In this document: piece after piece, positions 1 to 64,000 of the stretch
Layout of the letters: every line of letters starts with the position of its first letter
Position numbering within the stretch: the first letter of the stretch is position 1
Assembly: GCF_001050275.1 (NCBI RefSeq)
Contig: NZ_BBYA01000012.1
Location: 124,001-188,000, forward strand
Direction of reading: 5' to 3'
DNA: 64,000 bases
Source: Leptolinea tardivitalis
GTDB taxonomy: Bacteria > Chloroflexota > Anaerolineae > Anaerolineales > Anaerolineaceae
Made by a program: the position numbers and the translations under genes
The notes under the pieces: generated by a model
What the model was told of the DNA's origin: nothing
The model's input: only the letters and a program-made list of their open reading frames with translations
The model's database searches: none

Positions 1-1
1 T

Positions 2-1621
2 TCGTTCCAGGCTGACCTTGACCTGGCGCCCGGTGAATCACGTGACCTGCTGGTGATGCTGGGCATCGGCGAAAGCGGCAGTTTCGGCAAATGCACTGTC
101 GAAGAATTTGGCTCTGTCAGCCGGGCGGAGAAAGAGCTTCAAACGTTAAAAAGCACGCTTCATTCCCGGTTGGAATCGCTGAAGGTGGAGACCCCCGATC
201 CAGAATTCAACTCCATGATGAACGTCTGGGCGCCCTACAACAGTCAGGTCAGTTTCAACTGGTCGCGGTCAGCCTCGCTGGTGTATAACGGTGAACGCAA
301 CGGACTCGGTTTCCGGGATTCAGTTCAGGATGTGCTGGGCATTCTGGCAGCCGACCCCGAAGCGGCCCGCTCGCGCCTGGAATTGATGCTCACCGGTCAG
401 GTTGCCTGCGGTGGAGCCATACCGGTCATCAAACCGTTTGACCATCATCCCGGCTCCGAGCCTGCCCCCGCCGATGAACATTTCCGGTCAGATGACTGCC
501 TCTGGTTTTTTAACGCCATTCCGGTGTATGTGGCTGAAACCGGGGATGAGGCGTTCTACCGTAAAATCCTGCCGTATGCCGATCACGGAGAAGCCACCGT
601 GCTCGGTCACCTGCGGCGGGCGCTGGAATTCAATCTCGAACGCACCGGCAGACACGGTCTGCCCTGCGGTCTCGAGGCTGATTGGAATGACTGCCTTAAA
701 CTGGGATACCACGGTGAAAGTCTGTTTGTCGCTTTCCAACTCTCCATGGGGTTGGCCGTCTATGCCGAAGTGGCCGGGCGGCTGGGTCTCCCGGCAGAAG
801 CCGAATGGGCCCGGAAGCAGCGTGAAGTGCTAAACACCAGCATTCAAAAACACTGCTGGGATGGAGAATGGTTCATCTGGGCCATCGGTGAAGACGGCAC
901 GGTTTATGGGACGAAAGATTTCGCCGAAGGGCAGGTCTATCTGAACACACAGGTCTGGTCTGTTATCAGCGGGGCGGCCACTCCCGAACAGGCTGAGAAA
1001 GCCATGCAGACCGTCAAAGACCGCCTGGCTACCCCCTACGGCCTGATGCTTTCCGCTCCTCCCTTTATAAAAACCTCCATCGATGTAATGCGGGCTGTCC
1101 TGTTCAACCCGGGCATTAAAGAAAACGCCGGCATCTTCAACCATACCCAGGGATGGGGCGTAATGGCGGAATGCCTGCTGGGTCATGGTGACCGCGCTTA
1201 TGAGTACTACCGGGCTTTCATGCCGGCTGCCTATAACGACCGCGCAGAAGTTCGTCAATGCGAACCATATGTGCAGGCACAAACCACCTATGCGGGTATT
1301 TCTCCCCGCCCTGGCAATGCCCGCACCACCTGGTTGACCGGTGCTGCCGCCTGGGCGTATTTTTCTGCCACCCATTACCTGTTGGGCATCCGCCCTGAAA
1401 TCGATGGGCTGCGCATTGATCCCTGCATCCCATCCACCTGGCCGGGTTTCAAAGTCATCCGCCAGTTCCGCGGTAAACGTCTTGAAATTGTGGTATCGAA
1501 CCCGAACCATGTCTGCCGGGGAGTCACGTCGCTTGTATTGAATGGTGAAACGATGGAAGGGTCATTGCTTCCCATCCAATTGTTGAAAAATGAAAACAGG
1601 GTTACCGTCACTCTGGGTTGA
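2..1621 (+). CDS. GH94 family glycoside phosphorylase (partial, 5' end outside window)
   Basis: The reading frame is open from the first bases, so the gene begins upstream; 539 codons are visible. The product resembles the C-terminal (alpha/alpha)6 catalytic part of GH94 disaccharide phosphorylases (cellobiose/cellodextrin/chitobiose type, formerly glycosyltransferase 36). These cytoplasmic enzymes split beta-glucosides with phosphate to give a sugar 1-phosphate. The family motif ADWNDCL (about nt 677-697) carries the catalytic acid Asp, and further family-like segments are NTQVWSVISG and the C-terminal GLRIDPCIPSTWPGF stretch. The specific substrate cannot be read from the sequence. A terminator hairpin follows the stop, so this is the last gene of its transcript. 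Confidence 0.88.
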   Translation, partial: SFQADLDLAPGESRDLLVMLGIGESGSFGKCTVEEFGSVSRAEKELQTLKSTLHSRLESLKVETPDPEFNSMMNVWAPYNSQVSFNWSRSASLVYNGERNGLGFRDSVQDVLGILAADPEAARSRLELMLTGQVACGGAIPVIKPFDHHPGSEPAPADEHFRSDDCLWFFNAIPVYVAETGDEAFYRKILPYADHGEATVLGHLRRALEFNLERTGRHGLPCGLEADWNDCLKLGYHGESLFVAFQLSMGLAVYAEVAGRLGLPAEAEWARKQREVLNTSIQKHCWDGEWFIWAIGEDGTVYGTKDFAEGQVYLNTQVWSVISGAATPEQAEKAMQTVKDRLATPYGLMLSAPPFIKTSIDVMRAVLFNPGIKENAGIFNHTQGWGVMAECLLGHGDRAYEYYRAFMPAAYNDRAEVRQCEPYVQAQTTYAGISPRPGNARTTWLTGAAAWAYFSATHYLLGIRPEIDGLRIDPCIPSTWPGFKVIRQFRGKRLEIVVSNPNHVCRGVTSLVLNGETMEGSLLPIQLLKNENRVTVTLG

Positions 1622-1642
1622 AATCCAATTTTAATCGCCTTC

Positions 1643-1688
1643 AAACCATCCCCGGCTTCACCTGCATGGGGATGGTTTTTTCTTTGTT
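1643..1688 (+). terminator. Intrinsic terminator after the GH94 gene
   Basis: The arms AAACCATCCCC and GGGGATGGTTT form a near-perfect stem around a loop of about 14 nt, followed directly by TTTTCTTTG. It lies 22 bases after the phosphorylase stop. Confidence 0.85.
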
Positions 1689-1820
1689 TGATTCTAAATA
1701 ATATGAATATCCTGTGAAAACAATCAAAATCTATTTACATCACCTTCACAATTTCTATACATATTGCCTGTATAGTGTATTCATCATAAATGAGTAAACA
1801 GTTGGTTTTTGAGGAGATGT

Positions 1821-2441
1821 ATGAATAAATTCGTAAGAATACTACTGGTAATTTTGGCCGCCCTGATCGTGGCAGCCGGTGGTTTCTGGAGTGGAATGCA
1901 GTTTAGCCGGCGACAGGCAGTCTCATTGCCAGGACCAGCCGCCATCACTACAGATACAGCAAATGGTATTACCCCGGGTGACCGGTCATCGCGGAACCGT
2001 CCAGAAGCACCCTCTGCCGGTGATTCTTCACAAGAATCACAGAACAAATCAGACGAGAATTCCCCTGAACGATCGTTTGACTCTGGAAGAATGGCAAAAG
2101 GCTTTTCAAATCACAACAGAATGGAAAACCGTGATTTCTTCGGAAATCCCCCCTCGTTTCGGCCGCAGGCTCCCGGCATGATGATGAACCAGCCCTTTGA
2201 AAATAACGATCGCGGAATGACCTTTGGCGGCCATATTTTGAGCGGCGGTCTGATGTTCTTCGGTCTGTTGTTTCCGCTTGGATTTGCAATTTTGATGGTT
2301 CTTGGTATCATCATACTATTCCGTATGGTGCGCCATCCTCAAACAGCACCGGTTGTCACCAGCACAGCTAAATGTTCAAAATGCGGAAACAGCATCCAGG
2401 TCGGGTGGAAACACTGCCCTGAATGCGGTGAAATAATTTAG
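1821..2441 (+). CDS. Two-TM membrane protein with C-terminal zinc ribbon
   Basis: 206 residues, function unknown. The chosen ATG has GAGGAGA four bases upstream; an in-frame TTG at 1809 is upstream of this ribosome binding site and is unlikely. Visible architecture: a hydrophobic N-terminal segment (about residues 5-23) resembling a signal anchor, a Ser/Asn/Pro-rich low-complexity linker, a second long hydrophobic segment (about residues 140-170), then a CxxC-x10-CxxC zinc ribbon (CSKCG and CPECG) at the C terminus. If both hydrophobic segments span the membrane, the linker is outside and the ribbon is cytoplasmic. Zinc-ribbon membrane proteins of this sort are common in Chloroflexota, but I do not recognise a named family. 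It is monocistronic, between two terminators. Confidence 0.72.
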   Translation: MNKFVRILLVILAALIVAAGGFWSGMQFSRRQAVSLPGPAAITTDTANGITPGDRSSRNRPEAPSAGDSSQESQNKSDENSPERSFDSGRMAKGFSNHNRMENRDFFGNPPSFRPQAPGMMMNQPFENNDRGMTFGGHILSGGLMFFGLLFPLGFAILMVLGIIILFRMVRHPQTAPVVTSTAKCSKCGNSIQVGWKHCPECGEII

Positions 2442-2461
2442 ATAATCCTCCCCTCCCTCAA

Positions 2462-2540
2462 GTTGGGCAAGCAACCGAACACACGATTGCCCAGCATGTA
2501 ATACGCAAAAAGGGCAGCCGCCAATGCCCTTTTTGCTTTT
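2462..2540 (+). terminator. Two successive hairpins, the second an intrinsic terminator
   Basis: The first inverted repeat is GTTGGGCAA / TTGCCCAGC (2462-2495). The second is AAAAAGGGC / GCCCTTTTT (about 2507-2534), running into TTTTTGCTTTT. Together they separate the zinc-ribbon gene from the convergent response-regulator gene. Confidence 0.75.
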
Positions 2541-2567
2541 AAATGAGGGACCTCACGGGTAACGTTT

Positions 2568-3347
2568 TTATGATTTCGTGCGATCTGTCGCCAGTTTATA
2601 TCCCAACCCTTCACGCGCCAGGATCAATTGCGGCCGTGATGGATTCACTTCCAACTTGCGTCGCAATAAATAGATCACATACTTGATCCGGTTTACTGCC
2701 TTGGGATCGTTTTGTCCCCAGACCTCTTCCGCAATAGTGGCATGGTCAACCCAACGGGGAGTGTGCCGCCCAAGGCAATACAATACATCGAACTCGCGGC
2801 GGGCCAGCGCTATCGATTCATCTCGAATCTTGACTTCGCGGGTATCGGGATCCAGGCTCATTTCCAGATTAGGGAATTCCATCAACCCGGATGGTGCAGA
2901 AATCTGCCGCGAACGGTTGACAACGGTGTTCACCCTGGCCACCAGCTCTGCCGGATGGAACGGCTTGGTGATGTAATCATCCGCGCCCATCTGAAGACCT
3001 TTGACAATATCTTCTTTCTGGTTTTTTGCCGAAACAATAACCACAGGCGCCGGGGTTATTTTTCGAATATTGGCAAAGGTTTCCATCCCATCCATATCCG
3101 GCATCATCAGATCCAGAAGGATCAGGTCAGGCCAGATGCGTGAAATCTTGTCAATGGCCGCCTGACCGCTATCTGCACCTGAGACGTCAATCCCGGCGTT
3201 GGACAGGATATATTTCAATAAACCAACTGTCTCGGGTTCATCGTCAACAATCATAACCCTCCTGCGGGGAGTGGCCGGATCCAATCGATCCAGGTCAAGT
3301 CCAGTGGGCAGGGCTGACTTATCTGAGTAAGATGGCGCAACGCTCAT
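2568..3347 (-). CDS. OmpR-type response regulator (orphan)
   Basis: 259 residues. The start is set at the ATG preceded by AAGGAGAA (nt 3353-3360 on the plus strand); a longer in-frame version from 3425 would put this site inside the gene. A short N-terminal extension (about 30 residues) precedes a receiver domain with the acidic pair in IVDDEPE, phospho-acceptor D79 in LILLDLMMPDMDG, the conserved Ser in VIVSAKN and the Lys in ITKPF. A C-terminal winged-helix DNA-binding domain follows (REFDVLYCLGRHTPRWV ... VIYLLRRKLE). No histidine kinase gene is adjacent, so its partner must lie elsewhere. It should be a transcription regulator acting as a dimer on DNA; targets are unknown. Confidence 0.9.
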   Translation of the reverse strand: MSVAPSYSDKSALPTGLDLDRLDPATPRRRVMIVDDEPETVGLLKYILSNAGIDVSGADSGQAAIDKISRIWPDLILLDLMMPDMDGMETFANIRKITPAPVVIVSAKNQKEDIVKGLQMGADDYITKPFHPAELVARVNTVVNRSRQISAPSGLMEFPNLEMSLDPDTREVKIRDESIALARREFDVLYCLGRHTPRWVDHATIAEEVWGQNDPKAVNRIKYVIYLLRRKLEVNPSRPQLILAREGLGYKLATDRTKS

Positions 3348-3536
3348 CTGTATTCTCCTTTCATGGTTGGGGAGAAAGCGACGGTCTTTTACGTTTCCCT
3401 TAATTGGTCGGGGCTCTCCAACCACAGCACGACTTATTGGTTACACGGCTGTAATATCAACCTAAGTTTATTCTATTCATCTACCAATTTCAAGTAGAAA
3501 AGGCTGGTTTTAAGAAAATCGGAGGTTTTTATCAGA

Positions 3537-3992
3537 TTAAACCGATACCAATTCCTGTTTCTTACCAATCCAACGAACCCGGGGAGCCATTCCAACTTGA
3601 TTGACAGCTACAGCCAAACGGCGGTCATACGTCCATAATTCTTTATCCAACTTTTCAGCCAATGCCAGGTAATGGGGATCGCATCCCAAAGGCAGGTTAT
3701 ATCGTTCTGATAGTTGAAGTGCCCGCACATGCAATTCGGTTTCATCCACAAGATGGATGGGTAGAGCCCGGCAGGCCTGTAGAATCGACTGCACCGTACG
3801 CGGACTTAAAATCCCCTGCCGCAGGTAGGTGGAAAGAATGTTGGTTACATCATAAAACAAATTTGAGGGAGCCAGAATCCGGCGGTCTTCCTTTTCCCAG
3901 CGGTCCCACAGTGTTTTAATGGCATTGTTGCGCGGGAATGTGGTTAGTTGGACGACGGGTCCCGGATCAATACAGATGATCTGACTGCTCAA
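3537..3992 (-). CDS. PIN-domain ribonuclease toxin (VapC-like)
   Basis: 151 residues, close to the usual VapC length. PIN-type acidic residues are visible: D9 in ICIDPG, an acidic position in FYDVTNIL (Asp where many VapCs have Glu), the Asp of GCDPHYLALAE and the Asp of WTYDRRL. Characterised PIN toxins are Mg-dependent endoribonucleases that cut tRNA or rRNA. The gene overlaps the end of the antitoxin gene by 26 bases, the usual coupled arrangement. The DPGPV start in place of the common D-A/S-S/N motif makes it a divergent family member; toxicity is inferred from context, not proven. Confidence 0.8.
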   Translation of the reverse strand: MSSQIICIDPGPVVQLTTFPRNNAIKTLWDRWEKEDRRILAPSNLFYDVTNILSTYLRQGILSPRTVQSILQACRALPIHLVDETELHVRALQLSERYNLPLGCDPHYLALAEKLDKELWTYDRRLAVAVNQVGMAPRVRWIGKKQELVSV

Positions 3993-4263
3993 TTTGATCC
4001 TCCCGGATTTCTGTCAAGACATCTTCCGGCAGCCGCAGCAACCGGCCTGCCAGATCTTCTTTTACATTTTCGCGCGATTGTGCCACCAGGGTGCGCCATT
4101 CGGGCGGTTTTTCAAGAGCATTCAGGTGGTCATATTGTTCTTGCGAAAGAAGAACAGCCAGGGGTTGTCCGTCGCGTTCGATGAAGACCGGTTCACGGCG
4201 GGCAGCGGAAAACAATTCGCCCAGATGAATACGGGCATAGGTGGCGGTGACCTTTACAGGCAT
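3967..4263 (-). CDS. Phd/YefM-type antitoxin
   Basis: 98 residues. The N-terminal half (VKVTATYARIHLGELFSAA, then EPVFIERDGQPLAVLLS) matches the Phd/YefM fold, which dimerises, binds its own operator and neutralises the partner through a flexible C-terminal tail. The tail here is Glu/Leu-rich. The ATG has GGAGAAGA eight bases upstream. The gene precedes and overlaps the PIN toxin gene. Autoregulation is likely, because a TTAATTAATTAA-centred palindrome sits just before the start codon. Confidence 0.82.
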   Translation of the reverse strand: MPVKVTATYARIHLGELFSAARREPVFIERDGQPLAVLLSQEQYDHLNALEKPPEWRTLVAQSRENVKEDLAGRLLRLPEDVLTEIREDQIEQSDHLY

Positions 4264-4281
4264 GGCGAAATCTTCTCCACA

Positions 4282-4298
4282 GGTTAATTAATTAAACC
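4282..4298 (-). promoter_or_regulatory. Candidate toxin-antitoxin operator palindrome
   Basis: GGTTAATTAATTAAACC is palindromic around the centre (inner 12 bp perfect, outer GGT/ACC broken by one extra A). It ends 18 bp before the antitoxin start, where Phd-type antitoxins usually bind. This is a location-based inference. Confidence 0.45.
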
Positions 4299-4361
4299 AT
4301 TAATCATCATTATATCTTCCGGGAGAAGCTCTGGCAAGTCAGAAAATTTTATCCACACCGT

Positions 4362-4377
4362 TGCACTATTCGTGCCA
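4362..4377 (-). promoter_or_regulatory. Possible sigma-54 (-24/-12) promoter upstream of the toxin-antitoxin genes
   Basis: Read on the minus strand the site is TGGCACGAATAGTGCA. It differs from the sigma-54 consensus TGGCACG-N4-TTGCA at a single position, and the GG and GC elements have the correct 10-nt separation. The predicted start near 4351 would give an 88-nt leader before the antitoxin gene. A chance match in 64 kb is not excluded, but an rpoN gene is present in the same window. Confidence 0.35.
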
Positions 4378-4397
4378 GTTCGCTCTTGATTTAAATC

Positions 4398-4430
4398 AAA
4401 GGTCTCAGAGCCATAGACTCTGAGACCTTT
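4398..4430 (-). terminator. Hairpin at the end of the PTS operon
   Basis: A perfect 13-bp stem, AAAGGTCTCAGAG / CTCTGAGACCTTT, with a 7-nt loop lies 26 bases beyond the EIIC stop. The T-run after the stem is short on the minus strand, so termination may be imperfect. Confidence 0.75.
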
Positions 4431-4456
4431 CAACCAGTAATGTGTATCTAATTCGT

Positions 4457-5782
4457 TTATTTGAACAGGCCGGAGACGAAGGCCAGGATGGAGCCGACTA
4501 CACCGAAATCGGTGTCGCCGAAGCAGCTGTTCGGGATTCCGATGGCGCTGATGGCGCGCAGGGAAGTACCGGCCAGCAGGGTAAAGAGCAAACCGGTCAA
4601 GAATCCACCCAGAACGGCACCCTTCCAACCGCCGGTAGCGTTACCGTACACACCAGAGGTGCCACCCACGAAGAAGTGGATGATCATGGAAGGCAGGATG
4701 ACGCCGCCGAGCAAGCCCATAGAGGAACCAGCGGGCAGGGTGGCAAGCTGCAGACCCAGGGCAACGATACCACCAACAATGGAGGTCAGGTAGCCAACCA
4801 AAACGGCATTCTGGCCGTAGGGGAAGACAACCGGGCAGTCCAGAGCAGGGGTCGCATTGGGGACAATCTTTTCGGCGAAACCGCGGAAAGCGGGAACGAT
4901 GTCGGCCAGGATCATGCGAACGCCGAGCAAGATGACACCAACACCACCGGCGAAGGTCAAGCCTTGAATGAAAGCGTTCAACCACCAGGCATCCGTGTTA
5001 CCGAAATCTTTCCCAACACCTTCAACACCAACAGCACCCAGGGCAGCGATGGTGGAGATGAGGTAGATAATGAACATGACGGAGCCCATGGCAATCAAGG
5101 GTTCGCGCATGAAACCAATCCAGCTCGGGAACTTGATGTTTTCGGTGGATTCTTTGGGATCGCCAATTTTTTCACCCAACCAGCCGGAGAGAACATAGTT
5201 GGTTGTGCCAAAGTGACCCATGACGAAGTCTTTTGATCCAATGACTTTTTCCATAAAGGGAGCAGAGAGCCAGGGGAAGAAGACCATCATGAAGCCAACG
5301 ATAATGGCGGCTACAGCGATGAGGGCAACTTCAGAGCCACCTTTGAAAATGGTGAGTCCCAGAATACCGGTCACAAGTACAGAGGCAAACAGCGTGTGAT
5401 GGCCGGTGAGGAATACGTACTTCATAGGGGTGATGCGGGCCAGCAGCAGGTTGATGAGGAACGCGAAGAAGAACACCAGGGAGATCTGGGTTCCATACAG
5501 TTCCTGGGCTTTGGCTGTGAAGACTTCATTCACAGGAAGGGCGCCCTGCAGGCCGAAACCTTGCTGCATCAATGAACCAAGAGGAGTAATAGCACCAATA
5601 ACAATATTTGCACCGCCGCTCAGGATCAGGAAACCAATAATGGTTTTGACGGTCCCGGAGACAACAATTTCGAAGGGTTTCTTTAATGAAATCAAACCGA
5701 TCATGGCAATGAGACCGACCAGAATGGACGGTTTGCTCATGATTTGAACAAGAACATCAAGAATTGCTTTCAGGAAATCCAT
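4457..5782 (-). CDS. ulaA-like: PTS EIIC permease, ascorbate (UlaA/SgaT) type
   Basis: 441 residues, very hydrophobic, with about 10-12 membrane segments, similar in length to E. coli UlaA. Family-like stretches include GTVKTIIGFLILSGGA, LARITPMKYVFLTGHH, GVRMILADIVPAFRG and IVPNATPALDCPVVFPYGQN. EIIC moves the sugar across the inner membrane while EIIB phosphorylates it. The ATG has AGGAGG nine bases upstream. It is the last gene of the operon and is followed by a hairpin. The UlaA family is specific for L-ascorbate where studied, but the ulaG/D/E/F catabolic genes are missing here and SIS isomerases are present, so the true substrate may differ. Confidence 0.85.
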   Translation of the reverse strand: MDFLKAILDVLVQIMSKPSILVGLIAMIGLISLKKPFEIVVSGTVKTIIGFLILSGGANIVIGAITPLGSLMQQGFGLQGALPVNEVFTAKAQELYGTQISLVFFFAFLINLLLARITPMKYVFLTGHHTLFASVLVTGILGLTIFKGGSEVALIAVAAIIVGFMMVFFPWLSAPFMEKVIGSKDFVMGHFGTTNYVLSGWLGEKIGDPKESTENIKFPSWIGFMREPLIAMGSVMFIIYLISTIAALGAVGVEGVGKDFGNTDAWWLNAFIQGLTFAGGVGVILLGVRMILADIVPAFRGFAEKIVPNATPALDCPVVFPYGQNAVLVGYLTSIVGGIVALGLQLATLPAGSSMGLLGGVILPSMIIHFFVGGTSGVYGNATGGWKGAVLGGFLTGLLFTLLAGTSLRAISAIGIPNSCFGDTDFGVVGSILAFVSGLFK

Positions 5783-5797
5783 GATTCAAAATCCTCC

Positions 5798-6103
5798 TTA
5801 TTTATTTTTCTTTGCCAGAAGTTCTTTGAAGACCGGTACAAGGGCGGCTTCAATTTCCTTCTCGTCAAACAGGTTGTGAACCTCAATGACCGGAATATCC
5901 TGTGATTCCTTGAGACGGGGACCAAATTCGGTGGAGGTTACAAACAGGTCTGGCCAGAGGGATTTTGCGGTACTGATATCGCCAACTTCAACGCTAAATT
6001 CACGTTCATCGATACCATTGCGTTTCAGCACACGTTCAACGCCCATTTTGACCAGCAATCCACTTCCCAGGCCCATCCCACAAATGGCAGCAATCTTAAT
6101 CAC
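5798..6103 (-). CDS. ulaB-like: PTS EIIB phosphocarrier, ascorbate/galactitol type
   Basis: 101 residues, usual for the separate EIIB of the ascorbate system. The active-site Cys is C8 in the loop ICGMGLGSG; in this family it receives phosphate from EIIA and passes it to the sugar in EIIC. The start codon is GTG, supported by AAAGGAG (nt 6114-6120 on the plus strand) ten bases upstream. It lies 15 bases before the EIIC gene in the same transcript. Confidence 0.88.
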   Translation of the reverse strand: MIKIAAICGMGLGSGLLVKMGVERVLKRNGIDEREFSVEVGDISTAKSLWPDLFVTSTEFGPRLKESQDIPVIEVHNLFDEKEIEAALVPVFKELLAKKNK

Positions 6104-6140
6104 GTGGGTGTAACTCCTTTCTAGATGACTTTAATGCAAA

Positions 6141-6230
6141 TTATTTTGCCAGGATGCCGAGAACAAGGGCTACTACAGCCAGTCCCAAAGCTATCCAGCC
6201 ACTGCGATCACGGCGAGCTTTGTCATCCAT
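6141..6230 (-). CDS. 29-residue single-span membrane peptide inside the PTS operon
   Basis: A short reading frame with a strong ribosome binding site (AAAGGAGG, about 9 bases before ATG) fills an otherwise empty slot between the SIS and EIIB genes. The peptide begins MDDKARRDRSG, a charged cytoplasmic-looking head, and continues as one hydrophobic helix of about 16 residues (WIALGLAVVALVLGILAK) with a terminal Lys. It looks like a small regulatory or stabilising subunit of the transporter, comparable in style to other micro-membrane proteins, but I know no named family. Codon structure, ribosome site and operon position support translation; function is inference. Confidence 0.62.
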   Translation of the reverse strand: MDDKARRDRSGWIALGLAVVALVLGILAK

Positions 6231-6263
6231 AATAAATGCCTCCTTTCTTTGAGAATTACTTGA

Positions 6264-6857
6264 TCAATGAACGCGATACGCGGTTGGATCATTGGCACAG
6301 ATACGTGCTTCAACCAACTCGCAAATCAGATGGGTGAGGATCAATTGCACCTCTTCCAGCGACTGCCAGTTACACGGAGGAAGGGCAATGCCGATATTGG
6401 CCTCTTTGTATAGTTTGCCCGTCCAACCGCTAAACCCGATCGTGGTGACACCTGCGCTATTTGCGGCGCGAATCGCTTCGATAATGTTTGGTGAATTTCC
6501 GCTGCATGAGTACCCGACAAATACATCTCCGGGTTTCAGGCAACCCACCACCTGCCGTTTGTAAATCTGGTCAAAACCAAAATCATTGCCGGTGGCGGTC
6601 AAACCGGCCAGTCCGGGCAGGGAAAATGCGGCCAATGGCCCGCGTTGATAACGGAATCGGCCAACAAATTCCCCGATCATCTGGTCGGCGTTACAGGCAC
6701 CGCCGCCGTTTCCGGCTGCAAACAATTTGTGGCCGGTTTCAAATGCCGTGGCAATCACATCAACAGCCTGTGAAATTTCTGGCATATGTTTGGCATATTC
6801 CAGAACCTCGGTCATTTCTCGTATCTTGAAATCAAGCCTGGCATCCAGGTTACCCAT
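6264..6857 (-). CDS. SIS-domain sugar-phosphate isomerase (GmhA-like), copy 1
   Basis: 197 residues, one SIS (sugar isomerase) fold like phosphoheptose isomerase GmhA. Sugar-phosphate loops are visible as AAGNGGGACNADQ and GYSCSGNSPN. It aligns without gaps to the next gene upstream (6916-7509), and both end in ANDPTAYRVH, so they arose by tandem duplication. Compared with copy 2 and with GmhA, the Ser in GNGGSA is Gly and the Thr in STSGNS is Cys, so substrate or activity may have changed. RBS GGAGGG precedes the ATG by 9 bases. It probably acts on the sugar phosphate delivered by the PTS, possibly as a heteromer with copy 2. Confidence 0.82.
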   Translation of the reverse strand: MGNLDARLDFKIREMTEVLEYAKHMPEISQAVDVIATAFETGHKLFAAGNGGGACNADQMIGEFVGRFRYQRGPLAAFSLPGLAGLTATGNDFGFDQIYKRQVVGCLKPGDVFVGYSCSGNSPNIIEAIRAANSAGVTTIGFSGWTGKLYKEANIGIALPPCNWQSLEEVQLILTHLICELVEARICANDPTAYRVH

Positions 6858-6915
6858 AATAATTAACCCTCCAACACTCTTTCCGATACTTATTTCTTAT
6901 ACCGATAGTTGTTTT

Positions 6916-7509
6916 CTAATGAACCCGATAGGCTGTGGGATCATTGGCTGTAACCCGTTTTTCCACCAGCTCGCAGATGATATGGGTGACAAAGAGGTGA
7001 GCTTCTTCCATCATCTGCGGATCGGTCATCGGGAAGGCAATGGCAATATCCACTTCATGGCGCAACTGGCCGTCAGTTCCACACAAACCTACGGTGGTGG
7101 CCCCGTTCGATTTCGCCGCTCGAACAGCTTCGATCACATTGGGTGAATTTCCACTGGTGCTGTATCCCACAAATACATCACCTTTTTTCAACAGGGCTTT
7201 TGCCTGACGGGCAAACACCTGGTCATATCCGAAATCATTGCCCACGGCTGTCATGCCAGCCGGGCCGGGGAAGGAGATGGCGCCGTACGGTCCGCGGTTG
7301 TAGTTCAACCGGCCGATGAATTCCCCGATCAACTGATCGGCATTGCTGGCGCTGCCGCCATTTCCGGCAGAAGCCAGAAGATGACCGGTTTCAAAAGCAG
7401 TGGCAATGGCATCTGCCGCCTGTTCGATCTCGGGCATTTCTTTCATATAGGTAAGGTATTCCCTTACCTGGGCGATCTTTTGGTCCATTCGGCTTTCATA
7501 CGTGTCCAT
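6916..7509 (-). CDS. SIS-domain sugar-phosphate isomerase (GmhA-like), copy 2
   Basis: 197 residues, SIS fold. The loops SAGNGGSASNADQ and GYSTSGNSPN match the canonical GmhA-like pattern, so this copy keeps the typical phosphate-binding Ser/Thr residues. The start has GGAGGA about 9 bases upstream. It lies between the EIIA gene and its own paralogue. In GmhA the reaction is aldose/ketose isomerisation of sedoheptulose 7-phosphate; here the PTS context argues for catabolism of an imported sugar phosphate rather than heptose biosynthesis. Confidence 0.85.
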   Translation of the reverse strand: MDTYESRMDQKIAQVREYLTYMKEMPEIEQAADAIATAFETGHLLASAGNGGSASNADQLIGEFIGRLNYNRGPYGAISFPGPAGMTAVGNDFGYDQVFARQAKALLKKGDVFVGYSTSGNSPNVIEAVRAAKSNGATTVGLCGTDGQLRHEVDIAIAFPMTDPQMMEEAHLFVTHIICELVEKRVTANDPTAYRVH

Positions 7510-7604
7510 TGATAAAGGTCCTCCAACTTGCTTCTATTGACGTGCCGAGTCGGTACTTTTTAACTTGTTGCTACAAATAAAAAAAGGCTGCTTTTCCCAC
7601 GAAG

Positions 7605-8063
7605 TCAGTCACGCGGTGGTGCGGAATAAAATACATCGAGCAATTCAGCGGCTGTCTGGCATTTTTTTAACTTTTCAACATTCGCACTGTCACCCAGAAC
7701 AGAAGCCAGGTCTGCCAGACCCTGGATATGCCCCTGATGATCAATGGCGGCCAGGGCTACCAGCAGCCAGACGGGGTCATTGTCTTTATTTCCAAAATTT
7801 ACCGGAGTTTTTAGCTTAACCACCGCCATACTGGCTTTGATTACACCGTCTTCTGGGCGGGCGTGGGGTAGGGCGATCCCCGGCGCCACCACAATGTACG
7901 GGCCAAATTCTTTAGCCACCCGGATCATGGCATCTGAGAAGCGTTCTTCTGTGGCACCATCGGCAATAAAAAGTTTGCCGCAGGCGCGAATGGCATCCTG
8001 CCAGTCTTTTGCTTCCACATTCACCGCTGCCAGCGGGGGGCGTAATAACTCTTTGAGATTCAT
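7605..8063 (-). CDS. ulaC-like: PTS EIIA phosphocarrier (fructose/mannitol/ascorbate superfamily)
   Basis: 152 residues from the ATG at 8063; AGGAGG lies about 13 bases upstream, inside a 19-base gap after the regulator gene. The fold is EIIA type 2, with the phospho-accepting H67 in IALPHARPEDGV. It should accept phosphate from HPr and donate it to the EIIB Cys. It is clearly homologous to the C-terminal domain of the upstream regulator (shared patterns: ATEER, GPYxVVxPGIA, GVIKxxxAxV, FGNxxNDPV, AAID/AAVD). The operon therefore encodes two EIIA domains, one free and one fused to the repressor. Confidence 0.88.
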   Translation of the reverse strand: MNLKELLRPPLAAVNVEAKDWQDAIRACGKLFIADGATEERFSDAMIRVAKEFGPYIVVAPGIALPHARPEDGVIKASMAVVKLKTPVNFGNKDNDPVWLLVALAAIDHQGHIQGLADLASVLGDSANVEKLKKCQTAAELLDVFYSAPPRD

Positions 8064-8082
8064 GGAAACCTGTAAAAACCTC

Positions 8083-9369
8083 CTACCTTCTTGTAAGTAT
8101 TTCAAATGCTTCCGAAACCGTTGACGCTTGCATCAGGGCATTTCTGCGCAAAGGATCGGAAAGCACATCGGCGATATCTTTCAATGCCTCTACATGTTGA
8201 TTGGTATCAACCGCTGCAATGGCAATCAGCAGACGGACGGGATCATTTTCGGAATTACCAAATGGAAGCGGCGGTTGCAGGGTGACCAGGGCAAGCGCCG
8301 GTTTGATTACACCCTCAGATGGAAGCGCATGAGCGACGGCAATTCCAGGTGAAACCACAAAATACGGGCCAAGCTGCCGGGCTGTATTCACCATCGCCTG
8401 CCCGTAGCGTTCCTCTGTTGCTCCACTGGCTTGCAGCAACCGCCCGGCCTGCAAAACAGCCTCACTCCAACTGGTGGTGTGATAGTTGACGCAGATGCGT
8501 TCAACCGGTAGAAATTCTGCCAGCCGGCTTGTACCCTGCATTCGGGAAACTGGCCTTGTGGGGGCTTCAGAAGAGGCTTGCCGGGCATTCAGGTTGGCGG
8601 TACGTCCAAGCATGGAATAGAAGGACTCATTTTGTGCGCGCCGTGTGGTGGTTTTCAGCCGGAATCGGTCAGGTCGGAACCAGGCCAAACCGGTTTCCAC
8701 TTTATTTCCAGAATCATCATACAGGATTGACTCGGTGAATAATACCGGATCGCCAATTTTCAATCCTAAAAGTGAAGCCACCGAGGTAGTGGCCCGGGCA
8801 ACAGAAATGGTATTGTTGGTCCATTCCAGTATGATGCCGTAACGCCGTTCCACAGTTTCCACCATGCCGACATGAGTGAAATCTTCACCAACCAGCCCAC
8901 CAAAGCGGGAAGCTGGGAAGAAAGATTCTTGAACTACCAGTGGTTCGCCCCTCACAGAACGCAGCCGCTTAAGGTAGAACACGGCTTCCGCCGGTGACAG
9001 GTCAAGCAACTGAGCCTGTTTATCTGGGGCAGGCATAATACGTTGTTCCAGAACTTCGGTGGTGAAGGGAATACCCAGCAGCATGAGATCCTGATAAACA
9101 CTTAACCGGCCGGCAAAAGCCTGGTCTGGTTCAGGGCGACCGACAAAGGTACCCTTCCCGTGAATTTGCACAACCAGCCCTTTTTCTATCAGGGTGGAAA
9201 TGGCTTTCCGCAGCGAGCCGCGACTTACCCCCAGCGATTGAGCCAGTTCCACTTCACCGGGAAATTTGAATTCAGTCTGCCATTCGCCGGAATTAATCTT
9301 GGTTTCCATCCAACTGGCGAGCTGACTATAAATCGGTTGACTGCTTGTCCGATCTACTTCAAAATGCAT
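8083..9369 (-). CDS. GntR-UTRA transcription regulator fused to a PTS EIIA domain
   Basis: 428 residues, longer than ordinary GntR/HutC regulators (about 240). Residues 1-75 are a GntR winged helix (LAQSLGVSRGSLRKAISTLIEKGLVV, GKGTFVGR). Residues about 90-245 form a UTRA effector domain (VVQESFFPASRF, SVARATTSVASLLGL). After a short linker, residues about 285-428 are a complete EIIA type 2 domain with the phosphorylatable H347 retained in GIAVAHALPSEGV. PRD-type activators with EIIA domains are known (MtlR, LicR), but a GntR-UTRA-EIIA order is unusual to me. It is the first gene of the PTS operon, so it probably controls its own operon according to sugar flux. Confidence 0.88.
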   Translation of the reverse strand: MHFEVDRTSSQPIYSQLASWMETKINSGEWQTEFKFPGEVELAQSLGVSRGSLRKAISTLIEKGLVVQIHGKGTFVGRPEPDQAFAGRLSVYQDLMLLGIPFTTEVLEQRIMPAPDKQAQLLDLSPAEAVFYLKRLRSVRGEPLVVQESFFPASRFGGLVGEDFTHVGMVETVERRYGIILEWTNNTISVARATTSVASLLGLKIGDPVLFTESILYDDSGNKVETGLAWFRPDRFRLKTTTRRAQNESFYSMLGRTANLNARQASSEAPTRPVSRMQGTSRLAEFLPVERICVNYHTTSWSEAVLQAGRLLQASGATEERYGQAMVNTARQLGPYFVVSPGIAVAHALPSEGVIKPALALVTLQPPLPFGNSENDPVRLLIAIAAVDTNQHVEALKDIADVLSDPLRRNALMQASTVSEAFEILTRR

Positions 9370-9384
9370 GTGAATCGTTGTCCT

Positions 9385-9404
9385 TATAGAGAGGTATATA
9401 GAGG
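9385..9404. repeat. Adjacent 10-bp direct repeats, candidate GntR operator
   Basis: TATAGAGAGG is followed at once by TATATAGAGG, and a TATATA element returns at about 9409-9414. The block lies 15-45 bp upstream of the regulator start, where autoregulatory GntR sites usually lie. It could equally be an AT-rich promoter element. Confidence 0.35.
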
Positions 9405-9488
9405 ATCATATATAAATTAACATTTAATTAATACAAAGTCAACTACTTTTCTGTGATTGTGATAAAGGACACTGATTTTTAGTGATGT

Positions 9489-9518
9489 TTGAACAAATTC
9501 AAACGATCATGTTAAAAT
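9489..9518 (+). promoter_or_regulatory. Sigma-70-type promoter giving a leaderless transcript
   Basis: TTGAAC and TAAAAT are 18 bp apart. The expected start, about 7 bases after the -10 box, falls on the A of the ATG at 9525, and no ribosome binding site is seen. Confidence 0.55.
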
Positions 9519-9524
9519 TTGCCC

Positions 9525-10058
9525 ATGGATAAGCCCTGTCTGATAGCTATGGCCGGTCTCCCCGGTTCAGGAAAAAGTGCCCTGGCAGCCCGTTTGTCCG
9601 TTGCTCTACCGGCAGTCATTTTGAACAAAGATACTGTGCGTGCCGCCCTGTTCCCACCGCAGGAAATCGAATACTCTTCTGCTCAGGATGATTTTGTGCT
9701 TTCACTGATCTATCAGACGGCCGCCTATTTAATCCATAAAGGCCGGCATGTCATCATTGACGGCCGCCCTTTTGTTCGCAGAGAACAACGCATCGAGCTT
9801 ATGCGGGCAGCTGCGACTGCTGGAGCCGACCTGCGTATCATCCTGTGCACCGCCCCGGATGACGTCGTTCGGCTGAGGCTTGAAAAAGATGCAGCGGCTG
9901 GCACGCACCCGGCCGCTGACAGGGATTTCAACCTCTACTTACGAAAGAAAGCCGAGATGGAGCCATTTGATGAAGAGCCCCACCTCGAATTGGACACAAA
10001 TGACAGTCTGGATACATTGACCCACCAGGTGCTGGACTGGTTGAACATCAAAATATAA
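9525..10058 (+). CDS. P-loop kinase-like ATPase
   Basis: 177 residues. A Walker A motif, GLPGSGKS, follows the first strand, and IIDGRPF is Walker B-like. The layout matches the AAA_33/zeta-toxin/gluconate-kinase group of small ATP-dependent kinases that phosphorylate sugars, nucleotides or nucleotide sugars; the exact substrate is unknown. The ATG at 9525 was chosen over an upstream TTG because a promoter places transcription start at that ATG. It is the first plus-strand gene after the divergent PTS operon. Confidence 0.75.
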   Translation: MDKPCLIAMAGLPGSGKSALAARLSVALPAVILNKDTVRAALFPPQEIEYSSAQDDFVLSLIYQTAAYLIHKGRHVIIDGRPFVRREQRIELMRAAATAGADLRIILCTAPDDVVRLRLEKDAAAGTHPAADRDFNLYLRKKAEMEPFDEEPHLELDTNDSLDTLTHQVLDWLNIKI

Positions 10059-10131
10059 CGCCTATACGCATAGCTTTTAACCTTATACTTCTCATTCCTT
10101 TACACGGGGTCTCCCTTTACAATGACGATAC

Positions 10132-10794
10132 ATGCGAGAGATTCCGTTATTCCCCCTCAATACCGTTCTTTTCCCCGGTGTACCGCTGCATTTATTCATT
10201 TTTGAAGACCGTTATAAACTCATGCTGCGGAATGCACTGACGGACGACGGCCTGCTGGGTATTGTCCTCATCCATCAGGGGCTCGAAGCCCTCGGCCCCC
10301 TGCCAGAACCGTACCGGGTGGGTACCCTGGCCCGTATTACAGAACAGGAAATTCTGCCGGATGGATGCATGAACGTCACCGTAGTCGGTCTGGACCGTTT
10401 TCGCATTCTATCCATAACAACTGATACCCTGCCCTATCTAACCGCCATCGTGGAAACCTATCCTTTTGGCACTCCGCACCTGTTGCAGGTGCATCGTCAG
10501 GCGCGCCAACTGGCGGTTAATTTATTACATTATCTGAAGGAAATTAATCCGAAAGAATTCTATGCCGCCAACCTGAAAGAGCTTAATCCACCGGAAGATC
10601 CGATGAGTCTCGTTTTTCTGGCAGCTGCATTGCTGCAGATTCCTCCACATGAAAAACAACCCATCCTTGAGGCCGAATCTATCAGTGAGATGATGGTTAT
10701 GGTGGAACGTTTGTACCGGCGGGAAAATGGACTGATGCGCACGATTAACGCTGCCGGCGACCTGCCCGCCCGCCGGGCAGCCTGGTTGAATTGA
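10132..10794 (+). CDS. Lon N-terminal (LON/PUA-like) domain protein
   Basis: 220 residues. The N terminus IPLFPLNTVLFPGVPLHLFIFEDRY is typical of the Lon protease substrate-recognition domain; the ATPase and peptidase domains are absent. The C-terminal third (LVFLAAALLQIPPHEKQPILE) is the helical part of stand-alone LON proteins. Such proteins (YcaP/cereblon-like fold) are widespread but poorly characterised. A TACAAT box ends 9 bases before the ATG and no ribosome site is seen, again suggesting a short or absent leader. An imperfect hairpin (about 10813-10837) separates it from the convergent gene. Confidence 0.85.
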   Translation: MREIPLFPLNTVLFPGVPLHLFIFEDRYKLMLRNALTDDGLLGIVLIHQGLEALGPLPEPYRVGTLARITEQEILPDGCMNVTVVGLDRFRILSITTDTLPYLTAIVETYPFGTPHLLQVHRQARQLAVNLLHYLKEINPKEFYAANLKELNPPEDPMSLVFLAAALLQIPPHEKQPILEAESISEMMVMVERLYRRENGLMRTINAAGDLPARRAAWLN

Positions 10795-10838
10795 CCGCAA
10801 CGCCGATTAAAGCGGATCTGTCCCGCAGACCGGATCCA

Positions 10839-13800
10839 TTATTCTTCTTTAAACTGGCTGGCATCGATGTGAACAAATCGTTCCACCGGTATGGACATGG
10901 GTGCCACGAAATAGCCGGAAACATACGGTTTAACCAGTATGTATGACTTGCTGTGTGTCAGGAATATCGCCGGTACATCATTGACGATGATCTTTTCAGC
11001 CTCACTGTAAAGGTCTATCCGTTTTGTCACATCTTTTTCTAACCGGGCTTCTTCTAACAGGCTGTCGAGCTTGGGGTTGGCATAATGACTGCGGTTCATT
11101 TCATTCCCTGAATGGAAGAGGACATCAGCAAAATTCTCGGGATCGGGGTAATCGGCGCACCAGCTTTCAGTGATCAACTGGCCATGATTGCCCGAATCGA
11201 GTACTTCCTGATAGTAATCAGGATCAATATTCTGCACAGTAATATGGACTCCCAGATTCTCTTCCCACATTTGCACCATGGCAGCTACCCCTTCTGAAAC
11301 GGAATTGCCGTAATCAGAACGAGATAGGATAACATCAGGGAAATCACCCTGGCCGTATTTGGAGGACTTAATTAATTCACGGGCTTTCGCCGGGTTGAAT
11401 TCGAGACCCTTAAAGTTTTTATCAAAACCTGGCAGAGCTGGTGGATACAGGCCGTTGGCTTTGAGTGAACCACCATCATCAATTACCTTTACATAGCGGT
11501 CTTTGTCCAGCGACATGGCAAAAGCCTGACGCACTTTCACATCATCAAATGGCGGCTGGTTCACATCCACTGTGATATACCCGGTGCACATATTGACATT
11601 GCTCTTCAATTGTTTGCTTAATGGCTCAGTGGGGTCAGTAAAGCGCATCAGATCATTATATGAAACACCGGCTACATCGATCTGTCCCTGTTCATAAAGT
11701 TGAAGGCTGGTGCCCTGGTAGAGCCTCACCAGAATGGCTTTTATCCCCGGCTTTTTGCCATAGAAGGGGTCAAAACGTTCATAGAGGATTTCAGATCGAG
11801 AGAGCCATCTCGCCAGGCGGAAAGGTCCGGTACCGTTGGGCGTCATGTACCATTTGCCGCCTTTTTCTACGTTTTCTTTATCCACTATGTAACTGGTGGG
11901 ATACGTCAGCTTGAGCAGAAAATATGGAACAGGTTTTTCCAGCGTTACCTGCAGAGTATGTGCATCGATGATTTTCAGCCCGCTGATATGATCTGCTTTG
12001 CCGGTATGCCTTTCACGCATGCCAAGAATATCGCCCATATACGTCATCACTGTATCAGAAGCCGTAGCCGGGTCTGCCGCCCGCTCCCAGGAATACACTA
12101 CATCAGCCGCCGTGACCGGTCGCATATTATGAAAAACGGCTTTTGGCGACAGGTGGAATGTGTATACCAGACCGTCATCCGAAACATCCCAGCTTTCCGC
12201 CAGGTCGGGCGTCAGATTCATGCTGGCATCGTAATTAACCAGGCCTGAGAAAACCAGGTAAAAACCACCCGAACTACGGGCTGTGGCCGGGTCGTTCTCC
12301 GCCGGGTTGTCGGTTTCACCGCCATCCAGAACCAGCAATTCATCCCGACTGTATCCACTGATAACCGGTGCGGTCACATTCAAGGATGTACTCAGGTCAT
12401 TGATTTCTTCTTCGTAATAGTCATAATTGCCGGTGGAAGAATAAAGCAGGAAAGAGATCACCGAAGTGTATCCTTTCACAGTCACAATCCGAATGCGCAG
12501 CGGCATCTGATCTTCCGGGGTTTTGGCTTCAGAAACAGTCAACCAGGCCGGCCGGCCGTTATCCATACGAATCATGGAATCCGTAATATGAGCAATATCT
12601 TTAAGCCCTTCCATTTCGGTGCTGCGCACTTTGTGGGCAATCTCTTTCAGCGATTCCCCTTCGCGCAATGGATTGGAAAACAGATGCCCGATCACTTCGT
12701 TATCACCGATGACCAGTTTGAAATGATACACCGCGCTGACCTTTGAGGTATCAATTTTCGCATTTGACGGAATATCCAGGCTGACTCCAATCGAAGGGTC
12801 AGTATATACATTGATATCAGTCTGTACGGGTGGCGAATACGGTGTGGCTGTGGGAACAGGTGGATAGTCTTCCGACGGATTGGCCGCCTGCACCGGTCGG
12901 ACGGAAACAATCGAGGATATAAGGATCAGAATAACAAAGGATGAGATCAGATTCTTTTTTCTATTCGTAGAACGGACAAGGAAAAAGGTCACCAATCCGG
13001 CAACGAGTGCACCTGCCAGAATAAACCAGATGACGTTTGAACTCTGATTTTTACCCGCCGGTGTTTCGAGTGGAATAGGTGTAATGGGGATTGAAGTGGT
13101 CGTGGCAGCGGGTTCGACCTTGCCACCGACAGGATGCATGGTGGGGATTTCCGTCGGCGTGCCGGATGTGCCTGAGTTTTCCGTCTCCTCTCTGGGCGGC
13201 AGGTTGTTTGCCTTACGCCATTCATTTTCAAAACCGGTCAGGTCAAATCCATATACTTCCTTAAGAGAATCATCAATCGTTTCCCCTTTTGCCAGGGTTT
13301 TCAACAGTCGATTAATTTTCTCCCGACCGTATGTTTCTAGCAGGTAATTCACCATGTAGTAAGACTGGCTGTAGGATATATCGGCTTTTTCAGAATCTTC
13401 TGAAAAGCTGGCAGAGAGCACATGGAAGGAAAGCAGGTTGTCTTCTTCTTTAGCCTGTTCAAACTGACTGACTGTATTGGCATCGGGGCTGCCTTCCCCA
13501 TAGACAGCCAGTCCCTCCTCCAACCAGGTGGGAGTCGTCCAGAAACAGGTGAAAGTGTAATCTCCCACAAGTACATGGGTCAATTCATGTGCTTCGGTTC
13601 GTCTGGTCCAATTCAGGTCCTGACTCTCCATTCCAATGACAATCTTGTTATACGCCGAGAAAGCCATGCCTCCCGTCCAACCGGGTTCGTAGAGGAGGGC
13701 ATCACGCATATCATTTGTATTGGGGTACATGAACAGGTCAACCAGATTGGTGGGCTGCATGCCGGTGTCTTTTTCCAGACGGTCTACCGCATCAGTGGCA

Positions 13801-14276
13801 GTGTTGAGGAAATCCCTGGCCTGATCTTCCGTAATGTTGTAGTAATGCAGCCGAATGGGGTCTTCCTGTTTTATTTGCCAGGGATGAACAGCATCCAGCC
13901 AGGTGACTGTCTGTTTCTCGCTGGAGGTTTCTTTTCCATTTTCGTCTTTTATTTTCCACTGCCACCAGATTTCAGCTCCGGGTGGAAGCGCGCCGCTATT
14001 GCGCATGTCCCATTCCCACGAAGCATCCACCTGTTTTCCGGGTTTAAACGTTGGAATGACCAGAGCTTGCACATCACCGCAGGTACGTTCATCTGTGCCG
14101 TAGATCAGTTCGACATTTGTTATCATTGCCGGACTGGATATTGAGGTGGTGAATGTAATAGAATTGGGAAAATCTGCGTTGGTTTTGTTTCCGGTAAAGA
14201 GCACCTCTGCCGTATCGGGCAATGGTGATGGGTTTAATATCTGCAGAATGGCAGATAGAATCAGAAGAATCCGCAT
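10839..14276 (-). CDS. Secreted gluzincin peptidase fused to ABC-type peptide-binding protein (SBP_bac_5)
   Basis: 1145 residues. The ATG at 14276 has GGGGAGG five bases upstream; a longer in-frame start at 14294 would precede that site. After a short signal-like N terminus, a metallopeptidase domain of the MA clan shows HELTH (about residues 235-239) and the downstream EEGLAVYGEG that supplies the third zinc ligand. A Pro/Thr-rich linker and a membrane span (WFILAGALVAGLVTFFLV) follow. Next comes a second, signal-peptide-like segment (SSFVILILISSIVSV ending VQAA), then a lipoprotein-like domain and a family 5 solute-binding domain (SWDVSDDGLVYTFHLSPKAV). It reads like two genes joined in frame: a wall-side protease plus an oligopeptide receptor. 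No ABC permease genes are adjacent. Confidence 0.8.
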   Translation of the reverse strand: MRILLILSAILQILNPSPLPDTAEVLFTGNKTNADFPNSITFTTSISSPAMITNVELIYGTDERTCGDVQALVIPTFKPGKQVDASWEWDMRNSGALPPGAEIWWQWKIKDENGKETSSEKQTVTWLDAVHPWQIKQEDPIRLHYYNITEDQARDFLNTATDAVDRLEKDTGMQPTNLVDLFMYPNTNDMRDALLYEPGWTGGMAFSAYNKIVIGMESQDLNWTRRTEAHELTHVLVGDYTFTCFWTTPTWLEEGLAVYGEGSPDANTVSQFEQAKEEDNLLSFHVLSASFSEDSEKADISYSQSYYMVNYLLETYGREKINRLLKTLAKGETIDDSLKEVYGFDLTGFENEWRKANNLPPREETENSGTSGTPTEIPTMHPVGGKVEPAATTTSIPITPIPLETPAGKNQSSNVIWFILAGALVAGLVTFFLVRSTNRKKNLISSFVILILISSIVSVRPVQAANPSEDYPPVPTATPYSPPVQTDINVYTDPSIGVSLDIPSNAKIDTSKVSAVYHFKLVIGDNEVIGHLFSNPLREGESLKEIAHKVRSTEMEGLKDIAHITDSMIRMDNGRPAWLTVSEAKTPEDQMPLRIRIVTVKGYTSVISFLLYSSTGNYDYYEEEINDLSTSLNVTAPVISGYSRDELLVLDGGETDNPAENDPATARSSGGFYLVFSGLVNYDASMNLTPDLAESWDVSDDGLVYTFHLSPKAVFHNMRPVTAADVVYSWERAADPATASDTVMTYMGDILGMRERHTGKADHISGLKIIDAHTLQVTLEKPVPYFLLKLTYPTSYIVDKENVEKGGKWYMTPNGTGPFRLARWLSRSEILYERFDPFYGKKPGIKAILVRLYQGTSLQLYEQGQIDVAGVSYNDLMRFTDPTEPLSKQLKSNVNMCTGYITVDVNQPPFDDVKVRQAFAMSLDKDRYVKVIDDGGSLKANGLYPPALPGFDKNFKGLEFNPAKARELIKSSKYGQGDFPDVILSRSDYGNSVSEGVAAMVQMWEENLGVHITVQNIDPDYYQEVLDSGNHGQLITESWCADYPDPENFADVLFHSGNEMNRSHYANPKLDSLLEEARLEKDVTKRIDLYSEAEKIIVNDVPAIFLTHSKSYILVKPYVSGYFVAPMSIPVERFVHIDASQFKEE

Positions 14277-14480
14277 GAAACCTCCCCGGTCCAACAGCCG
14301 GTGCCGCCGGACTTAATCAATATTAACCGTACTGTCTTATCTCAGGCTGATTGCGCCTGTAGTCTCAATAATAGCAAAATTTGACCAGAAGGTCAGCCGT
14401 GAAGTATCCCTCTGTATCAGGATGAACATACCGAATTTCAGACCGGATGGAATCATCTATACAGAGGAGGTATGCCGGGT

Positions 14481-14499
14481 GCAGGCCAGTTCACCTGCC
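14481..14499 (-). terminator. Weak hairpin after the acyl-AMP ligase gene
   Basis: GCAGG and CCTGC pair around an 8-nt loop immediately after the ligase stop, without a T-run on the minus strand. The rest of 14277-14502 shows no gene. Confidence 0.3.
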
Positions 14500-14502
14500 G
14501 TT

Positions 14503-16182
14503 TTATTTTGACGCCATCTCTTTCAGGTATTTTTCCCTGTTGGCCGGCCGGGCTGTCTTGCCGCTGCTGGTCTTGATGATCCATTTTGCCGGAACAAGGT
14601 ATACATGGCGCAGTGCCACCGCCGAGCCCCTGGTGACTACCCTGCGGATTTCGTTGGCAATTGCTTCTTTTTCAGCCGGATCATCCACATCGACCTCGGA
14701 AACAATCACCACTTCTTCGGTTCCGCTCTCTTCATTGAATACGCCAAAGGCCACCACACGCCCCGGATGGACCCCTTTCACTTCCATGGCCAGGTGTTCG
14801 AGGTCCGCCGGGTAGATATTTTTACCGCCAACAATGATCAGGTCTTTCTTGCGCCCGGTCACATAGAGTTCACCATCTGCCACATAGCCGTAATCCCCGG
14901 TTAAATACCAGCCGTCAATAAAGGCTTTCTTTGTCAGGTCGTCGCGGTGATAGAAACCGGTTAGCATGCAGTCTGATTGAATGCCCACCTCGCCTATTTT
15001 ACGTTCCGGCATGGGCTTGCCGTTTTTATCAAAGATGCGCACCTGCGTGTTGCTGATCGGGCGGCCGCTGGAAAGCATGCGTAAAGCATCGCGTCCATCC
15101 GAAGCCGGGCGGGCTTCCCATTCAGTCTGCACCGCTTCCCGGTCTACAAGATCCACGGTGACAGGAACACCAACGCCCGATTGTGTAACGGCGAATGTGT
15201 TTTCGGCCATGGCGTAACTGGTCACCAGGGCATCTTTTTTCAGACCAAAGGCAGCGAAACGCTCGGCGAATTTTTCATGTGCCAGAATACGCACCGGTTC
15301 AGAACAGTTCGTCACCGCCCGCCAGGAACTCAAGTCGACCCCCTCCAGGTCGCGGTCTCGGATTTTTTCGGCGCAGAAAACATAGGCGAAATTCGGCAGC
15401 CAGCTCAGGGTGCCCCTGTAGCGCGTGACAGATTGCAGCAGCCGATATGGAGCGCGCACCCAGTCAAAGGGAGACATGATCACCAGTTTGATGCCGTAAA
15501 GAATAGGCATGAGATAACAGGCAATCAGCCCCATGTCATGGTAAAGCGGCAGCCAGGAGACAATAACATCGTCTTCCGGATTGACTTTCAGGCGTGCAGA
15601 ATAGGTATCCAACTGGTTGAAAACACTTTTGTGAGAAAGGGCAATCCCCTTTTGCAGGCCGGTTGTGCCGGAGGAATGCTGCAGAAGTACGATTTCTTCC
15701 GGCTGGCGCTGCATTCCGCCCAGGGTGGAGAAATCGGGGTCAACGGGTATGTCCTGCCCGGTGAGGATGACGGCGCGTACCGAGTCACCTTTATGCAGGG
15801 CACTGCGTACTTCTGCCTCGAACTCCGGGAAGGTGACGATGGCCGCCGGCTGCGAGATGTCCACCAGCGAAGCCAGGTCTTCGCGATAGCGCTCCGGAGA
15901 GAGTTTTTCGGTAAGATACGGCAAAATGGACGGGATGGCTCCATGTAGAACCGCACCCCAGTAGGCATACACCAGTTCCACCGAATGCTGCATGATCAAG
16001 ATAACCACTTCACCGGGCTGGATGTTATGTTCCCGGTACAATGACGCCCACCCGGCTGAACCGCGCAGCAGGTCGCGGTAGGATATAGATTGATCCTCTT
16101 TGCCAGCCAGTTGCACCACCAGGCTGGTCCGGTCAGGATGGGTATCGTAATGATTCTTCAAAGTGGTTGTGAAATTTCGCAT
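14503..16182 (-). CDS. Fatty acyl-AMP ligase (FAAL-type, AMP-binding superfamily)
   Basis: 559 residues from the ATG at 16182, which has AAGGACT a few bases upstream. Motifs of the adenylate-forming superfamily: P-loop LLQHSSGTTGLQKG, A4-like SWLPLYHDMGLI, SYAMAENTF, LTGDYGYVADGELYVTGRKKDLIIVGGKNIYP, and a catalytic C-terminal Lys in SSGKTARP. The SWLPLYHDMGL and AMAENT segments are characteristic of FAALs, which load fatty acids as adenylates onto an acyl carrier protein rather than CoA. The ACP gene at 19312 in the same cluster is the natural partner. Stretches of this gene are clearly GC-richer than the two membrane-protein genes next to it. Confidence 0.85.
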   Translation of the reverse strand: MRNFTTTLKNHYDTHPDRTSLVVQLAGKEDQSISYRDLLRGSAGWASLYREHNIQPGEVVILIMQHSVELVYAYWGAVLHGAIPSILPYLTEKLSPERYREDLASLVDISQPAAIVTFPEFEAEVRSALHKGDSVRAVILTGQDIPVDPDFSTLGGMQRQPEEIVLLQHSSGTTGLQKGIALSHKSVFNQLDTYSARLKVNPEDDVIVSWLPLYHDMGLIACYLMPILYGIKLVIMSPFDWVRAPYRLLQSVTRYRGTLSWLPNFAYVFCAEKIRDRDLEGVDLSSWRAVTNCSEPVRILAHEKFAERFAAFGLKKDALVTSYAMAENTFAVTQSGVGVPVTVDLVDREAVQTEWEARPASDGRDALRMLSSGRPISNTQVRIFDKNGKPMPERKIGEVGIQSDCMLTGFYHRDDLTKKAFIDGWYLTGDYGYVADGELYVTGRKKDLIIVGGKNIYPADLEHLAMEVKGVHPGRVVAFGVFNEESGTEEVVIVSEVDVDDPAEKEAIANEIRRVVTRGSAVALRHVYLVPAKWIIKTSSGKTARPANREKYLKEMASK

Positions 16183-16217
16183 AAAGATCAGTCCTTGCCG
16201 TTCAGGAAATGGCATAT

Positions 16218-18194
16218 TTAGTAATTACAGTCAAATATCAACATTGCACCTGGTATTATTCTGCAATTTGTTTTTGGCACAAGAAGCTGTACCTCGACAC
16301 CTTTTAATGTAATCAATGGCTGATAATAGGCAAGAATCGGTTTGGAAACCAGGGTGACATAAGCATTATTCTCTTCACTAAATCCCTGGTCTCTACCTTG
16401 CAGATTCGTTGTCAAAGGATCGCTGATTATCATCGCAAATCGGGAATTTTGAAGATCTTTATAAAATTTTTCAAAATAAGAAGTGTTTTCACCCATCGCT
16501 TGATCCATCATATACTTCTTTTCATACTCCGGGACCAGTTTCACATCTTTAATATATTCGAAGGTAAGGAGTTGCCGTTGGTCAATAAATAGGACTTCCC
16601 CATGTAATTTTGCTTTATTAACCTGATATCGAATGGTCTCAAGTGATTCCTGTACCAATTTATCCGGTGGGTTAACCAGTTTAGACCCTGTTCGCATTGC
16701 CATCCAACCAGGGGTAAGAACAACAATAAACAAAAAGATTTTTATAAGCAAAGGCCATTTTGTAATCACAGAAGCCATATTCTCCTGCATCAGGATTACC
16801 AGTATGATCATGATCAGTCCAATTGTTACGATAAACATATCAAGGTTGTGCAGGTTGGACCCACCGCCAATTTTGGTACTGGCTATAAAACCCATAAGAG
16901 CAAAACCGGATAAAGCAAAGGCAATTCCTAATTTTGTTATGACATCAAATTTTTGTTTACTTTTGTATAAAATCCAGATTAGAAGAACTAGAGTGGGTGA
17001 AAAATCGATAAAAAAGTTAATAATGATACCCAAAGGATAAGTAGAATTAGGTAGCAGTCGATAAAATAGAAGTGGTTGATGTATTTCAAAAGGTGCTTTT
17101 GGAGAAAATAATTGCTTTAATCCAAAATATGTCCCCGGCAAGACACCTACTAATCCCCAAACAATCGTGGGAATCAGTTTTTGGATTTTTGTTCCTTTTC
17201 GTTCTGGATAAACAAAGAAAAGATCAACCAGAACAAGCCAGACGCCGGGTACGATTATCCAAAAGTATCTGCTCATTCCCGCGAAAATTGAAGACAATAT
17301 CGCAAATCCACCTTTGACCCATCTATTATTTGACCAAATCCCTGATGTCAGGAAAATAAGTGCAAGCAATAATGTCGGGTATACTGGCCCTTGCATAATA
17401 AAAAGGGAAAACCAAAAAACAATAGTCCAACGTAAAAATGGGTGATTGATTTTCCTTGTTATAGATATACTTAGAATAAATGGTGTGATCGTCCATAAAA
17501 TAGCATTCCACAATCTATGAGCCCAAATGGGTATGGATGGGAAAATGAACCAGAAACCCCACAGACCATAACGCCCAGGACTTTCATAGTTGGGAACTAA
17601 CTGTCCATTGTATTTATAGATATGTTGTCCAAAGATCAACGAGTAATCATAGAACCGATTTCCCTCTGACCACGAATGGGAAAATGGATAAGTTGAAATC
17701 TCCGTAGCATAATTAGCTAATGAAAAAATATATCCGATCAATCCCGCAGAAAAAAAGAAAAATAAGAAATCAAATTTCTGCGTTTTATTCGGACTCAATA
17801 GAAGAGAAAACAATGTGCTGAGAAAAAGATAAACGGATAATCGGAAAAATTGACCCTGAAAGTATGAACCGAAATCTGTATAAAGTAGAAAAATAATGAC
17901 GCTACAACAGGCTGTTAGTAAGATAGTCCAACGGACACCTAAAATGATCTTTTGTTTAATCCATCCTAAATATCGATCCAGTTTCTGAGTGAACATAGCT
18001 AAGAAAAATAAAAGAATTCCTGCAATATAAGTAAAAGAAATCACCACAAAAACAATTCGCCATTTAACTGAGAATAATGGAAAGTGATAATAAAGGTCTT
18101 GTAAAGCCAAAAAGGCAAGAAGTAATATCAGAAATTGGAGTAATGTTTTTATTATTAATCCTGAATTTAATCGATACTTGTTCATTTTTATCAT
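16218..18194 (-). CDS. Polytopic membrane protein, possible lipid-linked glycosyltransferase
   Basis: 658 residues with about 12 hydrophobic segments from residue 13 to about 510 and an extracytoplasmic-looking C-terminal domain of about 140 residues. The layout (multi-span core plus a C-terminal soluble domain) resembles GT-C/GT39-like transferases, but I cannot point to a catalytic Asp motif with confidence, so the function is unassigned. The start codon overlaps the stop of the upstream gene (ATGA), indicating translational coupling with the flippase-like protein. The DNA is markedly AT-rich compared with the ligase gene, a possible sign of separate origin. Confidence 0.65.
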   Translation of the reverse strand: MIKMNKYRLNSGLIIKTLLQFLILLLAFLALQDLYYHFPLFSVKWRIVFVVISFTYIAGILLFFLAMFTQKLDRYLGWIKQKIILGVRWTILLTACCSVIIFLLYTDFGSYFQGQFFRLSVYLFLSTLFSLLLSPNKTQKFDFLFFFFSAGLIGYIFSLANYATEISTYPFSHSWSEGNRFYDYSLIFGQHIYKYNGQLVPNYESPGRYGLWGFWFIFPSIPIWAHRLWNAILWTITPFILSISITRKINHPFLRWTIVFWFSLFIMQGPVYPTLLLALIFLTSGIWSNNRWVKGGFAILSSIFAGMSRYFWIIVPGVWLVLVDLFFVYPERKGTKIQKLIPTIVWGLVGVLPGTYFGLKQLFSPKAPFEIHQPLLFYRLLPNSTYPLGIIINFFIDFSPTLVLLIWILYKSKQKFDVITKLGIAFALSGFALMGFIASTKIGGGSNLHNLDMFIVTIGLIMIILVILMQENMASVITKWPLLIKIFLFIVVLTPGWMAMRTGSKLVNPPDKLVQESLETIRYQVNKAKLHGEVLFIDQRQLLTFEYIKDVKLVPEYEKKYMMDQAMGENTSYFEKFYKDLQNSRFAMIISDPLTTNLQGRDQGFSEENNAYVTLVSKPILAYYQPLITLKGVEVQLLVPKTNCRIIPGAMLIFDCNY

Positions 18195-19129
18195 TCTCGT
18201 TTTATCGAAAGCTTATTTCTCATGAGTGAGGAAAAAAGCTCTCTACCATCAAACACCATCCACAACCCGCCCATCAAGCTGATGATGATCGTAGTCAGCC
18301 GGATAATTAAAGCAACAGTCCATGCCTGTTCCTGTGTAAACTGTAATAGACCTAGCAAATACACATAACTCATCTCCTGAACACCGATTCCATTTATGGA
18401 TATGGGGAGAATGATGGCAAAATATGTAATAATCGCAATATATAGAATATTTATCGGGGAGACTGATGGATTAAGTGGTTGAGCTATAACCCAATAGCCG
18501 GCAGTTGTGAATGTCAGTGATAACCACGAGATTAATAGAATATTGATAAATATACGCCACGAATACCATGGTTTAATGGCATTAAGATAACTACTGATTT
18601 TGTCTCGGATTCCTTGTGGAATTAGCGTAAAGGGGAAGAATAGTTGGGTTGCAATACCTTCCACCTGAATTTTTAATGTTCCCAAGAAAGATAAAGCAAA
18701 AGGCAAGAGCAATACTTTTGAAAGCATACTGAAAAGCCGATCGACGATCACTGAACTGATTTTTATGTCATTCTTTTCTTTATCAACAAGATCGATAATT
18801 CCAACTAATTTAACCAAATCTCCCCCTACAGAAGAAGGAAGGAAATTCGAAAGGAAAAGACTAAAGAAGGTGAGGCGAAATACCTGATAAAGAGTCAAAT
18901 TTATATTGACGCTCTTGAGAATATACCACCAGCGAAATCCAAAAATAATGTTGGCGAAAAATATTAAAAGAACAGCCAGAAGAAGAGATCCGATAGGGTA
19001 AGTTCTCAGATGGCCAAAGAAAGTCTGATAATCTATTTGAGCAAATAACACACCTACCAATACAATAGGAACAGTAAGACGTAGAAAGAATATGGTCTTT
19101 TTTACAATAGGTTTATCAAAAAAATTCAT
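18191..19129 (-). CDS. Lysylphosphatidylglycerol synthase-type (UPF0104/AglD-like) membrane protein
   Basis: 312 residues with about 7-8 membrane segments. The FGFRWWYILKSVNINL, LSNFLPSSVGGDLVKLVGI and LPISINGIGVQEMSYVYLLGLL stretches are the hallmarks of the LPG_synthase_TM family. Members move or modify lipids and lipid-linked sugars and often sit with glycosyltransferases. It is coupled to the following membrane protein by a 4-base overlap. The 182 bases upstream are AT-rich and contain no gene. Role here: probably lipid translocation in the same pathway as the acyl-AMP ligase and ACP (inference). Confidence 0.8.
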   Translation of the reverse strand: MNFFDKPIVKKTIFFLRLTVPIVLVGVLFAQIDYQTFFGHLRTYPIGSLLLAVLLIFFANIIFGFRWWYILKSVNINLTLYQVFRLTFFSLFLSNFLPSSVGGDLVKLVGIIDLVDKEKNDIKISSVIVDRLFSMLSKVLLLPFALSFLGTLKIQVEGIATQLFFPFTLIPQGIRDKISSYLNAIKPWYSWRIFINILLISWLSLTFTTAGYWVIAQPLNPSVSPINILYIAIITYFAIILPISINGIGVQEMSYVYLLGLLQFTQEQAWTVALIIRLTTIIISLMGGLWMVFDGRELFSSLMRNKLSIKRE

Positions 19130-19311
19130 TTTATAGAGTGTGCCTGTTCAGGGTCTATTGGACAGCAAAATTCGAGAAATTAACGAAAGATACATGTTTA
19201 TTTCCGTCTGATTATACCAAGACCAATTTTATGACCAATTTATTGAAAATATTCCCATGGTCTACATGAGTTTCAACAAAGATCTACGTAAATAAAAAGA
19301 AATCTGGTCAA

Positions 19312-19557
19312 TTATTTCCGTGATTCGATCAATTTGACCAGCGCATCCAGGGTATCAAACGTGTCGGCATTCAATTCAGAGTCATCAATGCGCACACCAA
19401 ATTCATCTTCCACAATCAGCGCCAGATCGACCAGGCTGAAGGAGTCAATCAATCCGCTGCTGATCAGCGGTTCTTCCGGTTTGATCACCCGATTGGGTTG
19501 TTTGAGAATGCGTTCGGCAATTTTGGTTGATAAGACATCGGCGATGGAATCACTCAT
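19312..19557 (-). CDS. Acyl carrier protein
   Basis: 81 residues, acidic, with the 4'-phosphopantetheine attachment Ser at S39 in SGLIDSFSLVDL (DSF in place of the usual DSL) and the helix III-like FDTLDALVKLIE. AGGAGA lies five bases before the ATG. Position between the lipoprotein and the flippase/ligase genes suggests that it is a dedicated carrier receiving acyl groups from the fatty acyl-AMP ligase, not the housekeeping fatty-acid-synthesis ACP, which normally lies with fab genes. Confidence 0.88.
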   Translation of the reverse strand: MSDSIADVLSTKIAERILKQPNRVIKPEEPLISSGLIDSFSLVDLALIVEDEFGVRIDDSELNADTFDTLDALVKLIESRK

Positions 19558-19602
19558 GGTTTTTCTCCTGCTGTTCTCTGCCTGCGCAGAGGTGGTTTGA
19601 TT

Positions 19603-21810
19603 TTATGGAGCGGGTTTCACCCAGTCAATACGGGTGGTGTAGATAAATTCTTTATCCGCCAGGGCGGCGGCTGGCGTCAGGTCGCGCACAGTTCCTGAGG
19701 TCGTATCCATCACATTCAGGTGAATGGAAAAACCGGTGTCAGATTGCTGCGTGCCGGTCAGCAGCAAGCTGCGTCCATCCGCCGACCAGATGGCACGAGG
19801 ATTCATGCCTGATGTAGTGGGAAGAATCTTGGTTCCCATATCCTGTGTGGAAATAACCAAATTACGGATGTCCAGCCACTGGCCGGAATAGTCGCTGCGC
19901 TGCAGGGAGAGCAGCGAAAGCCTGGTGCCATCCGGCGACCAGGAAAAATCCAGTATCTGGTCACCGATGTTTTCCTGAGGCCGCTTTGCAGACAGATCCA
20001 CTGTGGCCAGAGTAAGCTGACTCTTTTCACTGCCAGCCTGGTCTTCATACGCCATCCAACGGCCATCCGAAGAGAAGCCGGCTTTGACCGCTTTCGGCAG
20101 GTATTCCGCGCTTGATCCATCCAGACCTGAAACCATTACATTTGTGGAGGTACACGAACCAGATGCCGGGCAGGTTCCAGCTGACCAGTATATCCGGCCG
20201 GTTTCACGGAAGGGGTAGATCGCCACCGGGGTGACCCCGATTGGCGAGAGCCGCTTCCAGGCGGCGCTGCCATCCATAGCATACAGCACAAGCAGACGAT
20301 CGCCGTCCTGTTCCGCCAGGAAGGTGACGGATTTTCCATCCGCCATCCAGGCAGCCGATGTTCCTCCGCGATCAGAGAAACGGTTGGATATCAAAACAGG
20401 CTGGTCTGAACCATCCAGTGAAGCTGTAAAAAGGTTTTGCCCCCGGCTAAAGAGGATTTGCCGGGCATCTGGTGATACCGCCTGAAGGGAAACTCCTTCC
20501 GGCAGAATCTGAAAAGATGTTCCGTTGACCGGATTTATCAGGTAAACACCCAGAGGGGTAATGCCTTTACTTCCCCGGCGGGCGGTTGAAAGCAGCACAA
20601 AACCGGATGGATCAGATAGAATTTGCGCCTCAACCGGTTTAATTGTCAGAATTCCGGTGGAAGATTGTGTGGATTTTTCCGATGGCATGGGGCAGACACC
20701 GTCACCGGCAGGTTGGTCTGAACAAGCGGGTGTGGTCTCAACCGGTGTGATTTCCGTGGAGGCAGCTGTTGATTGGAGTGGATTGAACTCCTTTGGTGTC
20801 TCCGGTGTTTCAGTGGGCTTGGCGGCCGCCGTGGCTTCTCCACGTACGCCCCGCCAAACGGCATCCAGGGCTTGCAGGGCCGTAAAACTGCGTTCCGGCC
20901 AGGCAAACTCCTGGCTGATGTGAAAACCATCCGGCCGATTGGGATCCAGCCCATGGTTGGGTAAAGCCTGTGCGGCTTTCCACCAGTTCCACAATGGAAT
21001 GTCATACTCATAGGCCAGTTTTGCCGTCACCAGGTTGATGCTGTTGTCACCTTCCACGTTATCGGCTTTGGTCGAGAGAATCGGCAGAATCCCTTTGGAA
21101 ATGGCATATTCGATAATCTGCCGCATATTCTTTTCATACACATCCGGGCTACGGCCGTTCCACCATACTTCAAGGCTGACGATCAGGATGGACGGATTGT
21201 GAACGCGGATTTCGCATTCCAGTGGTGTCTCACCCGGTTCACAAACTTCCGGGTTAGACATCAGGGGAGTGAGCTCTGAGGCGGCATTGAAACCGCCCTG
21301 CACAGCTTCGCCATCACGATCAAAAGAACCGGCAAATTGCCGGATCGTTTCATTCAACGCATCGGCATTTTCCCGCAGGGTATACCCGGAAGGTTTGTCA
21401 TACATCCCCAGAAGTACATTCTTAATCGCCTGGCAGTCCCCCACTTTGGAGAATCGGGTGGGATCCGTGCCGGCTGCCAGCCCTGCTTCGTAAATCTGGC
21501 GTGACCGGGCAGAGACCACCGGGATGACTGGCCAGTTCTGCCAGTCTTCCGGAGGTTGACGATCGGCTGCCGGGGGAACAATTGTCGGTGTTGTCTGTGA
21601 ACCAATCGTCGGAACTGGCTGACCGGTGGAGGTAATCTCCACTGCCGTCAGAGTTTGGGTGGCAACCGCCTGAGTGAAAGTCGGTTGACCTGTGGGTTCT
21701 GTCTGCGCAGATACGGTTGGTGCTGCCGGACTGCAGGCAGCCAGTAACATAGTCAGGCCTGCAACCAGTGTGATTGTATTGTGTTGATAATTTTTCCAAT
21801 AACATGCCAT
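19603..21810 (-). CDS. Lipoprotein with SGNH-hydrolase-like domain and C-terminal beta-propeller
   Basis: 735 residues. The ATG at 21810 was chosen because a promoter (-10 at 21820-21825) starts transcription about three bases before it. A lipobox, MLLAAC, follows a hydrophobic stretch, so it should be lipid-anchored outside the membrane. Residues about 90-320 resemble SGNH/GDSL hydrolases: VGDCQ (C126 where the GDS Ser is expected), a long VSLEVWWNG strand, and DGFH (D294, H297) matching the catalytic Asp-x-x-His. After a Thr/Pro-rich linker, residues about 410-735 contain TolB/WD40-like repeats (SPDARQILFS, SSDGRWMAYE, SPDGTRLSLL, SADGRSLLLT). It heads the ACP-flippase-ligase gene run, so it may transfer or remove acyl groups on an envelope polymer (inference). 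Confidence 0.75.
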   Translation of the reverse strand: MACYWKNYQHNTITLVAGLTMLLAACSPAAPTVSAQTEPTGQPTFTQAVATQTLTAVEITSTGQPVPTIGSQTTPTIVPPAADRQPPEDWQNWPVIPVVSARSRQIYEAGLAAGTDPTRFSKVGDCQAIKNVLLGMYDKPSGYTLRENADALNETIRQFAGSFDRDGEAVQGGFNAASELTPLMSNPEVCEPGETPLECEIRVHNPSILIVSLEVWWNGRSPDVYEKNMRQIIEYAISKGILPILSTKADNVEGDNSINLVTAKLAYEYDIPLWNWWKAAQALPNHGLDPNRPDGFHISQEFAWPERSFTALQALDAVWRGVRGEATAAAKPTETPETPKEFNPLQSTAASTEITPVETTPACSDQPAGDGVCPMPSEKSTQSSTGILTIKPVEAQILSDPSGFVLLSTARRGSKGITPLGVYLINPVNGTSFQILPEGVSLQAVSPDARQILFSRGQNLFTASLDGSDQPVLISNRFSDRGGTSAAWMADGKSVTFLAEQDGDRLLVLYAMDGSAAWKRLSPIGVTPVAIYPFRETGRIYWSAGTCPASGSCTSTNVMVSGLDGSSAEYLPKAVKAGFSSDGRWMAYEDQAGSEKSQLTLATVDLSAKRPQENIGDQILDFSWSPDGTRLSLLSLQRSDYSGQWLDIRNLVISTQDMGTKILPTTSGMNPRAIWSADGRSLLLTGTQQSDTGFSIHLNVMDTTSGTVRDLTPAAALADKEFIYTTRIDWVKPAP

Positions 21811-21819
21811 ATGGCAGCG

Positions 21820-21849
21820 ATTATAAATGAAAAGGGCAGTAATCATCAA
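21820..21849 (-). promoter_or_regulatory. Promoter of the lipoprotein/ACP/ligase gene run
   Basis: On the minus strand, TTGATG and a perfect TATAAT are 18 bp apart. The predicted start lies about 3 bases before the ATG at 21810. The IS left end is only about 19 bp upstream of the -35 box. Confidence 0.65.
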
Positions 21850-21898
21850 AGAAGATGCCAACCGCATTGCCTCAAATTAAAAGTAACTTTAGGAGAAA

Positions 21899-21922
21899 CG
21901 TTGCCTCACAATAGATGTTACC
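21899..21922 (+). repeat. IS left inner inverted repeat
   Basis: CGTTGCCTCACAATAGATGT followed by TACC pairs with the right copy at 23091-23114, with one mismatch (C/T). Confidence 0.85.
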
Positions 21923-21958
21923 TTGGGCAGAGAATAGAGAGCTGCCGAGGGAGCTATG

Positions 21959-23095
21959 ATGAGTCAACAAAGCAAGCGAGAATTAGTAGAAACCATCCGA
22001 CCCCGCTATCAAAAAGGGAACAAAACAGAAAAAGCAAGAATACTGGATGAATTAGTCGCCATCACGGGATATCATCGTAAGTATGCGATACGAGTATTGG
22101 GTAGGACGGGAAAACCAAGAGCCAAAAAGAAACCGGGGCCACGGAGAATCTATCAAGGCGAGGTGGTCACGGCCCTGGAGTATATCTGGGAAATATGTGG
22201 TCAGATTTGTTCGAAGCGTCTAAAGCCATTTTTGCCAGAAATCGTAAAGGTACTTGAACGGAATAACGAAATCCACATATCGCCAGAGACAAAAAAGTTA
22301 CTGCTGCAAATGAGCCGGTCCAGCATAGACCGGTGTTTGAGTTCAAGATATGACGTGCGTCCTCATGGGCTAAGCACCACAAAACCAGGTACACTCCTTA
22401 AAAAATCAATTCCGGTACGTACCTATACCCCCTGGAATGAGGAAAGACCGGGGTTCATGGAAATTGACCTTGTAGCTCACTGTGGAGATACAGCCGCAGG
22501 TCAATTCGTAAATACATTGACCTGCGTGGATATTTGCACGGGGTGGACCGAGTGCCAGGCAGTCTTCCCGCGTAGCCGACAGACGGTTCTGGAGGCTATT
22601 GTGGCCATGCAAGAACGCCTCCCGTTTGATCTATTGGGGCTTGATTCAGATAATGGCAGCGAATTCATCAATGAGATGTTGTTCCAATACTGCCAATTTG
22701 AAAAGATCACTTTTACACGCTCTCGCCCTTATCGCAAGAATGATCAGGCTCATGTCGAACAGAAGAATTGGTCTGTGGTACGTCATCTGGTCGGTTATGA
22801 CCGCTTTGATACTCTCTCTGGATATAATCTTCTGCAGAGTATTTACTCTGATCTCAGTCTCTATTTCAATTTCTTTCAACCAGTGCTTAAGCTTATCTCC
22901 AAGGAGTATGTTGATGGTCGAATTATCAAACTCTATGACAAAGCGGCTACTCCCTACCAACGAGTTCTCGGTTCTGATCTGATCCCCTTCCAGATCAAAG
23001 CCAACCTCACCAATTTGTATGTTCAGCTGAATCCAGTTACTCTTCGTAAGTCCATAGATCAGAAGGTTCACCAATTATGTACTTTATCTCGGTAA
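21959..23095 (+). CDS. DDE transposase (integrase-core, rve type)
   Basis: 378 residues. Two ATGs are adjacent (21956 and 21959); the second is better spaced from GAGGGAG. The N terminus is a helix-turn-helix (ITGYHRKYAIRVLG) followed by a basic linker with GKPRAKKKPGPRR. The RNase H-like core carries the acidic triad: Asp in MEIDLVAH, Asp in GLDSDNGSEF and Glu in QAHVEQKN. Length and layout fit retroviral-integrase-like transposases of IS481/ISNCY-type elements; I do not assign the family more precisely. The stop codon lies inside the right inner inverted repeat. The frame is intact, so the element may be active. Confidence 0.88.
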   Translation: MSQQSKRELVETIRPRYQKGNKTEKARILDELVAITGYHRKYAIRVLGRTGKPRAKKKPGPRRIYQGEVVTALEYIWEICGQICSKRLKPFLPEIVKVLERNNEIHISPETKKLLLQMSRSSIDRCLSSRYDVRPHGLSTTKPGTLLKKSIPVRTYTPWNEERPGFMEIDLVAHCGDTAAGQFVNTLTCVDICTGWTECQAVFPRSRQTVLEAIVAMQERLPFDLLGLDSDNGSEFINEMLFQYCQFEKITFTRSRPYRKNDQAHVEQKNWSVVRHLVGYDRFDTLSGYNLLQSIYSDLSLYFNFFQPVLKLISKEYVDGRIIKLYDKAATPYQRVLGSDLIPFQIKANLTNLYVQLNPVTLRKSIDQKVHQLCTLSR

Positions 23096-23114
23096 CATCT
23101 ATTATGAGGCAACG
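23091..23114 (-). repeat. IS right inner inverted repeat
   Basis: The reverse complement reads CGTTGCCTCATAATAGATGT then TACC, 23 of 24 positions identical to the left copy. It includes the transposase stop codon. Confidence 0.85.
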
Positions 23115-23180
23115 ATTACCCTTTGGTTACATTTTCCCGTGAGGCATTACGTAATCAATTCTGGTTCACATAATCAACTT

Positions 23181-23189
23181 TGTTATAAT
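23181..23189 (+). promoter_or_regulatory. Extended -10 promoter of the glycine cleavage operon
   Basis: TGTTATAAT is a perfect extended -10 (TGnTATAAT) located about 50 bp before the riboswitch and about 35 bp after the IS right tip. No good -35 box is seen, as is usual for extended -10 promoters. Confidence 0.6.
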
Positions 23190-23239
23190 GAATGTAATGA
23201 AAAATCGGTAGAGGGGGATGACAATTGAATAATGGATGC

Positions 23240-23418
23240 AACGGGGAAGAGACTGTTTGAAAACGGCACCGAAGGGGCAAACAAACGCTTCAGAAACGTT
23301 TGCGAATCTCTCAGGTAAAAAGGACCCTGCTGCGATCTCCTCTGGAAAGGGTTTTCCCACCGAAGGGGCAAATTGTAGATTTAATCAATGAATCTCTCAG
23401 GTTTAAGACAGAGTTGAC
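23240..23418 (+). ncRNA. Tandem glycine riboswitch (gcvT type, two aptamers)
   Basis: The conserved core occurs twice: CACCGAAGGGGCAA at 23267 and again at 23358, each followed by a variable hairpin and GAATCTCTCAGGT (about 23303-23316) or GAATCTCTCAGGTTT (about 23390-23404). This is the classical cooperative two-aptamer glycine riboswitch. It lies directly upstream of gcvH-gcvPA-gcvPB, whose enzymes break down glycine, so glycine should turn the genes on. Confidence 0.95.
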
Positions 23419-23441
23419 TGGCTTACCTGAGTTTGTGTTTT
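23396..23441 (+). terminator. Riboswitch expression platform: intrinsic terminator competing with aptamer 2
   Basis: CTCAGGT of the second aptamer (23396-23402) can pair with ACCTGAG (23425-23431). The stem is extended by AAG/CTT and CAG/CTG, with loop AGTTGA, and is followed by TTTGTGTTTT. Glycine binding uses the same CTCAGGT, so ligand should block the terminator (an ON switch). Confidence 0.75.
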
Positions 23442-23469
23442 AAACCTAACTACTTAAAGGAGAATTACC

Positions 23470-23862
23470 ATGAACGTCCCTGCTGATTACAAATACACTG
23501 CCTCTGACGAATGGGTCAAACTGGATGGAAAGATTGCCACAATTGGTGTTTCAGATTATGCCCAGGAACAACTTTCGGATGTCGTGTTTGTGGAAGTAGT
23601 ACTTGGTGAAGGAGACTCAGCAAAAAAAGGTACTACCTGCGCTACGATTGAGTCTGTAAAAGCAGCTGCTGATGTTAACCTGCCTGTTTCAGGGAAAGTT
23701 ATTCAGGTTAATGAAGACCTGTCAAAGACACCTGAGTTGGTAAATACAGACCCTTATGGCAAAGCCTGGATGCTTAAAGTTGAGATCTCTGATCCTTCCG
23801 AGATCAATGGACTCATGTCATCGGCAGACTACGAAAAATTCCTTCAGGATCGGAGTCATTGA
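23470..23862 (+). CDS. gcvH: Glycine cleavage system H protein
   Basis: 130 residues. This lipoyl carrier shuttles the aminomethyl group of glycine between the P and T proteins. The lipoyl Lys is K64 in ATIESVKAAADV, the standard H-protein signature. AAAGGAG lies eight bases before the ATG. It is the first gene after the riboswitch and overlaps gcvPA by four bases. Confidence 0.96.
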   Translation: MNVPADYKYTASDEWVKLDGKIATIGVSDYAQEQLSDVVFVEVVLGEGDSAKKGTTCATIESVKAAADVNLPVSGKVIQVNEDLSKTPELVNTDPYGKAWMLKVEISDPSEINGLMSSADYEKFLQDRSH

Positions 23863-25211
23863 TGTTCACACCTCATACCAATGCCGAACGCGAGGAAATG
23901 CTTCGGGCAGTTGGTGTTTCATCAATTGAAGATCTGTTCAAAGCAGTTCCCAAGAAATACCGGTTCCCTTCTCTCGATTTACCTCCGAAGAAATCCGAAC
24001 TGGAAATCACGAATGAACTCTCTGACCTTTCCAATGGAAACGGGTCGGTAAAGGACTTGATGTGTTTCCTTGGTGCCGGGGCATACCATCACTTTATCCC
24101 TGCGGCTGTTGATTCCATTATCAGCCGCGGTGAATTTTTCACAGCCTACACTCCCTACCAACCGGAAATCTCTCAGGGTACTCTACAGGCGATTTTTGAA
24201 TATCAATCACTTATCGCCAATCTAACAGGGATGGACGCCTGCAATGCATCTCATTATGACGGTGCAACTGCCGTAGCAGAAGCTGTTATTCTAGCACATG
24301 CTCATTATCGGGGCAAACGCCCTAAAATGATCCTTTCCCCTTCTCTCAATCCCCAATATCGCGAGACTGTGCGCACATACACACAGGGGTTTGCTGATAT
24401 TGAAATCACGGGTGATCTTGTAAAAGATCCTCTGGAATCTCCTGATTCATTGATTAAACTGATTGACATGCAAACTGCTCTTGTGGTGGTTCAATATCCT
24501 GATTTCTTCGGGCGGATATATGACTACGCGAAGGTTGCAGAAGTTGCCCACCAAAATGGAGCACTTTTCGCCGTGTCTATCAATCCAATTGCTCTTGGTT
24601 TGTTAAAACCACCGTCAGAATTTGGCGCTGATATTGTGGTGGGAGAGGGTCAACCGCTCGGTATTCCTCTATCTTTGGGAGGCCCCTATCTCGGACTATT
24701 TGCCACTAAAAAGGAACTGGTTCGCAAGATTTCCGGACGTCTTGTCGGAGAGACTGTCGATCAGGATGGCAAACGAGGGTATGTATTAACCCTGACTGCT
24801 CGTGAACAGCACATTCGTCGTGAAAAAGCTACGTCAAATATTTGTTCTAACCAGGGTTTGATGGCATTGGCTTCCTCTGTTTATCTTTCTCTTCTGGGTA
24901 AACAGGGCTTGCGTCAGGTTGCGGAATTATGCTACCAGAAAGCCCATTATGCAGCCGGACAAATTTCTACTGTCCCTGGTTTCTCGGTTCGGACGAAGAC
25001 TCCATTCTTCCATGAGTTTATTGTTGATTGCCCTGTTCCGGTAGCAGAATTGAATGCTCATCTTTTAGAGCACGGAATTTTGGGTGGTTTCGAACTCGGA
25101 ACTGTATTTCCTTCATTAAAGAAAAGTTGTCTTATAGCTGTAACTGAAATGAATACCAAAGATGACATTGATATCTTTGTTGAAGTTCTGAAGGAGATGT
25201 CACATGACTGA
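23859..25211 (+). CDS. gcvPA: Glycine dehydrogenase (decarboxylating) subunit 1
   Basis: 450 residues, the N-terminal half of the split P protein. It forms the (alpha-beta)2 PLP enzyme that decarboxylates glycine and loads the remaining methylamine onto lipoyl-GcvH. Family segments: FLGAGAYHHFIPAAVDSI, TPYQPEISQGTLQAIFEYQ, LGGPYLGLFATKKELVRKISGRLVG. The start overlaps gcvH (ATGA), and its own end overlaps gcvPB by eight bases, so the three proteins are likely made in fixed ratio. Confidence 0.96.
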   Translation: MMFTPHTNAEREEMLRAVGVSSIEDLFKAVPKKYRFPSLDLPPKKSELEITNELSDLSNGNGSVKDLMCFLGAGAYHHFIPAAVDSIISRGEFFTAYTPYQPEISQGTLQAIFEYQSLIANLTGMDACNASHYDGATAVAEAVILAHAHYRGKRPKMILSPSLNPQYRETVRTYTQGFADIEITGDLVKDPLESPDSLIKLIDMQTALVVVQYPDFFGRIYDYAKVAEVAHQNGALFAVSINPIALGLLKPPSEFGADIVVGEGQPLGIPLSLGGPYLGLFATKKELVRKISGRLVGETVDQDGKRGYVLTLTAREQHIRREKATSNICSNQGLMALASSVYLSLLGKQGLRQVAELCYQKAHYAAGQISTVPGFSVRTKTPFFHEFIVDCPVPVAELNAHLLEHGILGGFELGTVFPSLKKSCLIAVTEMNTKDDIDIFVEVLKEMSHD

Positions 25212-26670
25212 GAAGACGATTTTTGAACTGTCATCTCCTGGTCGTAAAGGTGTAGAGTTCCCTGCGGTTGACGTTCCAACCACCGACCTTCCGGCAGAAT
25301 TCCTTCGCGAAGACCTACCACTGCCTGAATTGGCTGAAGTGGATGTCATCCGTCATTACACACACCTTTCCCATTTGAATTACTGTGTCGATGAAGGTTT
25401 TTATCCGCTTGGATCGTGCACCATGAAATACAATCCTCGGGTTAATGAAGCCATGGCACGGCTTCCGGGGTTTGCCTACTGCCATCCTTTACAGCCAGTT
25501 GAATCTATTCAGGGCAGTCTGGCATTAATGTATAACCTTCAAGAAATGTTAAAAGAAATTGCCGGCTTTGCTGAAGTCTCCCTTCAGCCGGCGGCAGGTG
25601 CTCACGGTGAGTTTACCGGCGTCATGATCATGCGAGCATATCATCAGTCAAAGGGTGAAACCAAGCGCACCAAAATGCTCATCCCTGACTCAGCTCACGG
25701 AACCAATCCGGCAAGCTCAGCTATGACCGGTTTTGAAGTAGCTCCCATTGCAACAGATGCACGGGGCAATGTAGATCTGGCAGCTTTACGGGCTGCCTGC
25801 GATGAAACAGTTGCCGGCATCATGATCACCAATCCGAATACACTGGGCCTGTTTGATGAAAACATCCTTGAAGTGATTGATATTGTGCATAAAGCCGGTG
25901 GATTGGTCTATGGAGACGGAGCCAACTTAAATGCCCTGCTTGGCATTGTTCGACCAGGCGATCTGGGTATTGATGTGATGCATTTCAACTTACATAAAAC
26001 TTTTTCTACCCCGCATGGCGGCGGTGGCCCTGGTTCAGGTCCGGTTGGTGTAAGCGACAAATTGAAGGAATTTTTGCCGGGTCCAATTATCAGCATTATC
26101 GAAGAAGGTGACGATGAAATGCCACCACTCTTTGGATACTACCAACCCAAAAATTCCATCGGACGTGTCAAATCATTTAATGGGCATTTTGGAATGCATG
26201 TACGAGCCTATACCTACATCTCCATGCATGGTGCCGAAGGGTTGCGGCAGGTAGCTGAATTGGCAGTCTTGAATGCCAATTATTTGCTTTCTAAAGTCCG
26301 TGGAGCTTACAAATTACCTTATGACAGAGTATGCATGCATGAGTTTGTTCTCGAAGGTATGTTTGACGACGTTCCAGATGTGCATGCACTCGATATTGCC
26401 AAACGTCTGATGGATTATGATTTCCACCCGCCAACGAATTATTTTCCATTGATCGTTCATGAAGCTCTCATGATAGAACCGACAGAGACAGAAAATAAAC
26501 AGGTTATCGATTCATTTGCTGAGGCAATGTTGAATATCGCCCGAGAAGCGCATGAATCGCCAGAATTGCTGCACGAAGCGCCACATAAAACCCCTGTACG
26601 AAGATTGGATGAGGTTAAAGCAGCAAAAGATCTGGTTTTATGCTGCTGGTTGCCTGAAAATTCAGAGTAA
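25204..26670 (+). CDS. gcvPB: Glycine dehydrogenase (decarboxylating) subunit 2
   Basis: 488 residues, the C-terminal half of P protein. It carries the PLP Lys in NLHKTFSTPHGGGGPGSGP and the conserved FYPLGSCTMKYNPRVNE stretch. AAGGAG precedes the ATG. No gcvT (aminomethyltransferase) or lpd gene lies in this operon, so these must be encoded elsewhere for a full glycine cleavage cycle. A strong terminator follows. Confidence 0.96.
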   Translation: MTEKTIFELSSPGRKGVEFPAVDVPTTDLPAEFLREDLPLPELAEVDVIRHYTHLSHLNYCVDEGFYPLGSCTMKYNPRVNEAMARLPGFAYCHPLQPVESIQGSLALMYNLQEMLKEIAGFAEVSLQPAAGAHGEFTGVMIMRAYHQSKGETKRTKMLIPDSAHGTNPASSAMTGFEVAPIATDARGNVDLAALRAACDETVAGIMITNPNTLGLFDENILEVIDIVHKAGGLVYGDGANLNALLGIVRPGDLGIDVMHFNLHKTFSTPHGGGGPGSGPVGVSDKLKEFLPGPIISIIEEGDDEMPPLFGYYQPKNSIGRVKSFNGHFGMHVRAYTYISMHGAEGLRQVAELAVLNANYLLSKVRGAYKLPYDRVCMHEFVLEGMFDDVPDVHALDIAKRLMDYDFHPPTNYFPLIVHEALMIEPTETENKQVIDSFAEAMLNIAREAHESPELLHEAPHKTPVRRLDEVKAAKDLVLCCWLPENSE

Positions 26671-26674
26671 AATC

Positions 26675-26712
26675 AAAGGGAGGCTTTCAAAAGCCTCCCT
26701 TTACTCTTTGAT
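26675..26712 (+). terminator. Intrinsic terminator of the gcv operon
   Basis: AAAGGGAGGCTTT and AAGCCTCCCTTT form a 12-bp stem with a tiny loop, followed by ACTCTTTG. It starts 4 bases after the gcvPB stop. Confidence 0.85.
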
Positions 26713-26724
26713 CAGGAGAACATC

Positions 26725-27267
26725 ATGGAACTGGACGGTTTGCATATCCTTTTTCTTGTTGGTCCCGGATTTGAAGATCTGGAATTTTGGGTTCCGCTCA
26801 TGCGTCTACAAGAAGCCGGGGCTGATGTAGTTGTTGCCGGAATTGTTGGTGGAGAAACTTACCGTGGTAAAAATAACTTATCCGCCACTGCAGATATCGG
26901 CTTTGACGACGTAGATTCATCTGAATATGACGGTCTGGTTATTCCCGGTGGTTGGGCGCCCGATAAAATCAGGCGATATGCATCGGTGAAACGTTTTGTG
27001 GCTGATTTTTATCATCAGGATAAAATCATTGGAATGATCTGTCATGCCGGGCTTGTTGGCATCAGTGCCGGAATTATCAGCGGATTACAAGCAACTGGCA
27101 GCGAAGGAATCAAGGATGATATGGAAAATGCCGGTGCCATTTGGAAAAACCTTCCTGCCTTCCGTTGTCGGAATATTGTATGGGGACGTGTTGTGGCGGA
27201 TATTCCTGATTTTTGCCGCGAACTCGTTTCAGCACTGTATGAATTCAAACAAAACCAGGGAAAGTGA
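26725..27267 (+). CDS. DJ-1/PfpI family protein
   Basis: 180 residues, a class I glutamine amidotransferase-like fold. The nucleophile-elbow Cys is in GMICHAGLVGISAG, after the VIPGGWAPDKIRRY loop. DJ-1/PfpI proteins act as deglycases, chaperones or peptidases; the specific role is not readable here. CAGGAGA lies 7 bases before the ATG, right behind the gcv terminator. A second terminator follows, so it is probably a single-gene unit. Confidence 0.85.
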   Translation: MELDGLHILFLVGPGFEDLEFWVPLMRLQEAGADVVVAGIVGGETYRGKNNLSATADIGFDDVDSSEYDGLVIPGGWAPDKIRRYASVKRFVADFYHQDKIIGMICHAGLVGISAGIISGLQATGSEGIKDDMENAGAIWKNLPAFRCRNIVWGRVVADIPDFCRELVSALYEFKQNQGK

Positions 27268-27310
27268 ACACTTGTGATCGAAGCCAGAGATTTTTCAAAT
27301 CGAGAGAGGT

Positions 27311-27336
27311 TTCCCGGTTTAACCGGGAACTTTTTT
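27311..27336 (+). terminator. Intrinsic terminator that fixes the start of the next gene
   Basis: TTCCCGG and CCGGGAA pair around TTTAA, followed by CTTTTTT. The hairpin would lie inside the next reading frame if the GTG at 27274 were its start, arguing for the ATG at 27358. Confidence 0.7.
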
Positions 27337-27357
27337 GATATTGCACTTCATAAAGCC

Positions 27358-28428
27358 ATGAATGTTGAAAAGATCCCAGATGGAATCTTCTTCCTCCTTC
27401 TCATTGTTCTTTCATTCCTTGGGTTCTGGCGTAATGAATTACTAAGCCTGGTCATGGTAGCTTTTTTTATCTTTGATTGGATATCAATAAGTTTACTTCC
27501 TCGATATCGAAGGTCTTTTGGGCCAATCAAACCGCAAGTGATGATATTGGCATTTTCCCGCTTGCTTCCTGTGTTTTTCACACCCATTATGATCTGGTTT
27601 CCGCTTCAAATTTTGGGTTGCATTTTACAAGTCTATGCATTCTGGATAGAGCCATTTCATATAAAAGTCAGCCATCAAACGGTAGAGACAGGAAAAATCC
27701 CGGCAGGAGAAAAATTTCGAATTTTACATATTGGTGATCTGCATCTAGAACGATCTTCTGTTCGTGAAGAACGATTAAATCAACTCATTCGAGAATTATC
27801 TCCTGACGCAATTTTCTTTTCTGGCGATTATCTGTGCCTTTCTTCCATTCGAGATCGAAATGCCTGGTCAGATCTGAAGAAGGTCCTTAATGAATGGGAA
27901 GTCCCATTAGGAACTTTTGGTGTTACGGGTAGTCCGGCTGTGGATCTGCCCGAAAATTTTCCAGAATTATTGGAAGGTACGCCAGTCACATTACTGGTAG
28001 ATGAGACTGCCATTCTTCAAAAAGGAAGTGCCTCTATTCAAATAATTGGATTGGAATGTACTCATAAACCCCATGAAGATGCTCCTCGTTTAAGGAAAAT
28101 TTTGAGAGAACTTCCGAATGGATATAAGATATTAATCCATCATTCACCTGACCTGGCTCCTCAAATCCAAAATGATGGTATTGATCTACATCTGGCCGGT
28201 CATACGCATGGTGGACAAGTTTGTCTGCCTTTTATTGGTCCGATTTTCACAGGATCACTATATGGATTGGTTTTCAAATCTGGCAAATATGTACTAAATA
28301 ATACAATCTTGTATATCACACGCGGACTTGGATTAGAAGGACTATCAGCCCCGCGGGTGCGTTTTCTTTGCCCACCAGAAATTGTGATGTGGGAAATCCT
28401 AGGAAAAAACGAAGAGGCAATGCTATGA
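27358..28428 (+). CDS. Membrane-anchored metallophosphoesterase (YkuE-like), degenerate GNHD motif
   Basis: 356 residues from the ATG at 27358; a GTG at 27274 would add 28 residues but spans a terminator. Three hydrophobic segments (about residues 8-120) precede a calcineurin-like phosphoesterase domain with GDLHLE, SGDYL, HHSPDLA and the terminal AGHTHGGQ motif. Where the family normally has GNHD/E the sequence reads TGSPAVD, so the metal/catalytic Asn-His is missing. YkuE-type enzymes act outside the membrane on phosphorylated lipids or UDP-sugars; with the altered motif, activity is uncertain. No good ribosome site is seen. Its stop overlaps the next start (ATGA). Confidence 0.75.
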   Translation: MNVEKIPDGIFFLLLIVLSFLGFWRNELLSLVMVAFFIFDWISISLLPRYRRSFGPIKPQVMILAFSRLLPVFFTPIMIWFPLQILGCILQVYAFWIEPFHIKVSHQTVETGKIPAGEKFRILHIGDLHLERSSVREERLNQLIRELSPDAIFFSGDYLCLSSIRDRNAWSDLKKVLNEWEVPLGTFGVTGSPAVDLPENFPELLEGTPVTLLVDETAILQKGSASIQIIGLECTHKPHEDAPRLRKILRELPNGYKILIHHSPDLAPQIQNDGIDLHLAGHTHGGQVCLPFIGPIFTGSLYGLVFKSGKYVLNNTILYITRGLGLEGLSAPRVRFLCPPEIVMWEILGKNEEAML

Positions 28429-29864
28429 AATTTGACGAAATCTTTCCTGTTCCAAATATCAAACTTAAAGCGGTGGAAAAATCCACAGATGATCTATCAG
28501 AATTGGTTTTTGAGTTTAGTGATAATTTAAAAGTTGCCTACCCTACCGGTAAGAAATTGGGAGCGGTTACAGTAATCCCTGCTGATACGAAGAAGGCAAC
28601 ATTCATCGTATCACTGGGAGAGAAAAAGAAAGTTGACATCAATAAGTTTCGTCTTGCAGCAGCAGCTTTCTCACGTTGGTGCAACTCCCATTCAGTGGAA
28701 GAAGTTAGTTTTGATCCAGATCAACCATCTGTGGACTCCGATTTATCTACCACACGAGCAATTCTGGAAGGTCTGGCTATTGGCGGTTTTGAATTTAATC
28801 GATATAAAACCCGCGATATAACAAAAAGAACTCAAACATCCATTCTGGCTTATGGCAAGAAGGAACTCCACCTGGAACAGGAAGTACTACGAGCATCTAT
28901 TTTAGGTGAATCGGTTGATATGGCTCGCGATTGGATACACGAACCAGCCAATAATATCAATCCTCAAACTCTTGCAGAACGTTGTGAAATTATCGCAAAA
29001 CAATTCGGCCTTGAATATAAAGTAGTGCAATTTGATGAATTGGTATCCATGGGTGCTGGTGGACTGACCGCAGTTGGCCGTGGCAGTCAAACCAAACCCC
29101 GCCTGATTTCAATTGGATATAAAGGCAATGGCAATGCATCACCAGTTGTGCTTGTTGGCAAAGCCATTACGTTTGATACAGGCGGTTACAGCCTTAAACC
29201 AAGCGATTTTATTCAGGGTATGAAATATGACAAAGCCGGCGGCGTTTCAGTTTTGGCAACTGTAATAGCAGCCGCTCGTTTGAAATTAAAAACCAATGTT
29301 GTTGCCGTGATTCCTGCAGCAGAAAATATGATTTCGGCTGAAGCATACCGGCCTGATGATATTCTAAAACTTCTATCCGGACTTACCGTTGAAATTGTAT
29401 CGACTGATGCTGAAGGAAGACTTATTCTTGCTGATGCATTAACATATACCCAACGTGAATATCATCCCAAAGCTATCATTGATATCGCAACTTTAACTGG
29501 CGGTGTAAAAGTTGCTCTGGGTACTTTTCGTGCCGGATTATTGTCCAATTCGGATAACATGGCAGATTTAGTGTTCAAAGCCGGTGAGACTACCGGAGAA
29601 AAACTCTGGCGGCTACCGATGGATGAAGAATACTTTGAACTTCTAAAAAGCGATGATGCGGATATGAAAAACTCTGGACCTCGTGAGGCTTCAACCATTA
29701 TTGGAGGTATTTTCCTCAAGCAGGCTGTTTCTGATGATATCCCCTGGGCGCATGTAGATATTGCTGCGACGGGAGATGTTGATTCAGAAAAACCCTGGTG
29801 TGGGAAAGGACCAACCGGTTTTGGTGTACGGTTGATGTTTGAAGCTTTGGAAAAATTATCTTGA
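28425..29864 (+). CDS. pepA: Leucyl aminopeptidase (family M17)
   Basis: 479 residues, start ATG overlapping the previous stop by four bases, GAAGAGG upstream. M17 signatures: active-site Lys and metal ligand in GKAITFDTGGYSLKP, MKYDKAGG (metal Asp) and STDAEGRLILADAL (metal Asp/Glu plus the catalytic Arg; the family usually has NTDAEGR). These hexameric dizinc enzymes remove N-terminal residues from peptides in the cytoplasm. A bidirectional terminator follows. Confidence 0.93.
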   Translation: MKFDEIFPVPNIKLKAVEKSTDDLSELVFEFSDNLKVAYPTGKKLGAVTVIPADTKKATFIVSLGEKKKVDINKFRLAAAAFSRWCNSHSVEEVSFDPDQPSVDSDLSTTRAILEGLAIGGFEFNRYKTRDITKRTQTSILAYGKKELHLEQEVLRASILGESVDMARDWIHEPANNINPQTLAERCEIIAKQFGLEYKVVQFDELVSMGAGGLTAVGRGSQTKPRLISIGYKGNGNASPVVLVGKAITFDTGGYSLKPSDFIQGMKYDKAGGVSVLATVIAAARLKLKTNVVAVIPAAENMISAEAYRPDDILKLLSGLTVEIVSTDAEGRLILADALTYTQREYHPKAIIDIATLTGGVKVALGTFRAGLLSNSDNMADLVFKAGETTGEKLWRLPMDEEYFELLKSDDADMKNSGPREASTIIGGIFLKQAVSDDIPWAHVDIAATGDVDSEKPWCGKGPTGFGVRLMFEALEKLS

Positions 29865-29865
29865 T

Positions 29866-29916
29866 ATAAGAAAGAGGCTGCCAATCAAAATCTGATTGAC
29901 AGCCTCTTTTCTTATT
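29866..29916. terminator. Bidirectional terminator between pepA and alaS
   Basis: A long inverted repeat (AAGAAAGAGGCTG / CAGCCTCTTTTCTT, with inner CAATCA / TGATTG) is flanked by A- and T-rich tails suited to both converging genes. Confidence 0.9.
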
Positions 29917-29930
29917 CTATGAGTTTATTA

Positions 29931-32666
29931 CTATTCCAATTTACCTTTGATTAAAGGCATTACCATATCCAGCGCTTTTTTCATACCTGCTGGATTTTTA
30001 CCACCTGCCTGTGCTAAATTAGGGCGACCGCCACCACTTCCATCAATTTCTATGCTTATAGTGCGGACAATTTCTCCGGCATTAATACCTTTTTTTACAA
30101 GATCATCGGTGACTGATGCAATAATCAACGGACGGCCATCGAATACACTGCCAACAACAATCACTCCGCTTCCATGTTTTTGTCTAAACTGGTCTGTCAT
30201 TGATCGAAGTGTATCGGCATCAGCCGATGGCAATTCAACCGCTAATACGGCAGTGGAACCGATTTTTTCGGCCGCATCAATCTGACTGGAAAAAGCACCA
30301 GCAACCATTTCCTGCCGGATACCGGCGATTTCCTTCTTGCTTTCTTCCAATTCCTCGATCAATGATTTGATACGGGCTGGAAGTTCTTCTACATTTGTAT
30401 TAAGGATAGCAGCAGAATTCTTAATATCTCGAAATCTTTTCTGGATCAGATCGTAGGCTTTTCGGCCAGTAACAGCTTCAATTCTACGAATTCCAGCTGC
30501 CGCACTTCCTTCACTTACAATCAGAAAGGTACCCAGGTCTCCAGTTTCTGTCACATGTGTACCACCACAAAGCTCATATGAAAATGGTTTATCATATCCA
30601 ATGGCTATGGTCCGAACTATTTCACCATATTTCTCGCCAAATAGAGCCGTAGCCCCTTCAGATATCGCTTCATTCAGAGTTTTTGTGGTAATTTTCAGCC
30701 GGTAATTTTCCAGGATTTCATCATTAACCAGCCGTTCAATGGTTTCCAATTGGGTAGGTGTTAGTGCTTCTGGATGTGTGAAGTCAAACCGCAACCTGTC
30801 AGGTGCTACTAACGAACCTGCCTGACGGGCATGATCACCCAGAACCTTGTGTAATTTCGAATGCAACAGATGTGTTGCCGTATGGTTGCGCATGATATCC
30901 CATCGGCGTTCGATATCCACTTCGGCTACAATGGCATCCCCCACCTGGGGTTTTCCACTCTTAACCTTGCCAATATGAACAATGACTCCGGCAGCCGGTT
31001 TTCGAGTATCTGTGATTTCAATTTCCCATGAGGTATCGCTTGTTGACCGAATAACTCCTGTATCAGAAACCTGTCCACCAGATTCAACATAGAAACAGGT
31101 TCTAGGAAGGATAACTTCAACATCATCACCTACAACAGCTGACGTGACAGATTCTCCATTGTGAATGATAGCCAATATCTTGCCTTCAACATCAAATGTT
31201 GAATATGGGTCATAGGCAACTCCCTGAGGGCCAAGTTGTTTGTCGGCTTGCAACGATTCCAGGATTTCGCGATACACGTCCACGTCTTCGCCGCCCATTT
31301 TTCCAAAAGCTTTTCCGGCACCTGAAGCCAGTCTATGCTCTTCCATCGCCTTTCGAAAACCATCTTCATCTACACCAAATCCCTGTTCACGAACAATATC
31401 GCGTGTAATTTCCAATGGGACACCGTGAGTAGCATAGAGATCGAATGCAAAAGCACCGTCCAAGTCTTTGCCACCGGCCGCCTGAAGATTGGTTATCTGC
31501 TCTTCCAGAACACTTAATCCGGATTCTACGGTTTTTTGAAAACGCTCTTCTTCTCTTGTGATATTAGTCAGTATTGTTTGCCGATTCTTGGCCAGATCCG
31601 GGTAGGCTGATTCGTAATTATCAATAACTTTTTCCGCGACTTTTGCCAGAAATGGTTCATTGAGACCAATCTTACTGCCGAATCGCGCTGCCCGGCGAAT
31701 GATCATACGGCATACATAGTTTCTGCCTGTGTTTCCTGGAACCACTCCATCAGAAATTAAGAATGTGGCAGCTCTCGCATGATCTGCAACAACGCGGTAT
31801 GGCGTCATATTGGCAGCACGTTGTTCTTCTGTTTCGCCTGAAAGCCGTAACACTTCATCCATCATAGGAGAAAGCAGGTCTGTTTTATAGTTGGAATCCA
31901 CACCTTGAATCACAGAGACAATTCTTTCGAATCCCATTCCAGTATCTACATGTTTTGCCGGAAGAGAATCAAGTTGTCTGGCATTTATCCGGTTGTATTG
32001 AATAAAAACCAGATTCCATAACTCCATGAAACGTTTACAATCACCGTTAACTCTACAAACATGACCTGGAACATCTTTCTTATCACAAAACTTTGGTCCA
32101 AGATCAATGTGAATTTCGCTACAAGGTCCGCAGGGACCAGTCTCAGCCATTTCCCAAAAATTTTCTTTTCGTCCGAATGGCAGAATGTGATTCGGGTTGA
32201 TCCCTGGCTGTTTTCGCCAGTTTTCCGCAGCTTCTTCATCGGTGGCTACTTCACCTTTTTCATCTTTAAAGTACGTTGTCCAAAGTACAGATTTATCGAG
32301 TCCCCACTTTTCCGTTAAAAGTTCCCAGGCCCAACTGATTGCTTCAGCTTTGTAATAATCACCAAATGACCAGTTACCGAGCATTTCAAAAAATGTATGA
32401 TGGGAATCATCACGACCCACATCATCCAGGTCATTGTGTTTTCCAGCCACGCGCATGCATTTTTGTGAATTTGTGGCCCGGGTGTAAGGTCGTTTGTCAG
32501 TTCCAAGAAAAACATCTTTAAATTGCACCATACCGGCATTAGTAAAAAGAAGTGTTTGGTCTCCACCGGGAACAAGAGACGCGGAGGGAACAAAGGTATG
32601 GCCTTTTTCTTCAAAAAATTCTATAAAAGATTGGCGAATTTCCGCGCCGGTCATCTTTTTTGCCAT
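29931..32666 (-). CDS. alaS: Alanyl-tRNA synthetase
   Basis: 911 residues, slightly longer than the E. coli enzyme (876). Domain order: class II catalytic core (FTNAGMVQFKDVFLG, GDDSHHTFFEMLGNWSFGDY), tRNA-recognition domain, editing domain with the zinc-site motifs HTATHLLHSKLH and ELCGGTHVTETGDLG, and a C-terminal oligomerisation/C-Ala domain ending GSGGGRPNLAQAGGK. It charges tRNA-Ala and clears mischarged Ser/Gly. A clear sigma-70-type promoter lies 43-71 bp upstream. Confidence 0.97.
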   Translation of the reverse strand: MAKKMTGAEIRQSFIEFFEEKGHTFVPSASLVPGGDQTLLFTNAGMVQFKDVFLGTDKRPYTRATNSQKCMRVAGKHNDLDDVGRDDSHHTFFEMLGNWSFGDYYKAEAISWAWELLTEKWGLDKSVLWTTYFKDEKGEVATDEEAAENWRKQPGINPNHILPFGRKENFWEMAETGPCGPCSEIHIDLGPKFCDKKDVPGHVCRVNGDCKRFMELWNLVFIQYNRINARQLDSLPAKHVDTGMGFERIVSVIQGVDSNYKTDLLSPMMDEVLRLSGETEEQRAANMTPYRVVADHARAATFLISDGVVPGNTGRNYVCRMIIRRAARFGSKIGLNEPFLAKVAEKVIDNYESAYPDLAKNRQTILTNITREEERFQKTVESGLSVLEEQITNLQAAGGKDLDGAFAFDLYATHGVPLEITRDIVREQGFGVDEDGFRKAMEEHRLASGAGKAFGKMGGEDVDVYREILESLQADKQLGPQGVAYDPYSTFDVEGKILAIIHNGESVTSAVVGDDVEVILPRTCFYVESGGQVSDTGVIRSTSDTSWEIEITDTRKPAAGVIVHIGKVKSGKPQVGDAIVAEVDIERRWDIMRNHTATHLLHSKLHKVLGDHARQAGSLVAPDRLRFDFTHPEALTPTQLETIERLVNDEILENYRLKITTKTLNEAISEGATALFGEKYGEIVRTIAIGYDKPFSYELCGGTHVTETGDLGTFLIVSEGSAAAGIRRIEAVTGRKAYDLIQKRFRDIKNSAAILNTNVEELPARIKSLIEELEESKKEIAGIRQEMVAGAFSSQIDAAEKIGSTAVLAVELPSADADTLRSMTDQFRQKHGSGVIVVGSVFDGRPLIIASVTDDLVKKGINAGEIVRTISIEIDGSGGGRPNLAQAGGKNPAGMKKALDMVMPLIKGKLE

Positions 32667-32708
32667 GTATATTTACCTCTATTTTCAAATTGGTTTTTCC
32701 GTGCAGTG

Positions 32709-32737
32709 ATTATACGCGATGACGCCCCCGGTTTCAA
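32709..32737 (-). promoter_or_regulatory. alaS promoter
   Basis: On the minus strand TTGAAA (32732-32737) and a perfect TATAAT (32709-32714) are exactly 17 bp apart. The -35 box lies in the loop of the hairpin at 32721-32755. Confidence 0.75.
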
Positions 32738-32755
32738 TTATCAATCGGGGGCGTC
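32721..32755 (-). terminator. Perfect 10-bp hairpin after the caspase-like gene, overlapping the alaS promoter
   Basis: GACGCCCCCG and CGGGGGCGTC pair perfectly around a 15-nt loop, 18 bases after the caspase-like stop. There is no T-run on the minus strand, so read-through into alaS is possible. Confidence 0.6.
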
Positions 32756-32773
32756 GGATATCTCTATCGAAAT

Positions 32774-35614
32774 TTATCGAGAAACTGCCAGTTTTACCAT
32801 TTTTCCTTTTCCATCCAAAGTGACTCGGGCAAAATGTGGATGTATTCGATTATCACTATTTATGGCTTTACTGATAGACACAACCATCTTTCCTGAACGT
32901 GCCTGAGGTTTTCCTTTTAGATGAATTTCAGAGGTCGGGCAGGAATGGTTCTTCCCGTTACATTCGGTATGAATACGACTGTAGTGCATTTGAGCGCTGT
33001 TCAAACCTGGAAGGTAAGGCTCCACAACTTGTTTTATCTTTGCCATTGTCTCATCACCCATACGTTTTGGTAATTCATCTTCAAAATCTTTCGTACAAAC
33101 AGGGCAAACTTCTGAAGTGAGTATTGAACGATGGATTGTTTTTATTCTACTGGAAACGTTGCGTACAATGGCAAATGGATTTCCGTACATTACAAATGAA
33201 ATCAGGGTTTTTTGATCTTCCCCATCCAGGTAACCCTGACGTCTTTGCATCTCCTGAATAAAATCAAGGCGTGCTTGATAGAGAGCTTCAGCGGCAGCCA
33301 TTCCAGCATCAAGGTGTTTCAAGAAATAATAACCCAGAAGATCTGCGCCAATTAATGGGGTGGTAACTGATCCATACGATGTGCACGTGGAGGCAATCAC
33401 ACAGGCGGACCCGGTAGCCAGGAATTTTAATGCTATGGAATTTTCCTCCCCTTTTCCAGAAATATGACCGCCGTAACAGGCCTCACTGTAAACAATCCCA
33501 TTTTCCTGGGTAGACCGAGCCAGATCTTCAGGTTTTAGCGCAACAGGATAATCAGGCCCTGTTGTGGTAATGGCCATATCACGCTGTCCATACCATTCTC
33601 CTGAATCAACAAGTCCATGCAGATTGAAATAACTTACAGGTGCCATAACAGCCTGCATAGCCGGAACGGTATCAGCATCTAATGGAGGGGATGAAAGAAT
33701 GGATGTAGATTTATTTATTTGCACAAAAACTTCTTGCGATGATCGTTTCCAAATTTCAGCCGTATATCCAAACATGCGTCCATTGCCAAATACCTGATAT
33801 TGTCCTAACAGGCTGCGGAAACCATTGAGAAATGGGATTTGTGGAAGCCACATATTCAGGTTCCATTTTGTTTTTCGATTGACAATTGACTGGGCAATCC
33901 GACGAATCTGCTCCAGCAACAATCCAGCATCGGGACCTTTTCCTCCAGGTATACGTGATACCGGCCATTCAGGAACAAAATAATTAGAATCTCGTGTGGA
34001 ATATGGACTATCAGATAGGACTTCATCATCCAGATCGTCTGTCGGATTTGGAAGTCTATGGAATGGAACCACTTCAGGTCCACCTACAATGAGCAATGAT
34101 CCGATCATTTCGCCTTTTTTGGCAAATACTTTATCAAGGTCGGTTAGAAAAAGTTTGATTTTCCATGGATCGGCAGATCCTATTGGAGCCAACCCGGCTT
34201 TACCAGTACTTTCAGCATCATCTACATAAAATACACGGGCACTCCATTCAGGTAATCGTCCTATGGAAACTGAAAGACTCTTTAACTCCGTATCAATGAC
34301 TGCCATCGTCTGTTTTCCGAATTGTTTTTCCAATCCTGCACGTATGGATAAAATCACCATTACTGGAAAACGATCATCGGATGAATACTTTCTGGCTTGA
34401 TCCAGGTTTATGGCAACCTGGGCCAGCTCTTCCTTGACTTTTGAAATGGGAACGTCTTCAACAGATTCTGAAGTTTTTTCTCTTTTGATTAATGAAGATA
34501 CAGTCGAGACTGCCTTCTGGGCAGCATCCAGCACAACCGAGGTATTAAGGTTTATTTTTACCGGTTTAAAAATTTGATCTTCTGGTTTCTTTTCCGGTTT
34601 TTCTACCGCAGGAATACCATTTTTCAATGCATTTTCATATAGTTGAGAATGCAGTTTTTGTGGTGTTGGTTTGCTTTGAGGTTTTATTGATGGACCAGCT
34701 TGTTTTTGTGCATTGACATTATTGGCTGGATATTCTGTTGGAGGAGGAACTGGCCTGGCAGGCCGTCTTATATCTGCGACGGGCCGCGGTGCCTGAGTCG
34801 TTTCCCCTGTACCAAGTTGATTCCATCCCATAGCCGCAGCAACAGAGGAAGGTATTGGAAGATTGAATTCAAAATCAGAAATCTCTGGCCAAAGAGATTT
34901 ATACGGTGACTGTTTCCCCCAGATACGAGTCGGTACCATGCCACCGGCATCTTTAGCAGCGCAATCGTGCAATAGATTGACTGCTAATACTTCACTTCCC
35001 AGTTCCATCTGTGCTTCCGCCAGATATAAAGAAAATAAAACACAATCAGGCCAACGCTGTGAATAAAGACTGGAGAGATTGTGAACAGCCTGTGTATCTG
35101 ACGTAGCTCTGGTTATTTCAAGGTGAAGAATGGCGCATAGAACATTATCACTGGCTATTCCCAGCACTTTTTGAAGGTATTTTTCAGCCGTGCTAACCTG
35201 TTGATTAATGAATGAAAGTCTAGCTGCACGTAAGTTTTGAACCCATTCTGGTTGCTGAGCTGCCAAAGGAATCTTTCCACCAAGAAGGTAGATATTTGTG
35301 AGCAAAGGTTCTCTTTCTGGAGAACCTTCTGGAAGACACTTTAAAAGAATTTCATATCCCTCACGATACTCGGGATCTATCTTGATCACTTTTTGAATGA
35401 TCTCTGCTGCCTGATCCTTCTTTCCTTCATAAACCTGTGCAGCAGCCATGTATCCTTGGATCTGCAAATCTCCTGGATATAACCCCAACCAGGCCGCAGC
35501 TGCCTGCCGGACAAAACGCGGCTGCGGTATCTTTATTGCTTTATCCAGTAATTGGCAAAATTGTTCTCTTGATAGAGTTTTTGTTGCTGATGACAATTCC
35601 GATTTGGGATTCAT
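32774..35614 (-). CDS. TPR protein with caspase-like (clan CD, C25-like) peptidase domain and C-terminal Cys/His cluster
   Basis: 946 residues, no signal peptide. Residues about 10-220 look like TPR helices. A Pro/Lys/Gln-rich linker (about 260-330) follows. Residues about 395-820 resemble clan CD cysteine peptidases (gingipain/CHAT/caspase superfamily): a hydrophobic strand ending in His-Gly (YFNLHG, H666), then a strand ending in Cys (VYSEACYGG, C713), then AxxFLATGSACVIAST and GMAAAEALYQAR typical of C25/CHAT folds. The C-terminal 120 residues carry CPVC and later His/Cys residues suggestive of metal binding. The start overlaps the TPR gene stop (ATGA), so both are made together. Proteolysis is inferred from the dyad. 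Confidence 0.75.
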   Translation of the reverse strand: MNPKSELSSATKTLSREQFCQLLDKAIKIPQPRFVRQAAAAWLGLYPGDLQIQGYMAAAQVYEGKKDQAAEIIQKVIKIDPEYREGYEILLKCLPEGSPEREPLLTNIYLLGGKIPLAAQQPEWVQNLRAARLSFINQQVSTAEKYLQKVLGIASDNVLCAILHLEITRATSDTQAVHNLSSLYSQRWPDCVLFSLYLAEAQMELGSEVLAVNLLHDCAAKDAGGMVPTRIWGKQSPYKSLWPEISDFEFNLPIPSSVAAAMGWNQLGTGETTQAPRPVADIRRPARPVPPPTEYPANNVNAQKQAGPSIKPQSKPTPQKLHSQLYENALKNGIPAVEKPEKKPEDQIFKPVKINLNTSVVLDAAQKAVSTVSSLIKREKTSESVEDVPISKVKEELAQVAINLDQARKYSSDDRFPVMVILSIRAGLEKQFGKQTMAVIDTELKSLSVSIGRLPEWSARVFYVDDAESTGKAGLAPIGSADPWKIKLFLTDLDKVFAKKGEMIGSLLIVGGPEVVPFHRLPNPTDDLDDEVLSDSPYSTRDSNYFVPEWPVSRIPGGKGPDAGLLLEQIRRIAQSIVNRKTKWNLNMWLPQIPFLNGFRSLLGQYQVFGNGRMFGYTAEIWKRSSQEVFVQINKSTSILSSPPLDADTVPAMQAVMAPVSYFNLHGLVDSGEWYGQRDMAITTTGPDYPVALKPEDLARSTQENGIVYSEACYGGHISGKGEENSIALKFLATGSACVIASTCTSYGSVTTPLIGADLLGYYFLKHLDAGMAAAEALYQARLDFIQEMQRRQGYLDGEDQKTLISFVMYGNPFAIVRNVSSRIKTIHRSILTSEVCPVCTKDFEDELPKRMGDETMAKIKQVVEPYLPGLNSAQMHYSRIHTECNGKNHSCPTSEIHLKGKPQARSGKMVVSISKAINSDNRIHPHFARVTLDGKGKMVKLAVSR

Positions 35615-38600
35615 GCGATAGTCTTAGCCTCCTGAGAGGTATGAACCAAATTTAGTGCCACTACAGCACCTAACTGACGGCGGATTGCGAGGTTTGAAGG
35701 ATCAATTTCTACAGCTCTACGCAGCATATCTTCTGCTCTTGTGTAATCTTTTACTTCCCTATAGATTGCCGCTGCCCCTGTATAGGCACGAATATCACGA
35801 GGAGAGACTTGTATGGCCATCTGGAATGCTTCGAGGGCTTTTTCATATTCACGCTGGTCTTGATGGGTTTGAGCCAATTCAATTACGGCTTCGATATCCA
35901 TATGAGATTGTTCCACAGCCTGACTGAAATGATGGGCTGCCTTATCCAATTGACCAGATTTGCGTAATATTTTTCCGACAAAGAGATTAAGGTCAGGTTG
36001 GTGTGGCAGAATTTTTAAGCTTTCGAGGGCCGTATGTTCGGCATTTTGCAGGTCACCCAATTCTGCCTGGACTTTAGCCAACATTCCTAAAATTTCACCA
36101 TTGCGTGGATATTGAGAAGCCAACCCTTGTAAAAGGGGCAATACCTCTCGTGCACCTCTGAAGGAATGTACAATCTTGGCCTTTTCTACGAGTAAATCAA
36201 CATTGGCGCCGATGGATGAGATCGCCTGTTCAATTGTTGCGATCGCCTCATTGGCTTTCCCGGCAATTCTTTGTGTCTGCGCAAGGAACAGATAAGCATC
36301 AAGACTCTGAGGATTAGCCTTCAGAGCACGTTTTGAGTAATCTATGGAATCATTCAAGTTTCCAAGATCACGAGAAATTTCACCACGAAGTAACAGTGCT
36401 TTTTCTGGCTTCACATTTAATTCAATAGCTTTTTCAATGCAATCAAGCGCATCCTGAATTTCTCCGGCTGCCCGGTAAGAAGACGCCAGAGAGAGTAATG
36501 AATCGGGATTTAACGGATCTAACTCAACAGCTTTAGAGAAAGCATGTATAGCTTGATGGTTCTGTTTTGTGTGAATGTAAAGTTTTCCTAATGCTTCCCA
36601 ATTTTTAGATGATTCGGGAGCAAGAGTAAGCGCTTCTTCCATTTGGTAGGCAGCATTGTCATAATCTTTTTGGGCTGCTAATAAATTAGACAACCAGGCT
36701 CTCCAGGCAGGTTCGTCTCCATAAAATTGCATAGCTTCATTTAGATAATCTACTGCCAAACCCAATTCTGCACTAAGCTCGGCCAGTCTTGCCGATACTA
36801 CATAATAAATTGGCGAAGGTTGGGTGGTTTCAATCATATGCTGACAAATGTCCAATCCGAGCCGAGGATTTATATTGGCATAAGCCAAAGCCATTTGCAG
36901 CATGATATTCGGTGTTTCTGATACCTTTTCTCCGAAAGCAATTGCATCCTCACCGCGGCCTGCGTAGCGTAAAGCCTGCAGGTAGGCAGCATGGTCATCA
37001 CTATCTTTCAGATCTGCCATGTTTACCTTTTCCAGGCCAGCTTTTCCACCATAGAGCAACAATCCACGCTTTTGCCACCGACTGATATCAGAAGCCGTAG
37101 ATTGTTTGGCGGCTGCAGAAATTTCTGTTTCGAATTTCTCCTGAGATACTGTTTCCAGAACATCGCTAGATGGAAGATGTTTTTGTAATCCAAGTTCTTT
37201 CCGTAGTAGAAGTTCTTCACCACAACGCACTAAAGTTCTGGCATAAGCCAGATGGGAAGCCGGTTCTAATGGATGACTGGCTACTATCTGTGAAGCAAGC
37301 TTGAGTGCCAGATCCCATCTCTCTACAGAAAGAGCAGCCTCTAAAGCCATAATTGATATGCCACTTAAAGATAAGTTTGGTTTGCTTTTTTTATTATTCA
37401 ATAGATGCTGGACTACATGACTATCAATCTTGTCTGCCATGTCACTTTGTGATCCATGAGCAGCAGACAGTTGGATTTCAAGGTTTTCACTTACAAATCC
37501 TAATGGAGATAATCTTTTTATTTGTTGGTATATTGCTTCGGCCTCTTCGATCTTTTTTTCCGATATCAGCTTTCCAGCCTTTATTGATAGAAGTTCAGCC
37601 GCATTTTCTTGATCCTGAGTATCAACTTCCTCCGCATCAAGAAGCTGTTGTTGCTCGCCAGGAATTTCGGACAGAGTCTCTGCCCGATCAGACAATAACA
37701 AAGCTTCCGCCAATCGTGCCGCCTGCAAACGGAAATCAAGATTTTGAGGATCGATTTCTAATGCCTGTTCAGCATGAACAAGTGCACCAGTTAAATTCCC
37801 AATTTGATACATAAGATGCGAGAATCGGGCATGGATGTCTGCCACAGAAATTCCACGGTATTTTTTGTAGATTTGATTAACAGTATTCGTTTCATCTGTG
37901 CCATTTAGGCCGTTTTCATTTGACAACGCGATGGCTTTTTCAAGGCTTTCTAAAGATGATTGATGACGTCCCTGTTCTTCAAACAGATCTGCCTGCAAAA
38001 GCCAATTTTCTACAGAAAGTGGGTCTGAATTAATCGCTTTTTTGATGGATTCCTGAGCAGAAACAGAATCACCCATTGCCTTTTGCAGGCAGGCTAATTC
38101 AAATAGCCATTTGGGATTTATCACATCAGATTGTTGAATCGCACGGATAAGATTTTCACTAGCAGCAGAATAATCACCGAGGTTTATCTGGATATTCGCC
38201 GCTTGTGATAAATCCATTGAACTTACATTCGGGAGCGAATTTAATTCAAGTAATGCTTTTCGAACAACAGGTGGTTCACCGACTTCCATTGCCAGCGATG
38301 CCAGACTGATAATGCTCAGTGCATTTCCGCTTAAGCCATCTGATGCTCTCCGGATTGTCTTAATGGCGTCTTCTTTGTTCCCTGTCTCCAGCATGACCTG
38401 GGCATACCACACCAGATTATCCACATCATCCGGAGCCATTTCCACTGCGTGTTGTGCTGTTATTAAGGCTTCTTGAGGCAGATTGGCTTTCATATAAGCG
38501 GGAACAAGTAGATGCTGTAATGTTAGATTCTTCGGATTTGACATCGAAGCTTCATCCAGAACTGCCAGAGCTACTTCCGGTCTGTTCAACGCGAGCGCTG

Positions 38601-41034
38601 TACGACCAAGCCCGCCTTGTGCAATCCATTTGTTTTCATCTTGTTTTGAAGAAGAAATATCTACAGCTGTCTTGAACTCATTGAAGGCATCATCCAGGTT
38701 CCCCATAGCATATTGCAGAGCACCAAGGATTAGGTGTCCGCGTACAGAATCTGGTTTTTTAGTCAATAAAGAAGAAATGATCTGTGCCGTCTCAGCAAGA
38801 TTTATGTTTGGACGAGATTTTCCTTCAACAACCAGGGAATCCAGTTTTGATTCCATTTGAGCAAGGCAAAGATTAACTGCGGCTTCTTCATCAGAAGCAT
38901 CTTTTCGTACTACGACTTTCAGCGCATCGATGGATTTTTGATAATCCCCGGTTTCATTAAGTAGAATACCGTGTATTCGCGCGAGATAAGTTTCTTCCGG
39001 CCAGCGTTTTCGAATATTTCCAAGTAATTCGAGTGCCTCATCTTTATGTCCGAGTGTTAATAACGCATTGACCAACATCGTGGCAACTTCAAGGTTTTCC
39101 GGTTGTAAACTTGCCGCCAGGCGCAGATGAGGAAGTGCTTCTGAAGGTCGGCCGGTTTCCATACTCAACAGGGCTAATTCAAGGTTTATTTCAGAAGAAT
39201 CAGGCAATGAAAATGATGCCGATCTTAGTGTTTCATACGCCTTTTGTAAATCACCGTTAGCCTTTTGGAACCGTGATAAAGCCAGCCAACCCTCGTTAAA
39301 ATCAGGATTCAAAAGAACAGATTTCTGCAAATTTTCAAATGCAGTTTCTTTGTCGCCCAATTCCGCCGCTGATTGACCTAAATAGCAACAGGCGATTCCA
39401 TTGAACGGATCTTTATCTACCACAGTCTTGCACATTTCCAATGATTCAGCGTATTTACCGGCTTGAAATGCAGCTTTTGCCAGATGAATTTGATCATCGG
39501 TTTGAGGTTCTTCCGATAACGCGAGAACTTTCTGCCATTCCCCCATCGCATTTTCATATTGCCCGTTGGTTTCATGCAGTCGAGCCAATAACCGCCGATT
39601 TGTCACATCATTTGGATTCAGCGATACAGCAAGAGCAAGAGATTTAGCCGCCTGTTCCGGTTTATCATTTCGTTTGAATAAATCACCTATCAGACCCAAC
39701 AGACGAGCATTTGTAGGCTGAAACCGAAGGAACCATTCAGCTGCCATACCAGCTTCTTTTAGATAATTCAATGTAATTAATAGATCAATAAATTCTTCCG
39801 GCTGCCAGTTGACAAGAAATTTCGGGCTGTAGTCAGCTTTGGAATTACTGATAAATTGCATAAAAGCTTGAATAGCTGGGGCAGCCAATTCTCTGGCATG
39901 ATCAATTTCACCTACAGCTGCCATTCGTGCAGCCTCACGTAATGTTTGAAAAGATTGTCCGAACTTGCCCGGAAATCCTTTTGCCCCTGATTTATTCATC
40001 CCGGCTGCTGCAGCCAATAATAATTCACCCTGTATTCCGGAAGAATGACTTATATCGTCCAAATTCGTTTCTTCTGGAATGGGACTGGTATTTTTTTCTG
40101 GAATTACTGACTCAATACCAGCCTGTTGCAGGCGTATGCCCGTATTCAAATATGAAAGAGTGTCCGCCGCAGAATTCAAATATCTGTTGGCTTCAATATG
40201 TTTGCCTGCAAGTTGATAGAGCGTCGCCGCCTGTTGAAGCCTTACTACTTTGGCGGCAACTTGAGGAAGGTCAAGTTCTGAAAGCTCTGTTGCCGCGAAG
40301 CCATTCAAAAAACCTGATGTAGTATTGGCAATAATCAATCGCGCAAGCTGTTCACTTAGTTTTATATCACCACGAAGGGCAAACGATTGCAGCCAATCAA
40401 TCTGGTTTGAAAGATCAAGACTGATCATCAAACTTGACAAAAGGTTTATTTTTTCTTTCAACGTTGAAGGTGTAGATAATATGGAATGACTTACCAGATC
40501 TCTTCCAAGTTTTCCCCGTAGATTCAACAATTCGTCGTATAACGATTCTTCATCAGGGATCAGACCGGCGAGGATAGCTATAATTGTCTGCCATTGTGAA
40601 AGTAAATCAACATCTGATTGCGATGGATTTTGCATGATTTCATTTGAGAGATTATCCCAGCTTTTAATCAATTTCCGGCGTTCTCTTAAAGCCAGGGCAC
40701 AATACCCTGCCTGTTGCAATGTCGCAGGTTTTTTCCCAGCCCGGCACACAATTTCGTATGTCTGGATAGATGTTTGGCGAGTATTTCCATCAAGTCCAAC
40801 GCTCAGGTTTTTCAGATCTTCTGGTCTTGGTAAAGCCTCAGATATGCAAAAAATGGAGGCCGGAGTCCAATCAGAAAGATTTTGCTTTTCCGATGCTTTT
40901 AATTTAACAGCCAGGCTGGCTTCCTGAACTGCATTCCAAACCAATTCATCCTGCCGGAGAGCGGCTGTAACCACGGCAGCATCTTTTTCGCCAAATAACC
41001 GGTTGATTGTGGAAACCATATCAGCAGGTTGCAT
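35611..41034 (-). CDS. Giant tetratricopeptide-repeat protein
   Basis: 1807 residues, essentially all helical repeats of about 34 residues with the TPR pattern (for example AVSLNPNDVTNRRLLARLHE, KAVELDPLNPDSLLSLASSY, ALEIDPQNLDFRLQAARLAE, AVEIDPSNLAIRRQLGAVVA). No signal peptide or membrane segment is seen, so it is probably a cytoplasmic scaffold. GGAG precedes the ATG. The gene lies between the small membrane protein and the caspase-like gene and overlaps the latter by four bases, suggesting it presents or restrains the peptidase (inference). Confidence 0.88.
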   Translation of the reverse strand: MQPADMVSTINRLFGEKDAAVVTAALRQDELVWNAVQEASLAVKLKASEKQNLSDWTPASIFCISEALPRPEDLKNLSVGLDGNTRQTSIQTYEIVCRAGKKPATLQQAGYCALALRERRKLIKSWDNLSNEIMQNPSQSDVDLLSQWQTIIAILAGLIPDEESLYDELLNLRGKLGRDLVSHSILSTPSTLKEKINLLSSLMISLDLSNQIDWLQSFALRGDIKLSEQLARLIIANTTSGFLNGFAATELSELDLPQVAAKVVRLQQAATLYQLAGKHIEANRYLNSAADTLSYLNTGIRLQQAGIESVIPEKNTSPIPEETNLDDISHSSGIQGELLLAAAAGMNKSGAKGFPGKFGQSFQTLREAARMAAVGEIDHARELAAPAIQAFMQFISNSKADYSPKFLVNWQPEEFIDLLITLNYLKEAGMAAEWFLRFQPTNARLLGLIGDLFKRNDKPEQAAKSLALAVSLNPNDVTNRRLLARLHETNGQYENAMGEWQKVLALSEEPQTDDQIHLAKAAFQAGKYAESLEMCKTVVDKDPFNGIACCYLGQSAAELGDKETAFENLQKSVLLNPDFNEGWLALSRFQKANGDLQKAYETLRSASFSLPDSSEINLELALLSMETGRPSEALPHLRLAASLQPENLEVATMLVNALLTLGHKDEALELLGNIRKRWPEETYLARIHGILLNETGDYQKSIDALKVVVRKDASDEEAAVNLCLAQMESKLDSLVVEGKSRPNINLAETAQIISSLLTKKPDSVRGHLILGALQYAMGNLDDAFNEFKTAVDISSSKQDENKWIAQGGLGRTALALNRPEVALAVLDEASMSNPKNLTLQHLLVPAYMKANLPQEALITAQHAVEMAPDDVDNLVWYAQVMLETGNKEDAIKTIRRASDGLSGNALSIISLASLAMEVGEPPVVRKALLELNSLPNVSSMDLSQAANIQINLGDYSAASENLIRAIQQSDVINPKWLFELACLQKAMGDSVSAQESIKKAINSDPLSVENWLLQADLFEEQGRHQSSLESLEKAIALSNENGLNGTDETNTVNQIYKKYRGISVADIHARFSHLMYQIGNLTGALVHAEQALEIDPQNLDFRLQAARLAEALLLSDRAETLSEIPGEQQQLLDAEEVDTQDQENAAELLSIKAGKLISEKKIEEAEAIYQQIKRLSPLGFVSENLEIQLSAAHGSQSDMADKIDSHVVQHLLNNKKSKPNLSLSGISIMALEAALSVERWDLALKLASQIVASHPLEPASHLAYARTLVRCGEELLLRKELGLQKHLPSSDVLETVSQEKFETEISAAAKQSTASDISRWQKRGLLLYGGKAGLEKVNMADLKDSDDHAAYLQALRYAGRGEDAIAFGEKVSETPNIMLQMALAYANINPRLGLDICQHMIETTQPSPIYYVVSARLAELSAELGLAVDYLNEAMQFYGDEPAWRAWLSNLLAAQKDYDNAAYQMEEALTLAPESSKNWEALGKLYIHTKQNHQAIHAFSKAVELDPLNPDSLLSLASSYRAAGEIQDALDCIEKAIELNVKPEKALLLRGEISRDLGNLNDSIDYSKRALKANPQSLDAYLFLAQTQRIAGKANEAIATIEQAISSIGANVDLLVEKAKIVHSFRGAREVLPLLQGLASQYPRNGEILGMLAKVQAELGDLQNAEHTALESLKILPHQPDLNLFVGKILRKSGQLDKAAHHFSQAVEQSHMDIEAVIELAQTHQDQREYEKALEAFQMAIQVSPRDIRAYTGAAAIYREVKDYTRAEDMLRRAVEIDPSNLAIRRQLGAVVALNLVHTSQEAKTIA

Positions 41035-41054
41035 ATTTTTCTCCGCGGAAATAA

Positions 41055-41378
41055 TTAATCAACCAGGGTCAAGATACCCATGGCACATCCGATGGCAACT
41101 ATCCCTACAATAATGAGAAAAATGCCAATCCCAGAGGTAGTTTTCACAAGATCGTTCACAGCACCAATCAAAGCCGTTGCATTACCGACCAGACCACTGA
41201 TCTCCTCTGTCAGACCTTTCTGAGCCAGTGCTGTTGTCTGCCGGGCAATTGTTCGCAAATCTCCGCCAGCCACTTTGGCAACTAATACAAAAATACCAGA
41301 TGCAATGGCGAAGATTCCAATTATGAAAAGAAAAACCGCCATTCCCATAAAAATGTCTGCGACAGAGAAGATTGACAT
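41055..41378 (-). CDS. 107-residue two-span membrane protein, first gene of the sigma-54-driven unit
   Basis: The ATG at 41378 has AGGAGG six bases upstream (41385-41390); longer in-frame versions would start upstream of the promoter and inside the activator gene. Two hydrophobic helices (about residues 9-36 and 82-105) flank an amphipathic middle (TIARQTTALAQKGLTEEISGLVGNAT, methyl-accepting-like heptads) of about 40 residues. No known family is recognised. It is preceded by a consensus sigma-54 promoter and followed after 20 bases by the TPR gene, so it may anchor the TPR/peptidase complex to the membrane (inference). Confidence 0.75.
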   Translation of the reverse strand: MSIFSVADIFMGMAVFLFIIGIFAIASGIFVLVAKVAGGDLRTIARQTTALAQKGLTEEISGLVGNATALIGAVNDLVKTTSGIGIFLIIVGIVAIGCAMGILTLVD

Positions 41379-41413
41379 AAAAAACCTCCTGAATTGCTTT
41401 CTCAGGAGGATGA

Positions 41414-41429
41414 TGCAATTATTGTGCCA
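41414..41429 (-). promoter_or_regulatory. Consensus sigma-54 promoter before the membrane protein-TPR-caspase unit
   Basis: The minus strand reads TGGCACAATAATTGCA, matching TGGCAC-N5-TTGCA exactly with GG and GC 10 nt apart. The predicted start is near 41403, giving a leader of about 25 nt with AGGAGG six bases before the ATG at 41378. It lies just after the activator gene's stop. Confidence 0.85.
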
Positions 41430-41436
41430 CAGCTTT

Positions 41437-42606
41437 CTATAAGCTTTTCCGTATATCCATAGGAAGGTGATTGATATCCAAAACCGGATCATCACAGAAC
41501 AGCATGGCACGTTCAATATCATGATTCAACTCACGAATATTCCCCGGCCAATCGTAAGCAATCAATGCCTGCATTGCTTTTGGAGTAATATCGGTGATAT
41601 TTAATCCCTGACGGGCATTCTGCTCACGCATAAAAAATCCCACCAATTCTGGTATATCTTCCTTGCGTTCTCTTAAAGGTGGAAGGTCAAGATCAACCAC
41701 TTTCAGGCGGTAATACAAGTCTTCGCGGAACTCTCCGTCTTTCATCATTTTGACCAGATCGCGGTTGGATGCAGATATTACCTGGATATCCACTTTGTTA
41801 GTGGTAGTTCCACCTACCCGGCGGATCGCTTTTTCTTCCACGGCGCGCAACAGTTTTGATTGGATTTCCAGCGGCATCTTGGATATCTCATCCAGAAATA
41901 GAACACCCCCATCGGCTATTTCCATCAGACCATGTTTGCGTGTATCTGCGCCTGTAAAAGCACCTTTTTCATAACCAAATAGTTCAGATTCCAGAACAGT
42001 TGGTTGGATGGCCGCACAATTAATGGCAACAAATTGCTTATTTGCCCGTGGTCCGGATTTATGAATAAACTGAGCAAGAACTTCTTTTCCTGTTCCTGTT
42101 TCGCCTGTGATGAGCACGGATACTGATGCCTGAGCTGCCCTTTGAGCATGCTCAATGACAGTCTTCATTTTTTCACTTTTTCCAACAATAAAGTCAATAT
42201 TTTTTTGTTTCTGCCGCAAATATGCCAGCTCACGGCGCATGGAAACGATTTCCTGCGCCCGTTCAATCGATTGCTCTAATTGCTGCATTTTCACAGGTTT
42301 TGTAAGAAAATCATGTGCGCCATTTTTCATGGCATCTACAGCCGTTTCAATGTCTCCATAGCCTGTTATTACTATGATAGGTGGTCTGGCTGGCAATGAA
42401 TCCACTTCATATAAAAGATTTGGGCCATAACCATCGGGCAATTGAACATCAAGAAGGATGACATCACCCACACCATTCATGATCAATTCGCGAGCTTCCT
42501 TCAAAGTTCCAGCACCGGTGACCTCATAACCTTTGGCTGAAAGATATTCGCCAATATTCCTTCTCGCGTTTTCTTCATCATCAACGATCAAAACATTTGT
42601 ACCCAT
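41437..42606 (-). CDS. NtrC-type sigma-54 activator lacking a DNA-binding domain
   Basis: 389 residues: receiver domain (IVDDEENAR, phospho-acceptor D53 in VILLDVQLPDGYG, ITGYGD, FLTKPV) and AAA+ central domain with Walker A GETGTGKE, the sigma-54-contact loop GAFTGA (residues 215-220), GGVLFLDEI and the sensor/arginine region REDLYYRLKVVDLDLPPLRER. The protein stops about 30 residues after WPGNIRELNH; the Fis-type helix-turn-helix present in NtrC is absent. It must therefore act from solution or through partners, as described for FlgR-type activators. Its start is one base after the kinase stop. Confidence 0.92.
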   Translation of the reverse strand: MGTNVLIVDDEENARRNIGEYLSAKGYEVTGAGTLKEARELIMNGVGDVILLDVQLPDGYGPNLLYEVDSLPARPPIIVITGYGDIETAVDAMKNGAHDFLTKPVKMQQLEQSIERAQEIVSMRRELAYLRQKQKNIDFIVGKSEKMKTVIEHAQRAAQASVSVLITGETGTGKEVLAQFIHKSGPRANKQFVAINCAAIQPTVLESELFGYEKGAFTGADTRKHGLMEIADGGVLFLDEISKMPLEIQSKLLRAVEEKAIRRVGGTTTNKVDIQVISASNRDLVKMMKDGEFREDLYYRLKVVDLDLPPLRERKEDIPELVGFFMREQNARQGLNITDITPKAMQALIAYDWPGNIRELNHDIERAMLFCDDPVLDINHLPMDIRKSL

Positions 42607-42607
42607 A

Positions 42608-44554
42608 TCAGTCTCCGCTGCACGCTGGTAAATAAACGTGGAAGATGGTTCCCCCCGGGAACGATTTTACCGTGATATTGCCCTGATGGGCAGTGACAAT
42701 TCGTTTTGTTATCGCCAATCCTAAACCTGTACCATGAGATTTTGTAGTCACAAATGGTTCAAAAATCCGTTCACGAATTTCATCAGGAATTCCAGGTCCG
42801 TTATCAGAAACAGTAATCTCCACCTGCGGTCGGTTGGGCAGACTGTGGTCTGGATTGACATGAATAGCCAATGTACCACCGTTTTGACTCATAGCATCAA
42901 TAGCATTGGAAATCAGGTTAGTAAATACCTGTTCAAGAGCTCTTGGATCACCATTTATCTGTGGCACAGATTGAGACACAGAAAAAAACGGTTGTACATT
43001 GACACGGGCCAATCTTGGACGCCATCTATCAAGAATACGTTGAAGAAACATGATGATATCAATTTTCTCAAGACGTAATTCTTGCGGTTTGGAAAATGCC
43101 AGGATGGATTCCATTAGATGATCAAGACGTGTGCAATCACCCATCATCCGATCCAACACATCCACATTGACATCCTCTTTCGGCAAACGGGCGGAAATCA
43201 ATTGCAGACCTGTGGAGATATTATTAATTGGATTTCGAACCTCGTGGGCAAAAATGGCGGTAAATTCTCCCAACAATGCCCTCTGCTCCAATTGTTGACT
43301 CCGCAATCTAATCTGTTCATGTTCACTGATATCCCGAATAAACATAACGATTCCCAACAGCTCTTTTTCCTTCATAACCGGAACAACCTGGATGTGCGCT
43401 GGGAAAGACTGTCCATTACGGCGATGAACGTACACATTTCCCATATTATGTGTGGGAATACCCTGACAGCAAGATTCCAATACCGTCATCATTCTGTCAG
43501 GTCCAATTACAACATTGGAAACAGGTTGGTTTTTTACTTCCCATGCAGCATACTGAAGCATCCATTCTGCTGCTGGATTAATTTCAACAATATGTAAATC
43601 AGGTGATATGAATAAAATACCTTCCTGAGTATGCTCAAATACAGTTCCCCGAATATCTGACGTCAATTTCTGTATTTGCACTTCTTTTCTCAGGTTATCA
43701 ATCAAAATGAAATGTTGTAATGCTGCCGTCAAATGGGCGGAAAGAACCTGCATTATGTTTTCCAATCGCTCTGCCGGTTGTCCATCCTGGTCACCAACTA
43801 CTAACAATCCAAACATGGCATTTCTTTGACCTAGTGGAATGGTAGAGACAAAATTAAGGTTGGCAACCAGGGCAGCCCGCTGTACTTCAGCAATCACTTT
43901 CTTGCCAGGTATCCACATTGTTGGTGATGCCAATTGCACCAAATCGCTTGACGGCAGTATTTCTGGAAAAACTTCTGATTGTTTATTAAAAGAAATTCGG
44001 ATTAAACGCGGTTGTTGGCTGTCTGCCTTATAAATACAGATGTTTTTTGCCCGTGTCATTAATCGGGCAATCTCAAAACCTTTAATTAAGGATTTTTCGA
44101 GATTCGGTTCCTCTCTAATCGTTGCCAGATCCATCAATCCTGTGTAAAGATCTGTTTGCCAAACACCTTGAGATTCTGCATGCTTGGCCTCAGGTACCAT
44201 TGTTAATAATCCCCAGGTATGTTCAGAATTCAAAAGGGTACCTTGGACTATAACTGGGATGGAATTACGCTTTCGACGTGACAGGTTGGCGATTAAGGGT
44301 TCCCCAGAAATGAAAAATTCCTGCGAAAAATCAGGCAGTACATCTACAATAGATAATCCGGCCAACTCGATTTGAGAATAAGCCGTTAATTGAATGAAAG
44401 CCGGGTTTGATTGATAGATAAAAAGGGTTCTTAAATCCAAAACTACGGCCGCATCCGTAAAAGCATTCAATAAGAATGAAAATTCTTGAACACCTGGAAT
44501 TTTCGGTCGATTTATTGGTGGGGTTGAAAGGTTATTCGTGCTGGTTTCGCTCAT
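42608..44554 (-). CDS. Soluble NtrB-like sensor histidine kinase (PAS-GAF-PAS-HisKA-HATPase)
   Basis: 648 residues, no membrane segment. Inferred order: PAS (about 25-125), GAF-like (about 140-295), PAS (about 310-420), HisKA with H437 in FAHEVRNPINNI, and HATPase with N-box NLISNAIDAM, DNGPGIP and GTGLGLAITKRIV. The ATG overlaps the rpoN stop (TGATG), and CGGAG lies upstream; a TTG three bases earlier is also in frame. It should phosphorylate D53 of the downstream activator in response to an internal signal, unknown. Confidence 0.92.
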   Translation of the reverse strand: MSETSTNNLSTPPINRPKIPGVQEFSFLLNAFTDAAVVLDLRTLFIYQSNPAFIQLTAYSQIELAGLSIVDVLPDFSQEFFISGEPLIANLSRRKRNSIPVIVQGTLLNSEHTWGLLTMVPEAKHAESQGVWQTDLYTGLMDLATIREEPNLEKSLIKGFEIARLMTRAKNICIYKADSQQPRLIRISFNKQSEVFPEILPSSDLVQLASPTMWIPGKKVIAEVQRAALVANLNFVSTIPLGQRNAMFGLLVVGDQDGQPAERLENIMQVLSAHLTAALQHFILIDNLRKEVQIQKLTSDIRGTVFEHTQEGILFISPDLHIVEINPAAEWMLQYAAWEVKNQPVSNVVIGPDRMMTVLESCCQGIPTHNMGNVYVHRRNGQSFPAHIQVVPVMKEKELLGIVMFIRDISEHEQIRLRSQQLEQRALLGEFTAIFAHEVRNPINNISTGLQLISARLPKEDVNVDVLDRMMGDCTRLDHLMESILAFSKPQELRLEKIDIIMFLQRILDRWRPRLARVNVQPFFSVSQSVPQINGDPRALEQVFTNLISNAIDAMSQNGGTLAIHVNPDHSLPNRPQVEITVSDNGPGIPDEIRERIFEPFVTTKSHGTGLGLAITKRIVTAHQGNITVKSFPGGTIFHVYLPACSGD

Positions 44555-45960
44555 CAAACTCCGGGCGTTGGTCTCCTTAAATGCGCAGGTAAAATCCCTT
44601 CCATGGCACGATATTTGGCTACTGTACGACGAGCCACTTGATAACCCTGTTCAGATAACAAACCGGCGATTTCGGTATCGCTCAATGACCGTCCCTCTTT
44701 CTCAATGATCTCTTTAAGCACTTTGCGGACATTCAGCGATCGGTCAAAGAACATGGCCAGGGGAACAATCCGTCCGTTCGGTAATTGGACAGCTTTATTT
44801 GCCACAGCCCGAGAGATAGTTGATTCATGCACACCTAATTCCACAGATAGTTGAGCCCGTGTAACAGGTTTCAAATATTTCTCTCCCCGGCAAATAAATG
44901 TTCGCTGTAGAGAAGCAACTCGCTGCATCAATCGTGTTATGGTATGGTTTCTCTGCTGCAAGCATTTCACAAATAACGAGGCACGTTCCAGATCATTTTT
45001 CCAATCATCTTTTTTATCTTGATTGGCTTCATGAATGGCAGAACGAAACATCGGATTTACACGCAACGTTCCATTCAGCGGCATAATAATTTCGATAACA
45101 AGCGGTTTGGCCGGGTCATCATTCAAGTATGAGATTAATATATCTGGCCGATGATAAACCTGTGGAGGTGTTTCTGTTGATTGCCGAACATCACCCCAGT
45201 GAGAGCGTGCTGGATACGGATTCAGATTTTCACTTATGAATGCCACCGTCTGATGTACTGTCCGCAAACTTACCTTGAACGCTCTCGCCAATTCGGCATA
45301 TTGATGCCGTGATAGGAGATTCATTTCTTTTTCAATCATTGGCCGGGCAAGCGCAGGAATATCATGGGCCTCACCCAACATATCCAGCTGAACCAGAAGC
45401 GCTTCTTGTGGTGAACGCGAACCAACTCCATAAGGTTCTGCGTGTTGAATTTTCTTTTGAATGGCTTCCACCTTCGCCAGGGGAACATGAAAGTATCGAG
45501 CAATTTCAAGTAGTTCTATTGATATAAGTCCATCATCATCCAGATGGGTTAAGAAATAAGCCGCTATTGCCCGTTCAGACGGATCCAATTCTGAAGCAAT
45601 TTGACGGAGAACAAACGTAGGAAGATCTTCTACTGTGGATGAATAATTGTCTTCCGGCATATCTTCAGTGCTGGTTCCCGAGCTAAAATTAAAATCTTCT
45701 CTGGGAGAAACGAATACAATGGGTTCTTCTACCGCATCTGATTTCGGAGAGCTGCAAGTCGGGCATGCTCCCTGAGGCGGCAAAAGTCTATGACATGTAG
45801 GGCACCGGCGTTCTTCAATTAATTCAAGCGCAGGATTTGAAGCAAGTTCAGATTCAATTTGTTCGCGAAGTTCATCTGCCGTCAGGCTCAATAATGTCAT
45901 TGTTTGAGCCAGATGAGCGGTCGTTAATGGTCGAAGAGATTGTTGGTGAGTTTGAAACAT
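44554..45960 (-). CDS. rpoN: RNA polymerase sigma-54 factor with an unusual zinc-ribbon-like insert
   Basis: 468 residues, near the family norm (about 480). Region I is Gln/Leu-rich (FQTHQQSLRPLTTAHLAQTM). Between region I and the core-binding domain there is a CxxC-x9-CxxC cluster (C53, C56, C66, C69) that I do not know from standard RpoN proteins. The core-binding domain, helix-turn-helix and RpoN box (ARRTVAKYR, residues 443-451) are present, so promoter -24 recognition should be normal. It is the first gene of rpoN-kinase-activator and is preceded by its own sigma-54 promoter, implying positive autoregulation. Confidence 0.94.
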   Translation of the reverse strand: MFQTHQQSLRPLTTAHLAQTMTLLSLTADELREQIESELASNPALELIEERRCPTCHRLLPPQGACPTCSSPKSDAVEEPIVFVSPREDFNFSSGTSTEDMPEDNYSSTVEDLPTFVLRQIASELDPSERAIAAYFLTHLDDDGLISIELLEIARYFHVPLAKVEAIQKKIQHAEPYGVGSRSPQEALLVQLDMLGEAHDIPALARPMIEKEMNLLSRHQYAELARAFKVSLRTVHQTVAFISENLNPYPARSHWGDVRQSTETPPQVYHRPDILISYLNDDPAKPLVIEIIMPLNGTLRVNPMFRSAIHEANQDKKDDWKNDLERASLFVKCLQQRNHTITRLMQRVASLQRTFICRGEKYLKPVTRAQLSVELGVHESTISRAVANKAVQLPNGRIVPLAMFFDRSLNVRKVLKEIIEKEGRSLSDTEIAGLLSEQGYQVARRTVAKYRAMEGILPAHLRRPTPGV

Positions 45961-46005
45961 AGCATCCCTAACCTTCCGATCAGTATATCCTTATATTGTT
46001 ATATA

Positions 46006-46021
46006 TGCAAGTTTTGTGCCA
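46006..46021 (-). promoter_or_regulatory. Consensus sigma-54 promoter before rpoN
   Basis: The minus strand reads TGGCACAAAACTTGCA, again an exact TGGCAC-N5-TTGCA with correct spacing. The predicted start near 45995 gives a 35-nt leader to the rpoN ATG. Confidence 0.85.
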
Positions 46022-46066
46022 GTAACTTTCAGGTACAATCATAAATATAGGATTGAATATATATCA

Positions 46067-47422
46067 ATGAATGAACTGATCATTGTTGGCGGTGGTTTGG
46101 CTGGTTGCGAAGCGGCATATCAGGCCTTAAAACGAGGAGTCTCTGTCAAACTATACGAAATGCGGCCTTTGACATCCACGTCAGCCCACATAACAGGGAA
46201 TCTTGCAGAACTGGTATGCTCAAATTCCCTGGGTTCCCTGCTTCCAGACCGTGCGTCAGGATTATTGATGCATGAATTGGAAAAATTGGACTCACTATTA
46301 CTTCGAATTTCCAGAGCTACAGCGGTTCCGTCTGGAAGTTCATTATCAGTAGACCGGAATACTTTTTCACACAAGGTGGAACAAGAGCTTGGTAAATTTC
46401 CAAACTTTCACCTTATCCGGTATGAGATAAAAACCCTGCCTGATAGTCCGACAATTCTTGCTTCTGGTCCCCTTACTTCTCCTTCATTGGCAGAAGCTGT
46501 CGCAAAATTTACCGGTCAAAATAACCTGTTTTTTTATGATGCAGTTGCGCCCATCATTTTTCGAGATTCCATAGATTTTTCCATCGCCTTTTCAGCATCA
46601 CGATTTGCAGCTGAAAAAGGTCAGACGGCAGACTATATCAATTGTCCTATGTCCAGAGACGAATTTGATGCATTTGTTTCAGCCCTGGTGACCGCAGATC
46701 GGATACCTCTAAAAATCGATGAGAAAAATATAGTTGACGGAGTGAATGCCGGGAAAAGCAAGTTTTTTGAAGGCTGCCTTCCTATTGAAATAATGGCTGA
46801 ACGGGGCCAAAAAGCCCTGACCTTTGGACCAATGCGCCCTATTGGATTGATGGACCCACGTACAAACCAGAGACCTTACGCTGTGGCGCAGTTACGCCAG
46901 GATGATTTATCTGGATCGCTATACAACATGGTAGGGTTTCAAACCAATCTTACCTATCCAGAACAAAAACGTGTTTTTCGCATGATTCCCGGATTAAAAC
47001 ATGCAGAATTTATTCGATTGGGGCAAATGCATCGGAATACATTCATTGCATCACCTACAGTTTTATTCCCAACCATGCAATCCAAAATACGCCCTGATGT
47101 TTTTTTTGCCGGGCAAATAACTGGTATTGAAGGTTATCTGGGCAATATTTCCTCCGGATTGCTGGCAGGAATCAATGCCGTCAATTTTTTAAGGAATTCT
47201 GATCTGCTTGTATTTCCTCCAACTACCATGATAGGTGCACTTTGCCGATATATTACAGAAAGTTCACCAGATCATTTTCAACCGATAAAAGCAAATTTCG
47301 GCCTTCTTCCAGAAATAAAAAACAGATATGTTGGCCGCCTTGAAAGAACCACCCAGTATGTTGAAAATGCTTCATTAGCGATGGATACTTATCTTCAAGA
47401 AGTTGGAGATCAATTACGATAG
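46067..47422 (+). CDS. trmFO: tRNA (uracil-54-C5) methyltransferase, folate/FAD-dependent
   Basis: 451 residues from the ATG at 46067 (an upstream frame from 46016 would overlap the divergent promoter region). N-terminal FAD-binding LIIVGGGLAGCEAAYQ is followed by the TrmFO/GidA-like signatures YEMRP, HITGNLAELVCSNSLGS, KFFEGCLPIEIMAERG, TFGPMRPIGL and FAGQITGIEGYLGNISSG. TrmFO makes m5U54 in tRNA using methylene-tetrahydrofolate. A TACAAT box at 46034-46039 is a likely -10. Confidence 0.95.
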   Translation: MNELIIVGGGLAGCEAAYQALKRGVSVKLYEMRPLTSTSAHITGNLAELVCSNSLGSLLPDRASGLLMHELEKLDSLLLRISRATAVPSGSSLSVDRNTFSHKVEQELGKFPNFHLIRYEIKTLPDSPTILASGPLTSPSLAEAVAKFTGQNNLFFYDAVAPIIFRDSIDFSIAFSASRFAAEKGQTADYINCPMSRDEFDAFVSALVTADRIPLKIDEKNIVDGVNAGKSKFFEGCLPIEIMAERGQKALTFGPMRPIGLMDPRTNQRPYAVAQLRQDDLSGSLYNMVGFQTNLTYPEQKRVFRMIPGLKHAEFIRLGQMHRNTFIASPTVLFPTMQSKIRPDVFFAGQITGIEGYLGNISSGLLAGINAVNFLRNSDLLVFPPTTMIGALCRYITESSPDHFQPIKANFGLLPEIKNRYVGRLERTTQYVENASLAMDTYLQEVGDQLR

Positions 47423-47425
47423 ATT

Positions 47426-48313
47426 ATGGAAAAATCAATTCATACAGTATTAAAATCGGTTCTCCTTCTTTCCACATGTTTACTTGTTTTCGTAGCCATT
47501 ATTTTTAATCCGTTTGGGAGAACTTCATTCCAATCTTTCCAGGCATTTTCTTATCTCACCAAAATGCAAGGCTTTGGTCCGCGTATTCCTGGTTCAACCG
47601 CCCATGAAAATGCACAGAATTACATAATAAATACCCTTCGACAAAACGGTTGGACAGTGGAACTTCAGTCTGGTCAGATGTCTGGTTTACCGTATCACAA
47701 CATACTGGCATGGAAAGGGAAAAAACAAATTTCCATTCTCCTGGGTTCTCACTATGATTCGCGCATGAAAGCAGATCATGACAAAGACGAAGATTTTCAG
47801 GACTTCCCGGTTCCAGGTTCAAACGATGGAGGATCAAGTACGGCTGTTTTACTGGAGCTTTCCCGAATTCTTCCTGAAAAATCAACGAAGAATATTGGAT
47901 TTGTTTTCTTTGATCTGGAAGATCAGGGCGATTTGAATGGTTATGAATGGATTCTTGGAAGCCGTGAATTTATTAAGAACAATAGATTCAGACCTGAAAA
48001 GATGATTTTATTGGATATGGTGGGAGGTTACAACCAAACTATTCAACCACCGTCAAATTCTGATGAGGAAATATACGAATCTATATTCAACTCTGCCAAA
48101 AATCTCGGCTACGAGAATTTCTTTCTGACACAGGGAACAGGTGGCATCCTTGATGATCATGTCCCATTTTTAGATGCAGGTATACCATCAGTTGATTTAA
48201 TTGATATTATTGATCCAGGCTGGCATACCGCTCATGACGATCTAGAAAATGTAAACCTGATCAGCCTTCAGAGGATAGGTGATACTCTCTATGATTGGCT
48301 GCTCTGTCAATAA
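47426..48313 (+). CDS. M28-family zinc peptidase / glutaminyl cyclase-like, membrane-anchored
   Basis: 295 residues. An N-terminal hydrophobic helix (about residues 9-27) suggests a signal anchor with the domain outside. Zinc-ligand motifs of the M28/QC fold: LLGSHYDSR, GSNDGGSSTAVLLEL, FFDLEDQG, and C-terminal IDIIDPGWHTAHDDLENV, which strongly resembles glutaminyl-peptide cyclotransferases. It could be an aminopeptidase or a cyclase. It starts 3 bases after trmFO and is probably co-transcribed. Confidence 0.85.
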   Translation: MEKSIHTVLKSVLLLSTCLLVFVAIIFNPFGRTSFQSFQAFSYLTKMQGFGPRIPGSTAHENAQNYIINTLRQNGWTVELQSGQMSGLPYHNILAWKGKKQISILLGSHYDSRMKADHDKDEDFQDFPVPGSNDGGSSTAVLLELSRILPEKSTKNIGFVFFDLEDQGDLNGYEWILGSREFIKNNRFRPEKMILLDMVGGYNQTIQPPSNSDEEIYESIFNSAKNLGYENFFLTQGTGGILDDHVPFLDAGIPSVDLIDIIDPGWHTAHDDLENVNLISLQRIGDTLYDWLLCQ

Positions 48314-48327
48314 TAAGAAAGTGGCTA

Positions 48328-48356
48328 TTGACAGATTGGATTCAATTTTATAGAAT
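48328..48356 (+). promoter_or_regulatory. Promoter of the cold-shock gene with long leader
   Basis: A perfect TTGACA (48328-48333) and TAGAAT (48351-48356) are 17 bp apart. The predicted start near 48363 gives a leader of about 158 nt before csp, typical of cold-shock mRNAs. The leader contains an imperfect hairpin, CCGCAGGC / GCCTGCCGG (48420-48452). Confidence 0.75.
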
Positions 48357-48365
48357 ATTTGAAGT

Positions 48366-48443
48366 ATGGCGATTGTGTATTTGGATCAAAGAAAAGGGGA
48401 CCGGTCTGTTAAACCGAACCGCAGGCCGGGGTTTTTGTTTTAA
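48366..48443 (+). CDS. Possible 25-codon leader ORF in the csp 5' region
   Basis: An ATG three bases after the predicted transcription start opens a 25-codon frame ending KPNRRPGFLF. It has no ribosome site and could be read only as a leaderless frame. A frame this long arises by chance fairly often, so this is a weak call. Confidence 0.2.
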   Translation: MAIVYLDQRKGDRSVKPNRRPGFLF

Positions 48444-48520
48444 GCCTGCCGGCATCCTTGACTTTTCTCAAGCACAGAGGCCAATCCATCATCCGTTTTT
48501 AGTATCAGGAGTGTATTCCA

Positions 48521-48730
48521 ATGAGCGATAGCGAAACCGGCACAGTAAAGTGGTTCAACACGAGCAAAGGTTACGGCTTTATTCAGCGTAACGGAGCTCC
48601 CGATGTGTTTGTCCACTACTCGGCGATCGACGCCGAGGGATTCAAGAACCTTGAAGAAGGCCAGAAAGTGGAATTCTCCATCGAGAAAAGCCCGAAAGGT
48701 TTGCAGGCTGTACACGTCAAACTGATTTAA
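48521..48730 (+). CDS. csp: Cold-shock domain protein
   Basis: 69 residues, one cold-shock domain. RNA-binding motifs RNP1 (KGYGFIQ) and RNP2 (VFVHYSAI) follow the [10 protein letters not shown] start. It binds single-stranded RNA and acts as an RNA chaperone. AGGAG lies about 10 bases before the ATG. A strong promoter, a long leader and a terminator frame the gene as a single unit. Confidence 0.96.
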
Positions 48731-48745
48731 TCAAATGAAATTGGC

Positions 48746-48780
48746 GAAACCTCCCTTTCAGGGAGGTTTTTTTATTTTTT
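48746..48780. terminator. Terminator between csp and the convergent small membrane gene
   Basis: AAACCTCCCT and AGGGAGGTTT enclose TTC, followed by TTTTATTTTTT on the plus strand. The T-run overlaps the stop of the convergent gene. Confidence 0.9.
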
Positions 48781-49041
48781 GGCAGGTTCCTCTTGAAAAA
48801 GCCAATAACCGAGGGAAAGAAATATTATCCCTCCCACGATAGCTGATCCTAAGCGCAATGGCCCAACAGTCCCAATAGCTAATCCAGCGGATACACCGGC
48901 AAAATGCCCCAACCAGAAACCCAACCAGCTCACCAACAGATCAAGTAAAAGAGTAGTGAAACTACCACCTTTCCATAGATGGAAAACTGCCCCAAGGCAT
49001 GTCGATACCAGAACGCCGAAAAGGAACGCCGGAAGTGTCAT
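48772..49041 (-). CDS. Small membrane protein (three spans)
   Basis: 89 residues with about three hydrophobic helices (residues 3-22, 28-52, 63-82) and a charged tail QEEPAKK. No named family recognised. Its start overlaps the mnmA stop (ATGA), so it is translated together with mnmA, but a functional link to tRNA thiolation is not evident. Confidence 0.75.
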   Translation of the reverse strand: MTLPAFLFGVLVSTCLGAVFHLWKGGSFTTLLLDLLVSWLGFWLGHFAGVSAGLAIGTVGPLRLGSAIVGGIIFLSLGYWLFQEEPAKK

Positions 49042-50126
49042 TTATATGCTACCTGTGAAATTATCCCACCTCCGAGGCATACATCACCGTCATAGAGCAC
49101 AGCTTGTTGCCCGGGTGTAATATCTCGGATTTTATTATCAAATTTTACACAAATTGCACCATTCCCGCGAAGGGAAATTGAAGCTGGAACAGCCGGTGCT
49201 TTATATCGAATTTTCACTTCAGCTTTTTCTGGAAAAGACGTCGATATATCCGAAATCCAATTCATGGTTTCAATGAAGAAGGTATCAGAACCCAATTCTT
49301 CCTTTTTCCCGATAACCAAAGAATTCGTTTCAATTTCTTTTCGCAAGACGTAATACGGTTCCTGTATCGCGCCTAAGCCTTTGCGTTGTCCAATTGTGTA
49401 TTCTGGCAGTCCGGTATGTTCACCCAGCTTCTTTCCATTCACATCAACGATTGGACCTGGTTCCAGAATTTCTGGAACCATCCTCCTAAGAAAATGGCGG
49501 TAGTCATCTCCAGCCAGAAAACATAGATCCTGGCTGTCCTTTTTTTCAGCCGTTGGGAGGTTAAAATTTCTGGCTATATCGCGCACCACACGTTTCTCTA
49601 AATCTCCAATTGGCAGGATCGTGGCTCGCAACTGTTCCTGGGTTAGCCCGGAAAGAACATAAGATTGGTCTTTTCCTTCATCCAACCCTTTTTTCAGAAT
49701 AATACGTCCATCTCTTCCCTGTTCCAACCGGGCATAGTGTCCGGTCGCCAGATATGAAGCACCCAAATTTTGAGTCTCCTGAAGAAAGAATCCCCAACGG
49801 ATTACCTGATTGCAACGCACACATGGGTTTGGCGTAATGCCACTTCTATAACCATCAAAAAAGAATTCTACAATCTCTTTTCGGAATAAATCGCGCGCAT
49901 CAATTACATAGAAAGGAATTTCAAGCATAGACGCTACTCGGCGAGCAGCTGTCATTGCTTCAGGAGTACAGCAGGAGTTTTCACATTCCTTTCCGGGTTC
50001 CGTCCATAAACGTAACATAATCCCTGTCACGTCATATCCTTGCTGTTTTAATAACAAAGCAGCAACGGAACTATCCACTCCTCCGCTCATCCCTACAACA
50101 ACTTTTTCTTTCAAGCCCGCTTTCAT
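49038..50126 (-). CDS. mnmA: tRNA-specific 2-thiouridylase
   Basis: 362 residues. PP-loop VVVGMSGGVDSSVAALLLK, first catalytic Cys in TPNPCVRCNQVIRW, second in DSQDLCFLAGDDYR, and the C-terminal GQRKGLG / GQQAVLYDGDVCLGGG motifs are all present. MnmA inserts sulphur at U34 of Lys/Glu/Gln tRNAs using persulphide from a cysteine desulfurase, whose gene overlaps it upstream by four bases. Confidence 0.96.
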   Translation of the reverse strand: MKAGLKEKVVVGMSGGVDSSVAALLLKQQGYDVTGIMLRLWTEPGKECENSCCTPEAMTAARRVASMLEIPFYVIDARDLFRKEIVEFFFDGYRSGITPNPCVRCNQVIRWGFFLQETQNLGASYLATGHYARLEQGRDGRIILKKGLDEGKDQSYVLSGLTQEQLRATILPIGDLEKRVVRDIARNFNLPTAEKKDSQDLCFLAGDDYRHFLRRMVPEILEPGPIVDVNGKKLGEHTGLPEYTIGQRKGLGAIQEPYYVLRKEIETNSLVIGKKEELGSDTFFIETMNWISDISTSFPEKAEVKIRYKAPAVPASISLRGNGAICVKFDNKIRDITPGQQAVLYDGDVCLGGGIISQVAYK

Positions 50127-51274
50127 TTCCGCATTCTCTGTATGGATTCTGCAAGAGCTTGGACCAGAGCATCCACCTGCATTTCGGTTGACTTATCTCC
50201 CAGAGTTATTCTCAAAGATCCAAGAGCCAGTTCAGGCTGAATTCCTAAAGCCAGCAAAACGCCAGAAGGAGAAGGTGAACCCACTTTGCAGGCAGAACCC
50301 GATGAACACGCAAATCCGCGAGCATCAAGATACATAAGCAGACGGTTTCCATCAATCCCATCAAAAACAAAACTCGCATGGTTTGGCAGGCGCCGGGTCG
50401 GATGACCAGTAAGTTGAGAACCAGAAATTTCATGCAATATTTTACAGATCAAACGGTCCCTCAAGTAGGAAAATCTGGCATTTCTTTCCTCAATATTATT
50501 TTGAGCCAGGTAAAAAGCTTCTGCTAAACCGATAATAAGTGGAATATTCTGTGTGCCAGCCCTTTTATGATTTTCCTGTCCTCCACCTGTCTGCACAGGC
50601 AATAGATCTGATATCGAGTTCAACCCCAAAAGACCTACTCCCTTAGGACCATACATCTTATGAGCCCCAATTGAAATTAGGTTCAGATGGTCTCTTACCA
50701 TATCCATTGGCAGATGGGCAGCCGCCTGGACGGCATCGCTGTGAAATGGAATGTTTTGCTCCTGACATATTCTTCCAATCTCTGCGATTGGATTGATTGT
50801 CCCGATTTCATTATTCCCATATATGACAGAGACTATGGCTGTTTTTTTGGTTAATAGATTGCGAACTGTGTCAGGGTCAACCATACCAAACTGATCAACC
50901 GGTAGAATTTTCAAAACAAAACCGAATTCATCCCTTAATTGGATGGCTGTTTTGGAAACAGCATCATGTTCTACAGGAGAAATGACTATTTCATCGGCTC
51001 CGTATAATTTTCTACGCGAAAACGCACATCCTCGCATCGCAAAGTTGTCACTTTCGGTTCCACCCGATGTGAATATGACATTTTCAGATGGGATATTGAG
51101 CACTTTACCACAACGGCTTCGTGCCTTTTCCAGAACAGCTTCGGCCGATTGCCCCCATTGATGAATGGATGATGGATTACCGAATATTTCTGAAAAATAT
51201 GGAATCATCACTTTCAGAACATCCGGACTGACTGGTGTGGTTGCAGCGTAATCAAAGTAGACAGAATTTGTCAT
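50123..51274 (-). CDS. Cysteine desulfurase (NifS/IscS family)
   Basis: 383 residues. PLP Lys in ISIGAHKMYGPKGVG, and the mobile catalytic Cys in FACSSGSACKVG. It converts Cys to Ala and passes the persulphide sulphur onward. The overlap with mnmA indicates service to tRNA thiolation, though it may also feed Fe-S assembly. No clear ribosome site precedes the ATG; an extended -10 promoter sits 20 bp upstream. Confidence 0.93.
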   Translation of the reverse strand: MTNSVYFDYAATTPVSPDVLKVMIPYFSEIFGNPSSIHQWGQSAEAVLEKARSRCGKVLNIPSENVIFTSGGTESDNFAMRGCAFSRRKLYGADEIVISPVEHDAVSKTAIQLRDEFGFVLKILPVDQFGMVDPDTVRNLLTKKTAIVSVIYGNNEIGTINPIAEIGRICQEQNIPFHSDAVQAAAHLPMDMVRDHLNLISIGAHKMYGPKGVGLLGLNSISDLLPVQTGGGQENHKRAGTQNIPLIIGLAEAFYLAQNNIEERNARFSYLRDRLICKILHEISGSQLTGHPTRRLPNHASFVFDGIDGNRLLMYLDARGFACSSGSACKVGSPSPSGVLLALGIQPELALGSLRITLGDKSTEMQVDALVQALAESIQRMRK

Positions 51275-51293
51275 AATATACCAATTTAAGTGG

Positions 51294-51302
51294 ATTATAG
51301 CA
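51294..51302 (-). promoter_or_regulatory. Extended -10 promoter of the cysteine desulfurase-mnmA unit
   Basis: The minus strand reads TGCTATAAT (perfect TGnTATAAT), 19 bp before the desulfurase ATG. It is divergent from the promoter at 51343-51351. Confidence 0.6.
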
Positions 51303-51342
51303 TGGGAGCCTGTATCATCAGCTTTCGTTCAATCCGTCTGAC

Positions 51343-51351
51343 TGATATAAT
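51343..51351 (+). promoter_or_regulatory. Extended -10 promoter of the phosphohexomutase gene
   Basis: TGATATAAT (perfect TGnTATAAT), 33 bp before the ATG at 51385. Confidence 0.6.
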
Positions 51352-51384
51352 GAATCTAAATATTTTCTAATCCAAGAGGACAAA

Positions 51385-52806
51385 ATGACTTTTCAAATTC
51401 ATTTTGGAACAGATGGTTGGCGCGGAGTAATTGCGGAAGACTATACCTTTGATAACGTGAGAAGATGCGCCCAGGGCTACGCAAATTACATGGTTTCTAC
51501 AGGTAACAGTGGGAAGTGGTTTGTGGTAGGTCATGATAAACGATTTGGATCAGAGAACTTCGCCATGGCAGCTGCCGAAGTCCTGGCTGGAAATGGTCTG
51601 AAAGTCTACCTTACTGATGGTGCCACTCCAACTCCTGTAATTGCGTTTTCCGTAGTTCATCGAAAGGCGGCTGGAGCTATCAACATTACCGCTTCGCATA
51701 ATCCACCTACTGACAATGGTTTTAAAGTTCGAAACTTCACCGGTGGTGCCATTGATCCGCAAGGTTTAATTCAAATTGAAAAAGGCATTCCTGATTCTAT
51801 GAATGATGTCAAACGGATGCCAGCTAATGAAGCTCTGGAAAAGGGATTTATCGTTATTTTTGATCCCAAACCGGATTATTTGACTCATCTCAAGGACCTG
51901 ATTGATGTCGAACCGATAAAGAAAGCCGGTTTGAAAATTATCGTCGATACAATGTGGGGAAATGGGGCTGGCTGGTTTACTGAAATTTTGTCGGGTGGAA
52001 AAACTCAAGTGACCGAAATCCACAACACCCGAAATCCATCTTTCCCTGAAATGAAACGGCCGGAGCCAATTCCACCCAATATTAACGTTGGTTTGAAAAC
52101 CACAGTAGATACCCATTCTGATGTATTGATTATCACAGATGGGGATGCAGATCGAGTCGGGATTGGTGATGAAAACGGTAACTTTGTCAACCAATTGCAG
52201 GTTTATGCTCTTCTGGCTTATTACTTATTAAAAATCCGAGGTGAACGCGGTGCCATTGTTCGCACATTGTCCACCACATGTATGCTTGATAAACTCGGAG
52301 AAATTTATAACGTTCCGGTCTATGAAACAGGTGTTGGGTTCAAATATGTTGCCCCAAAAATGACCGAAACCGATGCCATGATTGGCGGTGAAGAATCCGG
52401 TGGATTCGCTTTCAGGGGAAATGTTCCCGAACGCGATGGCATTCTGGCCGGTTTGTATTTTCTTGATCTAATGGTTAAAACTGGCAAAAAACCGACTGAA
52501 TTGATTGATGAATTATATTCCATTGTCGGTCCACATTACTACGATCGTGTTGACCGCAGCTTCTCGGGAGACCGCAAAACCCGCGAAGCAAAGATACTGG
52601 ATGCCAAACCAAAATCCATCGGCGGGCTTGGTGTCGTCAGATTGGATACTACAGATGGATACAAATTTGTGCTGGATGATGGTGGCTGGATGCTTATTCG
52701 CTTCTCCGGCACAGAACCTATCATGCGTGTCTACACTGAGACCACCCATAAAGATAAAGTCCAGGCTATTTTGCAGGATGGGTTGAAAATTGCTGGATTA
52801 TCGTAG
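51385..52806 (+). CDS. Phosphoglucomutase/phosphomannomutase family enzyme
   Basis: 473 residues, alpha-D-phosphohexomutase family. Substrate loop FGTDGWRG, phosphoserine loop [16 protein letters not shown], metal loop [10 protein letters not shown], sugar-recognition GGEESGGF and the phosphate-binding [14 protein letters not shown]. It interconverts sugar 1- and 6-phosphates; glucose versus mannose preference cannot be settled from motifs. AGAGGA lies five bases before the ATG. Confidence 0.93.
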
Positions 52807-52812
52807 GTTGTT

Positions 52813-53610
52813 GTGATTATTGATACACATTGCCATCTGAACTTTAACTTATTCGAAGACGATCTTTCCGAAGTACTGGACAGAGCCAGATCGGTGGGTG
52901 TTGGACGGATAGTTGTCCCGGCCACTGATCTGGCAACCAGCTATGAAGCGATTTCGCTTAGCCACAGGATACCGGAAGTATTTGCGGCCGTTGGCATCCA
53001 CCCGAATGATTGCCAGAGTTTCGCTCCTTCAGATATTGAAGAACTTCGTACATTAGCAGGTGATCCTAAAGTAGTAGCCATAGGCGAGATAGGTCTCGAT
53101 ACTTTTCATAAAGATGTGGAACTGGGTCAACAGATAACAGTTTTTCAGGCACAGCTAGATATTGCCATGGAATTAGACCTACCTGTATTAATTCATAATC
53201 GTGATGCAGATGACGCCATTCTCCCCATTCTTGAGAATTGGATACTTATGAGAATCAAGAATGGGAAGAATACGGAAATACCAGGTATTCTGCATGCATT
53301 CAGTTCCTCTATGGCCTTTGCCAGATCAGCATCAGATCTGGGATTTTATTTCGGTGCTGCCGGCCCGATTACGTATAAAAATGCCGATGATAAACGGAAT
53401 ATCTTCCGTTCAATAGACAGGAATAAGGTAGTCCTAGAGACTGATTCACCATTTCTGGCACCCAATCCGAAAAGAGGGAGAAGGAACGAACCAGCTTTTA
53501 CTCAATTTATTGCTAACGAAATGGCTGCAATCTGGGATATTTCGGTTGAAAAAGTTCAAGAAATTACAACAAAAAATGCCGCCAGGATTTTTCAATGGAC
53601 CAATCTGTAA
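52813..53610 (+). CDS. tatD: TatD-family metal-dependent DNase
   Basis: 265 residues, GTG start 7 bases after the previous stop. TIM-barrel amidohydrolase-like metal ligands: IDTHCHLNF, AIGEIGLD, PVLIHNRDAD, GILHAFSSS and LETDSPFLAP. TatD enzymes are 3'-5' exonucleases on DNA/RNA ends. It overlaps the next gene by 16 bases. Confidence 0.93.
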   Translation: MIIDTHCHLNFNLFEDDLSEVLDRARSVGVGRIVVPATDLATSYEAISLSHRIPEVFAAVGIHPNDCQSFAPSDIEELRTLAGDPKVVAIGEIGLDTFHKDVELGQQITVFQAQLDIAMELDLPVLIHNRDADDAILPILENWILMRIKNGKNTEIPGILHAFSSSMAFARSASDLGFYFGAAGPITYKNADDKRNIFRSIDRNKVVLETDSPFLAPNPKRGRRNEPAFTQFIANEMAAIWDISVEKVQEITTKNAARIFQWTNL

Positions 53611-54581
53611 TAATTAACACATCCACCATATTTGACTATGTCCGACCTGACCTTCTTAAGATGGAGGACCTTATCCGGCAACAAATGAAGGAAAGCTATG
53701 TTGACCTGACAAATGCTCTCGAACTACTACTTTCTTCAGGTGGAAAACGAGTCCGGCCAACAATCACAATTCTGGTGGGTAAGTGTCTGAAAGCTGATTA
53801 TCATCGCATCATTACGATGGCTGGATCAATCGAATTGTTACATACTGCTACTCTTGTACATGATGATTTGATCGATGGATCACTTCTCAGACGAGGTTCC
53901 CCTACATTGAATTCAAAATGGTCTGCCGGCGCAACAGTTTTAACTGGTGATTATCTTTTTGCCACAGCAGCCAGACTATCTTCTGAAACCGCTTCGATTG
54001 AAGCATTAAAACTATTTTCGCAAACTCTTCAAACAATCGTAAATGGGGAAGTACGCCAAATGTTCTCACCCCGATGCCTTCCTGGAAGAGAAGAGTACTA
54101 CAAACGTATCTATGCGAAAACAGCATCTCTCTTTGAGACCTCTGCCGCTGTTGCCGGCATAATAAGCGAAGCCGGGAAAGAGACAGTACAGGCGCTGTCA
54201 ACTTTTGGCCGCGAAATTGGCATGGCTTTTCAGATTGCTGATGATATTCTCGATTTCACAGGCGACGAATCTGTCATGGGAAAACCCAAAGGCAGCGATC
54301 TTCGTCAGGGATTAATCACCCTGCCAACACAAATATTCATTGAAGATAATCCGCATCATCCAGTGGTTGAAAAAATTACAACATCAGGTTGCATATCTGA
54401 ATCTGAGGATATCAAAGGATTTATCCAAGAAATCATTGATCGTAATACAATCGAGAAATCCTACTCTATTGCCGATGAATTCATAGAACGCGGTATTAAT
54501 GCTCTTGAGATACTTCCAAATACCATTGAAAAACAAATGCTTATTAGTCTTGTTCAATCACAGGCTCGTCGGAATTTTTAG
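53595..54581 (+). CDS. Polyprenyl (isoprenyl) diphosphate synthase
   Basis: 328 residues, trans-isoprenyl synthase fold. First Asp-rich motif in LVHDDLIDGSLLRRG, second in QIADDILDFTGD. SGGKRVRP binds the isopentenyl diphosphate. It makes long-chain polyprenyl diphosphates, for example for quinone side chains. Product length is not readable. The start overlaps tatD. Confidence 0.93.
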   Translation: MDQSVIINTSTIFDYVRPDLLKMEDLIRQQMKESYVDLTNALELLLSSGGKRVRPTITILVGKCLKADYHRIITMAGSIELLHTATLVHDDLIDGSLLRRGSPTLNSKWSAGATVLTGDYLFATAARLSSETASIEALKLFSQTLQTIVNGEVRQMFSPRCLPGREEYYKRIYAKTASLFETSAAVAGIISEAGKETVQALSTFGREIGMAFQIADDILDFTGDESVMGKPKGSDLRQGLITLPTQIFIEDNPHHPVVEKITTSGCISESEDIKGFIQEIIDRNTIEKSYSIADEFIERGINALEILPNTIEKQMLISLVQSQARRNF

Positions 54582-54650
54582 CGTTTTTAAACATCATTTG
54601 ATTGCTTTTTATAGTCTTTGATAAAACTTGCGAGAGTTTGATAGAAAAAG

Positions 54651-54695
54651 ACCATCATTATTTACCTTTGACAACAAGGTTGATGATGGTTTTTT
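54651..54695 (+). terminator. Terminator-like hairpin ending exactly at the carboxyltransferase start codon
   Basis: ACCATCAT pairs with ATGATGGT and the inner ACCTT with AAGGT around TGACAAC, followed by TTTTT and then directly ATG. It may simply end the upstream operon, or be a 5' regulatory hairpin of the carboxylase mRNA, since its AAGGT arm is the only ribosome-site-like sequence. A weak promoter (TTGATA 54618-54623, TAGAAA 54642-54647) would start transcription at the hairpin. Confidence 0.7.
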
Positions 54696-56243
54696 ATGGA
54701 AAATAAGAAAATACATTCATTCAATGAGAGAAGATCTTCTGCTTTAAACGGCGGCGGATTATCACAAATTGAAAAACAACATTCTCGTGGAAAGCTTACA
54801 GCTCGCGAGCGGATTGAGAAACTTCTCGATCCGGGCTCCTTTGTTGAGACTGGAATGTATGTAACCCATCATGCCACGGGTTTTGGAATGGAAAATCAAC
54901 ATCCCTACACAGATGGAGTAGTCACCGGATGGGGAAAAATTGATAACCGGCTGGTATACATTTTTGCCCAGGATTTCACAATTTTAGGCGGTTCTCTGGG
55001 AGAAGCGCATGGCAGGAAAATTGCCTATTTAATGGATCTCGCATACCAGAATGGAGCACCAATAATCGGACTGAATGATTCTGGTGGAGCTCGAATTCAA
55101 GAAGGCGTGGCGTCTCTGGATGCTTATGGAGAGATTTTTTTTAGAAATACAAGAGCGTCCGGAGTCATTCCCCAGATATCCATAATTCTTGGGCCGACCG
55201 CCGGTGGTTCTGTATATTCACCAGGAATAAATGACTTCATTTTCATGGTAGAAAAAACCTCGAACATGTTTATTACCGGTCCAGAAGTGATTAAAGCGGT
55301 AACTCATGAAGAAATTGATTTTGAATCACTTGGTGGTTCGTCTGTCCATAGCGAAAAGAGTGGAGTAGCTCACTTTTCCGCAGACAATGAAGAAGTTGCT
55401 TTTTTGCAGGTTCGTGAATTATTATCTTATTTACCACAGAATAACCTCTCCTCACCACCAATAATTCATTCCTCAGATGATCCTAAACGACAGCTTCCAG
55501 AAATCAATAATCTGATTCCCGATGATCCGCAAATTCCTTATGAAATTCGGGATGTTATAAGTTTAATTGCAGATGATGGTAATTTTTTCGAAGTCCAAAG
55601 TGACTATGCGCAAAATATCGTCATCGGTTTTTCTCGATTGAACGGTAAGTCCGTTGGGTTTGTTGCCAATCAACCCAATCATCTGGCCGGCGTTTTGGAT
55701 ATTAATGCCTCTGATAAGGCAGCCAGGTTTATCCGTTTCTGTGATGCCTTCCATATACCTTTGATAACGCTTGTCGATACCCCGGGATTCCTCCCAGGGA
55801 GTGATCAGGAACACAATGGCATCATTCGGCATGGAGCAAAGTTGATTTATGCCTATGCTGAAGCTACTGTTCCAAAAATCGCCCTCATTTTACGGAAGGC
55901 GTATGGCGGAGCATATATTGTCATGTCTTCCAAACAATTGAAATGTGACTATAACCTTGCATGGCCACAGGCTGAAATTGCCGTAATGGGTCCTGAAGGT
56001 GCCGTCAAAATAATTTTTCGGAAGGATATTCAAGAATCTCCAAACCCCAAAAAGTCTGCTGAAGAAAAAACGCGGCTTTTTCGAGAGGAATTCGCCAATC
56101 CGTATCAAGCAGCCTCTCGTGGATCTGTAGATGATGTCATCCTTCCTGAACAAACTCGTCAGCGAATAATTGAAGTGCTCGAATCACTTCACGAAAAACG
56201 CCAGGAAACCCCGGCAAGAAAGCACGGAAATATTCCGCTTTAG
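54696..56243 (+). CDS. Acyl-CoA (propionyl/acetyl-CoA) carboxylase, carboxyltransferase subunit
   Basis: 515 residues, the usual length of PccB/AccD-type subunits. N-terminal RGKLTARERIEKLLDPGSF, the FAQDFTILGGSLGE segment, oxyanion-hole loops GLNDSGGARIQEGV and VDTPGFLPGSDQEHNGII, and RKAYGGAYIVMSSK are all typical. It transfers carboxyl from biotin to acyl-CoA. No ordinary ribosome site precedes the ATG, which follows the hairpin's T-run. Genes for biotin carboxylase and biotin carrier follow. Confidence 0.94.
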   Translation: MENKKIHSFNERRSSALNGGGLSQIEKQHSRGKLTARERIEKLLDPGSFVETGMYVTHHATGFGMENQHPYTDGVVTGWGKIDNRLVYIFAQDFTILGGSLGEAHGRKIAYLMDLAYQNGAPIIGLNDSGGARIQEGVASLDAYGEIFFRNTRASGVIPQISIILGPTAGGSVYSPGINDFIFMVEKTSNMFITGPEVIKAVTHEEIDFESLGGSSVHSEKSGVAHFSADNEEVAFLQVRELLSYLPQNNLSSPPIIHSSDDPKRQLPEINNLIPDDPQIPYEIRDVISLIADDGNFFEVQSDYAQNIVIGFSRLNGKSVGFVANQPNHLAGVLDINASDKAARFIRFCDAFHIPLITLVDTPGFLPGSDQEHNGIIRHGAKLIYAYAEATVPKIALILRKAYGGAYIVMSSKQLKCDYNLAWPQAEIAVMGPEGAVKIIFRKDIQESPNPKKSAEEKTRLFREEFANPYQAASRGSVDDVILPEQTRQRIIEVLESLHEKRQETPARKHGNIPL

Positions 56244-56255
56244 GTAGATTTATCT

Positions 56256-57740
56256 ATGAGAGTCTTGGTGGCCAATCGGGGTGAAATCGCTTTACGCATT
56301 CTGCGGACTTGCCGAGAAATGGGTCTGACTGGAATCGCCGTATTTTCAGATGCAGATAGGGAATCACTCCCCGTCCGATATGCAGACGAAGCCATCTATA
56401 TAGGTAAGTCGCCATCGGCTGAAAGTTATTTGAATATTCATAAAATTTTACAGGCAGCCAAAGATACTGGAGCAAACGCAATACATCCCGGTTATGGATT
56501 TCTCTCTGAAAATTCAATGTTTGCCCGTATGGTAGAAGAAGCTGGCCTGATTTTTATTGGTCCAAGATCACAAACAATTGAACTTACGGGTGATAAATTA
56601 GCCGCCCGCCGGATTGCCCGACAGGCAGGTTTACCCGTGTTGCCAGGTCCAGACCAACCGATTCAAGATGAGATTCCCTCCACTCTTAGACAAAATATCA
56701 CATTCCCGGTTTTGATTAAAGCAGTGGCTGGAGGTGGAGGAAAAGGTATCCGTTTAGCCAATGATGAAGCTGAACTAGAAGAAATGCTCTCGTCTGCCCG
56801 TCAGGAAGCTTTGAAATCGTTTGGAGATGATACAGTTTATCTTGAACCATTGGTTCAAAAAGCACGCCATATCGAAGTACAGATTATTGGTGATGGAAAT
56901 GGAAATATACTCTGCCTGGGTGATCGTGAGTGTTCCATTCAACGCCGTCGTCAAAAATTGATTGAAGAAGCTCCTGCGCCAGATTTAAGCCCGGCGCTAC
57001 GCAATCATCTGTACGAATCTGCTTTACAAATGGGGAAAGCCCTAAATTATCGCAGCCTTGGAACAGTGGAATTCCTGGTTGATGATAGGAACGATTTTTA
57101 TTTCATTGAGATCAATCCTCGTATTCAGGTGGAACATCCGATTACTGAAATGGTAACCGGTCTTGATCTGGTAAGAGCTCAGCTTCAGCTCGCGAAAGGA
57201 GAACCGCTACAATTTTCTCAGGAGGATATTATCACCCGGGGTTCAGCGATTGAAGCTCGAATAATCGCTGAAGATCCGGATAATGGTTTCCTACCGGTTA
57301 CTGGCGAGATATCTTACATTCGTGAATCCGGCGGTCCAGGGATCAGAATCGATTCTGCTCTTTATCCAGGTCTGGTTATTACCCCAGAATATGATTCTTT
57401 GCTTGCCAAAGTCGCTGCATATGCAGAAGATAGGAACCTGGCTATCCGTCGATTACGCAGAGCCCTAAAAGAATTCGAAGTCGGTGGATTATCCACAGAT
57501 ATTGATTTTCTTATCCAAATCATCGATTCTGAACCTTTTCTTCAAGGTCGTGCAACAACTACATATGTAGATACCTTCCAACCGATTCCGTCAATTAATG
57601 ATGAAACCTTTGAAATGGATCTGGCATTAACCGTAGCCATGATCGAACATAATAAAATTCACAATAGAAATAAATCCGAAGAGAATTCTGATGGTTTTAG
57701 TTATTGGAAATTTCAAGCGTGGAAAGAACAAATGCGATGA
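56256..57740 (+). CDS. accC: Biotin carboxylase subunit
   Basis: 494 residues, ATP-grasp. VLVANRGEIALRILRTCRE, the glycine-rich AVAGGGGKGIRLA loop, HIEVQIIGDGNG, DRECSIQRRRQKLIEEAP and FIEINPRIQVEHPITEMVTG match biotin carboxylases. It carboxylates biotin on the carrier protein with ATP and bicarbonate. The C-terminal 40 residues beyond the core are an extension ending in NRNKSEENSDG-type polar sequence. Confidence 0.95.
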   Translation: MRVLVANRGEIALRILRTCREMGLTGIAVFSDADRESLPVRYADEAIYIGKSPSAESYLNIHKILQAAKDTGANAIHPGYGFLSENSMFARMVEEAGLIFIGPRSQTIELTGDKLAARRIARQAGLPVLPGPDQPIQDEIPSTLRQNITFPVLIKAVAGGGGKGIRLANDEAELEEMLSSARQEALKSFGDDTVYLEPLVQKARHIEVQIIGDGNGNILCLGDRECSIQRRRQKLIEEAPAPDLSPALRNHLYESALQMGKALNYRSLGTVEFLVDDRNDFYFIEINPRIQVEHPITEMVTGLDLVRAQLQLAKGEPLQFSQEDIITRGSAIEARIIAEDPDNGFLPVTGEISYIRESGGPGIRIDSALYPGLVITPEYDSLLAKVAAYAEDRNLAIRRLRRALKEFEVGGLSTDIDFLIQIIDSEPFLQGRATTTYVDTFQPIPSINDETFEMDLALTVAMIEHNKIHNRNKSEENSDGFSYWKFQAWKEQMR

Positions 57741-57767
57741 CCTTTTGGTCAGAGTGTAGAGGAAAAA

Positions 57768-58274
57768 ATGGCACTTTATAATGTTTACATTGGCTCAAAA
57801 GAATATCAGGTTGAAATATCTGATAATCAATCAAAAGTGAATGGAAAAACTATTCAAGCTGGTCTTCGAGAATTACGCGAAAAAGGTTTCTTTATTCTTC
57901 AAAACGGAGTTCGTCATCGTGAAGTCTATGTGCATTCTGAAGGTAAGAATCAATACGCCATAAACACAAATGGTCGTTTTGCAGTAGCAAGAGTGGAAAA
58001 AAAGAATGATTTTTCCACGAGAAAAGCAATTCCGGCATCCTCAGGGTCCATATCGGCACCAATTTCAGGCATTGTTGTAGCTGTTAACATACGGGTTGGC
58101 GATAAAGTGTCAGAAGGAGAAACTCTTCTGATCCTGGAATCAATGAAAATGCAAATGATGATCAAATCACCCTGCACAGGATCTGTACTTTCTGTTGATG
58201 TTAAACCAGGTTCCCAGGTGAAAAAAGGAGAAACATTAATCAGGTTGAAAGAAACAAAGCAGCAAATCATGTAA
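57768..58274 (+). CDS. Biotin carboxyl carrier protein
   Basis: 168 residues. The C-terminal biotinyl domain carries the biotin Lys K127 in LILESMKMQMM; the N-terminal 90 residues form a variable BT-like domain. AGAGGAA precedes the ATG. It completes the three-subunit acyl-CoA carboxylase. Confidence 0.93.
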   Translation: MALYNVYIGSKEYQVEISDNQSKVNGKTIQAGLRELREKGFFILQNGVRHREVYVHSEGKNQYAINTNGRFAVARVEKKNDFSTRKAIPASSGSISAPISGIVVAVNIRVGDKVSEGETLLILESMKMQMMIKSPCTGSVLSVDVKPGSQVKKGETLIRLKETKQQIM

Positions 58275-58388
58275 TAAATCGGCAGACTGTTTTGTCTTTT
58301 TCGATCTCCAGTCTCATTGTCCTTTTTCAGTAGAACAAACCAGATGATATTGGATCTGGTAATTTTTTGATGAAATCCTTAAATTCTA

Positions 58389-58416
58389 TTGACATATAGC
58401 ATTGTTGGTGTATACT
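58389..58416 (+). promoter_or_regulatory. Promoter of the lysW operon
   Basis: A perfect TTGACA (58389-58394) and TATACT (58411-58416) are 16 bp apart. The predicted start is about 58423, some 185 nt before lysW. The 114 bases before this box, after the carrier-protein gene, show nothing else. Confidence 0.8.
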
Positions 58417-58426
58417 AGTTTTCAAT

Positions 58427-58507
58427 ATGTTCACGAAATCATTTGTTTTCACCCCGCTCAAGAAGCGAAGCTCAAAGATCAACCCCTCGGGAGAGAGGTC
58501 ATTTTGA
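58427..58507 (+). CDS. Candidate Lys/Arg-rich leader peptide of the lysW operon
   Basis: A 26-codon frame begins about 4 bases after the predicted transcription start, so it would be leaderless. It contains four Lys (K4, K12, K13, K17) and two Arg (R14, R24), with a K-K-R run at 58460-58468. Its last codons overlap a segment able to pair with the 5' arm of the terminator at 58546-58577. These traits fit a ribosome-stalling attenuator, but translation is not shown. Confidence 0.45.
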   Translation: MFTKSFVFTPLKKRSSKINPSGERSF

Positions 58508-58555
58508 CTTAAGGTGAGACAGTAATATCTGCAAGTACACCAATCAAAATCCCTC
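58493..58555 (+). promoter_or_regulatory. Candidate antiterminator pairing in the lysW leader
   Basis: GAGAGG-UC-AUUUU (58493-58505) can pair with AAAAUCCCUC (58546-58555), giving 10 base pairs with two small bulges. This would take the 5' arm away from the terminator. The same GAGAGG can instead pair with ACCCCTC (58482-58488). Confidence 0.4.
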
Positions 58556-58577
58556 CGAACCCGGAGGGATTTTTTTA
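58546..58577 (+). terminator. Intrinsic terminator between the lysW promoter and lysW
   Basis: AAAATCCCTCCG and CGGAGGGATTTT enclose a 4-nt loop and run into TTTTTATTC. It lies after the promoter and before the first gene, so it must be regulated for the operon to be expressed. Confidence 0.9.
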
Positions 58578-58607
58578 TTCTTTTTTCGTCATAAAAGGAG
58601 ATTGAAA

Positions 58608-58784
58608 ATGTCTACAGAAATTATTGCGAATTGCCCTGAATGTGATGCCGAACTCACCCTCATTGATGTAATGGAAGGTGAAATCATTGTTTGTTCCGAT
58701 TGTGGTGTTGACCTGGAACTTGTCAGTCTTGAGCCACTTACTCTGGAACTCGCACCTATGGAACAGGAAGACTGGGGAGAATAA
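58608..58784 (+). CDS. lysW: LysW amino-group carrier protein
   Basis: 58 residues, ATG after AAAAGGAGA. The zinc ribbon Cys are C9, C12, C29 and C32 (CPEC, CSDC). The C terminus is EDWGE, the hallmark of LysW, whose last Glu side chain is linked to the amino group of aminoadipate or glutamate. It then carries the intermediate through lysX, lysY, lysZ, lysJ and lysK. The protein is strongly acidic, as expected. Confidence 0.96.
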
Positions 58785-58786
58785 TC

Positions 58787-59749
58787 ATGTCAGCCGTGAA
58801 AACATCAAAGTCAATGAAAATTGGGGTTTTACTTTCTCGTATCCGGGTGGAAGAAAAATGGCTTCTGACAAATCTGGAAAAACGAGGAGTTGACTTTGAT
58901 CGAATCGAAGATGGCAACATCCAGATGGATATCACCAATCCCGATAACTGGATGAAATATGACGCTGTACTGGAACGTTCATTATCATTCACGCGCGGTC
59001 TCTATGCCACATCCATTCTGAATTCCTGGGGAATTCCTACTGTCAATATGGCTTCCGTCGCTCAGGTATGCGGTGACAAACTGGCCACCACCAGTGTACT
59101 GGCGAAAGCAGGTGTACCTCAACCAAAAGTCAAAGTGGCCTTCACGCCAGAGGCAGCACTCGAAGCCATTGAGGAAATGGGTTACCCTGTAGTGATGAAA
59201 CCTGTGGTTGGCTCATGGGGCCGTCTTCTATCCAAAATCAATGATCGTGATGCAGCAGAAGCAATTCTCGAACATAAAGATACTCTGGGTTCTTTCCAAC
59301 ATTCTGTTTTCTATATTCAGGAATACATCAAAAAACCTGGCCGCGATATCCGTGCGATGGTTGTAGGCGATCAGACGATTTGTGCCATTTATCGCACATC
59401 ATCCCATTGGATCACCAATACCGCCCGCGGCGGTCAGGGAGAAGTATGCCCGGTCACACCAGAATTACATTCCATTTGTCAGGCAGCAGCAAACGCTGTC
59501 GGCGGTGGTGTACTGGCTGTTGATGTTCTGGAAGATGAAAACAACGGTTTGCTGGTAAATGAAGTGAACCATACTATGGAATTTCACACTCTGGCACCCG
59601 TCACCGGTATTGACATTGCGGGTGTGATCATCGACTATACGCTCAATACAGCCCGCGGGCTGGCCCAATCCCCAATAAAGATCAAACCGGCAGAAAGTCA
59701 TCTGCCCATTAATTTAGCCGCATATCCCCTTTATACAGTAGGTGCCTGA
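58787..59749 (+). CDS. lysX: LysW-substrate ligase (RimK-type ATP-grasp)
   Basis: 320 residues. ATP-grasp features: [38 protein letters not shown] and the Mg-binding [12 protein letters not shown]. It attaches the amino group of aminoadipate (LysX) or glutamate (ArgX) to the LysW C-terminal Glu. NTARGGQ occurs in the substrate loop, as in LysX proteins, but specificity is not certain. It starts two bases after lysW and overlaps the lysY region. Confidence 0.93.
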
Positions 59750-59750
59750 A

Positions 59751-60782
59751 ATGAAAGTTTCTATTATTGGCGGTTCTGGTTACGCCGGCGGTGAGCTTCT
59801 CCGCTTACTTCTCAACCATCCGGATGTTGAGGTATTCCAGGCAACTTCGGAAAGTCACCTTGGAGAATATGTTTACCAGCAACATCCCAACTTACGCAAA
59901 CAGACCAAATTAAAATTCACTTCCCGCCAGGTTCTTGAACCGTGTGATGTCTTGTTCCTTGCCTTACCCCACGGAGAAGCCCAGAAAAACATTGACCAAT
60001 ATGCTGGATTGGCTCCAAAAATTGTCGATCTCTCTGCAGATTTTCGTCTGCACGATCAAACCTTGTATAAAAAATACTATGAGAGCGATCACCTTGCTCC
60101 AGCCTGGGTTGAAAAATTTGTATACGGACTTCCTGAACTACACCGCTCAGAAATGAACACAGCTTCTTATATCAGCGGTGTCGGTTGTAATGCTACGGCC
60201 AGTATTCTCTCTCTTTACGTAGGGATCAAATATGGTTTTCTCGATACAACCCAACCGATATTCGTTGAAATAAAAGTCGGTTCCTCAGAAGGTGGAGCAT
60301 CTGCCAACCCCGGGTCTCATCACCCTGAAAGAAGCAATGTCATCCGCACCTTTGCTCCCTATGGCCACCGCCATACTGCTGAGGTTATGCAGGAACTTGG
60401 TTTAAGCAATGTTCACCTGACCATGACATCTGTGGATCTGGTTAGAGGTGCTCTTGCTGCCGCCCACGGTTTTGTCAAACCGGGTGTTACAGAAAAAGAT
60501 ATCTGGAAGGCTTATCGGGAATGGTCAGAATCAGAGCCCTTCATACGCCTGGTGAAAGATCGCCGCGGCATCTACCGCGTACCAGAACCGAAGATTCTGG
60601 CTGGAACCAATTATGCCGATGTCGGATTTGATCTTGACCCGGATACCGGTCATTTCATCGGTATGGCAGCCATTGATAACCTCATGAAAGGCGCTTCCGG
60701 GACAGCCGTTCAAGCTATGAACCTTATCTGTGGATTCGAAGAAACTTCCGGTCTTGGCTTCTGCGGATTACACCCCATCTAA
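59751..60782 (+). CDS. lysY: LysW-aminoadipyl/glutamyl-phosphate reductase (ArgC family)
   Basis: 343 residues from the ATG at 59751 (TAGGTG upstream); a GTG at 59742 is also in frame. N-terminal NADP loop VSIIGGSGYAGGELLRLL, active-site Cys in GVGCNATAS, and HPERSN / GRHTAEV-type segments (here APYGHRHTAEVMQ). It reduces the acyl phosphate on LysW to the semialdehyde. Confidence 0.94.
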   Translation: MKVSIIGGSGYAGGELLRLLLNHPDVEVFQATSESHLGEYVYQQHPNLRKQTKLKFTSRQVLEPCDVLFLALPHGEAQKNIDQYAGLAPKIVDLSADFRLHDQTLYKKYYESDHLAPAWVEKFVYGLPELHRSEMNTASYISGVGCNATASILSLYVGIKYGFLDTTQPIFVEIKVGSSEGGASANPGSHHPERSNVIRTFAPYGHRHTAEVMQELGLSNVHLTMTSVDLVRGALAAAHGFVKPGVTEKDIWKAYREWSESEPFIRLVKDRRGIYRVPEPKILAGTNYADVGFDLDPDTGHFIGMAAIDNLMKGASGTAVQAMNLICGFEETSGLGFCGLHPI

Positions 60783-60806
60783 GTCAATGGAGAATTTGTA
60801 AACATT

Positions 60807-61610
60807 ATGCTCGTCGTAAAAATTGGTGGTTCCCAGGGTGTAGAGTTGGATGGCGTTTGCACCGATATTGCAAATCTTGTTTCCGAAGGTCAACCAGTGG
60901 TTGTTGTTCATGGTGGTTCGGCAGAAACCAATGAAATCTCCGAAAAACTTGGTTTTCCTCCCAGGTTTGTTACCAACCAATCCGGCTTTACCAGCCGGTA
61001 TACCGATCGCAACACCCTTGAAATCTTTGCCATGGTAACCAACGGGCGGATTAATACCCTGCTTGTTGAACGTCTTCAGAAAAACAATGTCAATGCCATT
61101 GGCCTTTCAGGTCTTGATGCCCGCCTTATGGTGGCAAAACGCAAAGAAGCTATCCGTATCATTGAAAATGGCCGACAGCGCATGCTGCGCGATGATTACA
61201 CAGGGAAGATTGAGACCGTCAACGGTGATTTCCTCGAAATGCTGGTTAATTCCGGGCTAACCCCCGTAATTTCTCCTCTGGCCATGTCAACCGATGGAAT
61301 TGCTCTTAATGTGGACGCCGACCGGGCAGCTGCAATGGTGGCCGGTGCTGTGAAAGCCTCAGAATTGATCATTCTGACCAATGTTCCCGGCCTGATGCGT
61401 AATTTTCCAGATGAAAGTACGGTCATTCCGCATATTCCACGCAACGGGCTTGAACAGGCTCTTTCACTGGCAGAAGGCCGCATGAAAAAGAAAGTACTGG
61501 GAGCCAGTGAAGCGCTTAATCTCGGTGTTCCCAAAGTCATCTTTGCTGATGGCCGTGTTGAACACCCATTAAAAAAAGCTCTTTCAGGTACCGGAACAGT
61601 CATCTCTTAG
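60807..61610 (+). CDS. lysZ: LysW-aminoadipate/glutamate kinase (ArgB family)
   Basis: 267 residues, amino-acid kinase fold. LVVKIGGSQG phosphate loop, VVVVHGGSAETNEI, ALNVDADRAAAMVAGA and LILLTNVPG-like ELIILTNVPGLM are visible. It phosphorylates the side-chain carboxylate of the LysW-bound substrate. GGAGA lies about 13 bases before the ATG. Confidence 0.94.
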   Translation: MLVVKIGGSQGVELDGVCTDIANLVSEGQPVVVVHGGSAETNEISEKLGFPPRFVTNQSGFTSRYTDRNTLEIFAMVTNGRINTLLVERLQKNNVNAIGLSGLDARLMVAKRKEAIRIIENGRQRMLRDDYTGKIETVNGDFLEMLVNSGLTPVISPLAMSTDGIALNVDADRAAAMVAGAVKASELIILTNVPGLMRNFPDESTVIPHIPRNGLEQALSLAEGRMKKKVLGASEALNLGVPKVIFADGRVEHPLKKALSGTGTVIS

Positions 61611-61629
61611 GATGTAGAGGAACTATCTC

Positions 61630-62853
61630 ATGGATCAGGTATTATCAACCCAAATTTTTAACAGCGATATAAAACTTTCTTCGAGCCAGATTCAGGAGAA
61701 GGAAACATCTTTTACATCAGGTGTGTATAGTAAACGGCCGGTTGTCATCATTCGTGGAAAAGGTGCTCACCTATGGGATGCCGATGGGAAAGATTATATT
61801 GATTGTGTTGGTGGACAGGGTGCCGCCAATATTGGACATGCCAATCCCGTCATTGCTGAAGCAATTTATAAACAGGCACAAAACCTAATAAGTTGCCCTG
61901 AAATGTTTTACAACGATCAACGCGCCTTATTGATCGAAAAATTGTGTACAACTGCCAATATGTCCCGTGTGTTCCTGTGCAATTCAGGTACAGAAGCCGT
62001 AGAAGCAGGGATCAAGTTTGCCCGTCTATTGACTGGCCGCACAGAAATTGTAGCTGCTATGCGTGGTTTTCATGGTCGCACGTTTGGAGCCCTTTCAGCT
62101 ACCTGGGAAAAGAAATACCGTGCTCCCTTTGAACCGCTGGTTCCCGGGTACAAACATATTCCATATAACGATCTTGATGCCCTGAAACAGGCAGTTACCG
62201 ATCAAACAGCCGCCGTACTTCTGGAAGTTGTTCAGGGAGAGGGCGGTGTTAATCCGGGTAAAACAGAATTCATGCTGGGTGCCCGTGAAATTTGCCGTCA
62301 AACTGGCGCCTTGCTGGTGTTGGATGAAGTGCAGACTGGATTCGGCAGGACAGGCAAAATGTTCGCCTTCCAGCACGATAACCTTGACCCCGATATTCTC
62401 TGTGTTGCCAAATCTATTGGTGGCGGTATCCCCATGGGAGCAGCACTTTTATCCTCAACCATGAAGGATTTACAACCACAGGTGCATGGTTCAACTTTTG
62501 GCGGCAATCCTCTGGCTTGCGCAGCATCCATCGCAGCCATAGATTATCTGCAAAACAACCACCTGCCCGAGCGCGCAGCTGAACTGGGAGAATGGTTTAA
62601 AAGCCAATTATCTACCATCCAATCGCCATTGATTCGTGAGGTTCGTGGTAAAGGATTAATGGTCGGTATTGAATTAAAACAGAAAGTGACTCCTTATCTT
62701 CAAAAATTGATGGACTTGGGTGTCATGGCTTTGCCTGCCGGGCTTACTGTTATGCGCTTTCTTCCACCGCTTGTTATCGAGAAATCAGATCTTGAAATTG
62801 TAGTGGATAAAGTCGCACAGGTGCTTACCTCCAATATTGAAGGAGCCGGGTAA
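61630..62853 (+). CDS. lysJ: LysW-aminoadipate semialdehyde/ornithine aminotransferase (ArgD family)
   Basis: 407 residues, class III PLP aminotransferase. GTEAVEAGIKFAR, LVLDEVQTGFGRTGKMFAF and PLP Lys in CVAKSIGGGIPMGAAL are present. It converts the LysW-bound semialdehyde into LysW-lysine (or LysW-ornithine). TAGAGGA precedes the ATG. Confidence 0.95.
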   Translation: MDQVLSTQIFNSDIKLSSSQIQEKETSFTSGVYSKRPVVIIRGKGAHLWDADGKDYIDCVGGQGAANIGHANPVIAEAIYKQAQNLISCPEMFYNDQRALLIEKLCTTANMSRVFLCNSGTEAVEAGIKFARLLTGRTEIVAAMRGFHGRTFGALSATWEKKYRAPFEPLVPGYKHIPYNDLDALKQAVTDQTAAVLLEVVQGEGGVNPGKTEFMLGAREICRQTGALLVLDEVQTGFGRTGKMFAFQHDNLDPDILCVAKSIGGGIPMGAALLSSTMKDLQPQVHGSTFGGNPLACAASIAAIDYLQNNHLPERAAELGEWFKSQLSTIQSPLIREVRGKGLMVGIELKQKVTPYLQKLMDLGVMALPAGLTVMRFLPPLVIEKSDLEIVVDKVAQVLTSNIEGAG

Positions 62854-62857
62854 TCTG

Positions 62858-64000
62858 ATGGATTCCGTTTCGCTGCTGACCGGACTACTGCAGCATTTCA
62901 GCCCGACAGGTGCTGAAAGTGAGGCTGTGAATTATCTGGTTGGCGCTATGCAGCTGATGGGTTTTCAATCCTATGTTGATTCAATGGGAAATGCCGTGGG
63001 CAAAATTGGCCAGGGCAGCCGTGAAATAGTGCTTCTTGGTCACATTGATACGGTTCCAGGGGAAATATCTGTTCGACAGGAAGATAATATTTTATTTGGC
63101 AGAGGCGCAGTGGATGCAAAAGGTCCGCTCGCCTCTTTTGTTGCCGCGGCATCTGCCTGTCGCAAATCTTCCGATTGGCATATCACGGTTATAGGTGCCG
63201 TCGGAGAAGAAGGCGATTCTCGTGGAGCTAAATTCTTATGTCAGAATTATCCAGCTCCAGAAATGGTGGTCATTGGTGAACCCAGCGGTTGGGAAGCAAT
63301 TACCCTGGGTTACAAAGGAAGTCTATGGGTGGAACTAGGCTTTCGGCAACCTGCTTCCCATACAGCTTCTGGACAAATCAGTGCGTGTGATTGTGCTGTA
63401 ATTTTTTGGAATCAATTAGCCAAAGATTTGCAATTATTGAATGATGGGAAAAACCGCGCTTTTGACCGCTTTTCCCCTTCCATACGTTCGATGAAATTTA
63501 ACTCGAATGGGTTTGAAGATTATGCATCTTTGAAAATCAATATTCGCCTTCCTCAGGGAACGGACTTCGATGCTCTTCAAGCATTATTCACTGCCTGCAT
63601 TGAAACAACTCAAATTACACCTGAAATATCTATTCTTGATTACATGCCACCATATCTTGCAGAAAAGAATACTTCCCTCGTTCGTGCATTTCTTTCCGGA
63701 ATTCGCAAAAATGGCGGTACACCCGGCTTCAAATTGAAAACAGGAACAGCAGACATGAACCTGGTGGGTCCTGCCTGGAATTGTCCGGCCATTGCATACG
63801 GTGCAGGTGATTCAAACCTGGATCACACAGCCAATGAACATATTGAGTTACCTGAATACTTGCTGGGTATTCAGGTTCTCAAGGATTCCCTCGAAAGAAT
63901 TCAGGGAATTCAAGACAACAACAGTAACACAAAATCAGACCAGCAAAACATGTTGGCCAATGCTAAGCAGCTCGCCAAGGATAAGAAGCCAGATACTATC
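62858..64000 (+). CDS. lysK: LysW-lysine/ornithine hydrolase (M20 family), 3' end outside window
   Basis: 381 codons are visible with no stop before the window ends. The ATG is 4 bases after the lysJ stop. Dizinc M20 motifs: GHIDTVPG, GRGAVDAKGP, GAVGEEGDSRGA and GEPSGW, then KLKTGTADMN near the C terminus. It releases lysine or ornithine from LysW. The region after ERIQGIQ is a polar extension rich in Asn/Lys that goes beyond the usual family length (about 350). Confidence 0.9.
   Translation, partial: MDSVSLLTGLLQHFSPTGAESEAVNYLVGAMQLMGFQSYVDSMGNAVGKIGQGSREIVLLGHIDTVPGEISVRQEDNILFGRGAVDAKGPLASFVAAASACRKSSDWHITVIGAVGEEGDSRGAKFLCQNYPAPEMVVIGEPSGWEAITLGYKGSLWVELGFRQPASHTASGQISACDCAVIFWNQLAKDLQLLNDGKNRAFDRFSPSIRSMKFNSNGFEDYASLKINIRLPQGTDFDALQALFTACIETTQITPEISILDYMPPYLAEKNTSLVRAFLSGIRKNGGTPGFKLKTGTADMNLVGPAWNCPAIAYGAGDSNLDHTANEHIELPEYLLGIQVLKDSLERIQGIQDNNSNTKSDQQNMLANAKQLAKDKKPDTI

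What the first reader, a model, noticed from the sequence alone, without database searches (positions are those of the whole stretch)
58389..58607. Ribosome-stalling attenuator for the LysW lysine/arginine operon
Between a perfect-(-35) promoter and lysW lie a 26-codon frame with K-K-R and K17, and a strong terminator. GAGAGGUCAUUUU (58493-58505), within the last leader codons, can pair with the terminator 5' arm (58546-58555). A ribosome at the stop would cover this strand and let the terminator form. One stalled at K12-K17 would block the competing ACCCCTC arm and free the antiterminator. This is classical attenuation logic, for a pathway where I know of no described leader peptide, and the leader itself seems leaderless.
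Basis: partly seen in the sequence, partly recalled or inferred. Interest (0 to 1): 0.82.

Follow-up and report, generated by a model that had tools for sequence, protein, structure and literature searches.

The report
Lysine/arginine leader-peptide switch before lysW
In front of a gene set that makes lysine and (probably) arginine, this bacterium has a tiny gene rich in lysine and arginine codons that most likely works as a shortage sensor: a ribosome that stalls there keeps the gene set switched on, and relatives carry similar devices with codons that mostly match what their own gene set makes.

Summary
The window lies in a Leptolinea-like genome (Chloroflexota, Anaerolineae). A TTGACA/TATACT promoter, a 26-codon ORF starting 10 nt after the -10 box (MFTKSFVFTPLKKRSSKINPSGERSF*) and a 12-bp terminator precede lysW. 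The operon encodes LysW, two LysX ligases, LysZ/J/K, homocitrate synthase and homoaconitase: lysine plus, probably, arginine. Folding calculations give the predicted switch: pairing of the terminator 5' arm is 0.81-0.83 with a ribosome at K12-R14, 0.09 at the stop codon. Sixty-two leaders (this genome and relatives) support attenuation. Lys is in the core of 21/21 lysW leaders with linked homocitrate synthase, 6/21 without, 0/14 argG leaders. The window genome's own argG leader is MKSELRVRRT..., and its hisG and hisD have HHHH/HLHHH leaders. In 49 of 59 foldable leaders stalling favours the antiterminator (18.7 expected). No experiment exists; response to starvation is inferred.

The parts
58389..58416 (+). 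sigma-70-type promoter TTGACA-16-TATACT
   Evidence: same hexamers and same spacing to the leader ATG in the two Leptolinea relatives L010 and L011
58427..58507 (+). leader ORF MFTKSFVFTPLKKRSSKINPSGERSF*, predicted leaderless (ATG 10 nt after the -10 box)
58460..58468 (+). sensor codons K12 K13 R14 (AAG AAG CGA)
   Evidence: identical in the three Leptolinea leaders
58475..58477 (+). K17 codon (AAG); Lys in L011 but not in L010
58482..58488 (+). region 1 (ACCCCTC), pairs with region 2 when no ribosome is present
   Evidence: free fold
58493..58507 (+). region 2 (GAGAGGUCAUUUUGA, end of leader including the stop codon), 5' strand of the antiterminator
58513..58541 (+). small hairpin capping the antiterminator (GGUG...CACC)
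58544..58557 (+). region 3 (UCAAAAUCCCUCCG), 3' strand of the antiterminator and 5' arm of the terminator
58546..58576 (+). intrinsic terminator, 12 pairs plus U tract
58596..58600 (+). AGGAG, likely ribosome-binding site of lysW
   Evidence: read
58608..58784 (+). lysW, first gene of the operon
   Evidence: TIGR01206 69.6 bits, cut-off 53.2
58787..59749 (+). lysX copy 1 (suspected ArgX-type ligase)
59742..60782 (+). argC/lysY-type reductase
60807..61610 (+). lysZ, [LysW]-aminoadipate kinase
   Evidence: NF010659 383.9 bits
61630..62853 (+). lysJ/argD-type aminotransferase
62858..64000 (+). lysK-type hydrolase (start codon uncertain), running past the window; followed in the genome by lysS, homoaconitase subunits, a homoisocitrate-dehydrogenase-type enzyme and a second lysX

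Best explanation
58389-58576 is a ribosome-mediated transcription attenuator of the lysW lysine/arginine operon. RNA polymerase starts at or within a few bases of AUG 58427, and a ribosome loads directly on the 5' end. If charged tRNA-Lys or tRNA-Arg is short, the ribosome stalls at AAG-AAG-CGA (codons 12-14). It then covers the 5' strands of the competing free-RNA structure, so 58495-58507 pairs with 58544-58555 and sequesters the terminator's 5' arm: transcription reads through into lysW. If both amino acids are plentiful the ribosome reaches the stop codon, covers 58493-58507, and the terminator forms. The promoter, ORF, terminator and alternative pairings are shown by sequence and computation. 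Leaderless initiation, stalling and the Lys+Arg response are inferred. That the operon makes arginine as well as lysine is inferred from gene content.
For: Antiterminator pairing in the window: 0.81-0.83 stalled, 0.09 at the stop, 0.52 without ribosome; structures. Across 59 of 62 curated leaders (3 lack a called terminator), stalling strengthens the antiterminator by at least 1 kcal/mol over the stop position in 49; 18.7 expected from shuffles, combined p 4e-23 over related sequences. The antiterminator strand starts 15-21 nt after the core codons in 36 of 59 (counted). Codon content tracks gene content: core Lys 21/21 (LysS linked), 6/21 (not linked), 0/14 (argG); Mann-Whitney on K/(K+R) of whole peptides, linked against not linked, 7e-7. 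In the 12 genomes with both a LysS-linked lysW leader and an argG leader in hand, core Lys is higher in the lysW leader in all 12. The own-genome argG leader is MKSELRVRRTMSLPHLRMVG*. In an own-genome scan blind to codon content (57 hits; reversed-pattern control 39), 3 of the 48 hits that I read further have a short ORF plus terminator: hisG MEQICIALHHHHNFSPN*, hisD MKPVLFAHLHHHRLFTLDTFRRAH* and one unclear. ORFs picked by promoter score alone (10 or more): 23 of 25 hold a K/R doublet, 10.4 expected. Core Lys codons in Leptolinea lysW leaders are AAG in 6/6 against 36/185 in 11 window genes; core Arg codons of Leptolinea leaders CGA in 11/12 against 25/186.
Against: No expression, start-site or ribosome data. 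The window's duplex alone does not beat shuffles (z +0.47). Ten of 59 leaders do not show the switch; four of them (L031, L176, L208, L216) go the wrong way by 1 kcal/mol or more. Two Lys-rich leaders (L199/G201, L202/G184) lie in genomes where no homocitrate synthase passed 1e-90; L185 has core Lys (VRRRK) without linked LysS. 91 of 132 lysW upstream regions have no terminator by my fixed rule: in many of these lysW follows a coding gene (by eye), but the rule also missed regions with a leader (e.g. L036, L165, L180, L182, L200, found with a laxer rule). Core motifs and most distant leaders were chosen by eye. Only 30 of 62 leaders have a 10/12 promoter near the ATG, so leaderlessness is not general. 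The own genome also has a lysA match above cut-off, so this operon may not be its only lysine route. Rows are related genomes, so p values are overstated.
Confidence: 0.87

Rival explanations
1. The leader is an attenuator, but responds to arginine only (or to lysine only), the other codons being incidental.
For: Core Arg is present in 21/21 lysW leaders without linked LysS and 14/14 argG leaders.
Against: All 21 leaders with linked LysS have core Lys, and 6 of these 21 have no core Arg; L167, L170 and L181 have no Arg at all; AAG-AAG-CGA is identical in three Leptolinea genomes.
Confidence: 0.2
2. A nascent-chain arrest peptide senses free arginine or lysine, rather than codon stalling on uncharged tRNA.
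For: A basic motif in a roughly fixed place could act in the exit tunnel.
Against: Residues outside the K/R core differ widely between genera; K and R change with gene content; minor codons AAG and CGA are strongly preferred in Leptolinea; sister leaders in the same genome carry His runs.
Confidence: 0.06
3. A riboswitch or T-box controls the operon and the ORF is chance.
For: The untranslated RNA folds well with the terminator (z -3.4); T-boxes exist upstream of trpE in two relatives.
Against: At Rfam gathering scores the window holds only a glycine riboswitch elsewhere, and six lysW/argG leader loci (L162, L097, L101, L107, L110, L178) give nothing but an unrelated tRNA in L178; without the terminator the leader is no more structured than shuffles (z -0.56); the ORF recurs.
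Confidence: 0.03
4. Constitutive promoter and terminator of an unrelated short transcript, with a chance ORF.
For: A terminator between operons is common.
Against: The terminator lies between the promoter and lysW on the same strand and recurs with the leader; codon content matches gene content.
Confidence: 0.04

Closest known systems
Leader-peptide attenuator of the Thermus thermophilus lysine (LysW/AAA) gene cluster (recalled: Tsubouchi et al., J Biol Chem 2005; not found in the library, nothing of it seen)
   Same: Leader-peptide transcription attenuation in front of LysW-type lysine genes
   Different: Other phylum; details of that leader could not be compared here; here Arg codons join Lys and an Arg-only form stands before argG
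Classical his/trp/ilv ribosome-mediated attenuators (his: passages seen in PMC9413887)
   Same: Leader ORF with runs of the regulated amino acid's codons, mutually exclusive antiterminator and terminator
   Different: Lys/Arg codons, predicted leaderless start, other phylum; the mixed codon content resembles ilv leaders (recalled)
Leaderless trpL attenuator of Sinorhizobium meliloti (passages seen in PMC7298713)
   Same: Transcript starts at the leader AUG; transcription attenuation
   Different: Tryptophan; Alphaproteobacteria; the start is known there, only inferred here
Leaderless poly-Cys sORF attenuators of mycobacteria (only a reference seen, in PMC13236596)
   Same: Leaderless short ORF with runs of the sensed amino acid
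   Different: Cysteine; Actinobacteria

Membership tests
Ribosome-mediated transcription attenuator | Short ORF with codons of the operon's product | tested here: met
   K12 K13 R14; codon/gene-content association, (translation itself not shown)
Ribosome-mediated transcription attenuator | Intrinsic terminator between leader ORF and first gene | tested here: met
Ribosome-mediated transcription attenuator | Antiterminator exclusive with terminator and controlled by ribosome position | tested here: met
   computed only: (49 of 59 leaders)
Ribosome-mediated transcription attenuator | Expression rises when the amino acid is short | not testable with these tools
   needs reporter or RNA-seq
Leaderless leader peptide | Transcription starts at the AUG | tested here: inconclusive
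   -10 to ATG 6-10 nt in 29 of the 30 leaders (of 62) with a promoter of 10/12 or better; no mapped start
T-box | Match to RF00230 | tested here: not met
   (window, gathering threshold)
Lysine riboswitch | Match to the Rfam lysine riboswitch model | tested here: not met
   (window, gathering threshold): only match is RF00504 glycine
Thermus lysine-cluster leader | Common descent with that leader | not tested
   no Thermus leader sequence was fetched

The most novel reading that the evidence does not exclude
Anaerolineae control the LysW pathway and argG with a family of often leaderless attenuators whose codons were rewritten as operons gained or lost homocitrate synthase: Lys-only, Lys+Arg (a two-input OR gate, as in Leptolinea) and Arg-only. 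The leader codons then read out what a LysW operon makes, where enzyme annotation cannot.
Probability: 0.6. Interest if true: 0.72.

Novelty: new variant of a known kind. Interest (0 to 1): 0.62.

Why it matters
Bacterial arginine control is usually ascribed to repressors (recalled); an Arg-codon attenuator, and one that reads Lys and Arg together for a shared carrier-protein pathway, would be unusual. It gives a direct, testable prediction of whether a LysW operon makes lysine, arginine or both, which annotation of LysX/ArgX leaves open. It also suggests that a little-studied phylum uses leader peptides for His, Arg and Lys in one genome.

Tried and rejected
Simple duplex test of region 2 against the terminator arm: fails for the window (z +0.47) though 33 of 59 leaders pass p<0.05. 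A likely reason is that the window's antiterminator uses 58544-58545, just upstream of the arm I had cut.

Tryptophan control: trpE leaders were meant as a contrast; only 4 of 18 genomes gave a trpE match at 1e-60, and the two upstream regions fetched are T-boxes, so no use as contrast. The His leaders served instead.

Exceptions looked into after the fact: of the 6 leaders with core Lys but no linked LysS (L036, L042, L062, L067, L087, L185), the first five, and L058 (Lys near the core), come from genomes with a divergent homocitrate-synthase-family protein, 207-237 bits, below the cut-off. For L042, L058 and L087 it lies downstream of lysW, apparently on the same contig (judged by equal contig lengths) and next to homoaconitase-type large-subunit genes. 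L185 stays unexplained. Regrouped after seeing the leaders, and with L036, L062 and L067 set aside, core Lys is 23/24 against 1/15; the figure before regrouping, 21/21 against 6/21, is the one I rely on.

LysX/ArgX specificity from the motif after NEVNHTMEF: copy 1 in the window reads FHTLAP..DIAG, copy 2 FHSTVP..DIPG, the latter ending like Thermus LysX; suggestive only, no tested rule was at hand.

Rows dropped: 22 of 80 named loci without a lysW found by my motif; L123, L129, L132, L139, L143 (lysW start not found); L163, L164, L197, L198 (duplicates); L179 and L175 (K-rich stretch, start codon unclear); L181, L185, L202 (no terminator called). In L119 the linked LysS is a low-scoring match split over two frames. 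argG: of 25 places listed, 21 upstream regions were read (20, the own one), 4 were not fetched (G378 three, G151 one); leaders in 14 of the 21. Seven of the 57 pattern hits were not read further. The alignment was cut wrongly for the third sequence and is not used.

Full report
What is there. The window lies in contig 12 of a 3.69 Mb genome whose LysX is 84-92% identical to that of Leptolinea genomes. The operon continues beyond the window: lysW, lysX copy 1, an argC-type reductase, lysZ, lysJ, lysK, then homocitrate synthase, homoaconitase large and small subunits, a homoisocitrate-dehydrogenase-type enzyme and a second lysX. Two ligases and one set of shared enzymes suggest that it makes both lysine and ornithine/arginine; this is inference.

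Relatives. I collected regions upstream of lysW from 58 of 80 named loci (the other 22 had no lysW by my motif), 3 own and same-genus loci, 54 of 59 regions of the same family and 40 of the same class: 132 distinct regions. Of these 41 have a terminator starting within 160 nt of lysW by a fixed rule. Choosing the ORF by promoter score alone, 25 regions have a score of 10 or more, and 23 of these ORFs hold an adjacent K/R pair (10.4 expected from shuffles). In many of the other regions lysW directly follows a coding gene; several of those end in an argH-like C-terminus (read by eye, not annotated).

Codons follow gene content. I curated 62 leaders: 48 before lysW, 14 before argG. Where homocitrate synthase (TIGR02146) lies within 10 kb downstream of lysW on the same strand, all 21 have Lys in the core motif; without it 6 of 21; before argG 0 of 14; 6 lysW leaders could not be assigned. 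Some leaders of distant LysS operons have Lys and no Arg (MTCASIFAKSKSKQP..., MFPFSILKCKKQ..., MILSDGIKHKKKMPT*), others Lys with some Arg; leaders without linked LysS are mostly RR-type (RARRP, MRRP, FRRT); leaders of dual operons are mixed (LKKR, PKRK, DKRRK). In the 12 genomes with both a LysS-linked lysW leader and an argG leader in hand, the lysW leader has more core Lys in all 12. Collapsing near relatives by hand leaves 19/19 against 4/14. G201 and G184 have Lys leaders without a detected LysS and remain unexplained.

Same genome, other leaders. argG of the window's genome has promoter TTGACG/TACAAT, ATG 7 nt after the -10, MKSELRVRRTMSLPHLRMVG*, then a terminator. A scan of the whole genome for promoter-to-ATG spacing, blind to codons, gave 57 hits against 39 for the reversed pattern. 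The lysW and argG sites are among the 57; I read 48 of the other 55 in context (30 loci and 18 fetched stretches). Three of these 48 have a short ORF followed by a terminator: one before hisG (HHHH), one before hisD (HLHHH), one of unknown meaning (L263). The His genes are confirmed by NCBIfam.

The switch. With the RNA folded up to the terminator loop and the ribosome footprint blocked, the window's terminator 5' arm is paired upstream with probability 0.81-0.83 when the ribosome stands at K12-R14, 0.09 at the stop and 0.52 without ribosome. The antiterminator helices are the same for stalls at K12, K13, R14 and K17. The two other Leptolinea leaders form the same kind of structure with altered sequence, for example UUUUGA/UCAAAA in the window and UUUUGG/CCAAAA in L010. 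Over 59 leaders the stalled state is the stronger by 1 kcal/mol or more in 49, against 18.7 in shuffles of the region between core and terminator; four go the other way. Footprint limits (16 nt upstream, 15 downstream of the P site) were my assumption. In the three full-length states folded (free, stalled at K12, at the stop) the terminator is in the minimum-energy structure, so the switch must be kinetic, as in known attenuators.

Codon choice. The Lys codons of the three Leptolinea lysW cores are all AAG (6/6), though 11 window genes use AAG in 36 of 185; Arg codons of Leptolinea cores are CGA in 11 of 12 against 25 of 186. Use of minor codons fits codon-level sensing; an RNA-level constraint on the same bases is not excluded.

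Literature. Ten searches of the held library listed no paper on Lys/Arg leader peptides in Chloroflexota; the lists were capped (25 of 36, 15 of 284, 12 of 305), so this is weak evidence of absence. I recall a 2005 J Biol Chem paper on leader-peptide attenuation of the Thermus thermophilus lysine cluster; two searches for words of its title gave no paper, and a paper on lysine-gene evolution in that phylum (terms searched in PMC3356886) does not mention attenuation. A leaderless attenuator is described in Sinorhizobium (passages of PMC7298713) and leaderless Cys attenuators in mycobacteria (a reference in PMC13236596). A genome-wide leader-gene study names Chloroflexi among groups whose data were too few to judge (passage of PMC4833913).

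Verdict. An attenuator for the lysW operon is the best reading (0.87). It is a known kind of device in a new place and with a new, gene-content-matched Lys/Arg codon logic; the physiological response is untested.

Noticed in passing
G000:C4:3047 (L234) and G000:C5:20350 (L237): Predicted leaderless histidine leader peptides MEQICIALHHHHNFSPN* and MKPVLFAHLHHHRLFTLDTFRRAH*, each with a terminator, before hisG and hisD.
   Followed up: partly
G000:C11:18632 (L263): Promoter, predicted leaderless 32-codon ORF (MLLKTSLTSTGKCSWLMPGRWCPKTASDHECD*) and terminator before an unannotated gene; no Rfam match at gathering score.
   Followed up: no
23234-23337: Glycine riboswitch aptamer (RF00504, 56.4 bits).
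   Followed up: no
L271 (G003) and L272 (G060): T-box leaders upstream of trpE in two relatives, so Trp there uses another RNA device than Arg/Lys.
   Followed up: partly
L273, L274, L275, L276, L277, L278: Divergent homocitrate-synthase-family proteins (207-237 bits to TIGR02146, below cut-off), three of them apparently in lysW operons with homoaconitase-type genes.
   Followed up: partly
L199 (G201) and L202 (G184): Lys-rich lysW leaders in genomes where no homocitrate synthase passed 1e-90.
   Followed up: no
58339-58360: Bidirectional terminator-like hairpin just after the biotin-carrier gene, upstream of the lysW promoter.
   Followed up: no
G000:C8:530578: lysA (diaminopimelate decarboxylase) match above cut-off in a genome that also has the AAA/LysW lysine operon.
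   Followed up: no
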